Assembly (NCBI GenBank): GCA_963169875.1
Contig: CAUJEL010000164.1
Coordinates: 1-52,930 of the forward strand
Source of the DNA: Candidatus Zhuqueibacterota bacterium
GTDB lineage: Bacteria; Zhuqueibacterota; Zhuqueibacteria; Residuimicrobiales; Residuimicrobiaceae
DNA length: 52,930 nucleotides
Reading direction: 5' to 3'
Numbering within the stretch: position 1 is the first letter of the stretch; each line of letters opens with the position of its first letter. Of the stretch, positions 1 through 52,930 are shown piece after piece. The notes under the pieces were generated by a model. That model worked only from the letters and a program-made list of their open reading frames with translations. It ran no database searches and had not been told where the DNA came from. The position numbers and the translations under genes were made by a program.

Positions 1-1
1 G

Positions 2-424
2 TCACCGGCCAGATATGTCAAACTGGTCATCGATCAACCCGCGCAGGGATGGAGCCAGCTGGTCGAGCTCGAATTCTTCGCTTCCGATGACGCGGCCGCC
101 CAATTCGCGGCAAAAGCACAGAGCGAAGCGGTCGCGCTGGCTGCTGTGTTCGAGCTCTCCGTGCGCAATTATCCCAATCCCTTCAATCCGGAGACCACGG
201 TCGAGTACACGCTGCCGCAACGGGGTGATGTGCAGGTTGCGGTTTATAATCTGCTGGGACAGCAGGTGCGGATGCTCGCCTCAGGCGTTCAGGAGAGCGG
301 AAGGTACCAGGTGCGTTGGGATGGCCGCGATGGGACGGGGCAGAAAGCCCCCAGCGGCATCTACCTGCTGCGGATTCAATCCGGATCGCAAGCAAAGGTG
401 CACCGCATGGTGATGTTGAAGTAA
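2..424 (+). CDS. C-terminal part of a secreted protein with a FlgD-like sorting domain (5' end outside window)
   Basis: The reading frame is open from the window edge, so the start is missing. The first ~35 residues (around ARYVKLVIDQP and WSQLVELEFF) look like the last strands of a discoidin/F5-8C or similar carbohydrate-binding beta-sandwich. They are followed by a C-terminal domain of about 85 residues starting at YPNPFNPETT and ending in a basic strand with MVMLK. This domain is the FlgD-Ig-like or type IX-style sorting module that FCB bacteria place at the end of exported proteins. The protein is therefore probably secreted or anchored at the cell surface. A strong hairpin terminator follows 18 bp after the stop. 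The catalytic or main domain lies outside the window, so the substrate cannot be named. Confidence 0.85.
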   Translation, partial: SPARYVKLVIDQPAQGWSQLVELEFFASDDAAAQFAAKAQSEAVALAAVFELSVRNYPNPFNPETTVEYTLPQRGDVQVAVYNLLGQQVRMLASGVQESGRYQVRWDGRDGTGQKAPSGIYLLRIQSGSQAKVHRMVMLK

Positions 425-441
425 CCAGCAACAACACAAAT

Positions 442-480
442 AAAAAATCCCGGACTTTGTGCGAGTCCGGGATTTTTTTT
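442..480 (+). terminator. Rho-independent terminator of the secreted-protein gene
   Basis: A perfect 12-bp stem (AAATCCCGGACT / AGTCCGGGATTT) encloses a short TTGTGCG loop and runs into eight T residues. It lies just after the stop at 424 on the same strand, so it ends the transcript of the left-edge gene. Confidence 0.93.
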
Positions 481-828
481 GCAGAGCTTTATCCACAGGT
501 TGCGGCATGCCGTGAGGCCGATCGGGGACAGAGCAAGATTCCGCAGCAGCTGATGCCGCAACCTTCAAGGCTGATCAGAATCTGCTGGTAAGGACTGGGC
601 ACAGAGACACCTCCCAGCGGCCGGCAGATGGCGGCATGCCAAATAGTTTACTTAAATCGCTATAAATAAACCATGGTAAATTTTAGTTTACTTTTGGCAG
701 CAATGCAAGTAACATAATGATGACATGATCAGACTCGAGGCTCAGCGTCATCTACTCCTGGTGCGGACTATTTTTGGGGAAAAACAACCGTGAAACGCAG
801 GAGATGCTTTGCGTGTTCACTATATAGT
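481..828. other. Intergenic stretch without a recognisable gene
   Basis: I see no supported gene here. Short reading frames on both strands lack start signals and family resemblance. The only structure noticed is a direct repeat TAGTTTACTT at 644-653 and 684-693, exactly 40 bp apart, inside an AT-rich patch. Confidence 0.6.
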
Positions 829-905
829 TTTCATTTTCTCTGTGTCTCGGAGCCTCGGTGGTGAAAGATTAAATCCCTGAGGCACAGGGGCGCTGAGGGA
901 AACAC
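829..905. repeat. Degenerate relative of the dispersed element end (CTCTGTGTCTC...GGTGGTGAA)
   Basis: The run TTTCTCTGTGTCTC, a GC-rich centre, then GGTGGTGAAAGATT resembles the right end of the larger intergenic element seen at 4146, 39325 and 42211 (TTTCTTTGCG...CTCTGCG...CGGTGAATAATT). It is followed by a GGCACAGGGGCGCTGAGGGAAA stretch of similar flavour. It ends directly at the 3' end of the radical SAM gene. The match is by eye and diverged. Confidence 0.45.
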
Positions 906-907
906 AA

Positions 908-1921
908 TCAAAAACCAATCCCGTCGATCTCCGCCGCACAGACCGGACAGCGTCCTGCCACCATCTTGTCATGGAGCACCTCAAATCCAATACGCTCGAT
1001 GAGCAGAGCGCCGCAGCGGTAACAGAAGGTATGCTCTCCCACATCCCCGGGCGCATTGCCGCAATAGACATAGCGCAAACCTTCCTCAATCCCGATCTCC
1101 CGGCCGCGGCGCAGCACGGTCAACGATGTGGGCGGCAGCGCGCCCAGCCGATATTGCGGATAGAACCGGCTGATGTGCCACGGCGTCTCCACGCCGAGAT
1201 GCTCCCTGATGTATGCGGCAATGGATCGTAACGTGTTCTCATCATCGCAATACCCGGGCACCAGCAGCGTGGTGACTTCCACCCAAATCCCCAATTTTTT
1301 CATCAACTGCAGGGTATCCAGAACCGGCTGCAGCGAGCCGCCCACCACCTTGCGATAGAACGCATCATCCCACCCCTTCAGATCCACATTGGCAGCCGTC
1401 AGGAACGGCGCGATCTCCTGCAACGGCGCCGCATTAATGTAGCCATTGGTCACCCACACCGTTCCCAATCCCTGGGCATGGGCCGTACGCGCAATATCCA
1501 GGGCCCATTCGTAATAGACCGTGGGTTCGGTGTAGGTGCAGGCGATGGTGCGGCAGTCCGATGCCAGGGCCTGATCAACGACGTCCGCAGCGGTCAGCGC
1601 ACGCCCTGGCAGCCGGCTATATGAAGCGCGGATTTGCGAAATCTCATGATTCTGGCAGAACTGGCAGTGAAAATTGCACCCCGCCGCCGCAACGGAAAAA
1701 GAACGCGAACCGGGATGGACATGATAGAGCGGCTTTTTTTCGATGGGATCGACATGCAATGCGATGGCCTGATTATACGTCAACGCCTGCAGCGTGCCGC
1801 CCTGATTCTGACGCACTCCGCAGACGCCAAGCTGGTCATCGGCAATGATGCATTCGTGGGGACAAAGATGGCACTGCACCTTGTGTCCATCAAGTGTGGT
1901 GTAAAAACGGGCAGGGATCAT
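908..1921 (-). CDS. amrS: AmmeMemoRadiSam-type radical SAM enzyme (PflA-like)
   Basis: A 337-residue radical SAM protein. The CX3CX2C cluster motif is C82-NFH-C86-QF-C89, followed by QN as in PflA-like activases. Extra Cys pairs occur near the N-terminus (CHLCPHEC around residues 17-24, then C34), and a C-terminal CxxC...CxxC ribbon lies around residues 298-330. This arrangement is typical of the AmrS family, formerly named pyruvate formate-lyase activating-like, which usually sits beside AMMECR1 and Memo genes. Neither partner is present here. The start ATG overlaps the stop of the upstream lipoprotein gene by 4 bp (ATGA), so the two are probably translationally coupled. The family's reaction is still poorly defined. 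Product family is confident, physiological substrate unknown. Confidence 0.9.
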   Translation of the reverse strand: MIPARFYTTLDGHKVQCHLCPHECIIADDQLGVCGVRQNQGGTLQALTYNQAIALHVDPIEKKPLYHVHPGSRSFSVAAAGCNFHCQFCQNHEISQIRASYSRLPGRALTAADVVDQALASDCRTIACTYTEPTVYYEWALDIARTAHAQGLGTVWVTNGYINAAPLQEIAPFLTAANVDLKGWDDAFYRKVVGGSLQPVLDTLQLMKKLGIWVEVTTLLVPGYCDDENTLRSIAAYIREHLGVETPWHISRFYPQYRLGALPPTSLTVLRRGREIGIEEGLRYVYCGNAPGDVGEHTFCYRCGALLIERIGFEVLHDKMVAGRCPVCAAEIDGIGF

Positions 1922-4035
1922 GGCGTATCCTCATCGCTTTCTTTAACGCGCAGCGTCATCTCCAACAGCGCCTGGATGCGAAAGTAATCATTGAGATAGA
2001 CGCGCGCCTTTTGCCCGCCGGTTCCGTCCAGTTTCACCACGTAACGAAAATATATCGTCTTTTCATGTTGTCCCTCGTTATAAAACAGGGCCATCGATGT
2101 CTCATTGATGGAGGTCGCCAGGCGCTGCGACCGCGCACCGGTGACGGTGCCGGCAGCATTGACTGGTGCGGCTTCGATGCGTAGCGGACCTACCGCCAAG
2201 TCCGGCTGCGCCGCCAATTTGGACGAGTCGGTGCCAAAATGGATAAAAAGCGAGCCGCCCACGGGGAGATGGTTTTCGATCTCGGCCGCCACGGAGACAG
2301 CGCGCATGTGACGTGTTGCATCACCAGCCAGAACAACCACATCGTCCGCTTCATCAAACGCATCACCCTCCTGGTTCTCCGGGGCAATACGCAGTTGCGA
2401 AATGTCCCCCTCAATGCTGCGCTTTTCCCATTTGAGATCCACCGGAATATCCAGAACAAACCGGCCGCGGACATAATCCGTCGAGGTCACCTGACCGAGC
2501 GTCATGCCATCGCCGACGGTGATGTAGCCGCCGGCCGCCAGCTTGGTGGGCTGCAGGTTGATGAACGGAACGATGGAACTATTTTGACTGGTGAAAAGCG
2601 GCAGGACGGTGGCTCTTTCCTGTCCCGGATCGGGCGGGGCGATGAGGACATTGAACGGGAAAAGCGCGGACTCGCCGCGGTCATTAAAGCCATAAAGCGC
2701 GCCATGAAATTCGATGGGCATTTCGATGGTGTTATAAAGGGTCACCTGCATGCGCGCATCATTCACCGTGACGCCGTCCAGCGTGCCCCACTCTTCGCTG
2801 ACGGTCACGTTCTGCACCGTGCTATCCAGCTCCACGGTGCGCGCTTCCAGCCTGCCCCGGAAATGATCCAGCACCATGTGGTCCATGTCCAGTGACAGGA
2901 TAATTTTATTTTCCGCGCCCAGGGTAATGTACTGACTGCGCAGATCGGCAGTTTGCGCTGCGATTGAAACGTGCATTTGTTGCGGTGAGCCCGCTTGCGG
3001 CACATCGAGATGAATGGCGTACGCGGCGAGATTCACGTCCAGAATTTGCGTCGCGAATGGCTGCATCGCCACTTTCAATTGCAGCGGCAGGCCGGAGTCT
3101 TTGTGCCTGATCTCATCAAACTGGATGGAGATACCGGGGCTGGCAAAGGGCGTGCGGTTGTCGATGGACAATCGGAATCGCCCCCCCCTGAACTCAAGAT
3201 CGGCGATGGCATTTTTTCCACTTTTATCGATCACCATGGTCTCGGCATGATCGATGGTCAGGGCGGGTATGCGCGCTTCGACGCTGGAAATGCTGAAGCT
3301 GCGCAGTTCGGATACAACATCCACGGACCGCGTCCCATCAATGGCGATCTGGCCGCCGCGGCTGCCCTGGGAATTCCCGCTCAACAGCCAGCGGCTCTGC
3401 GGGGGGAAACTTTTCCCGGCCATGTCGACCTCGACGATGGCGGAATCGTCCGCAGCCACCAACCGCAGCAGTGGCGACGTGACGACAATCGCCGAGGTGG
3501 CGGGATCCTGAAGCGATAAAATGATATTTTCAAGGGGAACCGGCAGACGATTATAGATGTGCAGCCAGGCGACACCCGAAGTCAGTGTGGCGAAAAGCAG
3601 ATCTTCGCTGGCATGAAAAGCGCCTGTGACGCGGTTGAAGGTAAAGGGCGCTATGGTGCCTGTGGTGCCATTTTTGCTGACCGCTTCCGCTGAAAGCTGC
3701 GACCACAGGAAGCGGTCAGCCACCACCGGAATGTTCGGAATCGTCAATGCATCCAGACCGATGTTGACCGTCTCGTGAATTTCGGGAAAAGTGAGGTAAT
3801 CCTTGACATAGGAGGTATCCAACGCCTGTTCGAAATGGAAAGCGAGCAGGCCGTCTGTGCCAGCGGTCAGATGGTCATCCCCGCGGATCAATTCCTCGAT
3901 GGAATAGATGTGATCGGTCAGGGGCACGCGCAGGGTGGTATCCCAGCTGGGCGCTTTGGGGGATTCCAGGGAGCAGGACAACCACATCAGGCTAAAAGCG
4001 GGCAACCAGGCTGCCGCACAGATATATTTTTTCAT
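1918..4035 (-). CDS. Large beta-rich lipoprotein of unknown function
   Basis: A 705-residue protein beginning with a lysine-led signal peptide and a lipobox ending LSC at about residue 21, so it should be lipidated and anchored in an envelope membrane. The mature part is long, rich in alternating hydrophobic/polar strands, Gly, Asp and Thr, and has no transmembrane helix or catalytic motif that I recognise. Several segments look like repeated beta-sandwich strands. It ends four bases into amrS, so the pair is likely co-expressed. The ATG start fits the signal peptide; no convincing Shine-Dalgarno is visible beyond a weak purine run. Not assigned to a named family. Confidence 0.8.
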   Translation of the reverse strand: MKKYICAAAWLPAFSLMWLSCSLESPKAPSWDTTLRVPLTDHIYSIEELIRGDDHLTAGTDGLLAFHFEQALDTSYVKDYLTFPEIHETVNIGLDALTIPNIPVVADRFLWSQLSAEAVSKNGTTGTIAPFTFNRVTGAFHASEDLLFATLTSGVAWLHIYNRLPVPLENIILSLQDPATSAIVVTSPLLRLVAADDSAIVEVDMAGKSFPPQSRWLLSGNSQGSRGGQIAIDGTRSVDVVSELRSFSISSVEARIPALTIDHAETMVIDKSGKNAIADLEFRGGRFRLSIDNRTPFASPGISIQFDEIRHKDSGLPLQLKVAMQPFATQILDVNLAAYAIHLDVPQAGSPQQMHVSIAAQTADLRSQYITLGAENKIILSLDMDHMVLDHFRGRLEARTVELDSTVQNVTVSEEWGTLDGVTVNDARMQVTLYNTIEMPIEFHGALYGFNDRGESALFPFNVLIAPPDPGQERATVLPLFTSQNSSIVPFINLQPTKLAAGGYITVGDGMTLGQVTSTDYVRGRFVLDIPVDLKWEKRSIEGDISQLRIAPENQEGDAFDEADDVVVLAGDATRHMRAVSVAAEIENHLPVGGSLFIHFGTDSSKLAAQPDLAVGPLRIEAAPVNAAGTVTGARSQRLATSINETSMALFYNEGQHEKTIYFRYVVKLDGTGGQKARVYLNDYFRIQALLEMTLRVKESDEDTP

Positions 4036-4145
4036 TTCACCATCCAGAAATCGCCAATTTATTCATAAGCCAATTCTAAAAACCTTAACCAGGACTTGAA
4101 AGAATTGTTTTATATTTAGTTTGATTTTTTTATTCGTATACCAGG

Positions 4146-4319
4146 CCTGAATGATTCACCGCCGAGGTCGCAGAGGTACGCAAAGAAAAGAAAAACATAA
4201 AGATGGCTTTTACAAAAACTTTGATGACTGAGATCAAATCAAATCGAATAAATTTTGATCATTGTAATAAAAATCGCTCGGCTGCCTCGGCGCACTCGGC
4301 GGTTTATGAATCGAACAGG
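4146..4319 (-). repeat. Dispersed intergenic element, copy A
   Basis: Read on the minus strand this begins CCTGTTCGATTCATAAACC, passes through ATCTCAGTCAT in an AT-rich centre, and ends with GTTTTTCTTTTCTTTGCG and a CTCTGCG...CGGCGGTGAAT block. The same blocks occur in the same order at 39325-39510 and 42211-42386. The two ends are imperfect inverted repeats of each other (CCGCCGAGTGCGCCGAGG against CCGCCGAGGTCGCAGAGG). There is no coding capacity. It lies between the lipoprotein gene start and the dehydrogenase gene end. The structure resembles a MITE or REP-like element. Confidence 0.85.
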
Positions 4320-4461
4320 ATCGTGAAATTGGCCGTTATTAGAGTGGACTCATTTATAATTACCAACACAACAAAGTCATCGCCGAAAATAAATTCATAC
4401 CTCTCAAGTTACAGCTTTTATACTTCCGCGGCCGTGATCCAGAACACCAGTCCGCACTTTG

Positions 4462-4581
4462 AAAGGCGCCCTGCTTGTGAGGGGTGCCTTTGACATACAC
4501 ACGGCGATCCTGTTTCAACCGATCCTGATCGGGACATTTACCGGCTTTGAGGGTGTCTCTGACATTCCCGCGGCGATCCCC
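4462..4581. repeat. Hairpin plus degenerate 70-bp tandem duplication
   Basis: The segment TGAGGGGTGCCTTTGACAT, followed by a GGCGATCC block, at 4478-4512 recurs at 4548-4581 as TGAGGGTGTCTCTGACAT with the same GGCGATCC block, offset 70 bp. The first copy also closes a 10-bp stem: AAAGGCGCCC at 4462-4471 with GGGTGCCTTT at 4482-4491, one G-T pair. It lies immediately downstream of the dehydrogenase stop. No T tract follows on either strand, so I do not call it an intrinsic terminator. Confidence 0.55.
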
Positions 4582-4594
4582 TTGGGACAGCGCA

Positions 4595-5479
4595 CTAGTG
4601 CATATTGCCGAGGCGCTGCAGGGATTTGATAAGGGCCTGGGTGCCTTCGCGGCCTTCGCCGTGGGCCTGACAGCCGTTGAAAAGTTGCGCCACCAGCGCC
4701 AGCGCAGGGGACGGCAATTTCATCTCCCGCGCCGCCTCCAAAGCCAGAGCGAGGTCTTTCTGTTGCAGATCGATCATGAATCCGGGCGCAAAATCGCTGG
4801 CCACCATGCGCGGGCCGAGGTTGTTGAGCTGCCACGACCCGGCGGCGCCGTTTTTAACCGCCTCGATCATGATATTGGCATCCACGCCCGCGCGGCGCGC
4901 GAACTGAACGGCCTCACACACGGCCAGGTTGTTGACCGATACCAGAATCTGATTGCATAATTTAACCGTCTGGCCCATGCCATGGCCGCCCACCAGGGTC
5001 ATGGACTTGCCCAGGGCGCGAAAAACCGGCAGGCAGCGCTCGAATACCTCGGCTTTGCCGCCGGCCATGATCGCCAGCGTTCCCGCCTTGGCGCCTGTAT
5101 CGCCGCCGCTCACGGGCGCATCGAGCATGTCGCCGCCTTGCTTTTCGATCTCCAGCGCCAGCCGCCGCGTCACCGAGGGCGAAATGGTGCTCATATCGAT
5201 GACCACGGCGCCGGGACGCAGGCCTTGCAGTACACCTTCCGACCCTGCAATGACGTCGACAACGTCTGGCGAATCGGTCACCATGGTGATGATGATTTCG
5301 CTCTTCTCAGCCACTTCGCGGGGAGAATAAGCGCGCGCGGCACCCGCGGCAACGGCGGCCTCTGTTTTGCTGGTCGTACGATTATAAACAGTCACAGGAA
5401 ATCCCGCCTTGAGCAGGTTCATCACCATCGGCTGCCCCATGATGCCCAGGCCGATAAATCCAAGTTGAGTCGCTTGCAT
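4595..5479 (-). CDS. Beta-hydroxyacid dehydrogenase (3-hydroxyisobutyrate / tartronate-semialdehyde reductase family)
   Basis: A 294-residue NAD(P)-dependent enzyme. The Rossmann signature GFIGLGIMGQPM is at residues ~7-18. The substrate-binding DAPVSGG motif is near residue 120 and the catalytic lysine lies in GQTVKLCNQ near residue 170. Length and motifs match 3-hydroxyisobutyrate dehydrogenase and 2-hydroxy-3-oxopropionate reductase; the sequence alone does not choose between them, and related GLYR1-type succinic semialdehyde reductases are also possible. I chose the ATG at 5479 rather than an upstream in-frame TTG because a GGAGAG Shine-Dalgarno precedes it. It follows a small lipoprotein gene after an 18-bp gap and may share its transcript. 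Confidence 0.92.
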   Translation of the reverse strand: MQATQLGFIGLGIMGQPMVMNLLKAGFPVTVYNRTTSKTEAAVAAGAARAYSPREVAEKSEIIITMVTDSPDVVDVIAGSEGVLQGLRPGAVVIDMSTISPSVTRRLALEIEKQGGDMLDAPVSGGDTGAKAGTLAIMAGGKAEVFERCLPVFRALGKSMTLVGGHGMGQTVKLCNQILVSVNNLAVCEAVQFARRAGVDANIMIEAVKNGAAGSWQLNNLGPRMVASDFAPGFMIDLQQKDLALALEAAREMKLPSPALALVAQLFNGCQAHGEGREGTQALIKSLQRLGNMH

Positions 5480-5497
5480 GGTTCTCTCCAAAACAAG

Positions 5498-5938
5498 TTA
5501 TTCTTTGCTCATATGGTGCTGCCAGATTTTCCACACGCCCTCAGATTTGATCAGAATCATGGTGTGCAGATTATTCAGGGGCGTGGTGCGGCCATGGCTG
5601 ATAATATGAATGGTGCTCTTGTAACGCGCCGTCATCAGAGTGCCATCGCCTTGAAATTGCACATCTTTGAGCACTGTCCTGACATCCCCCCAGCTCCGCA
5701 GCATGGGCATGAAAAATTGATCAAAGGCCCCAGGCGGCAGAGCCTTGCCGTTGAGCGTGTACCAGAACATGTCCGTATGACACAGCGCCTTCAGCGCCGC
5801 CATGTCTTTTTGATCGAATGCCTGGTGGAATTCACGAATGACAGATTCTGCAGCAGCAGTCGGTTGTTTCTGACAACCGGCACCGAAGATAATCACACCC
5901 AACAGCACCACAGTGCCAAATAGTTTGCTTCTTGTCAC
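5498..5938 (-). CDS. NTF2/SnoaL-like (DUF4440-type) lipoprotein
   Basis: A protein of 146 residues with a signal peptide and lipobox ending FGAGC near residue 18, so the mature part is a lipidated envelope protein. The remaining ~125 residues show the cone-shaped NTF2-like pattern: an N-terminal helix FHQAFDQKDMAAL, then strands ending in the VWKIWQHH strand common to DUF4440/SnoaL-like ketosteroid-isomerase-fold proteins. No catalytic residues can be assigned. The start is taken as GTG at 5938, with GGAG seven bases upstream, because the longer in-frame version would add 14 residues before the signal peptide without a better ribosome site. Confidence 0.8.
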   Translation of the reverse strand: MTRSKLFGTVVLLGVIIFGAGCQKQPTAAAESVIREFHQAFDQKDMAALKALCHTDMFWYTLNGKALPPGAFDQFFMPMLRSWGDVRTVLKDVQFQGDGTLMTARYKSTIHIISHGRTTPLNNLHTMILIKSEGVWKIWQHHMSKE

Positions 5939-6009
5939 TTGATGACTCCTTATAAAATGCCACTCTAAAATTGTCGACAAATTAAGATGATGCTCCCACG
6001 CAGCGGCGA

Positions 6010-6831
6010 TTATTTCAATAACCGGTCACAGAGTGTTTCCGCCCAGGCCGCCTCTTCTTCTTTACCGTATTTACGGCAGCCGAGCGCATAGATGCGGCAT
6101 TTTTCCTGCAACAGAGTGCGGGTTGGCGCACGATCCGATTCTGGTAACCCTTTCACCGTCAGCATCTTTGCCAGCGCGATGATGCGATAGCGGTCCAGGC
6201 CGTGCTGCCGGGACAGCTGCGGCCAATCCCCGGCCCGCTTGATGATCAGCCGTTGCGGCAGGAACAGCACCGGGTACTGCCATGTCATGCGCAGCCACAG
6301 GTCATAATCTTCACAGGCCGGCAAGCCGGGATCGAACAGGCCGACCTTCTCAAGAACCTGCCGGTGCAGCAGGATGGAAGAAGGACTGATGATGCACAGC
6401 GGCAGACAGTGGTGATAAATCCACCCCGCGTATTTTGCGTGTCTTTTGCCCTGATTCATCCAGCGGCCATGACGGCGCCACTCTTCATCCGTATAGCAGA
6501 TGAGATACTCCGGCTGGTTGTGCAAGGCGGCCGTCTGCAGCGCCAGTTTTTGCGGCATCCACAGATCGTCCGAGTCGAGAAAGGCGAGCCACTCCCCGGT
6601 CGCGGCTGCAATGCCGCGATTCCGCGCCGCGGAGACGCCCAGAGGCTTTTCATGATGCAGCATCCGGATGCGCTCCCGATAGGGCGCGAGCGCATCCCGC
6701 GTGTTATCGGCCGAGCCATCATCCACAACGATGATCTCATCCGCGGGACGGCTCTGCGCCAGCACCGATTGCAGCGCTTCCAGGAGCAAACCCGCGCGAT
6801 CGCACGTGGTTATGATGACCGATACCCGCAT
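6010..6831 (-). CDS. Family 2 glycosyltransferase
   Basis: A 273-residue GT-A fold transferase. The N-terminal SVIITTCDRAGLL strand, IVVDDGSADNT nucleotide-binding motif (~residues 34-44) and the metal-binding LDSDD (~88-92) are typical of GT2 enzymes that transfer a sugar from an NDP-sugar. The acceptor-side ACEDYDLWLRM motif (ED acid pair) lies near residue 180. There is no transmembrane segment, so it is a cytoplasmic or peripheral enzyme, likely for surface glycans. It begins 6 bp after the rhomboid stop and has no clear ribosome site of its own, which suggests coupling to that gene. Acceptor unknown. Confidence 0.92.
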   Translation of the reverse strand: MRVSVIITTCDRAGLLLEALQSVLAQSRPADEIIVVDDGSADNTRDALAPYRERIRMLHHEKPLGVSAARNRGIAAATGEWLAFLDSDDLWMPQKLALQTAALHNQPEYLICYTDEEWRRHGRWMNQGKRHAKYAGWIYHHCLPLCIISPSSILLHRQVLEKVGLFDPGLPACEDYDLWLRMTWQYPVLFLPQRLIIKRAGDWPQLSRQHGLDRYRIIALAKMLTVKGLPESDRAPTRTLLQEKCRIYALGCRKYGKEEEAAWAETLCDRLLK

Positions 6832-6837
6832 ATCAGC

Positions 6838-7659
6838 TTAGAAGAAAAGGGCGAGCCCGAAAGCGGCGACGGTCAGCACGGCTGCAAGGACAGCCAGGAG
6901 ACGATGTCTGCCGTTTTCACGACGAATTTCCTGATAACCGAGAAGCCAGGCCGATACATAGCCGCCCACGAATCCGCCGGCGTGCGCCCAGTTGTTGATG
7001 CCGGGAAAGAGAAAGCCAAAGACAAAGGCCATGAGCGCCCAACTGCCCACCTGACGGTAGACGGCCTCGCCGAAGGAACCACCACGATGGCGGCCGTAAT
7101 AGATCAGGGCGCCCAGCAAGCCAAAAATGGAACCGGAAGCGCCGATGGTAAAGATCACGCCCAGCAAGTTGGAGGCCACGAAACCGATGATGCCGCTGAG
7201 GGTGAAGATGAGAAACGCACGCGAGGTGCCAAAAAGCTCATCCACAGCATAGCCGACATTGCGCAGCCAGATCATGTTGAAGAGAATATGAAGCAAGCCG
7301 CCGTGGAGATAGATGGCGGTGATCAGTGTCCACCACTTGCCCTGCGACATGGGATAAACACCGGTCATGCCAAGGCGGTAGAGCGCTTCACCGCCCGGCG
7401 CTAACAGGCCGAACAAACCGCGCGGCTGCATCACGGCGGAGATATCCATGAGCAAACTGATGACATAGAGAAAGATGCAGACGGCCATGAGCACGGGCAC
7501 GAGTCCGCCGAGGCTGCGAATCAATGTTTCAAAACCCGTGCTCAGCCCGGAGACGCCGTAATTTTTCCAGCCGCAGTGGATGCATTCCCTGGCATTGGCG
7601 GAAATCAGACGGTTGCAATTGGGGCAGAGCATGGCGCCGGTTTTCTGTTTTTTGAACAT
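6838..7659 (-). CDS. Rhomboid family intramembrane serine protease with N-terminal zinc ribbon
   Basis: A 273-residue polytopic membrane protein. Residues ~12-30 carry CPNC...CIHCG, a small zinc ribbon in the cytoplasm. The rhomboid core follows: HxxxN (HILFN, ~127-131) for the oxyanion region, the catalytic serine in GASGSIFG (~175) and the catalytic histidine in NWAHAGGFVGG (~226). All elements of the Ser-His dyad are present, so it should be active, cleaving transmembrane substrates within the inner membrane. AAAGGAG precedes the ATG. It is the first gene of a pair with the GT2 gene. The ribbon is an addition to the minimal GlpG fold whose role is unknown. Confidence 0.92.
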   Translation of the reverse strand: MFKKQKTGAMLCPNCNRLISANARECIHCGWKNYGVSGLSTGFETLIRSLGGLVPVLMAVCIFLYVISLLMDISAVMQPRGLFGLLAPGGEALYRLGMTGVYPMSQGKWWTLITAIYLHGGLLHILFNMIWLRNVGYAVDELFGTSRAFLIFTLSGIIGFVASNLLGVIFTIGASGSIFGLLGALIYYGRHRGGSFGEAVYRQVGSWALMAFVFGFLFPGINNWAHAGGFVGGYVSAWLLGYQEIRRENGRHRLLAVLAAVLTVAAFGLALFF

Positions 7660-7667
7660 GGCACTCC

Positions 7668-7685
7668 TTTATGAATAGAACAGGA
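7668..7685. repeat. End fragment of the dispersed element upstream of the rhomboid gene
   Basis: TTTATGAATAGAACAGG matches the outer end of copy A (TTTATGAATCGAACAGG at 4303-4319) with one difference. It lies 8 bp upstream of the rhomboid start codon, overlapping its ribosome-binding region. Confidence 0.45.
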
Positions 7686-7789
7686 TACATTATTGCCACC
7701 CAACCAACATAAATTACAGCAAATTAATATGCAAAATATTTTTCATTTTATAAAGCATAAAATAGCTGTCTGAGCGGCCGATATTTTTC

Positions 7790-7818
7790 TTGCAAATGAC
7801 CTCGTAAACTCTTATATT
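7790..7818 (+). promoter_or_regulatory. Sigma70-like promoter for the YchF-like gene
   Basis: TTGCAA at 7790-7795 and TATATT at 7813-7818 are separated by exactly 17 bp, 33 bp before the ATG. This is the first plus-strand gene after a block of minus-strand genes, so it needs its own promoter. Confidence 0.5.
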
Positions 7819-7851
7819 TAATTAAAATATTGACTTAATCAGGACCTATCT

Positions 7852-8943
7852 ATGAAAACAGGAATCGTTGGTTTGCCTTTTTCCGGCAAGACCACGCTAT
7901 TCAACGCCCTCACCGGGGCCGCACTCGATGCGGCAGCCATGGCCAGCGGCAAGCGCGATGCCCAGCACGCCATCGTCAAAGTGCCGGATGAACGTCTGGA
8001 CCGGCTCAATGACATTTTTCAACCCAAGAAAAAGACGCCCGCCACCATCGAGTACATCGACCTCGCCGGGTTGAGCGCGGACGAACAGAAAAAAGGCGGC
8101 TTCAGCGATCAGTTTCTCGGACAGCTGCGCACGCTCGACGCGGTTCTGGTGATTGCCGCCGCCTTTCACAACGACAATGTGCCCCATCCCCTCAACAGCA
8201 TCGATGTCCATCGCGATTTCAATCTGGTGCAGGAAGAATTCATCCTCAGCGATCTCGCCATCATCGAAAACCGCCTGCAGCGCATTGAGAAAGAGATGCG
8301 CGTGCGCAAGACCGACCAGCATGTAAAAGAACAAGCCCTGCTGGAACGTTTTAAAACCGCTCTGGAAAGCTTGCAGCCGCTGCGCAGCCTCTCCATTTCC
8401 GCCGATGAGGAGCATCTGGTGCGCGGTTATCAGTTTCTCACGCTCAAGCCGCACATCCTGGTGCCCAATATCGATGAAAAAGAAATCAGCAGCACGGAGG
8501 CCATCCGGTCACAACTTGGCGATTGGGAAAAAGTGCCGCATACGGTGGTGCTGCCCATCTCCGCGCAAATCGAAATGGAAATCCAGCAGCTCTCCGAGGA
8601 AGAAGCGGAGGTATTTCGTCAGGATGCCGGCATCACGCAACCGGCAATGCACCGGCTGCTGCGAACCTCGTACCAGCTCCTCGGCCTGCTCTCTTTTTTC
8701 ACCGTGGGTGAAGATGAGGTGCGCGCCTGGACCATCCATCATCACACTTTGGCGCCGCAGGCTGCCGGTGAGATTCACAGCGACATCGAGCGCGGCTTCA
8801 TCCGCGCCGAAGTGGTCCATTATGATGATTTCATCGTCAGGGGTACCATGGCAAAATGCCGCAGCGAAGCGGTGTTGCGCCTGGAAGGCAAGGAGTATCC
8901 GGTCAAGGATGGCGACATCATCAATTTCCGCTTTGCAGTGTGA
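7852..8943 (+). CDS. ychF: Divergent YchF/OLA1-like P-loop GTPase/ATPase with TGS domain
   Basis: A 363-residue protein with a P-loop GLPFSGKTTLF at residues ~7-17, a Walker B-like EYIDLAGL (~65-72), a helical hairpin (~125-190) and a C-terminal TGS-like domain ending in DGDIINFRFAV. The C-terminal block FIRAEVVHYDDF is the YchF/DUF933 hallmark. Canonical YchF instead has NVGKST in the P-loop and an APYPFCTIEPN segment after it; both are replaced here, and the nucleotide-specificity NxxE appears as PNIDEKE. I therefore read it as a divergent paralogue subgroup of the ribosome-associated YchF family rather than the standard housekeeping copy. It is monocistronic with its own promoter. Confidence 0.88.
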   Translation: MKTGIVGLPFSGKTTLFNALTGAALDAAAMASGKRDAQHAIVKVPDERLDRLNDIFQPKKKTPATIEYIDLAGLSADEQKKGGFSDQFLGQLRTLDAVLVIAAAFHNDNVPHPLNSIDVHRDFNLVQEEFILSDLAIIENRLQRIEKEMRVRKTDQHVKEQALLERFKTALESLQPLRSLSISADEEHLVRGYQFLTLKPHILVPNIDEKEISSTEAIRSQLGDWEKVPHTVVLPISAQIEMEIQQLSEEEAEVFRQDAGITQPAMHRLLRTSYQLLGLLSFFTVGEDEVRAWTIHHHTLAPQAAGEIHSDIERGFIRAEVVHYDDFIVRGTMAKCRSEAVLRLEGKEYPVKDGDIINFRFAV

Positions 8944-9009
8944 GCCTTTACTCCCCCTGATTTTCTGATCTCATGTGCGCCCGATGCGCCTGAGAGCACG
9001 CAGGGAACT

Positions 9010-9044
9010 CTGACGCTGCCGTGCCATGCACGGCGCACCGTCAG
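9010..9044 (+). terminator. Hairpin downstream of the YchF-like gene
   Basis: CTGACG and CGTCAG bracket a largely self-complementary core (TGCCGTGC / GCACGGCGCA), giving a long bulged stem 66 bp after the stop. No T tract follows, so terminator function is uncertain. Confidence 0.4.
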
Positions 9045-9053
9045 GGTACACAC

Positions 9054-9083
9054 AAAAAAGCCGCCTCCGGGGATGGAAACGGC
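9054..9083 (-). terminator. Rho-independent terminator of the S74-domain protein gene
   Basis: On the minus strand GCCGTTTCC pairs with GGAGGCGGC (9 bp, two G-T pairs) around a six-base loop and is followed by TTTTTT. It lies 27 bp after the stop codon at 9111. Confidence 0.85.
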
Positions 9084-9110
9084 TCGAAAAGGAATATTTC
9101 AACAAGGCTC

Positions 9111-10457
9111 CTAGCGCTGTTTCTCCAGCGCCTGGAGCCTTTTCTCATAGGCCTGAATTTTTTTGTCCTGTTCCTGCACCACCCGGGTCAGCAGGGCGAT
9201 GAAATCCATGGGATCGACATTTTTACGTTCGCGTTCCGCGACCAGCTCAGGCACATCTTCGGCGATGAAACCGAGGTTGGTGTCGCCAAGGGGGCGGGTT
9301 TTGTACTCAAAACTGACCGGTTCCAGCTGGCGGAATACCTCATAGGCCTGGTCTGCTGGCAGCGGCTGGATATTGCGCTTGACGGCGCGGCTGGAAGCGG
9401 GCGTCCAGGTGGTGCCGTCGCAATGAGCCCCGCTGCTGCCGACGGCCAGCAGGTATCCCGGATTGGTGTTGCCGATGCCGACATAACCACTCGAACTGAT
9501 CATCATGCGCTGGGAACCGTCGGTGGCCAAATTCCAGGTGCTTCCATTAGCCAGAGCCGGACGCGCATAAAAGTAAATATTGCCATTATAGGACATGATG
9601 GCCGTGGGCGCCACAGTTCCCGGGGTGCTCAGTCCCCACACCTTCCAAACACCATCATTATCGCGGAACGCACCCCCGCTGATGCCAAACTGGCTTTGAT
9701 GGGCCGACGTCAGAAAGCCGCCCCCGCCTTCTCCGAATTCAGTCCAAGCGGCGACATTACGGAATCGAATTTGCGAGCGTCCACCGACCGTGGACGAACG
9801 TGTGGTGATGGCATCCAGTTTCAATTCGCTGTGTATTTGAAAGCCATCATAGCCAATCCCGGAATTTTTAAAAGTTCCAATATATACAGTACCGGTCCCG
9901 CCCAGCACCATGTTCTTGGTGGGTTCAAAGGTTGTGCCAACACCCACGCTAGGATCGTTGTTAAAGTAAATGTTTCCCAGATATGATCCAATGGAAGTGG
10001 GCTGGGTCGTTTTGGCTGTCATCGCAGGCCCGGTTGTGCCATTATAGGCACATCCTCCAGCAATGACGAATTGAGTCGGAAATTGGGAAGCGAGATATCC
10101 GCCTGTATCATCCGTATTTTTGCCAAAGTGTATTGAAGTTTCGTTGGTTGTAGTTGTATTATTTGAAATATCGATCTGGTAGAGCGGATTGGTCTTGCCA
10201 ATGCCCACCCGGCCCTGAACGAGCAACCCGTTACTCGGCGCCGCTATGAGGTTGTACCCTGTGCCGATCGTACCCCCTCCATAGACCGTCAGCTTTGATG
10301 CCGGGGCTGCAATGCCGACGCCAAGACTGCCCGTCTGCGTCAACGCCATGATCGTCGTGCTGGCGCTGTTCTTAAAATTCAACTGCGCCGATGCATTCAT
10401 GCAAAAAAGCACCATGATCAGAAGGGCTCCGCCCCCCAATCGGACATACTTTGACAT
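9111..10457 (-). CDS. Exported repeat protein with C-terminal S74 intramolecular chaperone domain
   Basis: A 448-residue protein with a signal peptide (MSKYVRLGGG...MNASAQ). A long Gly/Ser/Thr-rich beta-structured region follows with repeated (V/L)GIG-NP-Y/L units (VGIGKTNPLYQI, VGIGNTNPGYLL), typical of trimeric fibre-like shafts. The last ~95 residues form a peptidase S74 / endosialidase-chaperone domain: SSRAVKRNIQPL with the cleavage serine, FEYK, LGFIAEDVPELV, then a coiled coil of EQDKKIQAYEKRLQ. S74 domains help trimerise fibres and then cut themselves off. Non-phage versions are common in FCB bacteria, and no phage genes surround it. The start at 10457 has AGAAAGGA upstream; an in-frame start at 10532 would precede the signal peptide with 25 odd residues. 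Confidence 0.85.
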   Translation of the reverse strand: MSKYVRLGGGALLIMVLFCMNASAQLNFKNSASTTIMALTQTGSLGVGIAAPASKLTVYGGGTIGTGYNLIAAPSNGLLVQGRVGIGKTNPLYQIDISNNTTTTNETSIHFGKNTDDTGGYLASQFPTQFVIAGGCAYNGTTGPAMTAKTTQPTSIGSYLGNIYFNNDPSVGVGTTFEPTKNMVLGGTGTVYIGTFKNSGIGYDGFQIHSELKLDAITTRSSTVGGRSQIRFRNVAAWTEFGEGGGGFLTSAHQSQFGISGGAFRDNDGVWKVWGLSTPGTVAPTAIMSYNGNIYFYARPALANGSTWNLATDGSQRMMISSSGYVGIGNTNPGYLLAVGSSGAHCDGTTWTPASSRAVKRNIQPLPADQAYEVFRQLEPVSFEYKTRPLGDTNLGFIAEDVPELVAERERKNVDPMDFIALLTRVVQEQDKKIQAYEKRLQALEKQR

Positions 10458-10706
10458 GATACAAATCCTTTCTTCTGCGCTATGCAGAAATAGTCGTCCT
10501 AATCTGCAACCTCGCTTGATTTCATTACTCACATCACGATTTATGCAATAACTATGCCATCCAACGAGAGTAACCGCTGTTTATTTTTATTAAAGTTAAA
10601 TCATCCGCCTGCAAACAGATGTCAAAAAAAGACGACATCAGGTCAAGTATTTGTGACACATCGGGTGTGATGACAATGACAGGTTGAATAAACGGAGGAG
10701 CGTCCC

Positions 10707-13337
10707 TCACGCCTGGTTGCGCATGGTTTTGTCAACGGTCTTGGCGAGCGTGGCAAGGGTGTAGGGTTTTTGCAGGAATTGAGCGTGGTACTTATCCAGG
10801 ATGCGCTTCATATCCGTATCCGGGATATAGCCGCTGGAAAAAATGATGGGGATGGGAGAAATGGCATGTATTTTTTCGGCTGTCTCTTCACAGGTCATAT
10901 CCGGAAGCTGCCAGTCGAGCAGCACGGTGCCAATCTCCTCTTGATGCAATTGCAGCAGCTTTAATCCCTCAGTGCCGGTCAGCGCAGCCAGGACTTTATA
11001 CCCCGCATGCTCCAGCATGAGCGTATTCATCTGGACGATGCCCGGTTCATCCTCGATCACCAATACCGTGGTGGATTTTTTATGGCGCGTTTTAGCTGCG
11101 GGTGCCGCAGGCCAGAACATCCGGATGCAATTCTTGCCCTTGGGACCCGGGGGCACCTTGATCTCACATCCCTGGGCGGCTGCAATCGCATGCACGGCTG
11201 CCAGGGCGAGATCGCCCTCTTTGTGGTGTGGCCAGGTCCACTTTTGCGGCTGCGGCAGCGCAACGCCGGGATCTTCATAGCAGATTTCGAGAAGCACCGC
11301 GGGATTTTTCTGCTCCACCTTCTCTGCGGCATCGGGCCATGGGGCTGATTTGATTTGCACCCGCAGCGGCGTTTCCACGGTGACGGAGCGGCGAATGTAA
11401 TCCAGCAGATAAATCATCGCATGAAAAGTCACCACCAGATCGGCATGAGCCATCAATCCCTCGTCTGCGATGTGCCATTGCACGCTCAGGGGTTGTTCAA
11501 AAAGTGTGACCTGGGTATTGGTCGCATGGCGAATGAGACGGGCCAGGTTGACCGCGGATTTGTTGAGTTGAATCCTGCCACAGCCATAGTGCATCTCTTG
11601 CAGGAGACGTGAAAAACGTTCGCCGCTGCGCAGGGTTGCGGTCGTCAATTCCCGCGAAGCCGGTGCCAGGGACCGTTCCCCACCCAGACGCTGCAGGGCC
11701 GCGTACAATGCCCCCCATTCGTTTTCAACCCGTTCGATGAGTTCAGCCAACACATCACGGACCTCCGGTTCGGTTGGCCCCAAAGTGGGACTGGCAGGCG
11801 CTTCCGGGAACGATGGCTCAATAGATCTCGATCGTAATCGCAGCGGCAGCGTTGTTTTTTCACACGAGGCCACAATGGCGGAGATTATCAGTTGATCCAT
11901 CACCGTACTTTTCGCCAACTCCAGGCGCAAGGCAAAGGCATCGCCGCTGTTATCGAGCAGATGCAGCAGCGTCGCTGACTTGAATTCAACGGCATCCCGG
12001 TCGATGCGAAAATCGAAAAGCCACTGTTGCCAGATTTTTAACGAATCGTCAACCAAAAGATTTCCGAACGAAGTACCCACCACCGCGGCCGCGGGAATAT
12101 GCAGCTGTTGCTCAAGCAGTCTGTTCCACAGCAGGATGCGCCCATCCGGATCAATGGCAAAGAGCGGCAGCTTTAGATTATCCAAAAAGGATAACTCCTC
12201 TGGCGAGACCTCCCGGATGACACCTTGCTCAAGAAATTCCTCCTCTGGCAAGACCTCCCGGATGACACCTTGCCCAGGAACTTCCTCCTCTGTCAACTCG
12301 GAATCCACCCCGGCAGGCGCCTCAGTCCGGGTTTCGTCGCGCTCGCCAATGGCAGCGCGCACCCGCTCGTAGTCCGAGCCATTCTCTTCGAGCTTTTCCA
12401 GCGGCAGCGATTCGGTGGTGACCGATGCCGGTTTTCCTGATTCATATACCGGTTTTACATCTTTCACGCCCCAACGCCAACCTACATCCTGACCATCCGT
12501 ATCTTTTTCGGGCAGGATCCTCCAGTTAATCTCCAGAAGATAACCATCCTTGGTTTGCACATGAGCGCTTTTGCTGAACGCACCCCGCGGATGTCGCATT
12601 TCTTTCTGCAATGCGACCTGATCTGCAGCGCGGATCACGAGATGCGTGACAACATTCAATCCGACTATTTCGGAAACGTTCTCATAGCGGAGCACTTGCA
12701 CCATCGCATCCGATGCATTGAGGATGTCTCCCTGGCTGTTGCAGAGCAATTCCGCCTGTGACGCGGCGGGTTGGAGCGTTTCTCCTTCTGCACTGCTTTT
12801 CTTTGCCGGGCTGGATTGAGCAAATTCGATTAAGTCAGACAGCTGCGCCTGCAGCAGCGCACTGTTCTGCATCAGATCTGCCATGGGAACATGCGGTTGA
12901 GAATCCAGAAAAGCCAGATAGCTCACCTCATTCCAGGCAAATCCGTCGAGAATATACTGCCAGCGCTGCAGGTCAAATTTGTCCATTTTTTTGCATGCCA
13001 GTAATTGGGCCGCACCCACCATTTGCCGATTCACAAGAATCGGCACGATGGCGCGATGGATGGCACCGCCAAAAAAGGAGGCAAAAATCGTATTGCCGTC
13101 CTGCAATCCCAATCCCGCAAAGTGCGGGGGATTGCTCAAAATGAAGTGCAGAAATGGCTGTAACAACCGTCCGGCCTCACCACTCATATGACGATACGTC
13201 GCAGGTCTGCACAACGGACTTGCATCGCGGGAGAACAGGGCGATGGATAAATGTTGCTGCGCGGCGAATGAATCCTGCAGGTGCTGCAGCATCGTCTCAT
13301 CGATGAAGGACCATATGTTGTGAGGCTGAACCGCCAT
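10707..13337 (-). CDS. PocR-PAS-PAS protein with degenerate histidine-kinase core fused to a receiver domain
   Basis: An 876-residue signalling protein. Residues ~10-175 resemble the PocR ligand-sensing domain. PAS-like domains are at ~190-290 and ~388-490, separated by a linker with two 15-residue repeats. Residues ~520-740 have the size and strand pattern of a dimerisation plus ATPase core, but there is no H-box (HExxNP), the N-box asparagine is missing (TFHAMIYLLDY), and the G1 box is reduced to YEDPGVALP. The C-terminus (~755-876) is a good receiver domain: acidic pocket IEDEPG, phospho-Asp in LLDWQLPD near residue 807 and lysine in LQKPY near 854. It probably receives phosphate from another kinase. 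It follows the M64 protease gene by 13 bp. Confidence 0.85.
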   Translation of the reverse strand: MAVQPHNIWSFIDETMLQHLQDSFAAQQHLSIALFSRDASPLCRPATYRHMSGEAGRLLQPFLHFILSNPPHFAGLGLQDGNTIFASFFGGAIHRAIVPILVNRQMVGAAQLLACKKMDKFDLQRWQYILDGFAWNEVSYLAFLDSQPHVPMADLMQNSALLQAQLSDLIEFAQSSPAKKSSAEGETLQPAASQAELLCNSQGDILNASDAMVQVLRYENVSEIVGLNVVTHLVIRAADQVALQKEMRHPRGAFSKSAHVQTKDGYLLEINWRILPEKDTDGQDVGWRWGVKDVKPVYESGKPASVTTESLPLEKLEENGSDYERVRAAIGERDETRTEAPAGVDSELTEEEVPGQGVIREVLPEEEFLEQGVIREVSPEELSFLDNLKLPLFAIDPDGRILLWNRLLEQQLHIPAAAVVGTSFGNLLVDDSLKIWQQWLFDFRIDRDAVEFKSATLLHLLDNSGDAFALRLELAKSTVMDQLIISAIVASCEKTTLPLRLRSRSIEPSFPEAPASPTLGPTEPEVRDVLAELIERVENEWGALYAALQRLGGERSLAPASRELTTATLRSGERFSRLLQEMHYGCGRIQLNKSAVNLARLIRHATNTQVTLFEQPLSVQWHIADEGLMAHADLVVTFHAMIYLLDYIRRSVTVETPLRVQIKSAPWPDAAEKVEQKNPAVLLEICYEDPGVALPQPQKWTWPHHKEGDLALAAVHAIAAAQGCEIKVPPGPKGKNCIRMFWPAAPAAKTRHKKSTTVLVIEDEPGIVQMNTLMLEHAGYKVLAALTGTEGLKLLQLHQEEIGTVLLDWQLPDMTCEETAEKIHAISPIPIIFSSGYIPDTDMKRILDKYHAQFLQKPYTLATLAKTVDKTMRNQA
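12195..12292. repeat. 45-bp tandem repeat inside the PocR-PAS-receiver gene
   Basis: Two nearly identical 45-bp units (12195-12239 and 12240-12284) and the start of a third encode tandem copies of a 15-residue acidic unit, P-E-E-E-x-x-x-Q-G-V-I-R-E-V-x. The period is a multiple of three, so the frame is kept. It lies in the linker between the two PAS domains, where unit number could vary. Confidence 0.85.
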
Positions 13338-13350
13338 TACTCGTTTCTCT

Positions 13351-14748
13351 CTATTTCACAAGGGTATCTATGACGCGATCGATCGCCTCGGCGCAGACCG
13401 GACAAAAAGGGACGATATTTTTTGAAAACATGATGCAATCGATCGCTGGCCGGTACAGTCCGTTGCTGGCATAACCGGCCCCTTCGTAGGCGCCCACACG
13501 CGACACCGGAATGGCCGTGCGAATGCTGTCCATCCTGGCGGCGTTTTTAAAATAGTCGGCGGCAGATAAACGCAATTGCAGGCTCAGGGAATCATACCCG
13601 GCTTTGCCCCAGGGCGTTGGCAACGGTGTACCCGGTTGAACCAGATGCTTCCATTTCAGATTATCCTTGTCCAACAGCGCGGTCAGATTGGGATCCACGG
13701 GCTCGACGCCCGCGGGATAAAATTCATTGTAGGCGACATCCGACGTATAGTATTCATCGCCCAGTCCGCCAAAAGAATGGCCGAATTCATGGACAAAAAC
13801 GTACAAGGACCACCATTCCGGTATATTCTTGCTCTCGCCCGCATAGCAGGTGGAGTACCAGTTATAGATGCCGCCGCCGCCATAACCAGGTGCATTGAAG
13901 ATGATATAGAGCGCATCATAGGGCGCCATGGAAGCCACATCCCGTAGCATGCGGTTTTCTGTGGTCAACACATAGCGCTGCAGGTCGAGCGAATTATACG
14001 TGGTTCCCAGCAGATTATTTTTCCAGACGCCGGCGCGCGGATCATCAATGCCGGATTCCTTCGCAACAGCGTGAATGGCCCAGACGTTGAAATCCTCTTT
14101 GCGCTCCTTGAACGGAGTGACCGAAAAGAGCCGTTTCTGAAAACGCGCCACATCATCCTTAAACGCCTGCGCTTCCTCCTGCGTGTACCCATCTCCAAGA
14201 ATCAGCAGATCCACTTTGCGCGCCGGATCGCCGTTATGCAATACCTTCTGCACGGTGAACGGAAAATGTTTGCTCTCACGATTGACAAAACGGGAATCAG
14301 GTTCGATCACTGTGGTGAAGTGATCAGAAAATATATTTTTGCGATCGCGGCTGGCGATGACAATCTTCACTGCACGGCGTGGAAAGGGAAAGCGCACACT
14401 CTCGTGCATGGTGCGCTTGATGCCCGAAATGGCTTCAGACGTGGTCTGCCACTCACCGAATACCGTGTTGTAACTATAGCTGAACAAGAGCTGATCCGTC
14501 TGCACATCATAGACCCTGGCCAGATATTTGCCCAGATGCAGTGAATCGAGCAGCCGGGTTTTGCTGCCTGGCCAGGGTCCTTCAAGATATACCTGATCGA
14601 GGCTGAATATTTCTTCAGCCGCCGTACCGGTGTGATAATAATCGACGCGCATGGTTGAATCTGTAAAGAAGGCCTGGTAATTCTGCCCCTTCAGGGCTGG
14701 GGTGGAGAACAGAATAACGAGAAAAGGAAAGATGAAAATTCTGCGCAT
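13351..14748 (-). CDS. Secreted M64 (IgA-peptidase-like) zinc metalloprotease
   Basis: A 465-residue protein with a signal peptide (MRRIFIFPFLVILFSTPALKG). The zincin motif HEFGHSFGGLGDEYY lies near residue 322; the HExxH pair, downstream Gly-Asp-Glu and the preceding long N-terminal beta domain match the M64 family. The upstream LLILGDGYTQEE strand is another M64 hallmark. It ends in a Cys pair (FCPVCAEAID). It is expected to act in the periplasm or outside the cell, probably as a metal-dependent endopeptidase; the substrate is unknown and need not be IgA. GAGGAG six bases before ATG supports the start. It is followed at 13 bp by the PocR-receiver gene, hinting at co-expression. Confidence 0.9.
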   Translation of the reverse strand: MRRIFIFPFLVILFSTPALKGQNYQAFFTDSTMRVDYYHTGTAAEEIFSLDQVYLEGPWPGSKTRLLDSLHLGKYLARVYDVQTDQLLFSYSYNTVFGEWQTTSEAISGIKRTMHESVRFPFPRRAVKIVIASRDRKNIFSDHFTTVIEPDSRFVNRESKHFPFTVQKVLHNGDPARKVDLLILGDGYTQEEAQAFKDDVARFQKRLFSVTPFKERKEDFNVWAIHAVAKESGIDDPRAGVWKNNLLGTTYNSLDLQRYVLTTENRMLRDVASMAPYDALYIIFNAPGYGGGGIYNWYSTCYAGESKNIPEWWSLYVFVHEFGHSFGGLGDEYYTSDVAYNEFYPAGVEPVDPNLTALLDKDNLKWKHLVQPGTPLPTPWGKAGYDSLSLQLRLSAADYFKNAARMDSIRTAIPVSRVGAYEGAGYASNGLYRPAIDCIMFSKNIVPFCPVCAEAIDRVIDTLVK

Positions 14749-14838
14749 GCGTGACTCCTCATCTATGAGATGGCATTGAACAGATAGGCAAGCGGACCCC
14801 TTAATATAACAGGAAAAAAAGAAAAAAACAATTTCAGA

Positions 14839-15603
14839 TTAGTGTTTTCCCAACAACTGCTTCACAAAAACAGCAATGGGCGCTTCCAGTCCGATTCTTT
14901 CGAGTTCTTGCACTTGCTGGAAAACAGCTTCGGGCGCCCCCTGAATATGAATCGCACCCTGATGAAAAATCATCAGACGTTGTGCATGCACGGCTTCATC
15001 GGCAAACTGGGTGACCAGCAGCGTGGCAATTTTTTCATGGCGATGCCAATCCCGCAAAATTTCCAGAATATCGCTGCGATGCTGCGGATCCAGCAGGGAG
15101 GTCGGCTCATCGAGGATAACATACTGCGGCCGCATCGCCAGTACCGCGGCCAGGGCCAGCCGCTGTTTTTCTCCGCCGGATAAATAATGCGGCGACTTGC
15201 GCCGCAGCGGCACCAGATCGAAACGCTGCAGCATCTCCTCCACCCGGGCATGCATCTCATCGGGTGACAGGCCGAGGTTTTCCAGACCGAATGCAATTTC
15301 CCGCTCCACCGTGGCGGAGACGATCTGATTGTCCGGATTCTGAAAGATCATGCCGACGCGGCGGCGAATGGCCGCCAGCTGTTCGTCGCTGGCCGTATCC
15401 AACCCATCCACCAAAACCCGGCCTGAATACGGCACGAGCAGGCCGTTCAAACATTTGACGAAGGTGCTCTTCCCCGAACCGTTAGCCCCCATAATGGCCA
15501 GCGATTCGCCGGGTTGTATCTGTGTGGAAATCCCCTGGAGCACAAGCCGCTGTTCGCCCCCTTCATCGCGATACGCGAAGCGGATGTCTTCAACCGAAAT
15601 CAA
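14839..15603 (-). CDS. Orphan ECF/CbiO-type ABC transporter ATPase
   Basis: A 254-residue ATPase. Walker A is GANGSGKST (~39-47), the Q-loop FQNPDNQI is the ECF-transporter type, the signature is LSGGEKQR and Walker B is YVILDEPT. The switch-histidine position reads LLVTQFADEA, so Gln stands where most members have His. The family energises vitamin or metal uptake together with EcfT and an S component, but no EcfT or S gene is nearby, so partners would be encoded elsewhere. Translation starts at TTG (15603) within the TTGA overlap with the PfkB kinase stop, so it is translationally coupled to that gene. Last gene of its run. Confidence 0.88.
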   Translation of the reverse strand: MISVEDIRFAYRDEGGEQRLVLQGISTQIQPGESLAIMGANGSGKSTFVKCLNGLLVPYSGRVLVDGLDTASDEQLAAIRRRVGMIFQNPDNQIVSATVEREIAFGLENLGLSPDEMHARVEEMLQRFDLVPLRRKSPHYLSGGEKQRLALAAVLAMRPQYVILDEPTSLLDPQHRSDILEILRDWHRHEKIATLLVTQFADEAVHAQRLMIFHQGAIHIQGAPEAVFQQVQELERIGLEAPIAVFVKQLLGKH

Positions 15604-16529
15604 CGCCCGGCCAGCCAGCGTGTGTCTTCGCTGAAGCGGGTCATTTCACGCAAAGACTCTACCCGGGCGCCAATATCTGCCTTGCTCAGCGACTGCAGCC
15701 GGCCGATGCTAAAGTCCTCGACACAGAAGGAGGCCAGCGCACTGCCGAAAACCACGGCCCGCCGCAAATGATCTTCCGTGACCTCTCCGGCCATGGCCAG
15801 GTATCCCATGAAACCGCCGGCAAAGGTGTCCCCGGCGCCGGTTGGATCATTGAGCGACTCGACCGGATAGGCCGGACAGTGAAAATAGCTGCTGCCATGC
15901 ACCAGCAAGGCGCCGTGTTCGCCTTTCTTGATGATCAGGGTCTTGGGGCCCATCTCCTGAACGCGGCGCGCCGCGATGAAGAGATTATCCTCCTCCGAAA
16001 GCATCTTCACTTCCGAATCGTTGATCAGCAGGGCGTCCACGACCCCCAGCGTTCGCCGCAGGGATTCCAGAGAACCCGTGATCCAGAAATTCATCGTGTC
16101 CATGGCGACGAACTTGGGTTTTCGCACCTGTGTCATGACGTGGTACTGCAGTTCCGGACTGATATTGGCGAGAAAGACAAATTCACTGTCGCGGTATTTT
16201 TCCGGCAATACGGGATTGAACGTCTGAAAAACATTGAGATGCGTATAGATCGTCTCGCGATCGTTCATGTTGGCCAGATAACGGCCTTTCCAGCGGAATG
16301 TTTTGCCCTTTTCCGTGGTCAACCCATCCAGATCAACGCCGCGCGCCCGCAAAAAGGCAATCTCTTCGTGCTTGAAATCTTCGCCCACCACAGCGACCAG
16401 GTTCACCGGCGAAAAATAGCTGGCCGCGGTGGAGAAGAAAGTAGCTGATCCGCCCAATGCATCATTGACCTGCGCGTGCGGCGTCTCGATATCATCATAA
16501 GCCATGCTGCCAACAACCAGAACACTCAT
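15600..16529 (-). CDS. PfkB/ribokinase-family kinase
   Basis: A protein of 309 residues with the PfkB fold: N-terminal VVGSMAYDDI, GGSATFFSTAAS lid region, and the C-terminal signature NDPTGAGDTFAGGFMGYL, whose aspartate is the catalytic base and whose GAGD forms the anion hole. The family phosphorylates sugars, nucleosides or related alcohols; the binding-site residues do not let me choose a substrate. Start at 16529 (MSVLVVGS) is supported by GGAG nine bases upstream; a longer in-frame version would add 22 residues that do not fit the family. It lies 16 bp after argS and overlaps the ECF ATPase by 4 bp. Confidence 0.88.
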   Translation of the reverse strand: MSVLVVGSMAYDDIETPHAQVNDALGGSATFFSTAASYFSPVNLVAVVGEDFKHEEIAFLRARGVDLDGLTTEKGKTFRWKGRYLANMNDRETIYTHLNVFQTFNPVLPEKYRDSEFVFLANISPELQYHVMTQVRKPKFVAMDTMNFWITGSLESLRRTLGVVDALLINDSEVKMLSEEDNLFIAARRVQEMGPKTLIIKKGEHGALLVHGSSYFHCPAYPVESLNDPTGAGDTFAGGFMGYLAMAGEVTEDHLRRAVVFGSALASFCVEDFSIGRLQSLSKADIGARVESLREMTRFSEDTRWLAGR

Positions 16530-16545
16530 GAAAACATACTCCACG

Positions 16546-18204
16546 TTATAAGTACATATTTTCCGGTGCGGAAATACCCAGCAGTGCGAATCCATTGGCC
16601 AAAACCTGCCGTGCCGCTTTGGCCAGCATCAACCGCGCCAGGGTCAGGGATCGGTCCTCGGTGACCACGCGATGCTCATGGTAAAAACGATGAAAGGTTG
16701 TGGCCACTTCCTGGACATAATTGCTGATGCGATGCGGTTCTGTGTTCAGCACCACCCGCTGCACCACATCCGGGAATTCCAGCAGCTTTTTAATCACCTG
16801 TACTTCCTGCGCATTGCCCAGCGCGGACGTATCCGCAGATTCGGGCACGGCCACGCCCTGCTCTTCCGCATAACGCAAAATATTGCAGATGCGGGCGTGG
16901 GCATATTGGACGTAAAATACCGGATTTTCATCGGATTGTTTTTTCGCCAAATCAATATCGAAATCCATGGGTTGGGAGATGCGACGGTCGACAAAATAGA
17001 ATCGCGCGGCATCCACGCCCACTTCCTCGATGAGTTCGTCCATCTCGATGATCTCGCCCGCACGCTTGGACATTTTCACGGTCTGGCCGCTGCGCAGGAG
17101 GTTGACCTGCTGGATGATGCTGACCTCAAAACTCTCTTTGGGATGGCCCAGCGCCATGATGGCGGCGCGCATGCGGTCGATGTAACCATGGTGATCCGGC
17201 CCCCAGAAATCGATGACCTTTTCAAAGCCGCGCTCATACTTGTCCTGATGATAGGCGATGTCGATCAGAAAATAAGTGGGCTCGCCGTTTTGCGTGATGA
17301 GCACGCGGTCTTTTTCATCGCCGAACTCGCTGGAGCGGAACCACAGGGCGCCTTCGTGCTCGTAGGTAAAGCCGGCCTCCGCCATCTTGCGGAGGATGTG
17401 TTCCTGCGCATTGGCATCGCGCAGAGTGCTCTCCCGGAACCACAAATCGTAAACAACACGGTATTTGTCCAGGCTGGCTTTTTGCCGCTGCAGCATGTAT
17501 TCCAGCGCCATCTGGCTGAAAAGCGCAGCCCGTTCATCTGCAGCCAGTTTGCCGTGACGGTCACCGTCGCGGGCTGCAATTTCACGCGCCAGATCCAGCA
17601 GATAAGCGCCGTGGTAGCCTTCTTCCGGCACCTCTTCAGGGTGTCCCAATTCGGTCATGTAACGCGCGCTCAGGGAGGCGCCCAGCAGACGAATCTGCCG
17701 GCCCGCATCATTGACATAGAACTCGCGGCGGGCATCATAGCCGGCTGTGCGATAGCAACTGGTGAGCACATCACCCACCGCCGCGGCGCGGGCGCTGACA
17801 ATATTCAGCGGACCAGTTGGATTGGCGCTGACGAATTCGAGCTGTATTTTACGGCCCTGGCCCAGATCGCTGCGGCCATAACGCTCTCCATCGCGGATGA
17901 TCTCCAGTACCGCCTTCTGCAGGCAGGGCTTGGCATAATAAAAATTGATGAAACCCGGGCCGGCGATTTCGGTTTTTTCAACATAATCAGGATCCAGTTC
18001 GAGGTTTTGCAGCAATATCTCTGCAATTTTTCGCGGCGCCATACGCAGCGGCTTGGACAGCGACATGGCCAGCGGCGTGGAAAGATCGCCGAGCTCCTCC
18101 TGTTTGGGCCGCTCCAGGCTGATATAAGGCAACTCTGGTAATTGAAATTCGGACTTTTTGAGCGCCTTTTGCAGGGCGGCATGGACATATTCTTGAGGTT
18201 TCAT
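16546..18204 (-). CDS. argS: Arginyl-tRNA synthetase with altered HIGH motif
   Basis: A class I synthetase of ~552 residues. The N-terminal Add-1 tRNA-recognition domain covers ~1-105. The catalytic core begins with EFVSANPTGPLNIVSARAA: where most ArgRS read PLHIGHGR, this has PLNIVSAR, so both histidines of HIGH are gone. VKMSKRAGEI provides an intact KMSKS-like loop near residue 350, and the C-terminal anticodon-binding helices (VQYAHARICNILR, ARLMLAKAARQVLANGFALLGI) are present. It is full length, and I see no second argS in the window, so it is probably functional. The ATG at 18204 is preferred to a TTG two codons earlier. Confidence 0.94.
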   Translation of the reverse strand: MKPQEYVHAALQKALKKSEFQLPELPYISLERPKQEELGDLSTPLAMSLSKPLRMAPRKIAEILLQNLELDPDYVEKTEIAGPGFINFYYAKPCLQKAVLEIIRDGERYGRSDLGQGRKIQLEFVSANPTGPLNIVSARAAAVGDVLTSCYRTAGYDARREFYVNDAGRQIRLLGASLSARYMTELGHPEEVPEEGYHGAYLLDLAREIAARDGDRHGKLAADERAALFSQMALEYMLQRQKASLDKYRVVYDLWFRESTLRDANAQEHILRKMAEAGFTYEHEGALWFRSSEFGDEKDRVLITQNGEPTYFLIDIAYHQDKYERGFEKVIDFWGPDHHGYIDRMRAAIMALGHPKESFEVSIIQQVNLLRSGQTVKMSKRAGEIIEMDELIEEVGVDAARFYFVDRRISQPMDFDIDLAKKQSDENPVFYVQYAHARICNILRYAEEQGVAVPESADTSALGNAQEVQVIKKLLEFPDVVQRVVLNTEPHRISNYVQEVATTFHRFYHEHRVVTEDRSLTLARLMLAKAARQVLANGFALLGISAPENMYL

Positions 18205-18244
18205 TTTCAATCCGTCTTTATGATAACAGCAGTTCTTCTACTAA

Positions 18245-18276
18245 CCTGAATTATTCACCGCCGAGGACGCAGAGAT
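18245..18276 (-). repeat. Right-end fragment of the dispersed element
   Basis: CCTGAATTATTCACCGCCGAGGACGCAGAG repeats the terminal block of copy A (CCTGAATGATTCACCGCCGAGGTCGCAGAG at 4146-4175) with two differences, and stops there. It sits in the 81-bp gap between rsfS and argS, so only one end of the element is present. Confidence 0.75.
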
Positions 18277-18291
18277 TTCCGGGTGCTGGTT

Positions 18292-18654
18292 TCAGTTAGC
18301 AATAAAAGTATGGTCATCGATTTCAATAAATTCCGCATCACCCCAAAGACGCTCGAGTCCGTAAAAACGCCGTGTTTCCGGACGAAACACGTGCAGCACC
18401 ACATCGACAAAATCGAGCAGCAGCCAGCTCGACCCGGCCGTGCCTTCGACATGCCACGGCTTGATGGTCTCAGAGCGCAATGATTCCTGGACATGATCCA
18501 GAATGGCGCGCGCCTGCATTTCGCTGTCCACGGAACAAAGGACGAAAAAATTGGTCATGGTGGTCAGCTGCCGCATATCCATGATCAGGATATTCTCGGC
18601 TTTTTTATCCCAGACCAGACGCGCAATCTTGTCCGCCAATTCCCGGCTTTCCAA
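18292..18654 (-). CDS. rsfS: Ribosome silencing factor RsfS
   Basis: A 120-residue protein with the RsfS/YbeB/Iojap fold: AENILIMDMRQLTTMTNFFVLCSV, then the conserved helix and the WLLLDFVDVVLHVFRPETRRFYGLERLW block, which carries the family's V-H-x-F signature. RsfS binds uL14 on the 50S subunit and blocks joining with 30S in starvation. It uses a TTG start with AGGAGG five bases upstream. It lies between the GT9 gene (51-bp gap) and argS (87-bp gap). Confidence 0.95.
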   Translation of the reverse strand: MESRELADKIARLVWDKKAENILIMDMRQLTTMTNFFVLCSVDSEMQARAILDHVQESLRSETIKPWHVEGTAGSSWLLLDFVDVVLHVFRPETRRFYGLERLWGDAEFIEIDDHTFIAN

Positions 18655-18705
18655 AAAACCTCCTCGTGTAGTTACAAAAATTACTTCTGTTTATGACCTG
18701 ATGTA

Positions 18706-19731
18706 TCAGATCCAGTGTCGGCAACGAGTCCACACCATCTCCGGCGTGATCTCCCGCATGCATCTGAAATGCGTTTTCGGGCAGCGATCCTGTCCCATGT
18801 GCGTGCACGGCCGGCAGGAGAGCCCCTGAACCTCAAGCACCTGCGATCGCGCGCCCGACGGGAAAAACCCCAACTCCGCGGTCGTCGGGCCAAAGATCGC
18901 CAGCAGCGGCACTTCAAGGGCCGACGCCAGATGCATCAAACCCGTGTCATTGGTGACCAGCAGCCGGCAGTGCGTCAGCGCTGCCGCGGATTCCATGAGC
19001 GACAGTTGTCCGGCCAGATCGATCACACCCGAGCCCACCCCAGCGGAAATTTTTGCCGTGATTTCGCGATCATCCGGACCGCCGAAAAGCAGGATACGCG
19101 CCTGGCGTTCAATTTTCAGCCGCCGCGCCAGATCAAGATAGTATTCCATGGGCCAGCGTTTATTGGCAAATCCGGCGCCCGGCGCCAGGCCGACAAGCAA
19201 TGGTTCCTGCTGCAAAGAGGCCAGTTTATGATTTACAGTTTCCGCAACTTTTGCGTCCACATGAAATTCCAGGCCCAGTCCATCATCCTGCAAATCCCAC
19301 GCCGCCATGGTGTTGATATAGCGCCGATGCACGGGCACAATTTCCCGATACAGATTCCAGCCGGTTTTGACGAGCAGGAAGCGCTTGAGATAATATTTCT
19401 TCAACACCACCACTCTGGCAGGACGAATCCGGCGCCGCAAATACAGACTGCGAAAATTCTTGTGAATATCGATCACCAGATCATAGGGAACCTGCTCCAG
19501 TTCTTCACCCAAAGCAACAAGTCCCGCCTTGCCGGCATCCGCGTCCAGAGCCCAGACCTTGTCGATATGGGGATTGGTGCGCAGCAGATCCATGTACATC
19601 GCCTTGACGGCGAAATCGATTCGCGCTTCCGGGAAGCGCTTGCGCAGCAGCCGCAGCAGGGGTGTGGCCAGCAAAATGTCGCCAATCGAACTGAGCCGGA
19701 TCACAAGTATATTTTTGGGCGCCGCGGGCAT
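18706..19731 (-). CDS. Family 9 glycosyltransferase (ADP-heptose:LPS heptosyltransferase-like)
   Basis: A 341-residue GT-B enzyme. N-terminal ILVIRLSSIGDILLATPLLR is the hallmark of heptosyltransferases; GLAPGAGFANKRWP (~183-196) is the acceptor/nucleotide loop; TNDTGLMHLASAL (~263-275) and IFGPTT are the donor-binding end. A Cys-rich tail (CRPC...CPKTHFRCM) is also typical. It likely adds heptose or a related sugar to LPS core on the cytoplasmic face of the inner membrane. It starts 6 bp after the UDP-xylose synthase gene, supporting a shared role in surface polysaccharide. Confidence 0.92.
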   Translation of the reverse strand: MPAAPKNILVIRLSSIGDILLATPLLRLLRKRFPEARIDFAVKAMYMDLLRTNPHIDKVWALDADAGKAGLVALGEELEQVPYDLVIDIHKNFRSLYLRRRIRPARVVVLKKYYLKRFLLVKTGWNLYREIVPVHRRYINTMAAWDLQDDGLGLEFHVDAKVAETVNHKLASLQQEPLLVGLAPGAGFANKRWPMEYYLDLARRLKIERQARILLFGGPDDREITAKISAGVGSGVIDLAGQLSLMESAAALTHCRLLVTNDTGLMHLASALEVPLLAIFGPTTAELGFFPSGARSQVLEVQGLSCRPCTHMGQDRCPKTHFRCMREITPEMVWTRCRHWI

Positions 19732-19737
19732 GCCATG

Positions 19738-20679
19738 TCACCTGGATTGTGCCAGGACTTTTTTGAACCAGGCTATGGTTTGCGTCAATCCCTGTTCCAA
19801 AGCCACCTTCGGTTCCCAACCGAGCAGGGTGCGCGCCAGCGTGATATCCGGCTGCCGCACTTTGGGATCATCCACGGGTAACGGCCTGGTGACCAGTTCA
19901 CTTTTGCTGTCCGTCAGACGGATGATGGTCTCCGCCATCTCCTTGATGGTCATTTCATGGGGATTGCCAATATTGACCGGTTCATGATAATCGGACATCA
20001 TGAGCCGGTAAATCCCTTCAATCAGGTCATCGACGTAGCAGAAACTGCGCGTCTGTGATCCGTCGCCGAATATGGTGATGGGTTCGTTGCGCAAGGCCTG
20101 CGGCACAAAAGCGGGGATGGCGCGACCGTCATTGGGACGCATGCGCGGACCGTAGGTATTGAAGATGCGCACGATTTTCGTATTCACATTTTTATAGCGA
20201 TGATAGGCCATGGTGATGGCCTCGCCGAAGCGTTTGGCCTCATCATAGACGCCGCGCGGTCCGACCGGATTGACGTTGCCCCAATACTCCTCGGTCTGCG
20301 GATGAATCAAGGGATCGCCATAAACCTCCGAAGTGGACGCGAGCAAAAAACCGGCATTTTTAGCCATTGCCAATCCCAGGGCTTTATGCGTGCCGAGGGC
20401 GCCGACCTTGAGCGTCTGAATCGGCAGCTGCAAATAATCCAGTGGACTCGCTGGCGAGGCAAAGTGAAAAACATAATCGATGGGGCCGGCAAGATAGATA
20501 TATTCGGTCACATCCTGTTTGATGAATTTAAAGTCTTCGCATTGCAGGTGTTCAATGTTGGCGATGGTTCCGGTCAAAAGGTTGTCCATGGCGATGACCT
20601 GATGACCCTTTTTCAACAAAAACTCACACAGATGCGATCCGAGGAATCCCGCCCCTCCAGTGACCAGCGATCGTGGCAT
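19738..20679 (-). CDS. UDP-glucuronate decarboxylase (UDP-xylose synthase)
   Basis: A 313-residue extended SDR enzyme. [16 protein letters not shown] is the NAD-binding loop, [15 protein letters not shown] the active-site Thr/Ser-Glu strand, and [11 protein letters not shown] carries the catalytic Tyr-xxx-Lys. The insertion [17 protein letters not shown] and [11 protein letters not shown] are diagnostic for UXS among epimerase-like SDRs. The reaction is UDP-glucuronate to UDP-xylose plus CO2 with transient NAD reduction. GGGAGG precedes the ATG. It heads the glycan pair with the GT9 gene and follows apbE by 9 bp. Confidence 0.94.
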
Positions 20680-20688
20680 CCAACCTCC

Positions 20689-21744
20689 CTATTCATGCAG
20701 AATTTCAAAAACGGGTTCCAGTCCGGAACTGATTTTATGGATCAAATTACCGTTTTCTTCAAAAATAATCAAGCCCTCAATGGCGGGCGTAGATTCGATC
20801 AAGGCCATGCCCTTTTCAGGACCCAGCACAAAAACAGCGGTCGCCAGCCCATCGCACAGCGCCGCCGTCGCCCCCACAATGGTCACACTGCGGCACTGGC
20901 GCGCCGGATAGCCGGTGTGGGGATCGAGGATGTGATGGTAGCGCACGCCCTCCGCCATAAAAAACCGTTCATAATCCCCGGATGTGGCCACCGCGCCGTT
21001 ATCCAGGGGAAAACGGCCATAGAAACCATCGCTTTTCAGGGGATGGCGGACATAGACATTGCGTTGCCCGGCCGTGAAAGAAGACGAGAGGGCGCGTAAA
21101 TCGCCTCCGGCATCCACCTGGGCATCAGCCATGCCGCGGCGCTGCAGAAATTCAACGGCAGCATCCACAGCATAGCCCTTGGCGATGCCGCCAAGATCAA
21201 AACCGCCGAGCGGATCATGAATGTAAACTCGATCCGGGGCCAGCGTAAAAACGCGGCGTCCGACATGCTGCAACGCAGCCTGAATATCACCGGGATCCGG
21301 GACCGACATCTCTGTATGGCGCCCAAATCCCCACAACTCCGTCAAGGAAGCGATGGCAGCGGTAAAAGCGCCCGCGGAAAGGCTGTCGATGAACCAGGCT
21401 CGTTCCAGCAGGGCGGCCATATCAACAGACAACGCGGCGCCTCCCTGCCCGGCGCTGCGGTTGATCATCGCCAGTTCGCTCCCCGATTGATAGTTATCAG
21501 CCAACGCCTCAATTTGTTCCATTCGCTTCACGGCGGAATCGATGAGGGCAGCAGTCGTGCGATGGTGCGAATCCTGGGTGAACACCTTGATGGTTACCAC
21601 CGTGTCCATCAGGAAAACCGTTTTTTCAACCGGCGTTTTCGGCGAATGGCTGCACGACAGTGAAAAAACGAGGACGAGGGTCGCTACGACTTGGGGGGCA
21701 GGGGCAAAAGAAAAGAGTTGCTTAATTTTCTCGAGATATCGCAA
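20689..21744 (-). CDS. apbE: FAD:protein FMN transferase ApbE
   Basis: A 351-residue lipoprotein: a hydrophobic N-terminal segment ends in a lipobox LSCS near residue 30. The ApbE core shows FLMDTVVTIKVF, the FAD-binding GGIAKGYAVDAA, the VDAGGDLRAL strand and a C-terminal HHILDPHTGYPAR with the Mg-binding region ATAALCDGLATAVFVLG. ApbE attaches FMN covalently to a Thr in periplasmic flavoproteins such as RnfG/NqrC. No Rnf or Nqr gene is in the window. The start is TTG at 21744 and overlaps the end of the polyprenyl synthase gene by 23 bp, implying coupling. Confidence 0.92.
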   Translation of the reverse strand: MRYLEKIKQLFSFAPAPQVVATLVLVFSLSCSHSPKTPVEKTVFLMDTVVTIKVFTQDSHHRTTAALIDSAVKRMEQIEALADNYQSGSELAMINRSAGQGGAALSVDMAALLERAWFIDSLSAGAFTAAIASLTELWGFGRHTEMSVPDPGDIQAALQHVGRRVFTLAPDRVYIHDPLGGFDLGGIAKGYAVDAAVEFLQRRGMADAQVDAGGDLRALSSSFTAGQRNVYVRHPLKSDGFYGRFPLDNGAVATSGDYERFFMAEGVRYHHILDPHTGYPARQCRSVTIVGATAALCDGLATAVFVLGPEKGMALIESTPAIEGLIIFEENGNLIHKISSGLEPVFEILHE

Positions 21745-22696
21745 AGTGGACCAGCGTTATTAAGCTCGCTTGTGCTTGGGATTCGGGATAGGAATGGAGA
21801 ATGGCAAAAGCCTGATCCGCATAGGAGCGGGCCACTTTTTCCGCGTACGCTAACCCACCCATTTCCTGTACATGCTGGACGATATTTCTGATGTTATCTT
21901 CGCTGGTCTCATCCTGCTCCAACACCCGGATGATCTCATTGCGTTTATCTTCGTCCGAATGCGCCAGCGTATAGATGAGCGGCAGCGTCACTTTATTTTC
22001 ACGTATATCATTTCCAACCGGTTTGCCGAGGAGGTTGACATCGCCGGCGTAATCCAGCAGATCGTCCTTGATTTGAAAAGCAATGCCCAGGCACTCCCCG
22101 AATTTTTTCATTTGCTCGCGATGTTCGGCGGAGGCATCGGCCGCCAAAGCGCCCAGCTCACAGCAGGCGCTGAACAGAGCCGCGGTTTTCTTGGCCACCA
22201 GATCATAGTAGACCGGTTCCTCGATGCGATAATCCCGGGCATGTTCGACCTGCAGCAGTTCGCCTTCGGTGATGCGGTTGGCCGTCTCCGAAAGAATACT
22301 CAGCGCCTCTTGACTTTTCAAATTCAGAACCGCCGTCAATGTGCGCGAAAACAACAGGTCGCCCACCAGGATCGAGATGCGATTATCCCACACAGAGTTG
22401 ACAGTGGGATGGCCGCGTCGAAGTGCTGAATTATCCACGACATCATCGTGTACCAGGGTCGCGGTATGCAGCAGCTCAACGACAATGGCTGCATCCATGG
22501 ATTTCTCATTAAGCACACCATGCAGCTGACCGGTGAGGAATACCAAAGCCGGGCGCAGGCGTTTGCCTTTGAGCTTGGAGATGTACTGAACAACTTTGTC
22601 AGCAAGAGGAACTTGCGAGCGAAGCATGTCCGCGAAAGACCCTTCGAATTCCTGCAGCTGTGTCTTGACCGATGGTGTGATGGCGTCTATGATCAC
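21722..22696 (-). CDS. Long-chain all-trans polyprenyl diphosphate synthase
   Basis: A 324-residue prenyltransferase with both aspartate-rich motifs: first DDVVD in LVHDDVVDNSALRRGHPTVN (~residues 80-84), second DDLLD in IKDDLLDYAGD (~208-212), plus GKPVGNDIRENKVTLPLIY. Length and motifs match IspB/HepT-type enzymes that make the isoprenoid tail of menaquinone or ubiquinone from FPP and IPP. The residue pattern before the first motif does not let me fix chain length. It uses a GTG start with AGGA six bases upstream. First gene of the run that continues to 14839. Confidence 0.93.
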   Translation of the reverse strand: MIIDAITPSVKTQLQEFEGSFADMLRSQVPLADKVVQYISKLKGKRLRPALVFLTGQLHGVLNEKSMDAAIVVELLHTATLVHDDVVDNSALRRGHPTVNSVWDNRISILVGDLLFSRTLTAVLNLKSQEALSILSETANRITEGELLQVEHARDYRIEEPVYYDLVAKKTAALFSACCELGALAADASAEHREQMKKFGECLGIAFQIKDDLLDYAGDVNLLGKPVGNDIRENKVTLPLIYTLAHSDEDKRNEIIRVLEQDETSEDNIRNIVQHVQEMGGLAYAEKVARSYADQAFAILHSYPESQAQASLITLVHFAISREN

Positions 22697-22795
22697 TGAT
22701 TATCCTGTGAAACTCCGGGTCATCTACTTGTTATGAGTAATCTACGGCGCTTAATTTAAGCAATATCGCGCTAACAGTCAACAGCGAAGTCGTTT

Positions 22796-24649
22796 TTACA
22801 TAGGCACATCGTTATCTTTTGCAACCGGCAGGCGCACACTGAAAGTCGTACCAGCGCCTTCGCGGCTCTTGACCAGAATGTCGCCGCCTTCCCGCTTGAT
22901 GATGGTATAAGAGAGATAGAGTCCGAGTCCGGTACCGCCCGTCTCCCGTTTGGTGGAGAAAAAGGGCGTAAAAATATGACTGAGATTTTCCTCGGATATG
23001 CCCAAGCCGGTATCGGTGAAATCGATGGTCACCCACTGCCCGTCCTTGCTCATGGAAGTTTTGATGCGCAAGAATCCGCCATTGGGCATGGCCTGCACCG
23101 CGTTATAGATGATATTCAACAAAACCTGTTTGAGTGAGTCGAGGCTGAAAAAGACACGCGACACGTTGGTGTAATTCCGTTCCGCGACAATATTACGCAC
23201 CGCGATCTCTTTATCCAGAAGCGACAAGGTGGTGTCGACCAGTTTTTCCACATCCACCCGTTCCTTCTCGTAGACCGAGTGCCGTGAAAACTGCAAAAGA
23301 TTTTCAATGATGGCCGATGCGCGGCGGACGTTCTTTTTGATGATGTCCAGTTTGCGGTCGAATTCTTCATTTTTATGGGCCAGACCATCTTCAATGGAAT
23401 AGCGAGCCGTTTCAATCACATTCAACGGATTGCGCAGCTCATGCGCAATGCCGGACGACAGCAGTCCGATGGTGGCGAGTTTTTCCGATTTGATGAGCTG
23501 CTTTTCGATCTCTTTTTGATCGGTGACGTCCTTGGCATACTCGACGAGGAACTCCGGCCGGCCATCGATGCCCGCCATGGGGAACGTCCAAAGATGAAAC
23601 GTCCGGCCCTGATGAAAAATTTCGATGAAGCGGGATTCCCCGGTGCGATAGGTTTCGAAGGCCGGGCAGTTGGGGCACGGATCGCTGCGATTGAACAAAG
23701 CCTTGAAACATTTCTGCCCCACCAGTCCGGTCGTGTGCGCGGCCGTGATCTGCGTATACTTTTTATTGCCCATGATGAGGTTGTGATCGCGGTCCTGCAC
23801 CGAGATGGGGTCGGTGATGCCGTCAAAAAGCGAAATCAAACGCTGCCGGCTGAGCAGCAACTGCCGCTGCATCTTGACTTTTTCACTGATATCGCGCGCA
23901 AAACACTGGATCACCTGAATGTCACCAACCGACACCAGACTGCCATTGAGGTCCACCGGTATGAGGCGGTGATTTGATCCCGCCAGCACCGCCTGGTCCA
24001 TGCTCGCCTGGCCTTCGTTTTTTATCCGGGTGAGAAAACTCTGGATTTCCTGCAAAGAACGATTGGCACTGATCTGCAGAAAATTTTTCTGCAACAGTTC
24101 ATCAGCCGGACACCCGATCATCCGCACCGCCTGCCCGTTGGCCTGCAACAACCGAAAAGAGGCGGCGTCCGCGATAAAAATGGCGATGCTCGCCTTTTCA
24201 AACAGGGCAAAATAGCGCTCTTCGCTCTGCTGCAACCGCGACGACAGACTCTGCTCCTCGATGGCGCGCATCACCACCCGCGGCAACAGATCGAGGAAAT
24301 CCTTGGTCTTGACCAGATAATCATAGACGCCCTGACGCATGGCCTCCACAGCAATGCGCTCATCCCCCTGACCAGTCACCATGATCACCGGCACCGTCGC
24401 AGGCATCTGTTGTATCTTCGCCAAAACTTCCAGGCCGGACATTTTCGGCAGGCTGTAATCCAGCACCACCGCATCAAATGCAGTCGCCCCCAATTTTTCC
24501 AGCCCCTCCTCGGGATCATGGCAAATGTGGGCTTGAAACGGCTGATTATGACGCTGCAGGATCAATTCCATCAGATGCGCTTGTTCCTGATGATCCTCGA
24601 TGATGAGAATCTGGTATTTCTGCGGTTGCCTGGTCTGCACGGTGCTCAT
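22796..24649 (-). CDS. Sensor histidine kinase with N-terminal receiver and two PAS domains
   Basis: A 617-residue cytoplasmic protein with no transmembrane segment. Domains in order: receiver (~12-130, phospho-Asp in VVLDYSLP near residue 63), PAS (~145-260), a second PAS-like domain (~275-385) containing C-x-x-x-L...CPNCP, a cysteine pattern that could bind a metal or sense redox, HisKA (~395-460; H-box GIAHELRNPLNV, His ~403) and HATPase (~500-612; N-box NIIYNAVQ, DTGLGI, GTGLGLYLS). All catalytic boxes are intact. Its ATG lies in a 4-bp overlap with the upstream kinase gene, so the two kinases are made together. With an N-terminal receiver it may act as a relay target of its partner. No DNA-binding output is nearby. 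Confidence 0.93.
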   Translation of the reverse strand: MSTVQTRQPQKYQILIIEDHQEQAHLMELILQRHNQPFQAHICHDPEEGLEKLGATAFDAVVLDYSLPKMSGLEVLAKIQQMPATVPVIMVTGQGDERIAVEAMRQGVYDYLVKTKDFLDLLPRVVMRAIEEQSLSSRLQQSEERYFALFEKASIAIFIADAASFRLLQANGQAVRMIGCPADELLQKNFLQISANRSLQEIQSFLTRIKNEGQASMDQAVLAGSNHRLIPVDLNGSLVSVGDIQVIQCFARDISEKVKMQRQLLLSRQRLISLFDGITDPISVQDRDHNLIMGNKKYTQITAAHTTGLVGQKCFKALFNRSDPCPNCPAFETYRTGESRFIEIFHQGRTFHLWTFPMAGIDGRPEFLVEYAKDVTDQKEIEKQLIKSEKLATIGLLSSGIAHELRNPLNVIETARYSIEDGLAHKNEEFDRKLDIIKKNVRRASAIIENLLQFSRHSVYEKERVDVEKLVDTTLSLLDKEIAVRNIVAERNYTNVSRVFFSLDSLKQVLLNIIYNAVQAMPNGGFLRIKTSMSKDGQWVTIDFTDTGLGISEENLSHIFTPFFSTKRETGGTGLGLYLSYTIIKREGGDILVKSREGAGTTFSVRLPVAKDNDVPM

Positions 24650-26205
24650 TCCTCGATTAAGGCCTCCTGCCTGGTCAGGACACGAGGCAGTGTGAATTTG
24701 ATGGTGGCGCCTTCGCCCGGACTGGATTCCGCCCAGATGCGCCCATGATGCCGCTCGATGATGCGCTTGACGATCGTCAATCCAACGCCGGTGCTCTTGT
24801 TCTCCTGATCTTCATCGCGCGTGTAGAAAAGTTCAAAGATATGCCCGAGATCAGATGCGGCTATGCCGCTGCCATTATCCGTGATATAGAACTCGTACTC
24901 ACCATTCTGCAGATTGCAGCCAATCTCTATGCTGGGAATGTCCGCAAAGCGCGTAAATTTCAGCGCATTGGAAATAAGATTGGTGAAAACCTGGGTCATC
25001 TGCGTCACATTGCAGGTAATGCGCGGCAGGGTTGAATCGATGATCATATTGACCGGCCGCTGTTCAATCAATCCGGACAGAGACTCAAGGGCATTTCTGA
25101 GGATTTCGGTGGATTCCACTTCCTCGAAAAAAGTTTCGCTGTGCGTCAATCGCGACAAATCGAGAAGGTCCGTGACCAGATGCTCCATTTGCTCCAGATT
25201 GACAAACATCCGCTCCAGATAGGTGCTGGCCTGCGCCGGCAGATGGTAACCGTACTCTTCCCGCAATAGGGTGGCAAACCCCTTGAGACTTTGCAGAGGC
25301 GCCTTGATGTCATGGGATAACGTGTGTATCACGGTTTCCGCGCCGGTTTGACTGAAGAGCGGCGATTGTTCCTGCCAATCGCTGATGAATATGATCAAGC
25401 GGCGCTCGGGCACTTGTGTGGTCAACCATGAACTGAACACGGTTGCAGCCAACCGCTGCCCATCTGCCGCAGCCAACTCCACGGAAACAGGCTGGGGCGG
25501 CCAGATTTCCTGGTCTATTCGCGCTTCGGTCATGCACAAGGACGAAAATTCATGCGTGAAGACCGTCTGCCGGTCATAACCACTCCATTCGAGAAAGGCG
25601 CGGTTGACTTCTTCGATGCGATCGGTTTGCGCGTCTGTGACAACGGCTGGATAGGGCACAGCCTCCAGAATGGAGAGATATTTTTCGCGAAACGTGGACA
25701 GGATATCGTGGGTTTGCTGTGCACGCCGTTCCCAGTGGATGCGTTCCATGGGATTGGCCAGCAGAAAGGAACAAAACTCGGCGCGACGGATTTCATCCGC
25801 CGTGAAGACTTTGGGGACCATGCGTGCGAAATAGATACATCCCAGCACCTCTTCCGGCGCCTGAACAGGGACAAACAGCTCCTCTTCTGCGTTTTCCAGC
25901 AGTGCATCGGGACTCCCCTGGCGCACCACCGTCTGGCGGCTCAACAAAAGATCCTTGATCAGGGCGTGGTCATAGGGGATGACAATCTCTTCCTGGGTCG
26001 GCGAAGGCATGATATTGTGCGTGAAAGAGGCGGACAGACATTCGCGCAGTTTGTCATTGAAAAAGATCAGATAATGGTCATAAGGAATCATATCAAACAC
26101 CAGCGCCCGCGACTGACGGAAAATCTCGGCGGGATCGGAAATGCACGAGGCATGGGCCGCAAGCGCATAAAAGCGATCAATATGTTCCTGGCCAAACTGC
26201 GACAT
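24646..26205 (-). CDS. GAF-PAS sensor histidine kinase
   Basis: A 519-residue soluble kinase. Residues ~1-170 look like a GAF domain (YFARMVPKVFTADEIRRAEF near its end). PAS is at ~176-285 (AVVTDAQTDRIEEVNRAFLEWSGY). HisKA follows with TLSHDIKAPLQSLKGF (phosphoacceptor His ~298), then HATPase ~385-505 (NLISNALKFT, DNGSGIAASDL, STGVGLTIVKRI). Complete and probably active. It lies 18 bp after nrnA and overlaps the receiver-PAS kinase gene by 4 bp. As a soluble sensor, its input is presumably cytoplasmic. Specific signal unknown. Confidence 0.93.
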   Translation of the reverse strand: MSQFGQEHIDRFYALAAHASCISDPAEIFRQSRALVFDMIPYDHYLIFFNDKLRECLSASFTHNIMPSPTQEEIVIPYDHALIKDLLLSRQTVVRQGSPDALLENAEEELFVPVQAPEEVLGCIYFARMVPKVFTADEIRRAEFCSFLLANPMERIHWERRAQQTHDILSTFREKYLSILEAVPYPAVVTDAQTDRIEEVNRAFLEWSGYDRQTVFTHEFSSLCMTEARIDQEIWPPQPVSVELAAADGQRLAATVFSSWLTTQVPERRLIIFISDWQEQSPLFSQTGAETVIHTLSHDIKAPLQSLKGFATLLREEYGYHLPAQASTYLERMFVNLEQMEHLVTDLLDLSRLTHSETFFEEVESTEILRNALESLSGLIEQRPVNMIIDSTLPRITCNVTQMTQVFTNLISNALKFTRFADIPSIEIGCNLQNGEYEFYITDNGSGIAASDLGHIFELFYTRDEDQENKSTGVGLTIVKRIIERHHGRIWAESSPGEGATIKFTLPRVLTRQEALIEE

Positions 26206-26223
26206 AGATCAGGTTATCACCCG

Positions 26224-27213
26224 TCAACTGAATAATTTTTTGGCCTCTCGGACCACCATCTCCACAGTCTCTTGCAGCCCTGTGGCCAATGTGGCGCCTG
26301 AGGCGTATTTATGTCCGCCACCGCCAAAAAGGCTTGCCATGCCGTTGATGGCGACGCGGCCCTTGGAGCGGAAACTCACTTTGGTATGACCATCGGCCGT
26401 TTCCGTGAACATCAGGCTCACTTCCACACGCGCGATATGCCGGGGCAATTCAGAAAAGCCTTCCGTCTCCCACAACTCTGCGCCTGTCTCGCGCAGCATC
26501 TGTTGTGAAAGGGAGAAATAAGCAAGACGGTCTTCGCACTCGAAATGCATCTCTTGCAGCAGCCGCGCCATCAACAGGGTGCGCTGTTTTGAATTTTTTT
26601 CATACACTTCTTCATAAATCGCCCGGTAATGGGCGCCGCGATTGAGCAAATCCGCGGCGATCACATGGGTTTTGGCGGTGGTGTTGCTGAAACGGAACGA
26701 GCCGGTATCCGTCAGGATGCCCGCATAAACCGCATCCACCATCGCCGGCGTCCAGTCCGCTTTTGAGTCCATGAGAAAATCATAAACCATCTCGCCGGTG
26801 GAGGATGCTTCCTGAACGCAGACGTGCACCTCGCCCATATCATCGGTTGGTATATGATGATCAATGCAGGCAACGGGCAGCTGATGGCGCTGAATCACCC
26901 GGCCGATACCGGCCAGCCGTTTCCAGTCACTGATGTCAACCACGATACACCCATCGACCGTCGCGATCTGCGCATCATGCATTTCGGGATCGTAGATGGC
27001 GATCTCTTCGCCTGCATCCAGAAACTGGAAATACGGCGGCGTCGGATCACAATTGATGAGCAGTACCTTTTTGCCCATCTGCCGCAAATAATGCGCAATG
27101 GCCATTTGACTGCCAATGGCATCTCCATCGGGATGCACATGGGTGGTGACGAGAAAACGTGTCCGGCCGCTGATAAAATCCCGGATAGCCTGCCAATTGC
27201 CATCGTAAATCAT
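26224..27213 (-). CDS. nrnA: Bifunctional nanoRNase / PAP phosphatase NrnA (DHH-DHHA1)
   Basis: A 329-residue DHH-superfamily phosphoesterase. THVHPDGDAIGS (~20-31) and VDISD supply metal ligands, CIDHHIP is the DHH motif, and the C-terminal DHHA1 domain contains FRSKGRVAINGMASLFGGGGHKYASGA with the substrate-binding GGGGH. NrnA degrades 2-5-mer RNAs and 3'-phosphoadenosine 5'-phosphate in the cytoplasm; in c-di-nucleotide pathways it also clears pGpG or pApA. The start ATG shares one base with the stop of the propeller protein gene (TGATG), so coupling is strong. Its placement between envelope proteins and two kinases is unusual. Confidence 0.95.
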   Translation of the reverse strand: MIYDGNWQAIRDFISGRTRFLVTTHVHPDGDAIGSQMAIAHYLRQMGKKVLLINCDPTPPYFQFLDAGEEIAIYDPEMHDAQIATVDGCIVVDISDWKRLAGIGRVIQRHQLPVACIDHHIPTDDMGEVHVCVQEASSTGEMVYDFLMDSKADWTPAMVDAVYAGILTDTGSFRFSNTTAKTHVIAADLLNRGAHYRAIYEEVYEKNSKQRTLLMARLLQEMHFECEDRLAYFSLSQQMLRETGAELWETEGFSELPRHIARVEVSLMFTETADGHTKVSFRSKGRVAINGMASLFGGGGHKYASGATLATGLQETVEMVVREAKKLFS

Positions 27214-29354
27214 CAGAATCCTTTTTCGGTCGAGTGGTGTACGCTGTAATTGCCGTTTCGATCTGTCGTTTTTATGGAAATATCCATCTCTTCCGCGATG
27301 GCTTGCAAAGGAATTGCGAATTTTTCACAGGGTGAGTCTGCCAGTCCGTCCACCGGATAGACAGGCAGCCATCCGCCTGAATTGATGCTGATCCACGTCT
27401 CCTGCAAGGGCGTCAGCGCATCACAGATGGTGAAAATCAAATGCCCTTTGCTTTCAACCCGTTGGATGGCGACCTCTTTGATGTCCGGTCCCGAATTGTC
27501 AATGGTGAACATCGAGCTGAGCTTCTCGGTGGATAACCCCATGCCCAGGGGCAGCAGCAGGCTGTCGCTGGCCACGATCTTTAGTTGATACGCGCCATCC
27601 GCCATTTGCGAAGTATCCCATGAAAAGACCCGCTGGGCAATCTCTTTTCCAAGCTGGCGCCAATGCTTCTGCTTCTCGCCGCGATAATAAACCGAAAACC
27701 ACAATGCATCCTGATTCGCATCGACAAAATCCCAGGAGACGCTGCGGAATCCCAACTTTTTTTCCGGTTTGGGCAAGCTGCCCGCCTCTGTGATCCCTGA
27801 TGCGGCCGTCATGGATCCTTCATCCACATCAAACGCAATGCCCTGCGGCAGGATTTGCATCTCCAGGATTTCCGGCGCACGATTTTTCTGAATAAAGGAA
27901 ACAGAGACTTCGCGCACCTCAGGCGGCTGATTCCCTGCTTTCAGTTCACATCGCCACTGCAGAAACCGGGCGGCGGGAGAGTGAATCCGCCCTACACCCA
28001 TCTGCTCTGTGACCGGCTGCCAGGAACTCCAGGTGGCCTCCGGTTTTTGTGTATTACCGGAGCGGGTGGAAAAAGACACGCTGCCCCGGCCTTTATAACT
28101 CAGCGTTCCCCAGGTCGACAGGGCTTCCGCATCCAAAGGCTCGGATTCATAGTAGCCTGTTTTGGCGGCAGCGCCGAACAGATTGCAGCGCCCCATGTTG
28201 GAGGTCGCCACCGCAAGCTGCCCCGCGGCGGTGGCCGCAATTGCGGAAATGTGTGAAGCCTCCATGCGCAGGACCAGCGTGAGTTCCCCTGCCGGACCGA
28301 TCTGATATAACACTCCCTTGTCACCGGACCCGGCGAACAGGTTTCCATTTGCATCCGAGAAAAGCGTCTGTACAGCCCCGTTTTCCGCCTGCCAGATATT
28401 GCGCGCATATCCATCCGTGTCGATGCGCAAAAGCTGAGACTGTGAGGTTTCCGTGGACACCGATTCAGACACCATGGCGCCCCGAGGCGCTTCGGACGAC
28501 TCCTCTCCGTCAAGCGACTCGATTTCTGCAGCACCCTCCTGCTGCGCTGTCAAAATCTGCATCAAGGCACCGGCCGGACTCGCGGCGGCCAAAGCAGCGG
28601 CATAGAGCCATCCATCAGGCCCCTTGGCCAGGCTGTGCACTTCCTCCGCGCCGGCATCCACCAGAACAAAAGGCGGAACGTTTTTCCTGAGGCTGTAAAT
28701 CAATCCGGGACGGCTGGTGCCGGCGTAAACCGCCTCCGGCGTTATCAACAAGGAGCGGATATGTTCCGCTTCGCTGGATAATTCGATACGGGTGCTGCCA
28801 TCCGGCTTGATGCGCACTAATTGGGCTTTTGCGCCCGTCGCAACCCAGAGATCACCCTGGGCATCAAAGGCCATGGCCCAGATATACATCTGTCCGGTAG
28901 TGGTAAAAATCCGTGATTTCCCCGATGCTTCCATCTGAAAGATCGACCCATTGGGCGAGGTGGCCATATAGACGCGATCTTGCCGGTCTATGGCCAGTGC
29001 GAACACCTGCGCTTCATCGGCATCGAAGAACAGGGTGCTGTCGCCCTGCGGATTGACGCGGTAGACTTTGCCGTCATTGCCAGTGCCAAGATAGAGATTG
29101 CCGCGGCTGTCAGCGGCGGCGCACCAGATGTACTGATCGCCCGTCTCGAGCGTACGCACGACTTCAGGCGCCAGAATCAAATGGCCATCGTGGGTCAGAG
29201 ACAGGTTCACAAGCTTGCCGCGACTATAATCATCAAAAGAAGCGTAAACCTGCAAAACCGTCCCCCCGCCCTGAAGCGGCCGCGGCACAGCAGCCAGCCA
29301 CAGGAGTGCACAACTACATGCTATTTTAAGCCAACGTGTTTTCATATTCACCAT
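27213..29354 (-). CDS. Exported beta-propeller protein of unknown function
   Basis: A 713-residue protein with a signal peptide (MKTRWLKIACSCALLWLAAVP). Residues ~60-400 contain repeated propeller blades of the form A-x-D-x-x-G-x-L/V-Y-x-A/G-T (AAADSRGNLYLGTGNDGKVYR, AIDRQDRVYMATSPNGSIFQ, AFDAQGDLWVATG), as in NHL or two-component-regulator propellers. The C-terminal ~250 residues are Ig-like beta segments. No enzyme motif is visible. The start could be ATG 29354, which overlaps the S55 peptidase stop, or ATG 29345, which gives a cleaner signal peptide. It is tightly flanked by the S55 peptidase and nrnA genes. Confidence 0.85.
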   Translation of the reverse strand: MVNMKTRWLKIACSCALLWLAAVPRPLQGGGTVLQVYASFDDYSRGKLVNLSLTHDGHLILAPEVVRTLETGDQYIWCAAADSRGNLYLGTGNDGKVYRVNPQGDSTLFFDADEAQVFALAIDRQDRVYMATSPNGSIFQMEASGKSRIFTTTGQMYIWAMAFDAQGDLWVATGAKAQLVRIKPDGSTRIELSSEAEHIRSLLITPEAVYAGTSRPGLIYSLRKNVPPFVLVDAGAEEVHSLAKGPDGWLYAAALAAASPAGALMQILTAQQEGAAEIESLDGEESSEAPRGAMVSESVSTETSQSQLLRIDTDGYARNIWQAENGAVQTLFSDANGNLFAGSGDKGVLYQIGPAGELTLVLRMEASHISAIAATAAGQLAVATSNMGRCNLFGAAAKTGYYESEPLDAEALSTWGTLSYKGRGSVSFSTRSGNTQKPEATWSSWQPVTEQMGVGRIHSPAARFLQWRCELKAGNQPPEVREVSVSFIQKNRAPEILEMQILPQGIAFDVDEGSMTAASGITEAGSLPKPEKKLGFRSVSWDFVDANQDALWFSVYYRGEKQKHWRQLGKEIAQRVFSWDTSQMADGAYQLKIVASDSLLLPLGMGLSTEKLSSMFTIDNSGPDIKEVAIQRVESKGHLIFTICDALTPLQETWISINSGGWLPVYPVDGLADSPCEKFAIPLQAIAEEMDISIKTTDRNGNYSVHHSTEKGF

Positions 29355-31249
29355 TCGAAAGTAGGCGTGATGGACAGGCTGTTATCCGGCGTGCGCTTTT
29401 GTTTGCGCGGCTGTTCGATTTTCACGGTGATCCGCTTCAAACCGGCGACCTCGCAGGGTGTTTCGATCGACCATTCGCGCAAAATCCGGTCGTGCAAAGA
29501 ACGTTCACTGCCTTTGCCGCTCATGACCCCCAGGATGGAGGGCGGCAGAGACGGCATGGCCTCCCCCTTCACCGCAATACCCGGGGCGCTCTCACGAATC
29601 TGCACATAAAGATGATTGGCCCGGCGGCGGCCGCTGAGAATACGGCAAAGCTGCGAAAATGATCTGGGCCGGTACTTGTCCGGGTTGGATTGCACATCCA
29701 GTAACGTGAGAGCCGCAGCACCACCGGCCACGACGATCAGGTTTCGGGCCTGAAGGTATTGCGGCAGACGGATGGACTGACTGAATTTCATCTCCTCGCC
29801 ATCACTCTGACGCAAGACAAACACCAGCCGCAGTGAATCTCCAGGTTCGACTTTCACGTGATCCTGACGAATATCCTGAATGCGCGTCAGGCGCTCTCCC
29901 GGCTCAATCTCTGCGCGCACGGTTAACGAGGTGATCGCCGGTGTCACAAAATCATTGACCATGATGGCGCCCGTACTGATCGCCACCACATCGGCGGCCT
30001 CGGCGAGTTCGGAACCCGCCCCCATGAAACCGAGCCGTTCTTCATAGGAGATAAAATCCTGCAGATGCAGCGAATCGCCACCCGCGAAATGGATATCATA
30101 ACGCAAGCGGATGGTGGAAGGATCCGCCCCCATCTTGCTGCTGACCAGCGTTTGAAAAACGGCCGAGCGTAAAAAAAACGGCATGAGATTGGCAAACGCG
30201 GGATCGGAGGCCATGTTCAGGTGGAATCTCTTCTCCCCCGCCGGAAGTTGCACAAAAATATCCACGGGAATCCATTGCGGCATAGTTCCGAGTTCGCCAT
30301 AGAGGCCTGATAATCGATCCTGGCGGAACGTGCCGACAATTTCCACGGATTTACCGAGTTTGTTGGATCCCATCAAACTCGGGATGGTCGCCAGGATGTG
30401 CGTGCGCGCCATCGGCATCTGCGTCGGTCCGATGTTGAAAATGGGGTGCCCGAATGCCAAAACCCGGTCCCGGTCCACCGCGGTCACGGTGCCCGTCATC
30501 TCCATGCCGAGATCGCCGCTGATGAAGACCTGGGACACGGCATCGCCGGGTTGCAGCGCTCCTGTCGGGACCGAAGCAGCGTCCAGCGTGCTGCCGCCGG
30601 CGACCGGAACAAGACCAGTGCCCGTCAGACAAGGCTGAAGCGCAGAAATAACCTGACTGGAAAATCCTGAAAGCAGCAGCGGGGAATCGATGTGCTTCAC
30701 GGAAAAAGAATTCTGCGGGGGCGGGGTTCGCGCTGCCAGCACGCGCTGCCATAAGGAATCGGTGCTGCTCATCAGGATGGCATTGAGATACACCGCGCCC
30801 ATGCGAACCGGCGCGACGCTCTTTTCCGGTCGATCGGACTCAAAGTCCCGTGTGCGGATCATGGCCTCGATGGGCATGACGCCGGCAATCGGTTCTTTCT
30901 GAAAATCGCCAAAACGCAGGGCCAGGGCGCCTGCGAGTTTGCCATTCAGGTAGACCGGGCTGCCGCTCATGCCGCTGACAACCCCATTGCGCTCGGCCTG
31001 CTCACCGCTGAGGCGGACGATAAAAATATCCTGTTGCGGATAGAATCCCCGGACCACATCCACGACTTCAACGCCAAAAGACTCGACCGTCTCCGCAGCA
31101 AACACGGTTTTGGCAAACCCCTTCATGCCGGGTTTTACATCCTGAATGGGCAGATAGTCGAGCTGCCACGGTTCCGCGCCGCAAGCGGGCGCGGTTGCCA
31201 CCAGTGTGATGATGAGGAACAGTAGATAACGCCCGGCGGGTTTTATCAT
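29348..31249 (-). CDS. SpoIVB/S55-family serine peptidase, exported
   Basis: A 633-residue protein with a signal peptide ending near ACGAE (~25). Residues ~30-300 match the S55 fold: PGMKGFAKTVF, then GVVSGMSGSPVYLNGKLAGAL with the catalytic-serine signature around residues 94-98, and GHPIFNIGPTQMPMA further on. In Bacillus, SpoIVB cleaves a membrane-protease partner to trigger sigmaK; non-sporulating FCB bacteria carry S55 proteins of unknown use. The C-terminal half is beta-rich and unassigned. It opens a five-gene run (S55, propeller, NrnA, two kinases) with overlaps of 7, 1 and 4 bp and one 18-bp gap. Confidence 0.9.
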   Translation of the reverse strand: MIKPAGRYLLFLIITLVATAPACGAEPWQLDYLPIQDVKPGMKGFAKTVFAAETVESFGVEVVDVVRGFYPQQDIFIVRLSGEQAERNGVVSGMSGSPVYLNGKLAGALALRFGDFQKEPIAGVMPIEAMIRTRDFESDRPEKSVAPVRMGAVYLNAILMSSTDSLWQRVLAARTPPPQNSFSVKHIDSPLLLSGFSSQVISALQPCLTGTGLVPVAGGSTLDAASVPTGALQPGDAVSQVFISGDLGMEMTGTVTAVDRDRVLAFGHPIFNIGPTQMPMARTHILATIPSLMGSNKLGKSVEIVGTFRQDRLSGLYGELGTMPQWIPVDIFVQLPAGEKRFHLNMASDPAFANLMPFFLRSAVFQTLVSSKMGADPSTIRLRYDIHFAGGDSLHLQDFISYEERLGFMGAGSELAEAADVVAISTGAIMVNDFVTPAITSLTVRAEIEPGERLTRIQDIRQDHVKVEPGDSLRLVFVLRQSDGEEMKFSQSIRLPQYLQARNLIVVAGGAAALTLLDVQSNPDKYRPRSFSQLCRILSGRRRANHLYVQIRESAPGIAVKGEAMPSLPPSILGVMSGKGSERSLHDRILREWSIETPCEVAGLKRITVKIEQPRKQKRTPDNSLSITPTFEW

Positions 31250-31300
31250 AACCGGCCGGATTTGTTGAGTATACTACGGATTGGCATGCATCACTCGATT

Positions 31301-31990
31301 CTAAAAGGTAAACGCCTCTCCCACCGACATCACCTTGACGCGATGGCCTATGGCTTCGGCTTTGGTTTTAAAGGAATGCGGATCCGCCGCTATGACGTCG
31401 AAGGTGTTATAATGCATGGGAACGGTCCACTGCGGTTTGATGAACTCGCAGGCTTTCACGGCATCATCCACACCCATGGTGAAGTTGTCGCCTATGGGCA
31501 GTAACGCCACCGTGATGGGGTTCATCTCACCGATGAGTTGCATATCCAAAAACAGGCCGGTGTCGCCGGCATGGTAGACTGTTTTTTCGCCCAGGGTGAC
31601 GAGAAATCCGCAGGGATTGCCCATGTACGCCAGGGTATCGCCGCCGAGATCAGCCCCGGATCCGTGATGGGCGATGGTCAATTTCACCCGTCCGAAGGGG
31701 AAGTGGAAAGCGCCGCCGATGTGCATGCCATGGGTTTTGGCGCCGCGTTTACCGCACGCCGTGGCCAATTCATAAGGTGCAATGATGGTGGCGTCGTTGG
31801 CTTTGGCGATCTGCAGGCCATCGCCAAAATGATCACCGTGCCCGTGTGTCAACAGCACATAATCGACTTTGACCTGTTCCGGTTTGAGCGTAGCGGCGGG
31901 ATTTCCTTTTAAGAAGGGATCAAAAATCAGCCGCACCTGCTCGTCTTCGAGCAGAAAAGCGTCATGACCTAAAAACGTCAATGTGGGCAT
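31301..31990 (-). CDS. UPF0173-type metal-dependent hydrolase (metallo-beta-lactamase fold)
   Basis: A 229-residue MBL-fold protein. Zinc ligands: HxHxDH in LLTHGHGDHFGD (~48-59), a His in IAHHGSG, the bridging Asp in YHAGDTG and a final His in PMHYNTF. The short length, the absence of an extra effector domain and the FLGHDAFLLE start match the UPF0173 group. Cytoplasmic, substrate unknown. It follows the SDR gene by 24 bp, so it may be the last gene of the pterin-related run. Confidence 0.92.
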   Translation of the reverse strand: MPTLTFLGHDAFLLEDEQVRLIFDPFLKGNPAATLKPEQVKVDYVLLTHGHGDHFGDGLQIAKANDATIIAPYELATACGKRGAKTHGMHIGGAFHFPFGRVKLTIAHHGSGADLGGDTLAYMGNPCGFLVTLGEKTVYHAGDTGLFLDMQLIGEMNPITVALLPIGDNFTMGVDDAVKACEFIKPQWTVPMHYNTFDVIAADPHSFKTKAEAIGHRVKVMSVGEAFTF

Positions 31991-32014
31991 GGGACCTCCT
32001 CGCAGCAGCAGCGC

Positions 32015-32734
32015 TTAAACGTCTCCCCCTTTGGGCCGTATCACCAGGTCTTCCACCGTGGCCCCGGCGTTGGTCTGCAAAATAGTGATCACACTTTCAG
32101 CGATTTCTTCGGGTTTAATCATTTTGTCATGATCCACCTGCGCATCCGCCCACAGCAGCGTATCCGTGGCACCGGGCATGAGCGCGGTGACGCGAATGCC
32201 ATGCTCGCGTGTTTCCATGCGCAAGACTTCCGTGAAACCGAGAAGACCGTACTTGGAGGCGCAATAGGCGGCGCATTTCAGATAGGGTGTTTTCCCCGCG
32301 ACGGAGACAACATTGATGATGTGCCCCGATTTGCGTTCAATCATGCTGGGCAGCACAGCCTGCGCGCACAGGAAAGCACCTTTCAGATTGGTGTCCATCA
32401 TGGCATCCCAATCCACGGCGCTGATGTCCGTGACTTTATCAAAAACCGCCACCCCGGCGTTGTTGATCAGAATATCGATCTCACCATAGGTCCGCTGCAC
32501 AGCGACCACCAGCCGGTTCACCTGATCAGCCTGGCGAACGTCGCAAGGCATGGCCATGGCTTGTTTTCCGTGCTCGTTGATCTCCGTTGCCACGGCTTCA
32601 ATTTCAGCCACCGTGCGCGCGGAAAGCACCACACGCGCTCCATGTTGGGCGAGAATTCTTGCCATGGCGCGGCCAATACCGCGTCCCGAACCCGTGACCC
32701 AGGCTATTTTTCCATTCAAATCCAACGGCGCCAT
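32015..32734 (-). CDS. SDR oxidoreductase (FabG/sepiapterin-reductase-like)
   Basis: A 239-residue classical short-chain dehydrogenase. NAD(P)-binding TGSGRGIGRAMA (~14-25), NNAG (~90-93), catalytic Ser in VVSVAGK, and YCASK carrying Tyr and Lys. The C-terminus VEDLVIRPKGG is common in FabG-like enzymes. It sits 1 bp from folE and two genes from a PTPS of the tetrahydrobiopterin type. By context it may reduce 6-pyruvoyltetrahydropterin like a sepiapterin reductase; by sequence alone an acyl or other keto substrate is equally possible. Confidence 0.9.
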   Translation of the reverse strand: MAPLDLNGKIAWVTGSGRGIGRAMARILAQHGARVVLSARTVAEIEAVATEINEHGKQAMAMPCDVRQADQVNRLVVAVQRTYGEIDILINNAGVAVFDKVTDISAVDWDAMMDTNLKGAFLCAQAVLPSMIERKSGHIINVVSVAGKTPYLKCAAYCASKYGLLGFTEVLRMETREHGIRVTALMPGATDTLLWADAQVDHDKMIKPEEIAESVITILQTNAGATVEDLVIRPKGGDV

Positions 32735-32735
32735 A

Positions 32736-33296
32736 CTACTCCCACGATTTGATGAGATTCAAAAATTCCATACGCGTTGCCCGGTCATTTTTAAACTCCC
32801 CCAACATCGCGCTGGATGTGACGAAACTGTTCTGCTTTTCCACGCCGCGCATCATCATGCACAGATGTTTGCCTTCCAGAACCACGGCAACGCCGTAGGG
32901 ATTCAACGTTTCCTGCAAGGTCACGGCGATCTGATTGGTCAGACGTTCCTGAACCTGCAAGCGGCGGGCATACATGTCCACGATGCGCGGTATTTTGCTC
33001 AATCCGATAATCTTGCCTTTGGGAAGATAAGCCACATGGGCCCGGCCAAAAAAGGGCAACATGTGGTGTTCGCACAGACTGTAAAATTCAATATTGCGTA
33101 CCAACACCATCTCTTCGCACGCTTCGGTGAAGATGGCGTCATTGAGAATTTCGCGAATGTCCTGATGATACCCGCGCGTCAGAAAATGATAAGCGGACTC
33201 GACGCGTCTGGGCGTCTGCACAAGTCCCTCCCGTTGCGGATCTTCACCCAGGTTCTGCAGCAACTCTGTGATCAAGGGCTGAATTGATTTTTTCAT
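32736..33296 (-). CDS. folE: GTP cyclohydrolase I
   Basis: A 186-residue type I cyclohydrolase. Zinc ligands are C75 and H78 in the LCEHHMLPF motif and C146 in [45 protein letters not shown] is the conserved subunit-interface block, all intact. It converts GTP to 7,8-dihydroneopterin triphosphate, the first step to folate, queuosine or tetrahydrobiopterin. AAGGA precedes the ATG. It lies 33 bp after the PTPS gene. Confidence 0.96.
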
Positions 33297-33329
33297 ACAG
33301 GATTCCTTTCAAAAACCAGACACGCAGCC

Positions 33330-33743
33330 TCATTCGCCCCGATAGACAGCCATATTTCGCGGCGTCTCGTAGAGCTTGAGTTCGTACAAGCGACACGAGG
33401 TGAATTGATCCTTGAGCAGATGCCAGAAAGCGACCACGATGTTCTCCGCAGTTGGAACAACACCCTGGAGGCATTCAACTTCGTAATTCAAAAATCTGTG
33501 ATCCACGCGATCAATGACTTCCCGCTGCACGATATCCTTTAGTTCCTTCAAATCGATCACCATGCCCGTCACCGGATCAGGTTCTCCCGCCACTGTCACT
33601 TCCAATTCATAATTGTGGCCGTGTCCCAACGGATTATTGCAGGCGCCATACAGGGCGGCATTGGTTTCAGCATCGATGGATTCATTGTGCAGACGATGCG
33701 CAGCGCTAAAGTGCAGATGACGTGTGACATAAACAAGAGGCAT
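33330..33743 (-). CDS. 6-pyruvoyltetrahydropterin synthase (PTPS-II type, QueD/COG0720 family)
   Basis: A 137-residue T-fold enzyme. Zinc ligands H16 (HFSAAHRL), H41 and H43 (GHGHNY). The catalytic Cys35 is followed by five residues before HGH (CNNPLGHGH), the spacing of mammalian-type PTPS; queuosine-pathway QueD usually has Cys-xxx-HGH. DPVTGMVIDLKELK and DHRFLN also look PTPS-like. With FolE and an SDR beside it this suggests tetrahydrobiopterin-like cofactor synthesis, though QueD activity cannot be excluded, particularly as QueG is encoded 3.4 kb away. AGGAGG nine bases upstream of the ATG supports the start. First gene of the run. Confidence 0.9.
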   Translation of the reverse strand: MPLVYVTRHLHFSAAHRLHNESIDAETNAALYGACNNPLGHGHNYELEVTVAGEPDPVTGMVIDLKELKDIVQREVIDRVDHRFLNYEVECLQGVVPTAENIVVAFWHLLKDQFTSCRLYELKLYETPRNMAVYRGE

Positions 33744-33857
33744 ATGGACTCCCCTCCTGGTCCCCTGTTGCGGGCACGCGAAAATAATTTAGGTTTTTGC
33801 GGGACAGACACCAAGGATAATATTACAAAATCTCTCCCAATGAAGCAAATTGTATTT

Positions 33858-34967
33858 TCAGCGACAAACGGCGCCGAGAACGCGCATAAAATTGCCCCAG
33901 CAAATGGCCTCGACCTCGTCCCGGCTGTAATCCCGCTCGAACAGGCCTTCCCGGATCTCGCCAAAGACAGAGCAGTCGCGCACGCCCTCAGGAAGGATCG
34001 GTATGCCGTCGAAATCAGAACCAAAGGCGATATACTCGGCGCCGATCAGTTCGCTGAGGTAGAGAATATGGTCGTAATAGCGTTCCAATGGAATTGAACG
34101 TCCTTGCAATGCTGCCTGGAATTTCGCGCTGAAATCCGGAAAAAGCCGCCCGATTTTCGCTAAATCCATACCCGCGGATCTCTCGAGTTTTCCCAATTCA
34201 GTGAACAGATCCCCGGCTTTTTCAAAGACCAGACGGTTAAACGCGGCGTCCAGAAAAGCCGGATAGATGTTCAGTCCGATCAGGCCATCAGCTGCGGCGA
34301 TGCCGGCAATCAGCTCGTCCGGCAGGTTACGCGCCGTGTGGCATAGTGCCCTGGCGCATGAATGGGAGGCGATGACCGGTTTTTTGCTGGTGTGCAAGAC
34401 CGCCTCGACCGTGCGATCGTGACTGTGCGAAATATCGATGATCATGCCGAGGTCATTCATCGCCTGGATGACATCCCGCCCGAAGGCGGTCAACCCGGCA
34501 AAGGCTGGCGCGCTGTCGTTGGAGCTGATGACCCACTCGTTGCTCTCCGCATGCACAATGGTCATCAGGCGCACACCCATGTTGTACAATGCTTCGAGTT
34601 TGGTCAGGTCGGCTTCGATGGCATTGCCATTCTCAACGGCCAGAATAGCGGCGATCCTGCCCTGGCCACGGCATTCGAGGACCTCCTTGTGGTTGAGACA
34701 TAGCTTAATGTCTTGTTCATGGCGCGCCAGTTCATCTTTAAAACGCGCGATAAAATCGCTGATCATCGCAAAGGCTTTGCCTTTGGGTATGGCGGGCGGA
34801 AGATAGCAGGCGAACACCTGCAGAGCGATGCCCGCTTTTTTCATCGCCGGCAGATTCACCTGGAGGTGGGCATCCTCCAGGGAGTCGCCCATCAACAGAT
34901 TGGTGGCGGTGTCGCAATGGAGATCGCAAATGGGTATGATAGAGTCCTGAGTCATTTTATTATCCAT
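33858..34967 (-). CDS. Membrane-dipeptidase-like peptidase M19
   Basis: A 369-residue amidohydrolase-fold protein. HxD in ICDLHCDTATN, a bridging Glu region in AAILAVENGNAIEAD, then DISHSHDRT and IASHSCARAL with the metal histidines: the M19 (renal dipeptidase) set. No signal peptide is visible, so it is probably cytoplasmic. M19 enzymes hydrolyse dipeptides, including those with D-amino acids. The start may be ATG 34967 or the ATG four codons later; neither has a strong ribosome site. It stands alone, 114 bp upstream of the PTPS gene. Confidence 0.92.
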   Translation of the reverse strand: MDNKMTQDSIIPICDLHCDTATNLLMGDSLEDAHLQVNLPAMKKAGIALQVFACYLPPAIPKGKAFAMISDFIARFKDELARHEQDIKLCLNHKEVLECRGQGRIAAILAVENGNAIEADLTKLEALYNMGVRLMTIVHAESNEWVISSNDSAPAFAGLTAFGRDVIQAMNDLGMIIDISHSHDRTVEAVLHTSKKPVIASHSCARALCHTARNLPDELIAGIAAADGLIGLNIYPAFLDAAFNRLVFEKAGDLFTELGKLERSAGMDLAKIGRLFPDFSAKFQAALQGRSIPLERYYDHILYLSELIGAEYIAFGSDFDGIPILPEGVRDCSVFGEIREGLFERDYSRDEVEAICWGNFMRVLGAVCR

Positions 34968-35515
34968 GGTTTGCGCACGTGCGTAGCCGGTTGTTCACAT
35001 TATGATCGTACAATTTATTAATTTAGAACATTAATGGCAAGATCAAAGAAGTTTTCTGAGTAAAGTGGCGGAGGGATGAAAGATGTGGGACGCAGCAGCG
35101 TCATGCCGAGCTCATGACGAAAGAGACGTTTTGGGCAAGACAACCGAGGAAGCAGAAGAGCATGACACGGGCAGAGGCGCGCGAGGGATCTCCGCCAAGC
35201 GCATCATCCCGCCCACGCCAGAAGGTATTCTTGCTGCAAGACAGACTGGCCCAAACGGCGCATGGTCCCGCTGCACTTAAAAAATCCTTTCAAGGATGAC
35301 ATTTTTTTGAACTTCCCCATCAGGTCATGCAAGCATCTTGTAGGTCTTACGATACAATCTTGTGAGTGGGGCAAGCTGCCCCGCATGAGTCCTCCGTGAC
35401 TGTCCAAAAAGAAAAAATAAGACCTGTTTGGAGTGTCATTTTTACTTCTTTTGTTGCTTTTTGAAATGATTCTTTGCATCTTTTACTATCCGAAACCCAA
35501 ACAGCGGGAGTCGTT
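34968..35515. other. Long intergenic region between divergent genes, with repeat remnants
   Basis: No gene is supported. The region must hold promoters for the M19 gene (minus) and the transglutaminase gene (plus). Around 35099-35300 the order GTCATGCCGAG, GAGGGATCTC, CAAGGATGACA recalls the GTCATGCCGAG...AAGGATGAC repeats scattered through many FCB genomes, but it is diverged. Short frames in the stretch look like chance. Confidence 0.55.
35284..35301. repeat. Palindromic motif ATCCTT-TC-AAGGAT-GACA, copy 1
   Basis: A 14-bp dyad with a two-base centre followed by GACA. The same arrangement recurs at 39563-39580. It lies in the gap upstream of the transglutaminase gene. Confidence 0.5.
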
Positions 35516-37105
35516 ATGACAGCACGAAAAATTGTTTTCTTTATCTTTCTGGCCGCCAGCCTGGCCTGGTCCTGGCCCGGACAGGTGCTGCGCCAGTTCA
35601 AGGCGCCCGGATCTTTCTGCACCACGCTCGCTTTCGATGGCCAGTATCTCTGGACCGCGGACTATAAAACCGATATGCTCTATCGCATCGATCCCGAGAC
35701 CGGCAAAAAAGTCTCCGAAATCCCCGCCCCGGGATTCTGGCCCACGGGTCTCGCGTATGACGGCGAACACCTCTGGTGCGCCGACGGCAAGCAGAAGAAA
35801 ATATTCCAGATCCGGCTCGCCAGCGGCGCCATCATCCGGGCCATTGACGCCCCCTCCGACAATCCCGAGGGGCTGGCCTGGGACGGCTTTACGCTGTGGG
35901 TGAGCGATGCCCAGGTGAAAAAAATCATGAAAATAGATATCCAGGACGGCACCGCGGTCAAAACTTTTCCAGCGCCCGCTACAGCACCGCAAGGCCTGGC
36001 CTGGGACGGCGTCTACCTGTGGTGTGCGGATCGCCTCAGCGACGAGATCCACATGATCGACCCGGCCAGCGGCGAAGTCATCATCATCCTCAAGGCGCCC
36101 GGTCCCCACACCCGCGGCGTGACCTTCGATGGCCAGTACCTCTGGGCCCTGGATTACCAAACCGATCAAATCTATCAACTGGTGCGGCAGGATGCCGAAC
36201 CGTACCGCCTCGAGAATCCGCGCACCTGCCGCGTCACTTATACCCATGACGCCGCGGTCTACGGCGACGGCAAATTGCATGAACTGAATCTCTATGTCGC
36301 CGTGCCGGCGGATCTGCCGCAGCAGGGCATTTTCAAAACCACCTTTCATCCCGCTCCGCAACAACGACTCCAGGACCGCTGGGATCAAGCGGTGGCCCAG
36401 TTTAAATATTCGAACAAACCTTCAGGCAGTCATCTCACCACCACCATGGAAATTGAAACCCGCATCAGCGAGATCAACTATTTTATTTTCCCGGACCGCT
36501 GCGGCACCCTGGCCGACATCCCCGCGGCCATTCGTGAAACATATACTGCCAATGGCAGCAAGTATATGATCGATGACCCCTATATCATGGAGCTGAGCCG
36601 CAAGATCGTCGGCAGCGAGACCAATCCCTACTGGATGGCGCGGAAAATCTTTGATCACGTCCGCAACGCACTCGAGTACAAACATGAAGGCGGCTGGAAC
36701 ACCGCGCCGGTGGTGCTTCAACGCGGCACCGGCTCCTGCTCGGAGTATACCTTCAGCTTCATCGCCCTGTGCCGGGCCGCCGGCATACCCGCGCGCTATG
36801 AAGGCGGCCTGGTGGTGCGCGGCGATGATGCCAGCTTTGACGACATGTTCCATCGCTGGCCGCAGGTCTATCTGCCCAATTACGGCTGGATTCCCATGGA
36901 TCCCCAGGGCGGCGACAAACCGGGCCCGCGCGACCGCGCCATGAACATCGGCCATCTCCCCAACCGCTTTCTCATTCTCACCCAGGGCGGCGGCGATTCG
37001 GCCTTTCTGGGGTGGTATTACTATTCCTGGGAAAATTATGTTGCGGATGCGAAGGTCAAAGTGGAGATCGATAATTTCGCCGAGTGGGAACCGCTCAGCC
37101 GTTAA
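35516..37105 (+). CDS. Exported beta-propeller plus transglutaminase-like protein
   Basis: A 529-residue protein with a signal peptide (MTARKIVFFIFLAASLAWS). Residues ~25-225 hold about five propeller blades repeating L-A-W/Y-D-G-x-x-L-W-x-A/S-D (GLAYDGEHLWCADGKQK, GLAWDGFTLWVSD, GLAWDGVYLWCAD). Residues ~370-500 are a transglutaminase/protease-like core with Cys in GTGSCSEYT (~407), His in MFHRWPQVYLPNYGW (~444) and Asp in IPMDPQGG (~461), a complete triad. It could be a cysteine peptidase or crosslinking enzyme in the periplasm; bacterial members are mostly peptidases. GGGAG five bases before the ATG at 35516 decides the start. queG follows in the same direction after 49 bp. Confidence 0.9.
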   Translation: MTARKIVFFIFLAASLAWSWPGQVLRQFKAPGSFCTTLAFDGQYLWTADYKTDMLYRIDPETGKKVSEIPAPGFWPTGLAYDGEHLWCADGKQKKIFQIRLASGAIIRAIDAPSDNPEGLAWDGFTLWVSDAQVKKIMKIDIQDGTAVKTFPAPATAPQGLAWDGVYLWCADRLSDEIHMIDPASGEVIIILKAPGPHTRGVTFDGQYLWALDYQTDQIYQLVRQDAEPYRLENPRTCRVTYTHDAAVYGDGKLHELNLYVAVPADLPQQGIFKTTFHPAPQQRLQDRWDQAVAQFKYSNKPSGSHLTTTMEIETRISEINYFIFPDRCGTLADIPAAIRETYTANGSKYMIDDPYIMELSRKIVGSETNPYWMARKIFDHVRNALEYKHEGGWNTAPVVLQRGTGSCSEYTFSFIALCRAAGIPARYEGGLVVRGDDASFDDMFHRWPQVYLPNYGWIPMDPQGGDKPGPRDRAMNIGHLPNRFLILTQGGGDSAFLGWYYYSWENYVADAKVKVEIDNFAEWEPLSR

Positions 37106-37154
37106 CATCCATGAACCTGAATGATGAACCATTCGATCGCAGGAGATAAACCCC

Positions 37155-38084
37155 ATATCTATTGGTCTTGCTGATAAAATAAAATCCGCGGCCGGGGAGC
37201 TCGGATTCGACCGGGTCGGTATCGCCCGCGCGGAGCCGCTGCCGGGAAAGAACCTGATAGAATGGCTGGCAAACGGCTGCCACGGCGAGATGCACTACAT
37301 GGCCAACTACCAGGCGCAGCGCCTCGATCCGCGCACGCTGGTGCCGGGCGCCAAATCGGTGATTGTGGTAGCGATGAATTATCACACCGGCCAGCCGGCT
37401 GTTGTTACGGAAGGCACAGGCCGCATCGCGCGCTACGCCTGGGGCCTGGATTATCACGACGTGCTGCGCCATCGAATGAAACAACTGTTGACGCACATCC
37501 AGCTTCTGGCGCCGGGCACGCAGGGCCGGGTGTTCGTCGATTCCGCACCGGTGCTGGAAAAGGTCTGGGCAGCGCGCGCCGGCATCGGGTGGCAAGGCAA
37601 AAACAGTCTCATCATATCGCCCCAATTGGGATCGTGGATATTTCTGGGCGAATTGATCGTCGATCTGGAGCTGTCAGCGGATGCTCCTGACAAAAATCGC
37701 TGCGGCACCTGCCGACGCTGCATCGATGCCTGCCCCACCGGCGCCCTGGTGGCGCCCGGCGTCCTCGACGCCCGCCGCTGCCTCTCCTATCTGACCATTG
37801 AATTGAAGTCCCAACACGCTATTCCGCAAGAATTTGCCGATAAAATGAACGGGTATGTTTTCGGCTGCGACATCTGCCAGGAGGTCTGTCCATGGAACCT
37901 TTCCTTGAGTACGGATACGCAGGAAGAAGCCTTCCAACCTGTGCCAGGACGCAACAACACCCCGCTGCACGAATATGCCGGGTTGACAGAAGATGAATTC
38001 AGGCGATGGTTTGCCAGGAGTCCGGTGAAACGGGTGAAATACGCGGGATTTATGCGCAATGTCCGCGCGGCGCTGGGGGAGTGA
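37155..38084 (+). CDS. queG: Epoxyqueuosine reductase QueG, apparently initiating at ATA
   Basis: A 309-residue protein. The family N-terminus ADKIKSAAGELGFDRVGIA is encoded from about 37167, upstream of the first in-frame ATG (37290). The frame is open back to stops at 37122-37127. AGGAG at 37141-37145 is followed nine bases later by ATA TCT ATT GGT, where ATG would be expected. Two 4Fe-4S motifs are present, CGTCRRCIDACPTG and CDICQEVCPWN. QueG reduces epoxyqueuosine to queuosine in tRNA using cobalamin and iron-sulfur clusters. No ATG, GTG or TTG lies in this frame near the ribosome site, so the start is ATA (or ATT at 37161), or the base at 37157 is a sequencing or assembly error. Confidence 0.9.
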   Translation: MSIGLADKIKSAAGELGFDRVGIARAEPLPGKNLIEWLANGCHGEMHYMANYQAQRLDPRTLVPGAKSVIVVAMNYHTGQPAVVTEGTGRIARYAWGLDYHDVLRHRMKQLLTHIQLLAPGTQGRVFVDSAPVLEKVWAARAGIGWQGKNSLIISPQLGSWIFLGELIVDLELSADAPDKNRCGTCRRCIDACPTGALVAPGVLDARRCLSYLTIELKSQHAIPQEFADKMNGYVFGCDICQEVCPWNLSLSTDTQEEAFQPVPGRNNTPLHEYAGLTEDEFRRWFARSPVKRVKYAGFMRNVRAALGE

Positions 38085-38093
38085 GAACCGGTA

Positions 38094-38615
38094 TTACATC
38101 CCGGTTCGCCGAGACGCTTGCGCGTCCCGACGAATCCTGCCTTTGAGTTTTATCATCGCAATCACCAGGAATACCAGCCCGACATGGGCATAGACATCGG
38201 CGAAATTGGCGCAAGGCGAATCTAAAATCTGCAAAAAATCGGTGGTATAGGGCACCAGCATGGCTTCGGCCACATGTCCGCAACACGCGGCCGTCAGCGT
38301 CACAAAGGCGGCTTGCGCCCAGCCATCCAGCCGGTAGCGTCGCTCGTAATAGCGCCAGGCCGGCCAGGCCGCGGCGGCAATGGCCGCCAACAGCAGGATA
38401 TAAACCCGGCTCACCCAATGAGGCAGTTCAGGCATGAACCAGCTGAATCCTTTGGTGTTGGGGATGAAATGGATGGAGAACCACGCCCCCAGCACATGGA
38501 TTTGCCCGCCAGCCGCCATGTTCGTGCGCACCCAGGCGCGGCTGAGCTGGTCAAGTGCGACGAGGATAATAATCCACCGCCACAGAGAAAACGCTTTTAC
38601 AGGCAGCAAACTCAT
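38094..38615 (-). CDS. LspA-like (signal peptidase II family) membrane protein, divergent
   Basis: A 173-residue protein with about four transmembrane helices. The order of motifs resembles LspA: ALDQLSRAWV (LspA DQxTK), FIPNTKGFSW (NxGxxF), then a helix, GHVAEAM...TTDFLQI (LspA GNxxDR...VVDF) and ANFADVYAHVG (FNxADxxxxxG). Both candidate catalytic aspartates are present (TTD and FAD), but the GN-DR sequence is GH-EA. It could be a divergent prolipoprotein signal peptidase, needed in a cell with this many lipoproteins, or a paralogue of altered use. It ends 9 bp from queG, which converges on it. Confidence 0.7.
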   Translation of the reverse strand: MSLLPVKAFSLWRWIIILVALDQLSRAWVRTNMAAGGQIHVLGAWFSIHFIPNTKGFSWFMPELPHWVSRVYILLLAAIAAAAWPAWRYYERRYRLDGWAQAAFVTLTAACCGHVAEAMLVPYTTDFLQILDSPCANFADVYAHVGLVFLVIAMIKLKGRIRRDAQASRRTGM

Positions 38616-38738
38616 GTCGCAAATTCTTCGCCATCAAGCTGTAAACATCTGCCGGGACGTTCCCCTGCCCCGCTTCTCACGACACCACAGCAGGCCGACC
38701 GGGTCGGGCGCTGCGACGCGCGCGCACCCCAGCAGCAT

Positions 38739-38767
38739 GCGCGGGTCTGCTGCCAACAGACCCGCGC
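38739..38767. other. Perfect 11-bp inverted repeat downstream of mscL
   Basis: GCGCGGGTCTG at 38739-38749 pairs with CAGACCCGCGC at 38757-38767 around a seven-base loop. It lies ~65 bp beyond the mscL stop. No T tract follows on either strand, so it may be a transcript-end hairpin working with Rho or a protein site. Confidence 0.5.
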
Positions 38768-38831
38768 GTCGACCTGCCGGATTCTTATTTGAAAACAACA
38801 ATTGGGAAACAACCCGCACGGAATATAAAAC

Positions 38832-39281
38832 TCATTTCACTTCCGACGTGCAATGGCCGCAGCGCGTCGCCTTGATGGGAATGACCGACAGACAGTAAGG
38901 GCACTCTTTGGTGGTCGGCTCCGCGGGCGCCGGCGGTTGCTCCCGTCTGAGGCGGTTCAATCCGCGGATGAGGAAAAAAATCGCCAGGGCGACGATCAGG
39001 AAATTGATGATCGCGTTGATGAAAAGGCCATAATTGATGCTCACAGCACCCGCCTTCTGCGCTTCAGCCAGTGACGCATAGGGTCCCGGCACGGCGCCAT
39101 CCTTCAAGATGATGAACAGGTTGCTGAAATCGACATTGCCCAGCAACAGGCCGATGGGCGGCAGCAGCACATCGGATACCAGAGAGCCGACGATCGTGCC
39201 AAAGGCGGCGCCGATGATGATGCCGACCGCCATATCCACCACATTGCCTTTCAATGCAAATTCTTTGAACTCTTTGAACAT
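38832..39281 (-). CDS. mscL: Large-conductance mechanosensitive channel with C-terminal zinc ribbon
   Basis: A 149-residue channel subunit. [31 protein letters not shown] is split across the amphipathic N-terminal helix and TM1; TM2 is [24 protein letters not shown]. Instead of the usual C-terminal helical bundle the protein ends, after a Pro-rich linker, in CPYC...CGHC, a small zinc ribbon. MscL opens under membrane tension to release solutes in osmotic downshock. The pore-lining glycines and the N-terminal helix are intact, so gating should be normal. Confidence 0.95.
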
Positions 39282-39324
39282 GATTGCCTCCCTTTGTTCG
39301 TACCTGAATAATTACATGAATGAG

Positions 39325-39510
39325 CCTGTTCTATTCACAAGCCGCCGAACGCGCCATGGCCACCGAGCCATTTTTGTTATAATGATCGAAAATTTTTTAA
39401 TTTTAATTTTAATTTCATCTCAGTCATTCAAGTTGTTATCAATACCATTTTTATGTTTTTCTTTTCTTTGCGTACCTCTGCGTCCTTGGCGGTGAATAAT
39501 TCAGATCAGG
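39325..39510 (+). repeat. Dispersed intergenic element, copy B
   Basis: Starts CCTGTTCTATTCACAAGCCG, has ATTTCATCTCAGTCAT in the middle and GTTTTTCTTTTCTTTGCG followed by TACCTCTGCG and GGCGGTGAATAATTCAG at the right end. Same block order as copies A and C. A short piece CCTGAATAATTA at 39303-39314 just to the left looks like the outer end of another copy, as if elements had inserted side by side. It lies between the flavodoxin-like gene end and the mscL start. Confidence 0.85.
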
Positions 39511-39562
39511 CTTCACGGAAGCTGTAAAAAAACCACAGATCATCCCGTGCAGCGTATAAGAT

Positions 39563-39580
39563 CCTTACAAGGATGACAAG
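39563..39580. repeat. Palindromic motif ATCCTT-AC-AAGGAT-GACA, copy 2
   Basis: Second copy of the dyad seen at 35284-35301, differing only in one centre base, 53 bp beyond the right end of element copy B. Confidence 0.5.
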
Positions 39581-39636
39581 CGTGGTCATTTTTTACCGGA
39601 CAGCCGCTATACCCCCCGACATGGTGTTACCATCTT

Positions 39637-40164
39637 TTAATTATTCCATTCACTGCGGTGCGGCGTCACCACCACTTTTTTGCCCGGAGCGATGTTGGTG
39701 ACCGGTGGCGTGTGAGGCGTGATTTTATCCGCGATCTCCTGCACCCACGCCACCCCCTTGATGATCTCGTTTTCCGTGATGGGTTGGCCGCGAAATTCCA
39801 GATAAAAGGATTTCGGCTTGACGATCAGAATACCGCCCATGGATTTCAGCCGTTTTGCCACCATCTGCGCCGCGCCGTCCCGCTGCCAAAAAGGGCGCCG
39901 CTTGTAACGAATATCGAATACCGCCATCTTCATCCCGCGCAAGGCACCGGGCGGCAGTTTGAAAGGCCACGCCAGCGTCACCTCGGGTGGAAGATGACGA
40001 TGCTGCGGACATCCGACGATGAGCAGGTCAACCGCATAGGGGGTCTCAGCCTCTTCCACCGGGATAAGCCGCACCAAATGCTTTCCGGCCAAGGCTTCCG
40101 CCATGGCTCTGGCAAGCTTGAAGGTGTTGCCCAGCTTGGATTCATATACCACCCATACCTGCAT
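39637..40164 (-). CDS. Flavodoxin-like domain protein
   Basis: A 175-residue flavodoxin-fold protein. VWVVYESKLGNTFKLARAMAEAL matches the FMN-phosphate loop (usual T-x-T-G-x-T, here S-K-L-G-N-T) and first helix; LLIVGCPQHRH and MKMAVFDIRYKR correspond to the later FMN-contact loops. It might carry electrons or act as a flavin-dependent oxidoreductase; no partner is obvious. The ATG at 40164 has GAGGA seven bases upstream. The frame is open for another 75 codons upstream, but that part overlaps the SRPBCC gene and looks non-coding. Confidence 0.8.
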   Translation of the reverse strand: MQVWVVYESKLGNTFKLARAMAEALAGKHLVRLIPVEEAETPYAVDLLIVGCPQHRHLPPEVTLAWPFKLPPGALRGMKMAVFDIRYKRRPFWQRDGAAQMVAKRLKSMGGILIVKPKSFYLEFRGQPITENEIIKGVAWVQEIADKITPHTPPVTNIAPGKKVVVTPHRSEWNN

Positions 40165-40246
40165 GCCGAATTCCTCAACATGAACTGCTGCCTGCGCTGA
40201 AGCTGAACCCTTACGACTCGATATTCCGCAAGAGAGCAAATGCCCG

Positions 40247-40792
40247 TCATCTTTTTTCCGGCGGATGCTCCCAATCAACGGGTCCGACGCGAAAGCGGTA
40301 CTGCAGATTCGGCAATACCGCGTTTTTCCACGCCCTGTCAAAATAGGCGAACGCGTCATCCCACGCTTCGCTACGCCCCCACCCACCATGGATCAGTTCA
40401 ACCCGGGTTTTTCCCTCCCCGGCTGCTGTCAAAAATATCATCACCTGGGTGCGTTGCGATCTGGCCCAGGGCATCTGAGGCGGCGCATTCCAGGTGAACG
40501 CCAGATAGCGGGGCGGTTCCAGCACCATGATGCGATTGCCATCCCCGCCGCGGCTGCCAACCGGCGCATCGGGCATAAAAAAGATTTCATAAGCGCCGTC
40601 CACACAGGTGTCAATCTTGCATCCAGGCGCGAAAAAGGATGTGACGCCCGCCTCCGTCGTCCACGCTTCCCAGACCTGTTCAATGGGCGCATCGACGGTA
40701 ACCTCGGCATGGATGACGCGCTCCCCGGGTGTTGCAACGAGCATCCCGCTGCAGGCGACCATGATGACGATCAAGATGATTCCAGGTTTCAT
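40247..40792 (-). CDS. Exported SRPBCC (AHSA1/START-like) protein
   Basis: A 181-residue protein with a signal peptide (MKPGIILIVIMVACSG). The mature part begins VIHAEVTVDAPIEQVWEAWTT, the typical first strand and helices of AHSA1-type SRPBCC domains. It continues with GDGNRIMVLEPPRYLAFTW and ends in a long helix WDDAFAYFDRAWKNAVL. The fold binds hydrophobic ligands in a central cavity. Most AHSA1-like proteins are cytoplasmic, so an exported version is less common. ATG 40792 is preferred over a position 17 codons upstream, with GAGG nine bases before it. It follows the M48 protease gene by 47 bp. Confidence 0.85.
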   Translation of the reverse strand: MKPGIILIVIMVACSGMLVATPGERVIHAEVTVDAPIEQVWEAWTTEAGVTSFFAPGCKIDTCVDGAYEIFFMPDAPVGSRGGDGNRIMVLEPPRYLAFTWNAPPQMPWARSQRTQVMIFLTAAGEGKTRVELIHGGWGRSEAWDDAFAYFDRAWKNAVLPNLQYRFRVGPVDWEHPPEKR

Positions 40793-40839
40793 AGCAGTTA
40801 GCCTCACAGTCGTATAGCAAAACAAATCCGTATTAAAAA

Positions 40840-42063
40840 TCACAATTGCCGGATGCGCTCCAGAAGCGGCGGATGCGAATGATGCAAGAACACATAAAGT
40901 GGATGCGGCCAGAGGTTGGAGAGATGATCGCGCGACAATTTGATCAATCCCGTCACATAAGCTTTTTTATCGCTGCTGGTTTCAACCGCGAAACGATCCG
41001 CCTGGTGTTCAAAACGGCGCGACAGGGCATGAGAAAACAGATTCAGGATTAAATCAAGAGGCGTGTACAACAGAGCAAAGAAAACCAGGCCGGTATAAAC
41101 CGCAGGTTGCTCGACAAAAAAGGCGGCAAAGAGGCCCTGTTCATGCAAAAACAGCGACAGACAATAGAAAAGAAACCCGGACTCTGCGATACTGAGGCAC
41201 ATCATTTTGATGATGTGCCGCTTTTTATAATGGCCGATTTCATGGGCGAGCACGCCGATCAGCTCAGAGACGGTGTGATTTGCGATCAGGGTATCATACA
41301 ACGCAATGCGCTTGTTGCGGCCCAAACCGGTGAAAAAAGCATTGGCTTTGCTCGAGCGCTTGGAGCCATCCATGACCGAGATTTCACGCAACGGGAAATG
41401 CACCCGTTCTGCAAGGGCGACGATTTCATCGCGCAATTCCCCCGGCGCCAGCGGCTGAAACTTGTTGAACAAGGGCATGATCCACACCGGGGCGATAAAA
41501 GAAATAAACAGAGAGACGATCGTGGTCGTCCCCCAGACATAGAGCCATGCTGCGGGGCCTGCGTACTGAAACAGCGCCAGGATGCCGACCAGGAGCGGCG
41601 CACCGATGAGCACGCCCAATAAAGCACCCTTGATCCGGTCCATGACAAAGACGCGCCAGGTGGTCTGGTTAAAGCCATAGCGCGCTTCGATAACAAAGGT
41701 GTGATAGATTTGCCAGGGCAAGTCCAGAAAGGATTTGGCCGCTGCGAGCAGGCCGATGTAAGCGAGGCCGGTGAGGATGACGTGCCATCCGAATCCCCGC
41801 AGCCAGACATCCAGCGCGGCGAAACCGCCGGCGAACCAGAAACCCAGGAGTACCACCAGATCAAAGGACGCGCTCGCGATTCCGAAATGGGTGAGATCGC
41901 GCTGATAGGCGCGCGTCTTGTTATTGGCAGCCTCGTCATAGAACTCCCGCACCGACTCGGGCACTTGCCCCCGGGGATGACGCAGGTTGAGGAGGTCGGC
42001 CAGCAAATCGAGAAGATACGTGGCGATGAGAACGCCCAGAATGATGTAAAAATAGAGATTCAT
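40840..42063 (-). CDS. M48 (Ste24/CAAX-protease-like) membrane metallopeptidase
   Basis: A 407-residue polytopic protein. The zinc motif VLAHEIGHYKKRHI lies near residue 271, and the third ligand Glu is in RFEHQADRFAVE. The IEARYGFNQTTW and DGSKRSSKANAFFTG blocks are shared with eukaryotic Ste24/CAAX prenyl protease 1 and its bacterial relatives. It should cleave peptides or proteins at or inside the inner membrane; bacteria lack CAAX prenylation in general, so the role is more likely membrane-protein quality control. Copy C of the dispersed element lies upstream. Confidence 0.93.
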   Translation of the reverse strand: MNLYFYIILGVLIATYLLDLLADLLNLRHPRGQVPESVREFYDEAANNKTRAYQRDLTHFGIASASFDLVVLLGFWFAGGFAALDVWLRGFGWHVILTGLAYIGLLAAAKSFLDLPWQIYHTFVIEARYGFNQTTWRVFVMDRIKGALLGVLIGAPLLVGILALFQYAGPAAWLYVWGTTTIVSLFISFIAPVWIMPLFNKFQPLAPGELRDEIVALAERVHFPLREISVMDGSKRSSKANAFFTGLGRNKRIALYDTLIANHTVSELIGVLAHEIGHYKKRHIIKMMCLSIAESGFLFYCLSLFLHEQGLFAAFFVEQPAVYTGLVFFALLYTPLDLILNLFSHALSRRFEHQADRFAVETSSDKKAYVTGLIKLSRDHLSNLWPHPLYVFLHHSHPPLLERIRQL

Positions 42064-42210
42064 CTGTTATCCATTGAAGAGCCATTTTTTAAATGTAAGA
42101 CATTTTCGCCACATATGTCAAATTATTTTAAAATATTAAATCCTGTTTTATATTAAAAATCTCCAGGAAATGTCGGACCTTGATGTGTCCGGTAACTGCT
42201 TCCGGTTTAG

Positions 42211-42386
42211 CCTGTTCTATTCATAAACCGCTGAGTGCGCCGAGGCTGCCGAGCTGATTTTGTCGGGATTATGGAACAAATTCAGATTTGAATTTCATCT
42301 CAGTCATAAAAATGGCGATCGATGCTATTATATTGTTTTTCTTTTCTTTGCGCATCTCTGCGTCGACGGTGAATAATTCAGATTAG
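42211..42386 (+). repeat. Dispersed intergenic element, copy C
   Basis: Starts CCTGTTCTATTCATAAACCG, then GAGTGCGCCGAGGCTGCCGAG, has ATTTCATCTCAGTCAT in the middle, GTTTTTCTTTTCTTTGCG near the right, and ends CGACGGTGAATAATTCAG. The two ends are imperfect inverted repeats. It fills most of the gap between the amidase gene end (42435) and the M48 start (42063). Apart from the element, the gap shows nothing I can support. Confidence 0.85.
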
Positions 42387-42434
42387 TCGGGCTGAGAATT
42401 ATTAATAATACTATCGCCCTTTTACATCCCGCAC

Positions 42435-43625
42435 TCACCGCACCGCTTCCATCAGGCCTTCATACAACCAGTTGGCCACTGCCTGACGGTTGTCGGCGAT
42501 GATGAAGCGGTCCTGATCCTTCTTGTTCTTGATATTACCCAGCTCGATATAGACCGCTGTTGGTTTGGCCTCATTGAGGACGTGCAGGCTGCGCGTAGAG
42601 ATGGAGCCCGAGTACCCCCGGCCGGGTTGATTCTCCGCATACTTGGCATCGATCTTTTTGAGCAGCGTTTTCGCCAGCGCGCGGCTGGCGGCATCGTTCG
42701 ACTGGTAGTAATAAAAGATATCGATGCGCTTCGAATGCGACCGCGAATCCACATGAATCGTGACCATGATTTGTGCCCGGGCGCGCGCCCGGTAGCGGTC
42801 ATGCAGGGCGTTGACAATATCGACGCGGTCACTGAGCCTCCGCAGATGGTCTGACGAGATGGCCTTGCCGCCGAGATAGTACTCATGATCATCGTGGGGC
42901 AGAATGGCGTCGTCGCGAATGCCATCATCATCATCCTGCACGATCATAAAGACGCTGGCGCCATGTTCGAGCAGCCGCCGTGCCAACCGCAGGGTGATAT
43001 CATAAGCATATTCATCTTCATAAAGACGGTCCTTGCCGCGCTTGCCGATGGCGCCCGGATCCGGACCGCCATGACCGGGATCGAGATAAAAATAACAATC
43101 TTTGAGGACCTGGTCCACCATATCGACGGCTTGATTGCGCGGTCCGAAAATGGGAAAACTGGCGGGTTCTTCAGCTGCCGACACCTCTGTCAACCAATCC
43201 GCGGGCACCCAGAGCTCGCGGCTCTTTTGATACGCGGCTTTCTGCAAACCCGCTGACAAAACCTTGTGGTTATAACGTTCAATCTTCTTCGCCAGGGCGA
43301 GATCCGTGATCTTCAAGGTCGAACGAATGCTGCTGCCATCGTAATAGACCTTATAAATCGGCAGCCGGTAGGCAAAGCCCAGCTTTAAATAGCGGCCGCC
43401 CTTGACCAGATCACTGTTCAGTTCCCAGAATTTGTCGATCATCTCCGCCGTCGTGGGCAAGTTGTAACGTTTGAGGAGGGTATAGACGCCATCGCTCTTG
43501 CCGGGGTAACAGGTGACATATTCCTGCGCACGGGAAGGGCGCCCTTCCAGCAGCACCACGACAACGACCGCCACGAAAAAAATCGAATTACGCACGTTCA
43601 CTGTGATTCCAGTCTGGTTGTTCAA
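42435..43625 (-). CDS. N-acetylmuramoyl-L-alanine amidase (Amidase_3), exported
   Basis: A 396-residue protein with an N-terminal hydrophobic signal (NSIFFVAVVVVVLLEG). Residues ~35-130 are an unassigned, possibly LysM-like wall-binding region (TLLKRYNLPTTAEMIDKFWELN). The catalytic Amidase_3 domain has its zinc ligands in YLDPGHGG (~183), YEDEYAYDI (Glu) and VTIHVDSRSHSK (His). It cleaves the amide between MurNAc and L-Ala in peptidoglycan. Start is uncertain: TTG at 43625 or one of two GTG codons shortly after, since the signal peptide begins just downstream. Confidence 0.9.
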   Translation of the reverse strand: MNNQTGITVNVRNSIFFVAVVVVVLLEGRPSRAQEYVTCYPGKSDGVYTLLKRYNLPTTAEMIDKFWELNSDLVKGGRYLKLGFAYRLPIYKVYYDGSSIRSTLKITDLALAKKIERYNHKVLSAGLQKAAYQKSRELWVPADWLTEVSAAEEPASFPIFGPRNQAVDMVDQVLKDCYFYLDPGHGGPDPGAIGKRGKDRLYEDEYAYDITLRLARRLLEHGASVFMIVQDDDDGIRDDAILPHDDHEYYLGGKAISSDHLRRLSDRVDIVNALHDRYRARARAQIMVTIHVDSRSHSKRIDIFYYYQSNDAASRALAKTLLKKIDAKYAENQPGRGYSGSISTRSLHVLNEAKPTAVYIELGNIKNKKDQDRFIIADNRQAVANWLYEGLMEAVR

Positions 43626-43700
43626 GTTTCTCAGAATTAATTATTGCTATCCGGCTGCACTTACTTCAACTGCTGCCTTCATTGCCTGATTTCTGGTTTT

Positions 43701-44627
43701 TCAGATTATACGTTCATCATCCAGATGCACACCATCCGCAGGAAACGGTTCCGCATGCACTGTGACGTCCGCATTGGGCACAGCTGAACGAATCGCCGCC
43801 TCGATCTGATCGGTGAGGCGGTGCGCGGCTTCCAGGCTCTGGGTGCCATCGACGAGCACATGCGCATCCACAAAGGTGCGCGCTCCTGCATCGCGGACGC
43901 GAACCCGATGAAAATTCCGCACGCCCGGGATCTCGGCAATGATGCGCGTGATCTGTTCCACCATTCCCTTGGGCGCAGTGTCCAGTAAACCGCGCAGGGT
44001 GCGCAAGCCCAGCTCCATACTGACAAAAATCACGATCAAAGCCACACCCAGGGCGGCAATGGCATCGGCTTTTTGCAGCCAGGCAGCCGAGGGAAACCAA
44101 TCGGAGAGTTTGACGCAAAAAAGGCCCAGGATCACCACCGCGGAACTCCAGATGTCCGTCCTGAAATGCAGGGCATCCGCCTCCAGAGCCTGGCTTTTGT
44201 GCTCGCGCGCAACCTTATAGAGCATCTTTGAACGTGAGATATCCACTGCGATGGAAACAGCCATCACCAGAAAAGCCCAGACGCTGGCCTCGACGACGAC
44301 CGTTTTGAAAAAGAGCCGGTCGTAAGCCTCATGGATAATCCACACACAGGTGACCAGGAGCAGGACTGTTTCAAAGAGTGCGGAAAGGTTCTCCACCTTG
44401 CCATGGCCATATAAATGGTCCTGATCGGCCGGCTTGTCGGATATGCGCACGGCCAACCAGGTGATCAGTGCGGCTACCATGTCCAATCCCGAATGGGCCG
44501 CCTCCGCCAGGATGCCCAAACTGCCGGTCATCCACCCGACGCTGATTTTCAGTGAGGTCAAAAAGACCGCGGCCACGACCGAATTCACAGCGGCCGATTT
44601 CTTCTCCATGTGAGCCCTGGAAGTCAT
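43701..44627 (-). CDS. Cation diffusion facilitator transporter
   Basis: A 308-residue CDF protein with about six transmembrane helices. The metal site in TM2 is HSGLD (HxxxD) and in TM5 HFRTD (HxxxD), with YGHGKVENL after TM2, a CDF hallmark. The C-terminal cytoplasmic domain (TRIIAEIPGVRNFHRVRVRDAG...VHVEP-like) is present. An HD-HD site is more usual for manganese, iron or broad divalent specificity than for strict zinc, but this is tentative. It exports metal from the cytoplasm using the proton gradient. GGAG six bases before ATG 44627 supports the start; an ATG at 44609 is possible. Confidence 0.93.
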   Translation of the reverse strand: MTSRAHMEKKSAAVNSVVAAVFLTSLKISVGWMTGSLGILAEAAHSGLDMVAALITWLAVRISDKPADQDHLYGHGKVENLSALFETVLLLVTCVWIIHEAYDRLFFKTVVVEASVWAFLVMAVSIAVDISRSKMLYKVAREHKSQALEADALHFRTDIWSSAVVILGLFCVKLSDWFPSAAWLQKADAIAALGVALIVIFVSMELGLRTLRGLLDTAPKGMVEQITRIIAEIPGVRNFHRVRVRDAGARTFVDAHVLVDGTQSLEAAHRLTDQIEAAIRSAVPNADVTVHAEPFPADGVHLDDERII

Positions 44628-44661
44628 TTGCCACTCCAGCTCCAGCTTGCAGGCTGCGCCG

Positions 44662-45465
44662 TCATACTATCTCGATGGTCTTGGGATCAAAATCGGGCCT
44701 GGGAAATTCCATTTTGAGATTTTCCAGCGTCTCGATCATGATGCGGGCAATGGCCAGATTGCGGTACCATTTTTTATTGGCGGGAATGACATACCACGGC
44801 GCCCACGGGGTACTGGTCTTGTTGAGGACGTCTTCATAGGCCTGTGTGTACTGATCCCATAAATCACGTTCTTTCAGATCGCCCGGCTTGAATTTCCAGA
44901 GTTTTTCCGGCTCATCAAGACGAGCCTGCAAACGCGCCTTTTGTTCTTCCTTGTCGATATGAAGAAAAAACTTCAGGATGGTGACGCCCTCCTCGGCCAG
45001 CATGCGTTCGAAACGGTTAATCTGCTCGAAACGCCTCGACCATACTTTTTGGGACACCAGCTTGTGGACCCTCACCACCAGCACATCTTCATAATGACTG
45101 CGGTTGAAAATAACGATCTCGCCCTTGCCAGGCACCTGTTTGTGCACACGCCAGAGATAGTCGTGATCGAGCTCCTCCGCCGTCGGCACTTTAAAGCTGG
45201 CCACACGGACGCCTTGCGGATTCACCCCTTCAAATACATGGCGGATGACGCCATCCTTGCCGCCGGTATCCATGGCCTGGAGGACCACCAAAACCTTGTG
45301 TTTATGCTCAGCGTATAACAGCTCCTGCAAGGCTTCCAATTTCTCGTTCAACCGCAGCAGCTCTTCCTTGCCTTCCTTTTTGTCACCATCGTAATCGGGC
45401 GAAGCATTGGCATCAATTTTCGCCAGGTTGACTTTTTTCCCGGATTCAACGCGGAGTTTTTTCAT
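44662..45465 (-). CDS. ppk2: Polyphosphate kinase 2 family protein
   Basis: A 267-residue PPK2 enzyme. Walker A-like AMDTGGKDG (~65-73), FEGVNPQGVRVASFKVPT, Walker B region IVIFNRSHYEDVLVVRVH and the lid KEEQKARLQARLDEPEKLWKF are all intact. The single-domain length and motif order fit the PPK2 group that phosphorylates nucleotides from polyphosphate; class III members use both AMP and ADP, but I cannot fix the class by eye. Cytoplasmic. It follows the L,D-transpeptidase-like gene by 20 bp. Confidence 0.94.
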   Translation of the reverse strand: MKKLRVESGKKVNLAKIDANASPDYDGDKKEGKEELLRLNEKLEALQELLYAEHKHKVLVVLQAMDTGGKDGVIRHVFEGVNPQGVRVASFKVPTAEELDHDYLWRVHKQVPGKGEIVIFNRSHYEDVLVVRVHKLVSQKVWSRRFEQINRFERMLAEEGVTILKFFLHIDKEEQKARLQARLDEPEKLWKFKPGDLKERDLWDQYTQAYEDVLNKTSTPWAPWYVIPANKKWYRNLAIARIMIETLENLKMEFPRPDFDPKTIEIV

Positions 45466-45485
45466 GTTTGTGCCCCTTCAGCAAA

Positions 45486-46817
45486 TTACCAGCGTCCTTC
45501 TGCCTTGAGCAAATCAGGCAGTATTTCATTCAAAAGAACCGGTTCCTGCCGGTCATCTTTTTCCACCAGGACAAAAAAGCCATAGCCATCGCCGGCAGCA
45601 CGATAAGCCTCGATCAGCGCCATTTCATCGCTCACCAGCAATCTGCCATCCACCCCCGACCAAATTTCCAGAGCCGTCAAGCACCCCAGTGAGGGCGTAA
45701 ACGGATAATAGGGCTGGTTGCGGTAGAATTCTGTATCAATCGTGGTGCCGTGGGCGATGATCTCGGAGCGGCCGGCCTGGCCCGCCCAAAAAGCTTCGTA
45801 CATCGGGGCATAATCGCGCCATCCCGACGGCAGCAGGCTGGCATAACGCGCCTGCGTCCACGCCGTATCCTGGATGGCTGCGTTGTGCAAAAACCGGTAG
45901 GGGGTCACTTCCCCCGGCAGCGCCATGTTCAACACCGGCGTGGGGCCGATGAACTCTCCTTCGGCGCCTTCGACACCCAGAATGGAGAGAATGCCCTGGG
46001 GCGAATTGCCGTTGGTCAAATAGCCCGGCAAATTGGACAACGAGCGCGCCAGGTGCGGAATGGCGAAGAGACTGCCATCGACACGGCGCAGAAATTGCCC
46101 ATCCGGTTTGCGCACGACAGTCAAACCGGGATGATCGCGATTGACGCGCTGGATGGAAAAGACGACAGGCTTGCCCCCGACGAGGGGATGCCGCAACAAT
46201 TCGACCAGAGCAGGACGCGCTTTCACCTGTTCGCGCCGCGGTTCGCGCAGCTCTTCGCCCAGGCACCATAAAATCGGGTCTGAACGCCATTGCGGAAATC
46301 GGCGCTGCAGACGCGCCAGACAGGCATCGCGATGCAGTTTGCCGGCATCTCCGCGCAGCAGATACAGGGTTGCCATGGCAAACACCTTTGCCGAGCGGGT
46401 GGAATCAGCCACAGAGGTTACCATCGGCTGGAATTCCTGGCCGTAAAGGGCATAGGCCGCCTCCAGCGCCGCCCGCTGCAAGGAGATAAAATCTTGCTGC
46501 GGCGAAGCCAACACCGTGCGGATAGCGGCTGCCGTCAAATCGGACTTGAAGCGGATCAGTTCCATGGCCCAAAAGGCCGACACCCATTTTATTTCATTAC
46601 CCTTCATGGATTCCTGCAGAGGTGCTTCGATGGTATTGGTCTGCAGATCGCGTTTGAAAGCCGCGCGCTCGCCGCGCAAGGCGCCCTGGTAATAGTCCTC
46701 CGGCACTTTTTTCCTCTCCTTGCCGGAAGCGCTAAATACCAGCGTAAAAATCAGAATGGCACATTGAAAACAGCGCACAGATCCCTTCCTGAATGCAGAA
46801 ATTCTATCCTCAGACAT
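45486..46817 (-). CDS. Exported protein with L,D-transpeptidase-like HxGT...SxGC signature
   Basis: A 443-residue protein with an N-terminal hydrophobic segment (CAILIFTLVFSASG). Residues ~60-190 are helical. In the last third, IIAHGTTID followed 17 residues later by PSLGCLTALEIW matches the catalytic His-Gly and Ser-x-Gly-Cys pattern of YkuD-type L,D-transpeptidases, though the surrounding fold is not obviously conserved. If correct, it would crosslink or anchor to peptidoglycan in the periplasm. It is followed by PPK2 and preceded by a YdjC-like deacetylase, 13 bp away. I call the function tentative. Confidence 0.75.
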   Translation of the reverse strand: MSEDRISAFRKGSVRCFQCAILIFTLVFSASGKERKKVPEDYYQGALRGERAAFKRDLQTNTIEAPLQESMKGNEIKWVSAFWAMELIRFKSDLTAAAIRTVLASPQQDFISLQRAALEAAYALYGQEFQPMVTSVADSTRSAKVFAMATLYLLRGDAGKLHRDACLARLQRRFPQWRSDPILWCLGEELREPRREQVKARPALVELLRHPLVGGKPVVFSIQRVNRDHPGLTVVRKPDGQFLRRVDGSLFAIPHLARSLSNLPGYLTNGNSPQGILSILGVEGAEGEFIGPTPVLNMALPGEVTPYRFLHNAAIQDTAWTQARYASLLPSGWRDYAPMYEAFWAGQAGRSEIIAHGTTIDTEFYRNQPYYPFTPSLGCLTALEIWSGVDGRLLVSDEMALIEAYRAAGDGYGFFVLVEKDDRQEPVLLNEILPDLLKAEGRW

Positions 46818-46830
46818 AATCGTTGCCCAT

Positions 46831-47721
46831 CTAATCGGGACGTTTCACATTCTGCAGACCCACATGTTGTATCAGATCCCGATAAGTGATTAACTTGACA
46901 TCGCGGGCTCGGCAGGCATCCCTGAAAGCGGGCGAGATCAGGGCGGACAATTCCGCCTCGCGATGCTTGCTCATCGTCTTGAGCCCAAAGGTGTTGAGAT
47001 CCTCCAGCGCCGCCATCTCGGGCGTGTCCATACCAATATGACATACCAGCAGATGGCGCTGATTGCCGGAAAGCGCCGCGATCACCCGCACCAGGCTGTC
47101 CTGTTTTGCCTGAGGCGCGATGGCGTACATATTGGGAATATCTTTTTCGCCGAGATAACGCGAAATCGCCCAGCCATTCTCTTGTGCCAGCCGCTCCACC
47201 AGCTGGCGCAGCGGTTCCGTGCTCACCACAGAACCCATATGATAATCCACATAATCGATGCGCAGTCCGGATTGTTTGGCGCGCAGAATCTGCGCGCGCA
47301 GCTCGATCTCTACTTCCTCCAGCTTGGGCTCATTGGCGAACAACAAGGCCCTCGAGGGGAAAAAATAGCCGTTGCTGTCGACCAGGCTCGGTACACTCTG
47401 CCAACCCGCCACCGGGCCCCAGCGGTAGTTTTTCCATTCGCTGTTGATGGTCAGGTGTACGCCCACTGAAACTTGCGAATGGCCGCGCAGCAGATCCACT
47501 GCCTGCTGGTACCACGGACAGGCAAACATGATGGATGCGGAAAAGGGCACCTGCGCGGCGATCAACTTCTCCGCCGCCAGATTGACAGCCTGACACATGC
47601 CAATATCATCGCAGCGGATGAGCAGACCTGGCTGTACGTTCTCTTGCTGTGCAAACGACGGATGAATTAATGAGAACACCACCAGGCCGGTCACCCATTT
47701 CGTCAGATCATAACAGCGCAT
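46831..47721 (-). CDS. Exported YdjC/ChbG-like carbohydrate deacetylase
   Basis: A 296-residue protein with a signal peptide (MRCYDLTKWVTGLVVFSLIHPSFAQ). Metal-binding LLIRCDDIGMC (~34-44), VGVHLTI (His) and DYVDYHMGS (His) match the YdjC/ChbG fold, whose known members remove acetyl groups from chitooligosaccharides. An exported version may act on wall or environmental glycans. AGGAG eight bases before the ATG. It lies 13 bp upstream of the L,D-transpeptidase-like gene, so the pair may modify the envelope together. Confidence 0.9.
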   Translation of the reverse strand: MRCYDLTKWVTGLVVFSLIHPSFAQQENVQPGLLIRCDDIGMCQAVNLAAEKLIAAQVPFSASIMFACPWYQQAVDLLRGHSQVSVGVHLTINSEWKNYRWGPVAGWQSVPSLVDSNGYFFPSRALLFANEPKLEEVEIELRAQILRAKQSGLRIDYVDYHMGSVVSTEPLRQLVERLAQENGWAISRYLGEKDIPNMYAIAPQAKQDSLVRVIAALSGNQRHLLVCHIGMDTPEMAALEDLNTFGLKTMSKHREAELSALISPAFRDACRARDVKLITYRDLIQHVGLQNVKRPD

Positions 47722-47945
47722 GGATTAATCTCCTGTTGCATACACATGATCATTCTGTTCTACGAGAAGCCTAATCAGGCTAAATGTAAGATATATTTTA
47801 CTCCGAGTCTACCTTTTTTTATTCGCTCTGGCATTTTGCGGTTTGGGGTAAAAATCAGCGTACGTTTAAAAAGAACTTGACAATAGAAGATAATGTGTGT
47901 AAAATCTAATTCAATTGATGTTTTTTTCGTCAGAGAGGAGAATGC

Positions 47946-48248
47946 ATGAAGACGCTCAGCGGCGCCCAACGGCGCTATTTGCGCGGGTTGGCCAACCCAC
48001 TCAAACCCGTCGTGGTGATCGGCAAGAATGGTCTCAATGCGCCGGTGTTGGAGGCCATTGAAGTAGCGCTCCTTGATCATGAATTGATCAAAATCCGTTT
48101 CCTGGAATTCAAGGAAGAGAAGAAAAGCATGGCGCAAGAAATCGCCACAGCCACCCATAGCGTAGAGGTTGGCATGCTGGGGCACACAGCGCTTTTTTAC
48201 CGGCGGCAAACCGATCCACGTAAAATTAAAATTAAACTGCCGGAATAA
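47946..48248 (+). CDS. yhbY: YhbY/CRS1-CRM RNA-binding protein
   Basis: A 100-residue single CRM-domain protein. LSGAQRRYLRGLANPLKPVVVIGKNGL contains the conserved basic helix and GxxG-type loop, and LIKIRFLEF and LFYRR complete the fold. YhbY binds pre-50S ribosomal particles. A strong GAGAGGAGA ribosome site precedes the ATG. The next gene follows in the same direction after 62 bp. Confidence 0.95.
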   Translation: MKTLSGAQRRYLRGLANPLKPVVVIGKNGLNAPVLEAIEVALLDHELIKIRFLEFKEEKKSMAQEIATATHSVEVGMLGHTALFYRRQTDPRKIKIKLPE

Positions 48249-48310
48249 AATATCCTATAATTTTGTTAATATTGAATTAATCGCCATCTTTACAATATTA
48301 GAATGGAAAA

Positions 48311-49630
48311 ATGACCCTGGAAATCCTGTTTATCATCATCCTGATCCTCGCCAACGGCCTTTTCGCCATGTCGGAAATTGCGGTCGTATCCGTCCGCAAA
48401 ACCCGGTTGCAGCAACTCGTCAATGAAGGCAACAAGCGCGCCAAAGCCGTGCTGGCACTTGCCAACGATCCCAGCCGCTTTTTATCCACGGTCCAGGTGG
48501 GCATCACCCTGGTGGGCATCATGGCAGGCGCCGTTGGCGGCGCCAAATTCACCACCGTTCTGGCCGCCTATTTGGCGAAATTTGAACGGCTGGCGCCCTA
48601 CAGCGAGCCCGTCGCCTTTACCGTGGTTGTATTGGTCATCACTTACCTGACACTCATCCTGGGTGAACTGGTGCCGAAACAGCTGGCTTTGAACAATCCG
48701 GAAAAAGTGGCCAGCGCCTTGACGCCACCGGTTGGATTTCTTGCCAAACTCGCGCGGCCGGCAGTTGCCCTGCTCAGTTTTTCCACCGACGGCATCCTCC
48801 GCATCCTCGGCATTCACAAAGCCCAGGAACAACCGGTCTCCGAAGAGGAGATCAAAGTCATGATCGATCAGGGTATCGAAGCAGGGATGTTTCAGGAAGC
48901 GGAACGCGATATGATTGAAAGCGTCTTCACGCTGGCCGACAAACGCGCCGGCGCCCTGATGACGCCGCGGACCGATGTCGTTTGGCTCTCTGTGGAGGCC
49001 ACCCCCGAGGAAACCTATAAAACCATTCTTGAGAGCGAACATTCCCGCTTTCCGGTTTGCGAAGGCAACCTCGACACGCTGGTTGGCGTGGTCCGCGCCA
49101 AGGATTTGCTGCAAAACGCCGTTGGCGGCGCCGAGTTCGATCTGCGCAAATGGATGCGTCCCGCCTTGTATGTGCCCGAAAGCGCCATGGCGCTCAATGT
49201 GCTGGAAACGTTCAAGAAGGCGCGTCAGCACATCGCCATTGTCGTCGACGAATACGGGGTCACACAGGGCATCGTCACCATTTACGATCTTCTCGAGGCC
49301 ATCGTCGGCGACATCCCTTCCATTGAGGATCTGGACGAGCCCCTGGTGCAGAAACGCCTCGATGGTTCCTATCTCATCGACGGGCTCTATTACATGGAGG
49401 AATTCAAGGAGTTATTCAATATCGATGAATTGCCTGAGGAAGGCGCCTATCTGACGCTCGGCGGTTTTGTGCTTTTACATCTCGGCCGCATTCCCATTGC
49501 CACGGACTTTTTTGAATGGGGCAACCTGCGTTTTGAAGTGATGGATATGGATGGAACCAGGATCGATAAAGTACTCGTGACGCCGCTGGGCAAGCCCGAC
49601 GAAGGCGGGGAAAAATTAACAGAAGAGTAA
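48311..49630 (+). CDS. CNNM/HlyC-CorC family membrane protein
   Basis: A 439-residue protein in three parts: N-terminal DUF21 (CNNM) with about four transmembrane helices (~1-190), a CBS-domain pair (~200-340; MTPRTDVVWLSVEATPEET, VVDEYGVTQGIVTIYDLLEAIVGDI) and a C-terminal CorC_HlyC domain (~355-435). CNNM proteins take part in magnesium or other divalent-cation transport; the CBS pair usually binds ATP-Mg. The old name hemolysin is misleading. It ends at a perfect inverted repeat facing the M56 gene. Confidence 0.94.
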   Translation: MTLEILFIIILILANGLFAMSEIAVVSVRKTRLQQLVNEGNKRAKAVLALANDPSRFLSTVQVGITLVGIMAGAVGGAKFTTVLAAYLAKFERLAPYSEPVAFTVVVLVITYLTLILGELVPKQLALNNPEKVASALTPPVGFLAKLARPAVALLSFSTDGILRILGIHKAQEQPVSEEEIKVMIDQGIEAGMFQEAERDMIESVFTLADKRAGALMTPRTDVVWLSVEATPEETYKTILESEHSRFPVCEGNLDTLVGVVRAKDLLQNAVGGAEFDLRKWMRPALYVPESAMALNVLETFKKARQHIAIVVDEYGVTQGIVTIYDLLEAIVGDIPSIEDLDEPLVQKRLDGSYLIDGLYYMEEFKELFNIDELPEEGAYLTLGGFVLLHLGRIPIATDFFEWGNLRFEVMDMDGTRIDKVLVTPLGKPDEGGEKLTEE

Positions 49631-49643
49631 ACATTTCCAGATC

Positions 49644-49680
49644 TACCCTTGCGAAGGTCTGAAGAACCTTCGCAAGGGTA
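49644..49680. terminator. Perfect 15-bp inverted repeat between convergent genes
   Basis: TACCCTTGCGAAGGT at 49644-49658 pairs fully with ACCTTCGCAAGGGTA at 49666-49680 around CTGAAGA. Stops of the convergent CNNM and M56 genes lie 13 bp and 8 bp away. It probably ends both transcripts, although no T tract follows on either strand. Confidence 0.65.
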
Positions 49681-49688
49681 TTCCTGAT

Positions 49689-51380
49689 TCATTTCCCCTT
49701 GAATTTTAATTTGATCTCCCTCTGCTCCTTTTCACCCATATCTGTCAGCAATTCCTGGACAAGGTGTTCATATTTGGCCTGCAACTCGGCTGACTGGCGG
49801 ACGCCATTGATCAATAATCCCTCTTTACCCAATTGGAATTCAGTTGCCTCTTTTGTATCCTTCATGAGTTTATCTTTCATCAGCTCTTCGCGAAGCCGTT
49901 TGCCGAGAATATCCTTCTCCTGGAGGTGTTTGAGTTCTTTTTCTTTTACAATTTTCAGCTCCTTGCCCGTGTTGTCCTTGTCGGTCACATAAAAAACAGT
50001 TTCATCGCCACCGGTTTTAATAACTTTGACTTTGTGTACCGTATCTCCTTCACAAATGTGGCGAAGCGTGATGGTTTTGTGTCCGTGCTCCTCCTCGACA
50101 TCCACGCCGAGATCCATCTCTGTTTCAAACTCTTTAAACGCCTCTGGAGGCAAGGGTTTGCCATCTTTTATAACCGATACGATCTTGTCATTCTCTATTT
50201 TGATCTCCAGCTCCGAATCGCCTTCTTTCTTTATCTTGATCAACTTGCATGCCTTCTTTTCCGTTGAATCCGAAGAAGTCGTCACCGTGATGTGATTTTC
50301 CACATTTTCATCTGTTTCCACTTTTACTTCGATGGTTTCGCATTTCTTTTTGGGATCATCCCCATCCATCCGGCCATTGCCGATGCTCTGCAGTGGCAGA
50401 ACAGTCAAGGCGATGGCGGCGAGAAAAACGATGCCCAGTAATTTTTCACGTATCGACATGGTAGTCTCCTTGTTATAAAAAAGCCGTTTTATCCTCTGCT
50501 GCAGACGCCCGGAAGCGGAAAGCACAGGCATCAATGCAAGAGGTTCATTTTGAATCGTTTGTAATTCCAGCAAGGCGCGGGCGAGATCCATGGGCTGACC
50601 GCACTGCTGCACCGCGAAATCATCGCAGCAGTACTCCCGTTCGACGCGTATTTGCGAGGAAATCCACCAGATGGCTGGATGGTAAAAGAAGAGCACTTCC
50701 ACCAGGCTTTGCAGCAGATTGACCAGACTGTCCCGCCGCAGCAGATGAGCCGCTTCGTGGGCCAGGATCGCCTTGATGTACTGCGGCGGCAGAGCTGTGA
50801 AAAAACCCACCGGCAGCAGCAGCGTCTGTTTCATCACACCGACGACCATCGGCACATGAATGCGGGCGGATTCCAGCACCGGGATGGCCATGCGCAGATG
50901 CCACTGCTCAAACCATTCCGCCACCTGATCCTGCCACGCACGAGACAGCAAATGCACCTCCTTTTGGCGGATTGTACGGACCAGATGCCAGCCCACAAGC
51001 GTCCGGCCGGTCATGATGATCACCCCGGCGCTCCAAATCACGATGAACAGACGCATGAGCTGGACATCCGGCATAAATCCTTGAAAAGGTAAAAGCGTGA
51101 GGTGAACGCCCGGTGCAATTTCATCCGTCATCAGCGATGCGGCTGCAGCGAGCTGCTGCAAGCCATGGAGCAGATACAGAAAGGTTCCCATTGCCGTCAC
51201 GAGAAAAATCCCCAAGGCCATGGCCAGCACATCATGGCGCAGGCGCGCGCTTTTGTTGCGCAGCGTCCACAGCGCGATGACCACGCTGACCGCGATCAAG
51301 CCGCCCTGCCACAGGGAATGGAATAGCGTCAAGGCCCAGGCTTGCACCCAGAGATGAGAAAAAAGATTCATTTCGCTCAT
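49689..51380 (-). CDS. BlaR1-like M56 membrane metallopeptidase with a novel periplasmic domain
   Basis: A 563-residue protein. The N-terminal part has about four transmembrane helices and the M56 zinc motif LAHEAAHLLRRDSL (~residue 209) with the downstream glutamate in REYCCDDFAV. After a last helix (~308-330), residues ~332-563 form a highly charged, Lys/Glu/Asp/Thr-rich segment, beta strands followed by a helical tail. It has no SxxK/SxN/KTG penicillin-binding signature, so the protein should not sense beta-lactams. By analogy with BlaR1/MecR1, a signal would activate the protease and relieve BlaI repression. The ATG overlaps the BlaI stop by 4 bp. Ligand unknown. Confidence 0.9.
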   Translation of the reverse strand: MSEMNLFSHLWVQAWALTLFHSLWQGGLIAVSVVIALWTLRNKSARLRHDVLAMALGIFLVTAMGTFLYLLHGLQQLAAAASLMTDEIAPGVHLTLLPFQGFMPDVQLMRLFIVIWSAGVIIMTGRTLVGWHLVRTIRQKEVHLLSRAWQDQVAEWFEQWHLRMAIPVLESARIHVPMVVGVMKQTLLLPVGFFTALPPQYIKAILAHEAAHLLRRDSLVNLLQSLVEVLFFYHPAIWWISSQIRVEREYCCDDFAVQQCGQPMDLARALLELQTIQNEPLALMPVLSASGRLQQRIKRLFYNKETTMSIREKLLGIVFLAAIALTVLPLQSIGNGRMDGDDPKKKCETIEVKVETDENVENHITVTTSSDSTEKKACKLIKIKKEGDSELEIKIENDKIVSVIKDGKPLPPEAFKEFETEMDLGVDVEEEHGHKTITLRHICEGDTVHKVKVIKTGGDETVFYVTDKDNTGKELKIVKEKELKHLQEKDILGKRLREELMKDKLMKDTKEATEFQLGKEGLLINGVRQSAELQAKYEHLVQELLTDMGEKEQREIKLKFKGK

Positions 51381-51763
51381 GCGCCCTCCCGGTCGATGTC
51401 ATCCAGGTATTGGCGCAACTGCTCGATCTCTTCACTTGAAGGTTGATGATTGCCCAGGGCCTGCAACACCAGATTCATCGTCGAACCGGAAAAGGCCGCC
51501 TGCACCAGCTTGTGCACCAGCCGGTTTTGCACCTGATCCTGTTTCAACAAGGGCCGGTAAACGTGACTGCGCTGATCCTCCACCCGCGCCAACAGATGCT
51601 TCTGCGCCATGAGCTGCATCATCTTGAGCGTGGTGGTATAACCCACCTCACGAATGGACTGCAACTGCTCATTGACAAAACGAACGGTTGAGGGACCGTG
51701 TCGCCACAGTATCTGCAAAATTTCCAGTTCCGCTTCGGTTGGATCCGGTTTTTTCTCTGCCAT
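51377..51763 (-). CDS. BlaI/MecI-family transcriptional repressor
   Basis: A 128-residue winged-helix protein: TEAELEILQILWRHGPSTVRFVNEQL, then YTTTLKMMQLMAQKHLL as the recognition helix region, RSHVYRPL as the wing and a C-terminal dimerisation helix bundle. BlaI-type repressors bind palindromes as dimers and are cleaved when the partner M56 protease fires. Two perfect palindromes lie upstream, so it very likely represses itself and the M56 gene. AAAGGA precedes the ATG. Confidence 0.94.
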   Translation of the reverse strand: MAEKKPDPTEAELEILQILWRHGPSTVRFVNEQLQSIREVGYTTTLKMMQLMAQKHLLARVEDQRSHVYRPLLKQDQVQNRLVHKLVQAAFSGSTMNLVLQALGNHQPSSEEIEQLRQYLDDIDREGA

Positions 51764-51804
51764 AACACATCCTTTACATTTTGGGTACCCATATCAATAA
51801 ACGA

Positions 51805-51833
51805 AGTATATTACGAAATGTTTCGTAGTTTCT
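51805..51833 (-). promoter_or_regulatory. Putative promoter of the blaI-M56 operon
   Basis: On the minus strand TATACT (51805-51810) is a good -10; 17 bp upstream is AGAAAC, a poor -35. Operator 1 fills the spacer exactly, so a bound repressor would exclude RNA polymerase. Confidence 0.45.
51812..51827. promoter_or_regulatory. BlaI-type operator 1 (TACGAAA-TG-TTTCGTA)
   Basis: A perfect 7+7 palindrome with a two-base centre, 49 bp upstream of the blaI start codon. Its centre is exactly 30 bp from that of operator 2, about three helical turns, so two repressor dimers would bind the same face of the DNA. Confidence 0.85.
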
Positions 51834-51840
51834 GCTTTTT

Positions 51841-51858
51841 CTACGAAATTTTTCGTAG
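51841..51858. promoter_or_regulatory. BlaI-type operator 2 (CTACGAAA-TT-TTTCGTAG)
   Basis: A perfect 8+8 palindrome sharing the TACGAAA half-site with operator 1. It lies between the blaI promoter and a rightward promoter, so it could regulate both. Confidence 0.85.
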
Positions 51859-51871
51859 TTTTTCATTTTGC

Positions 51872-51900
51872 TTGACATTGACCGGAGTTACCATTATTTT
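51872..51900 (+). promoter_or_regulatory. Sigma70-like promoter facing right, next to the BlaI operators
   Basis: TTGACA at 51872-51877 and TATTTT at 51895-51900 with 17-bp spacing. It starts 14 bp beyond operator 2 and points to the pirin gene at 52192, giving a leader of ~285 bases. The rest of the leader (51901-52180) shows nothing I can support. Confidence 0.45.
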
Positions 51901-52191
51901 TAGAAAAGAAATATGCTGCTGCATCATCATTCAATGATTGACATTGTCGGCTACCCCGGTGTACTGGACTGTTTTCGCTGGATCGTATCGGGCCGGTGAA
52001 GCACAAACCCGAAAAATGCGCCACCCGCTGGTGACAGGTTCATCATGATAATGGATTATGTGCTGATTCATAACTCGGCCTGTCATCTTGAATTTTACCG
52101 GTTCATCAGCAGGAGCATCGCGGTGGTCAATCCAAACCTTGTTTTATAACGTGTGCGTGCAGTAGTTACTCACCTTTTATGAGGAAATGCG

Positions 52192-52930
52192 ATGAATCTG
52201 CGCACGATAGATACCCTGTACGCCAGCGTCCCGACGCTGGAAGGCGCCGGCGTCCGGCTGCAGCGCGTGTTTGGTTATTACCAGTCGCCGCAAATGGATC
52301 CTTTCCTGCTGCTGGACCATTTTGGCTCCACAAATCCTGATGAGTATCTGGCGGGGTTTCCCTGGCACCCGCACCGCGGCATCGAGACCGTCACCTATGT
52401 CCTCTCCGGCAGTGTCGAGCACGGCGACAGCCTCGGCAACCAGGGCGTGATCAACGGCGGCGATGTCCAGTGGATGACCGCCGGCAGTGGCATCATCCAT
52501 CAGGAGATGCCGCAGCGCGTGGAGCTGCCCCTCAACGGATTCCAGCTCTGGGTGAATTTGCCGCGCTCCCACAAGATGATGATTCCGCGGTATAATGAGA
52601 TCATCCATGAACAAATTCCGGAAATTGAAGTGGCGGATAAGGTCCGCATAAAAATCGTCAGCGGCACTGTGGACGGCCAAGCCGGCCCCATGCGCGATCT
52701 CGTCGTCGACACCGAATACCTCGATGTCGAAATTGCCGGCCCGGCGACATGGACGCATCCCATCCCGGCGGGATTCAGCGCCTTCGCGTATGTCTATGAT
52801 GGCGAAGCGCAATTTGGCACGGCGCTGGTGAAGAAGTATCACTGCGCAAAATTTTCGCAGCAAGGGGATGCGGTAGAAGTCCGGGTTGAAAAAGGTCCGA
52901 GCCGTTTTCTCCTCGTCTCCGGGAAGCCCT
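52192..52930 (+). CDS. Pirin family protein (3' end outside window)
   Basis: 246 codons are visible before the window ends. The N-terminal cupin shows HPHRGIETVTYVLSGSVEHGD and GDVQWMTAGSGIIHQEMP, which supply the three His and one Glu metal ligands of pirins; the second cupin half follows from about residue 180. Bacterial pirins bind iron and some have quercetin dioxygenase activity; others modulate metabolism through protein contacts. GAGGA six bases before the ATG sets the start. A BlaI-linked promoter lies upstream. A long minus-strand frame across the same bases is its antisense shadow. Confidence 0.93.
   Translation, partial: MNLRTIDTLYASVPTLEGAGVRLQRVFGYYQSPQMDPFLLLDHFGSTNPDEYLAGFPWHPHRGIETVTYVLSGSVEHGDSLGNQGVINGGDVQWMTAGSGIIHQEMPQRVELPLNGFQLWVNLPRSHKMMIPRYNEIIHEQIPEIEVADKVRIKIVSGTVDGQAGPMRDLVVDTEYLDVEIAGPATWTHPIPAGFSAFAYVYDGEAQFGTALVKKYHCAKFSQQGDAVEVRVEKGPSRFLLVSGKP

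Follow-up and report, generated by a model that had tools for sequence, protein, structure and literature searches.

SpoIVB of Bacillus (MEROPS S55, PF05580; PDB 9lnf) is an exported serine peptidase in whose crystal structure Asp363 lies ∼24 Å from His236 and no Asp is found near His236, so that Thr393 has been suggested instead (PMC12502668). The catalytic residues of HtrA proteases follow the order His-Asp-Ser (PMC6524800), as does the triad of the S1 family (PMC3434108). HtrA/DegP/DegQ (PA clan, S1C) carry PDZ domains and have no propeller partner. A serine peptidase is found together with a propeller in the prolyl oligopeptidase/DPP family (S9), where an α/β-hydrolase and the propeller share one chain, and Reg_prop-type repeats occur in the propellers of hybrid two-component sensors (e.g. 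4a2l).

The locus described here resembles each of these systems in part. Its exported peptidase shares with SpoIVB a GMSGSP serine segment and a GT-x-T...GH hallmark equivalent to SpoIVB 219-240, but its two halves stand in the reverse order, Pfam and NCBIfam scans find no PDZ domain in it, and it has a large C-terminal macroglobulin-like part. Furthermore, the peptidase family belongs to diderm lineages, where it occurs with a propeller partner, and no sporulation context was seen in the gene neighbourhoods. Its predicted serine barrel matches those of DegQ, DegS, Deg2 and AlgW (Z 6-7.5), whereas its Ser-His-Asp residue order departs from the S1-type order. In contrast to S9, the propeller is a separate protein and the predicted peptidase fold is PA-type, and in contrast to the hybrid sensors, a single closed 7-bladed propeller is predicted, fused to β-sandwiches and with no kinase or membrane segment. 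We consider it likely that the locus encodes a circularly permuted PA-clan serine peptidase that works with the propeller protein as its partner, and that the peptidase would be catalytic. Our literature search returned no report of a permuted chymotrypsin-like or S55 protease, nor of a propeller partner, which does not prove that none exists.

The locus and its gene layout

The window is the whole stretch of 52,930 nucleotides that was analysed. It comes from a 5.0-Mb MAG whose nearest named relatives in a genome search are KSB1 bacteria, a phylum for which the name Zhuqueibacterota has been proposed (PMC11683472). An ORF check reproduced the five genes of the initial annotation with their coordinates, their strand and their junctions (overlaps of 7, 1 and 4 bp and one gap of 18 bp), and Pfam agrees with all five domain assignments, the Peptidase_S55 match being partial:

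29348-31249, minus strand: exported S55-like serine peptidase, 633 aa (ORF and partial Pfam Peptidase_S55 match)
27213-29354, minus strand: exported propeller protein, 713 aa (ORF and Pfam Reg_prop/SGL)
26224-27213, minus strand: NrnA-like DHH-DHHA1 phosphoesterase (ORF and Pfam DHH, DHHA1)
24646-26205, minus strand: GAF-PAS histidine kinase (ORF and Pfam GAF/PAS/HisKA/HATPase)
22796-24649, minus strand: receiver-PAS-PAS histidine kinase (ORF and Pfam receiver/PAS/HisKA/HATPase)
Upstream of the peptidase gene, same strand: genes for an MBL-fold metal-dependent hydrolase (51 bp away), an SDR, and FolE-like, QueD-like and dipeptidase-like proteins (the last three called by inspection and synteny only)
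Downstream of the receiver kinase gene, same strand: polyprenyl synthase (99 bp), ApbE and epimerase genes

The five genes are thus part of a longer same-strand run of at least 13 genes with flanking gaps of ≤∼115 bp, and because this run extends to both sides the five-gene border is an arbitrary choice and not a natural limit. Promoter and terminator scans of the run exceeded shuffles only modestly, which does not delimit the transcripts.

Sequence and predicted fold of the peptidase

The initial annotation had called the first product an exported serine peptidase of the SpoIVB family, of which the likeness to SpoIVB stands while the domain content and the order of the halves do not follow SpoIVB. 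PF05580 scores 31.8 bits (cut-off 25) over aa 47-110, round GMSGSP, and the match covers only positions 126-191 of the 210 in the model, at its C-terminal end, as it does across the relatives. TIGR02860, the true SpoIVB equivalog, reaches 28.7 bits against a cut-off of 305. As half order, PDZ domain and equivalog score all depart from SpoIVB, we file the protein as a permuted S55 relative within the PA clan and not as a SpoIVB orthologue. Its parts are:

N-terminus: signal sequence
aa ∼34-140: serine half (GMSGSP, Ser95)
aa 141-236: linker domain
aa ∼237-345: histidine half (GH268, QD311R)
aa ∼439-611: C-terminal macroglobulin/Ig-like region

The hallmark GT-x-T...GH lies at aa 253-268, downstream of Ser95, while its SpoIVB counterpart precedes the serine. 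The residue order is consequently Ser95, His268, Asp311 compared to His236, Ser378 in SpoIVB, whose sequence as used here agrees with PDB 9lnf over residues 101-426, with His236, Asp363 and Ser378 at the expected numbers.

If the serine half alone were S55-like and the His-bearing half an unrelated domain, the apparent permutation would be a false match. The narrow coverage of the Pfam model fits such a reading, as does HMMER, which aligns the His half to B. subtilis SpoIVB with an insignificant 0.4 bits. Because of this HMMER result we adopted profile-profile comparison, using a reference set of four SpoIVB sequences, three of them from records labelled plasmids; no SpoIVB relatives were found in viral contigs. 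With hhalign and the family profile (A3), the serine half (aa ∼47-124) aligns to SpoIVB 328-403 (P 1.8e-12, 34% identity across 74 columns), and the His half (aa 248-320) aligns to SpoIVB 214-299 with His268 on His236 (P 5e-4), a match seen by profile-profile comparison with these four sequences. Three other segments of the peptidase, from its middle and C-terminal parts, gave P 0.3 or worse. Placing the His half in front of the serine half in silico yields one continuous SpoIVB alignment (score 102.4, P 1.7e-14), whereas the natural order and the control segments score 83-86, so that the permuted profile gains ∼17-20 score units over the serine half alone and the controls gain ∼3. A divergent paralogue family, found in the phylum of a Gemmatimonadetes-labelled genome (G087), retains Ser, His and Asp with their order unchanged; its serine segment aligns to SpoIVB with P 1.3e-8 and its best His-half match is SpoIVB 215-241, in register (P 0.019), although reversing its halves in silico brings no gain in score even with both halves matching in register. 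The top profile match of the His half is therefore the SpoIVB His segment, in register, in two families, and with His268 and Asp311 invariant as well we regard a false match as improbable.

All three candidate catalytic residues, Ser95, His268 and Asp311, are invariant in 64/64 homologues. The positions of the SpoIVB residues Asp363 and Thr393 are not conserved in the family, the former varying among the homologues and the latter being occupied by Ala or Ser with a single exception. Read without gaps, G-x-x-x-x-D311-x-x-x-G against SpoIVB 285-297 puts Asn290 opposite Asp311; the programs place a gap there, and from the alignment we infer that the two positions may correspond. With regard to the open question posed by SpoIVB, which has no Asp near His236, in the present family an Asp is invariant at the position where one would be expected, and Ser95-His268-Asp311 is the predicted triad.

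Could the protein instead be a non-catalytic descendant of the protease fold that serves in binding or as a scaffold? The triad of SpoIVB is itself unusual (PMC12502668) and the present peptidase carries large extra domains, both of which would suit such a role. However, the three residues stay unchanged across several phyla and recur in the divergent paralogue, which would be unexpected for a dead enzyme, and we consider loss of catalysis quite improbable.

The AlphaFold model of the peptidase, built from 64 homologues, has a mean pLDDT of 89.9 and a pTM of 0.89. In this model the serine barrel consists of six strands (43-49, 55-69, 73-81, 98-101, 104-113 and 121-126) with a helix behind them, and Ser95 is predicted to sit between strands 3 and 4. 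This segment (aa 30-141) matches the C-terminal barrel of HtrA proteases with Z up to 7.5 and a Foldseek probability of 1.00, and SpoIVB 9lnf with Z 6.1 and 24% identity; Z values of this size can reflect a common arrangement, and the SpoIVB match has sequence support too. In the N-terminal barrel of chymotrypsin, His follows strand 3 and Asp follows strand 5. The modelled His half has strands at 237-245, 248-259, 262-265, 274-289, 296-311 and 316-320, the third being followed by His268 and the fifth ending in Asp311, and the predicted spacing of strands, His and Asp over 237-320 would thus follow the chymotrypsin pattern; the His half was not isolated in the fold search. Further downstream, aa 454-615 of the model resemble complement/macroglobulin domains (Z ∼6). 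The predicted architecture is that of a SpoIVB/S55-type, chymotrypsin-like PA-clan peptidase with circularly permuted barrels, in which the Ser barrel would come first and the His-Asp barrel second. If true, such a permuted protease would be among the few natural experiments that show the extent to which this fold can be rewired.

Peptidase and propeller protein as a pair across phyla

The propeller protein is composed of:

N-terminus: signal sequence
aa ∼59-396: predicted closed 7-bladed β-propeller
thereafter: predicted β-sandwich domains, with an invariant R-x-G-N...W..W motif

Its model has a pLDDT of 86.8, and aa 59-396 match several propellers with Z ∼33. Nearly all homologues of both the peptidase and the propeller protein have hydrophobic signal-type N-termini, internal membrane segments are extremely rare among them, and no lipobox-like motif is present in 64 peptidase and 48 propeller sequences, which speaks against lipoprotein anchoring of either. 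With signal-type N-termini, no lipobox and next to no membrane segments, both proteins should be exported and soluble or peripheral, and the peptidase would most likely act in the periplasm or on the cell surface.

The gene order occurs beyond the host genome and is not unique to it, as an earlier proposal to check its conservation had left to be seen. In a survey of 40 loci of the KSB1 class, the genes for the peptidase, the propeller protein and NrnA are contiguous in 34 of the 35 loci whose contig extends beyond the propeller gene, the sole exception (L070) having its propeller gene ∼8 kb away. The peptidase gene is single-copy and present in 39/39 class members that are ≥90% complete; it was found in 0/19 searched genomes from other classes of the phylum, and full-length propeller matches in KSB1 are confined to genomes with the peptidase.

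S55 genes are reported to be widespread in acidobacteria (PMC8841776). A scan of named genomes with a single-protein query gave no match, whereas an alignment-based query succeeded, and outside KSB1 20/20 named genomes with the peptidase also carry the propeller protein, nearly always as one gene and even where the two are not adjacent. In an even sample of 99 genomes of the phylum to which an Acidobacteria-labelled genome (G082) belongs, 93 have both genes, 6 have neither and none is discordant; the propeller gene lies directly downstream of 79/96 peptidase copies in this sample. The phylum of G087 has both genes in 44 genomes, neither in 8, the peptidase only in 5 and the propeller only in 3, several of these 8 discordant genomes being small or having the gene at a contig end. 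Fisher tests for co-occurrence give P = 8.9e-10 and 6e-5, values uncorrected for shared ancestry. In a third phylum the peptidase is present in 16/16 genomes. The two genes also duplicate together: in the G082 phylum sample the peptidase gene occurs twice in three genomes (G133, G185 and G205), and each of these has two propeller genes. By its distribution, the unit conserved across phyla is the peptidase and the propeller protein only, and the view that these two exported proteins belong together is upheld by their co-occurrence, adjacency and co-duplication.

We propose that the core of the locus would be an exported two-protein unit of the peptidase and an obligate propeller partner, in which the most probable role of the propeller protein is to bind the peptidase, or else its substrate, and thereby to set activity or specificity. 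The main rival is that the propeller protein is not a regulator and is instead the substrate or client of a maturation protease, since strict co-occurrence and co-duplication fit a dedicated substrate equally well. No conserved cleavage linker was identified, however, and a large folded obligate partner more often forms a complex, and we think a client role rather unlikely. A broader reading can be put forward tentatively, at slightly less than even confidence: that these proteins represent a natural family of circularly permuted chymotrypsin-fold peptidases with a complete predicted triad, forming an obligate exported machine gated or targeted by a 7-bladed propeller, that almost all Acidobacteriota would possess and that would be frequent in several further diderm phyla. 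With exported products, joint inheritance and near-universal presence in major phyla of soil and sediment, the two genes would be well worth pursuing by genetics in cultured Acidobacteriota.

nrnA and the two kinases

The NrnA-like protein has DHH and DHHA1 domains, both above the Pfam cut-off, with invariant DHH, DxD and GGGH motifs; the NCBIfam NrnA equivalog, at 137 bits against a cut-off of 350, falls below threshold and is still its best-scoring family. The gene lies behind the peptidase-propeller pair throughout the KSB1 class and, being the only copy in the host genome, is probably a housekeeping passenger.

The initial annotation had suggested that the five genes could be one signalling system, in which SpoIVB-like cleavage in the envelope and nucleotide turnover by NrnA feed a relay through the two soluble kinases. 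The tight gene spacing is in keeping with such a relay, as are the class-wide order of peptidase, propeller and nrnA and the presence of some kinase downstream in many class genomes. On the other hand, the named loci outside KSB1 keep the pair but have neither nrnA nor kinases beside it, and no constant additional partners were found there, the neighbours being unrelated (a ZIP transporter, the YchF GTPase, shikimate enzymes, an aminotransferase). Within the class the kinase slot varies and the next gene is often no kinase, and the same-strand run exceeds the five genes. Neither kinase has a periplasmic sensor domain in a Pfam domain scan with which an envelope signal could be received, and a signal or membrane segment is not evident in the GAF-PAS kinase. 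Because only the pair crosses phyla, while nrnA follows it in the KSB1 class but not in the named loci outside and the exact kinase pair is limited to one family, the envelope-to-kinase relay is unsupported; we have set it aside as very unlikely, though not as disproved. nrnA and the kinases look like local hangers-on, neighbours of the pair in a conserved same-strand KSB1 gene block for which we found no link to the peptidase.

The complete arrangement of GAF-PAS and receiver-PAS kinases is confined to the host's family, and orthologues of the receiver-PAS-PAS kinase lie downstream in many class members, not in all. In the remaining class members the position behind nrnA is taken by larger GAF kinases or lone receiver-kinases, and its other occupants are genes for phosphoglycerate mutase, for M20, M14 or M23 peptidases, or for another Reg_prop propeller.

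Gene order around the five genes

The five genes, from the S55-like peptidase gene to that of the receiver-PAS kinase, form part of a longer collinear block on one strand:
19738-34967, minus strand: at least 13 genes, running from a dipeptidase-like gene to an epimerase gene and including the five

Much of this block is kept in the window's order in KSB1. Within one KSB1 genus (locus L070 of genome G044; genome G030) the peptidase and propeller genes are separated by some 7-8 kb.

Divergent neighbour and divergent paralogue

At 24 named Acidobacteria-labelled loci (L117, L125, L127 and 21 more) a divergently transcribed gene lies upstream of the peptidase gene. Its product is probably exported, and in several of these proteins a GGP...GP...PKKK motif occurs close to the N-terminus; a Pfam scan of one member of the family returned no match.

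A second, divergent peptidase paralogue of about 660-800 aa is found at L204-L208, loci from the phylum of the Gemmatimonadetes-labelled genome G087. It retains the permuted order of Ser, His and Asp (GMSGSP...FGH...EDR), often with a dockerin-like EF-hand stretch at the N-terminus, and the surroundings of its Ser (SDPVLIQLGGIARGMSGSP) look nearer to those of SpoIVB.

Records with doubtful labels

Two plasmid-labelled records (L181, Monoglobus; L182, Sedimentibacter) bear spoIVB together with spo0A and may be mislabelled pieces of chromosome. The peptidase-propeller pair is also present on a contig labelled Bifidobacterium breve (L135), which is almost certainly a mislabelled MAG.

Follow-up and report, generated by a model that had tools for sequence, protein, structure and literature searches.

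A 52,930-nucleotide stretch of DNA from Candidatus Zhuqueibacterota, which was analysed as a whole and is termed the window, carries two perfect palindromes before a blaI-type gene, and this locus raises the question of which regulator the palindromes serve and how their half-site relates to that of the bla and mec systems. A sequence-only reading had taken them for BlaI operators, an assignment that gains support from their linkage to blaI and from covariation across relatives; the two palindromes are very probably the autoregulatory operators of the operon's own BlaI-type repressor.

The proximal palindrome, TACGAAATGTTTCGTA, and the distal one, TACGAAATTTTTCGTA, both match TACGAAA-NN-TTTCGTA perfectly, and the previously noted centre-to-centre distance of exactly 30 bp was confirmed at the positions given in Table 1. 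The distal palindrome is the fuller one and can be written as CTACGAAA-NN-TTTCGTAG (8+8). A first-order Markov model built from the window predicts 4.6e-5 perfect sites for the window itself and 0.004 across 5.0 Mb, while two were observed, which is far above expectation, and the perfect palindromes are not due to chance. At up to three mismatches the window holds only two other matches, each with three, against a shuffle mean of 1.22.

Table 1. Features of the blaI-M56 operon and its control region, in window coordinates
Feature	Position	Strand	Remarks
Proximal operator (candidate; operator 1 of the sequence-only reading)	51812..51827		perfect palindrome; ACGAA-4-TTCGT core recurs in relatives
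Distal operator (candidate)	51842..51857		perfect palindrome, centred 30 bp farther upstream than the proximal operator
BlaI/MecI-family repressor, 128 aa	51377..51763	-	Pfam PF03965, 95.6 bits against a cut-off of 22.6
M56 (BlaR1-type) membrane metallopeptidase, 563 aa	49689..51380	-	PF05569, 92.8 bits against a cut-off of 31, residues 105-299
AAAGGA, likely ribosome-binding site of blaI	51770..51775	-	six bases before ATG, read in the sequence
-10-like TAATAT at the edge of the proximal operator, overlapping its end	51808..51813	-	hexamer read in the sequence
Alternative -10-like TATACT	51805..51810	-	hexamer read in the sequence
Promoter-like TTGACA-17-TATTTT toward the pirin gene	51872..51900	+	10 of 12 consensus matches

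The blaI start lies 48 bp downstream of the proximal palindrome, and in the assembly, which is 95.6% complete, no other protein than its product matched PF03965. This repressor aligns without gaps to the penicillinase repressor (PDB chain 1sd4, residues 3-125) and to MecI chains, and its recognition helix, GYTTTLKMMQLM (residues 41-52), contains Leu46-Lys47. The start of the M56 gene overlaps the blaI stop (ATGA), and since the left neighbour is a convergent CNNM/CorC-type gene and the right neighbour a divergent pirin gene, the operon has two genes. The M56 translation harbors HEAAH and EYCCD motifs, which fit the zinc protease signature HEXXH and EXXXD given for BlaR1/MecR1 in the available portion of PMC9834060. 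Neither a PBP nor a beta-lactamase domain was found in this protein, where no Pfam match at E values up to 0.1 appeared past residue 314, and NCBIfam blaR1_generic scored 88.8 bits, below its cut-off of 400. The closest relative of the repressor (L127) also has an M56 neighbour, and because good alignment with that protein extends only over residues 18-300, the ectodomain has diverged; in another relative (L131, 1550-3220), the C-terminus of the M56 partner weakly resembles an STN domain (secretin/TonB short domain), scoring below the cut-off, and the ectodomains of these peptidases look interchangeable. In a genome of the same family, a stretch at L126 (G002:C94:7000-10500, 1607-1834, plus strand) encodes no more than the N-terminal ~35 residues of a BlaI resembling that of the window, with 61% identity over residues 3-35, followed by unrelated sequence; this is a gene remnant, and that relative seems to have lost the system.

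The proximal operator had also been placed within the -35/-10 spacer of the operon promoter, and this claim stood only in its -10 half: the operator is adjoined by a -10-like hexamer that lacks a convincing -35 partner, the best TTGACA match reaching 3 of 6 at spacers of 15-19 and the promoter scan being empty on the minus strand. Across the 30 proximal sites of relatives examined, the mean match to TATAAT peaks (3.27 of 6) at the offset of the -10-like hexamer in the window. The operator does lie within the -35/-10 spacer in L080, L083 and L091, where TTGACA is followed after 17 bp by TATATT, TATCAT and TATAAT, respectively, and the promoter TTGACA-17-TATATT is found between the two sites of L019; TTGACA at that -35 place is not general among the proximal sites of relatives.

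Searching the 5.0-Mb assembly for TACGAAA-NN-TTTCGTA, which had been suggested as a way of defining the regulon, returned perfect sites, two in all, only at the operon's own blaI promoter; no site in the assembly has a single mismatch, and nine have two mismatches. These nine appear to be background, because the reversed control pattern matched more often at up to two mismatches (32 versus 11), and six of them fall within ORFs by a mechanical ORF call; the three outside ORFs include sites before a groES-like ORF (L010) and before a 479-aa ORF (L009), both of which are read as probable chance matches. A wider regulon within this genome was considered and rejected, as only the operon's own promoter has sites with zero or one mismatch, and the sites point to the blaI-M56 operon alone as the regulon in the window's genome. 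Across its own phylum, the strict operator pair occurs in one of 82 genomes, that of the window, while in the nearest relative (L019) a distance of 55 bp separates the two sites, L020 has two sites with one mismatch each and L021 a single clear site. Three relatives each have one perfect site (L013-L015); of these genomes, G005 is devoid of a BlaI match and G024 and G047 carry other helix classes, and the three sites look like background.

The relation between the recognition helix and the half-site was surveyed in 85 BlaI genes, each read together with as much as 300 bp of preceding DNA, comprising the 37 own-phylum loci that were returned, 43 Planctomycetota places and L016, L017, L075, L076 and L077; for the Staphylococcus locus (L077), the blaZ-blaR1 intergenic stretch was used in place of the stretch before blaI. 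A search of genome contigs had contributed only two distant relatives. Helix residues were numbered after the window protein by alignment, and genes were grouped by Leu46-Lys47 and then by Lys47. A site within one mismatch of ACGAA-4-TTCGT was found upstream of 27 of the 34 Lys47 genes and of none of the other 51 (Fisher 4.9e-16, a value that ignores relatedness and the fact that the grouping was picked after looking at part of the same data). Among the Lys47 genes, the best match was perfect in 25, had one mismatch in two and two mismatches in seven, whereas the other genes never came closer than two mismatches, which 11 of them reached. Grouping by Leu46-Lys47 alone gave 26/32 against 1/53, the exception being L134 (Ala46-Lys47), and once the near-identical genes L093-L095 and L101-L103 were collapsed, 23 of 30 Lys47 genes had a site. 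The reversed control pattern occurred within one mismatch in 2/34 and 0/51 genes, respectively, and TTACA-2-TGTAA within one mismatch was found upstream of none of the 34 Lys47 genes. Two or three sites stand upstream in 24 of the 34, a recurrent layout that suggests cooperative binding.

Six of the seven Lys47 misses were read as having related sites upstream, the seven being L080 with TACGAC, L130 with TACGAT, L140 with TACGAT paired with GTCGTA, L099 with GCGAA, L076 (Met43-Ser44) with TAAGAAA, L131 with a 5-bp centre and L091 with an imperfect TACGAA site. Other helices tend to go with other repeats: ACTAC-3-GTAGT occurs within one mismatch in 5 of 13 Lys46-Thr47 genes and ACTAC-4-GTAGT in 6 of 16 Gln46-Thr47 genes, each being found in 0/34 Lys47 genes. 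A tree built without the helix columns did not reject a single Lys47 clade (p-AU 0.324); the Lys47 counts are not independent and may rest on few origins, because the Lys47 proteins may form one clade. In view of this tree, the idea that L134, which has a perfect site, acquired its Lys47 separately was not retained.

Fourteen further BlaI genes were kept apart, and a prediction, set at 80% for Lys47 genes, was fixed before their reading. It was borne out in 6 of 12 Lys47 genes, below the forecast; the successes were five of the six Leu-Lys genes and L177 (Arg-Lys, one mismatch), and neither of the two non-Lys47 genes had a site. One miss (L164) was of the TACGAC type seen in L080, with which it shares Lys51, and the other five were Val46-Lys47 proteins. 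GCGAA-4-TTCGC is perfect in all six Val46-Lys47 genes, namely these five and L099 of the first set, so that the class was defined with one gene known beforehand and five from the held-out set. Each of the six has two or three perfect copies, those of L174 being far upstream (-246 and -219), and in the first set the 84 genes apart from L099 all lack the pattern at up to one mismatch. Attempts to widen the sample gave no match in 10 genomes of the phylum of G097, taken as a third phylum, and no further Bacteroidota when plasmids were searched with the Spirosoma protein.

The linkage was also approached blind to genes, by searching 294 genomes of Planctomycetota, the phylum to which L016 (Fuerstiella) belongs, for two sites 18-44 bp apart. 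Paired sites were present in 16 genomes, with zero for the reversed control, and all 16 belong to the 34 genomes with a related BlaI (E 1e-25; hypergeometric 2e-17); 25 of these 34 have a Lys47 gene, and all pair-bearing genomes fall within the 25. By coordinates, 16 of the 17 distinct paired places lie directly upstream of the related blaI. In viral contigs, the paired motif occurred in 18 stretches, and an HMM search within each stretch found BlaI in 0/18, the HMM having recovered its two positive controls, both from its own training set. The motif pair as a diagnostic of BlaI by itself is ruled out by this count. The worry that the palindrome might be widespread with no link to regulation was accordingly dispelled for the window's own genome and, through the 16 of 17 pairs before BlaI, for Planctomycetota, but it kept some force for the viral pairs.

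That both sites would lie on one helix face, as the sequence-only reading had it, is supported by the clustering of spacings. The 28 adjacent spacings of the Lys47 set gave a vector length of 0.816 at a period of 10.5 bp, which none of 20,000 uniform draws reached. The 21 gene-blind spacings (20 from Planctomycetota and one from the window's own phylum) all measure 21-23, 29-33 or 42 bp, with a vector length of 0.845. Such draws assume an independence that relatives violate; once three near copies were dropped, the length was 0.828. Spacings of 53-55 bp were also found (L019, L087 and L134). The held-out spacings were 54, 41, 41, 29 and 35 bp, of which 41 and 54 are outside the stated bins and near whole turns, while 35 is out of phase; in the GCGAA class they range over 21-33 bp and include 25 and 27. 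The phasing is a preference with exceptions, because the held-out 35 as well as 25 and 27 fall out of line. Of the viral spacings with no accompanying BlaI, 13/18 are in 21-23 or 29-33, so neither the motif nor its phasing is peculiar to BlaI. With 10.5 bp to the helical turn, the 30 bp of the window amount to 2.9 turns, which is near one face and not exactly on it.

The viral pairs bring up another explanation, whereby the sites belong to a different regulator such as a phage-type repressor and stand next to blaI by coincidence. It draws on the ACGAA-4-TTCGT pairs of the 18 viral contigs, among which L150, L151 and L161-L163 show TACGAA-type palindrome pairs 30-32 bp apart in stretches with no BlaI, and on L150 in particular, whose pair is flanked on both sides by short ORFs that were read as helix-turn-helix-like. 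The viral pairs are possibly convergent phage operators. Coincidence is nevertheless highly improbable for the window, given that the pairs track the related BlaI through the 294 genomes (16/16 genomes, 16/17 places) and that the half-site changes along with the helix.

An arrangement in which one palindrome alone is the working blaI operator, with the distal one serving a divergent plus-strand promoter and no cooperative unit being formed, has more in its favour and is still rather unlikely. A 10-of-12 promoter-like match starts 14 bp beyond the distal operator on the plus strand, and L021 offers a relative with a single clear site; yet the Lys47 genes as a rule have two or three sites before them (24/34), and the promoter-like match is near the shuffle background, a scan of 51700-52250 finding two such sites against a mean of 1.0. 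It is scarcely credible that the palindromes work at the RNA level, as hairpins or a terminator, instead of as DNA operators. The terminator scan does score the distal palindrome as a terminator-like hairpin on the plus strand, but this score is read as a by-product of the palindrome; in relatives the central bases and outer flanks vary while both half-sites are kept, and the sites come in two or three copies with clustered spacings, an arrangement for which an RNA structure has no need.

With paired BlaI operators retained as the preferred reading, the window can be compared with characterized systems. Like the staphylococcal BlaI-BlaR1 and MecI-MecR1 systems, it combines a PF03965 repressor, an M56 partner and repeated palindromes, and the bla pair of Staphylococcus condimenti is 31 bp apart versus 30 bp here. 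The half-site is another matter: the staphylococcal systems have TTACA/TGTAA and Arg-Thr at helix positions 46-47, whereas the window has CGAA and Leu-Lys. The earlier remark that TACGAAA is unlike the mec and bla half-sites held against both the Staphylococcus bla locus (TTACA-2-TGTAA) and the TACA/TGTA core of the published consensus in the accessible sections of PMC5341023, a core that the window half-site lacks; the same sections place the recognition helix of Macrococcus MecI at Ser41-Asn56. In further contrast with bla and mec, no PBP-type sensor domain was found in the window, and no beta-lactamase or PBP gene adjoins the operon. CopY/CopR repressors are likewise related, and the pneumococcal cop promoter has two operators, though their consensus, RNYKACANNYGTMRNY, has an ACA core and CopY bears C-terminal Cys-X-Cys motifs, while the window repressor has no cysteine in its 128 residues; TACGAAA itself occurs in pneumococcus flanking a site to which CopY did not bind (cop data from the consulted portions of PMC7253601).

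A third comparison is offered by a Paraburkholderia caribensis plasmid (L075), on which a blaI-M56-class A beta-lactamase operon has the same repressor-M56 gene order and a BlaI 45.6% identical over residues 8-120. Unlike in the window, its helix is TYASVLRQMQVM (Arg47) and its best match to ACGAA-4-TTCGT has three mismatches. Its M56 protein (3354-5111) ends in a D-Ala-D-Ala carboxypeptidase domain (PF00768, S11), with the class A beta-lactamase gene next, and is apparently a BlaR1-like sensor built from a different PBP family. No description of a CGAA-type BlaI operator was found among the matches listed from the open-licence PMC literature on such operators, and the window pair is an operator-specificity variant within the known bla/mec-type repressor and peptidase families.

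In the mechanism proposed for the window, two repressor dimers would bind about three helical turns apart on roughly one face, at the beginning of the blaI-M56 operon and immediately before it, thereby bringing about autorepression; with both sites filled, the repressor would occlude the -10 region and keep RNA polymerase out. The M56 protease would sense a signal via its C-terminal ectodomain and presumably inactivate the repressor, by which the operon would be released as in the BlaR1-BlaI pair. BlaR1 is described in the available portion of PMC9834060 as cleaving BlaI directly between Asn101 and Phe102; in an ungapped alignment, the scissile Asn-Phe of S. aureus BlaI corresponds to Gln101-Ala102 of the window repressor, and since Gln-Ala stands there the M56 partner may cut at another bond. 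The CGAA half-site, in place of the ACA core of mec, bla and cop, is most likely attributable to Leu46-Lys47 as opposed to, for example, Arg46-Thr47. The overall explanation, which builds on the sites, their uniqueness in the assembly, the blaI linkage, the spacing clusters and the helix covariation, and which adds binding, repression, cleavage and a signal as proposed steps, is held with high confidence on these comparative grounds.

A broader proposal, which is considered reasonably probable, is that a recognition code operates in the BlaI superfamily, whereby residues 46-47, tuned by neighbouring positions such as 41, 43-44 and 50-51, would set the half-site. Lys47 would specify a CGA(A) core, with Leu46 giving ACGAA and Val46 (together with Asn/Ser41 and Ser43) giving GCGAA; Lys51 would lead to ACGAC (two genes) and Met43-Ser44 to AAGAA (one gene), while Lys46-Thr47 and Gln46-Thr47 would favour ACTAC sites that differ in their centres. 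The strongest support for such a code is that distinct helix subclasses carry distinct, internally consistent half-sites. BlaI-type repressors with membrane protease partners occur in many of the searched genomes, and the textbook TACA/TGTA operator would miss the CGAA subgroup. The helix-to-operator correspondence yields testable predictions for regulons and orthogonal repressors: if the code is true, the operators and regulons of many unstudied BlaI-M56 pairs would be predictable from sequence, and mutually orthogonal repressors could be selected.

Two further observations were made among the Planctomycetota and other relatives. Upstream of L104, L106, L107, L175 and L176, Planctomycetota genes with helices such as YTSVMS, YTTIMS and YTSILS, there are repeats of the TACGG, TACTG or TACTA type, which are read as putative further specificity classes. 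The 17th paired place of the gene-blind search (L112, G303:C3:205298-205333) is an operator pair before a PQQ-propeller gene (PF13360), and a propeller gene adjoining blaI in G075 (L128, 1-1140) is 27% identical to it, which hints at a PQQ-propeller gene as a possible common target.
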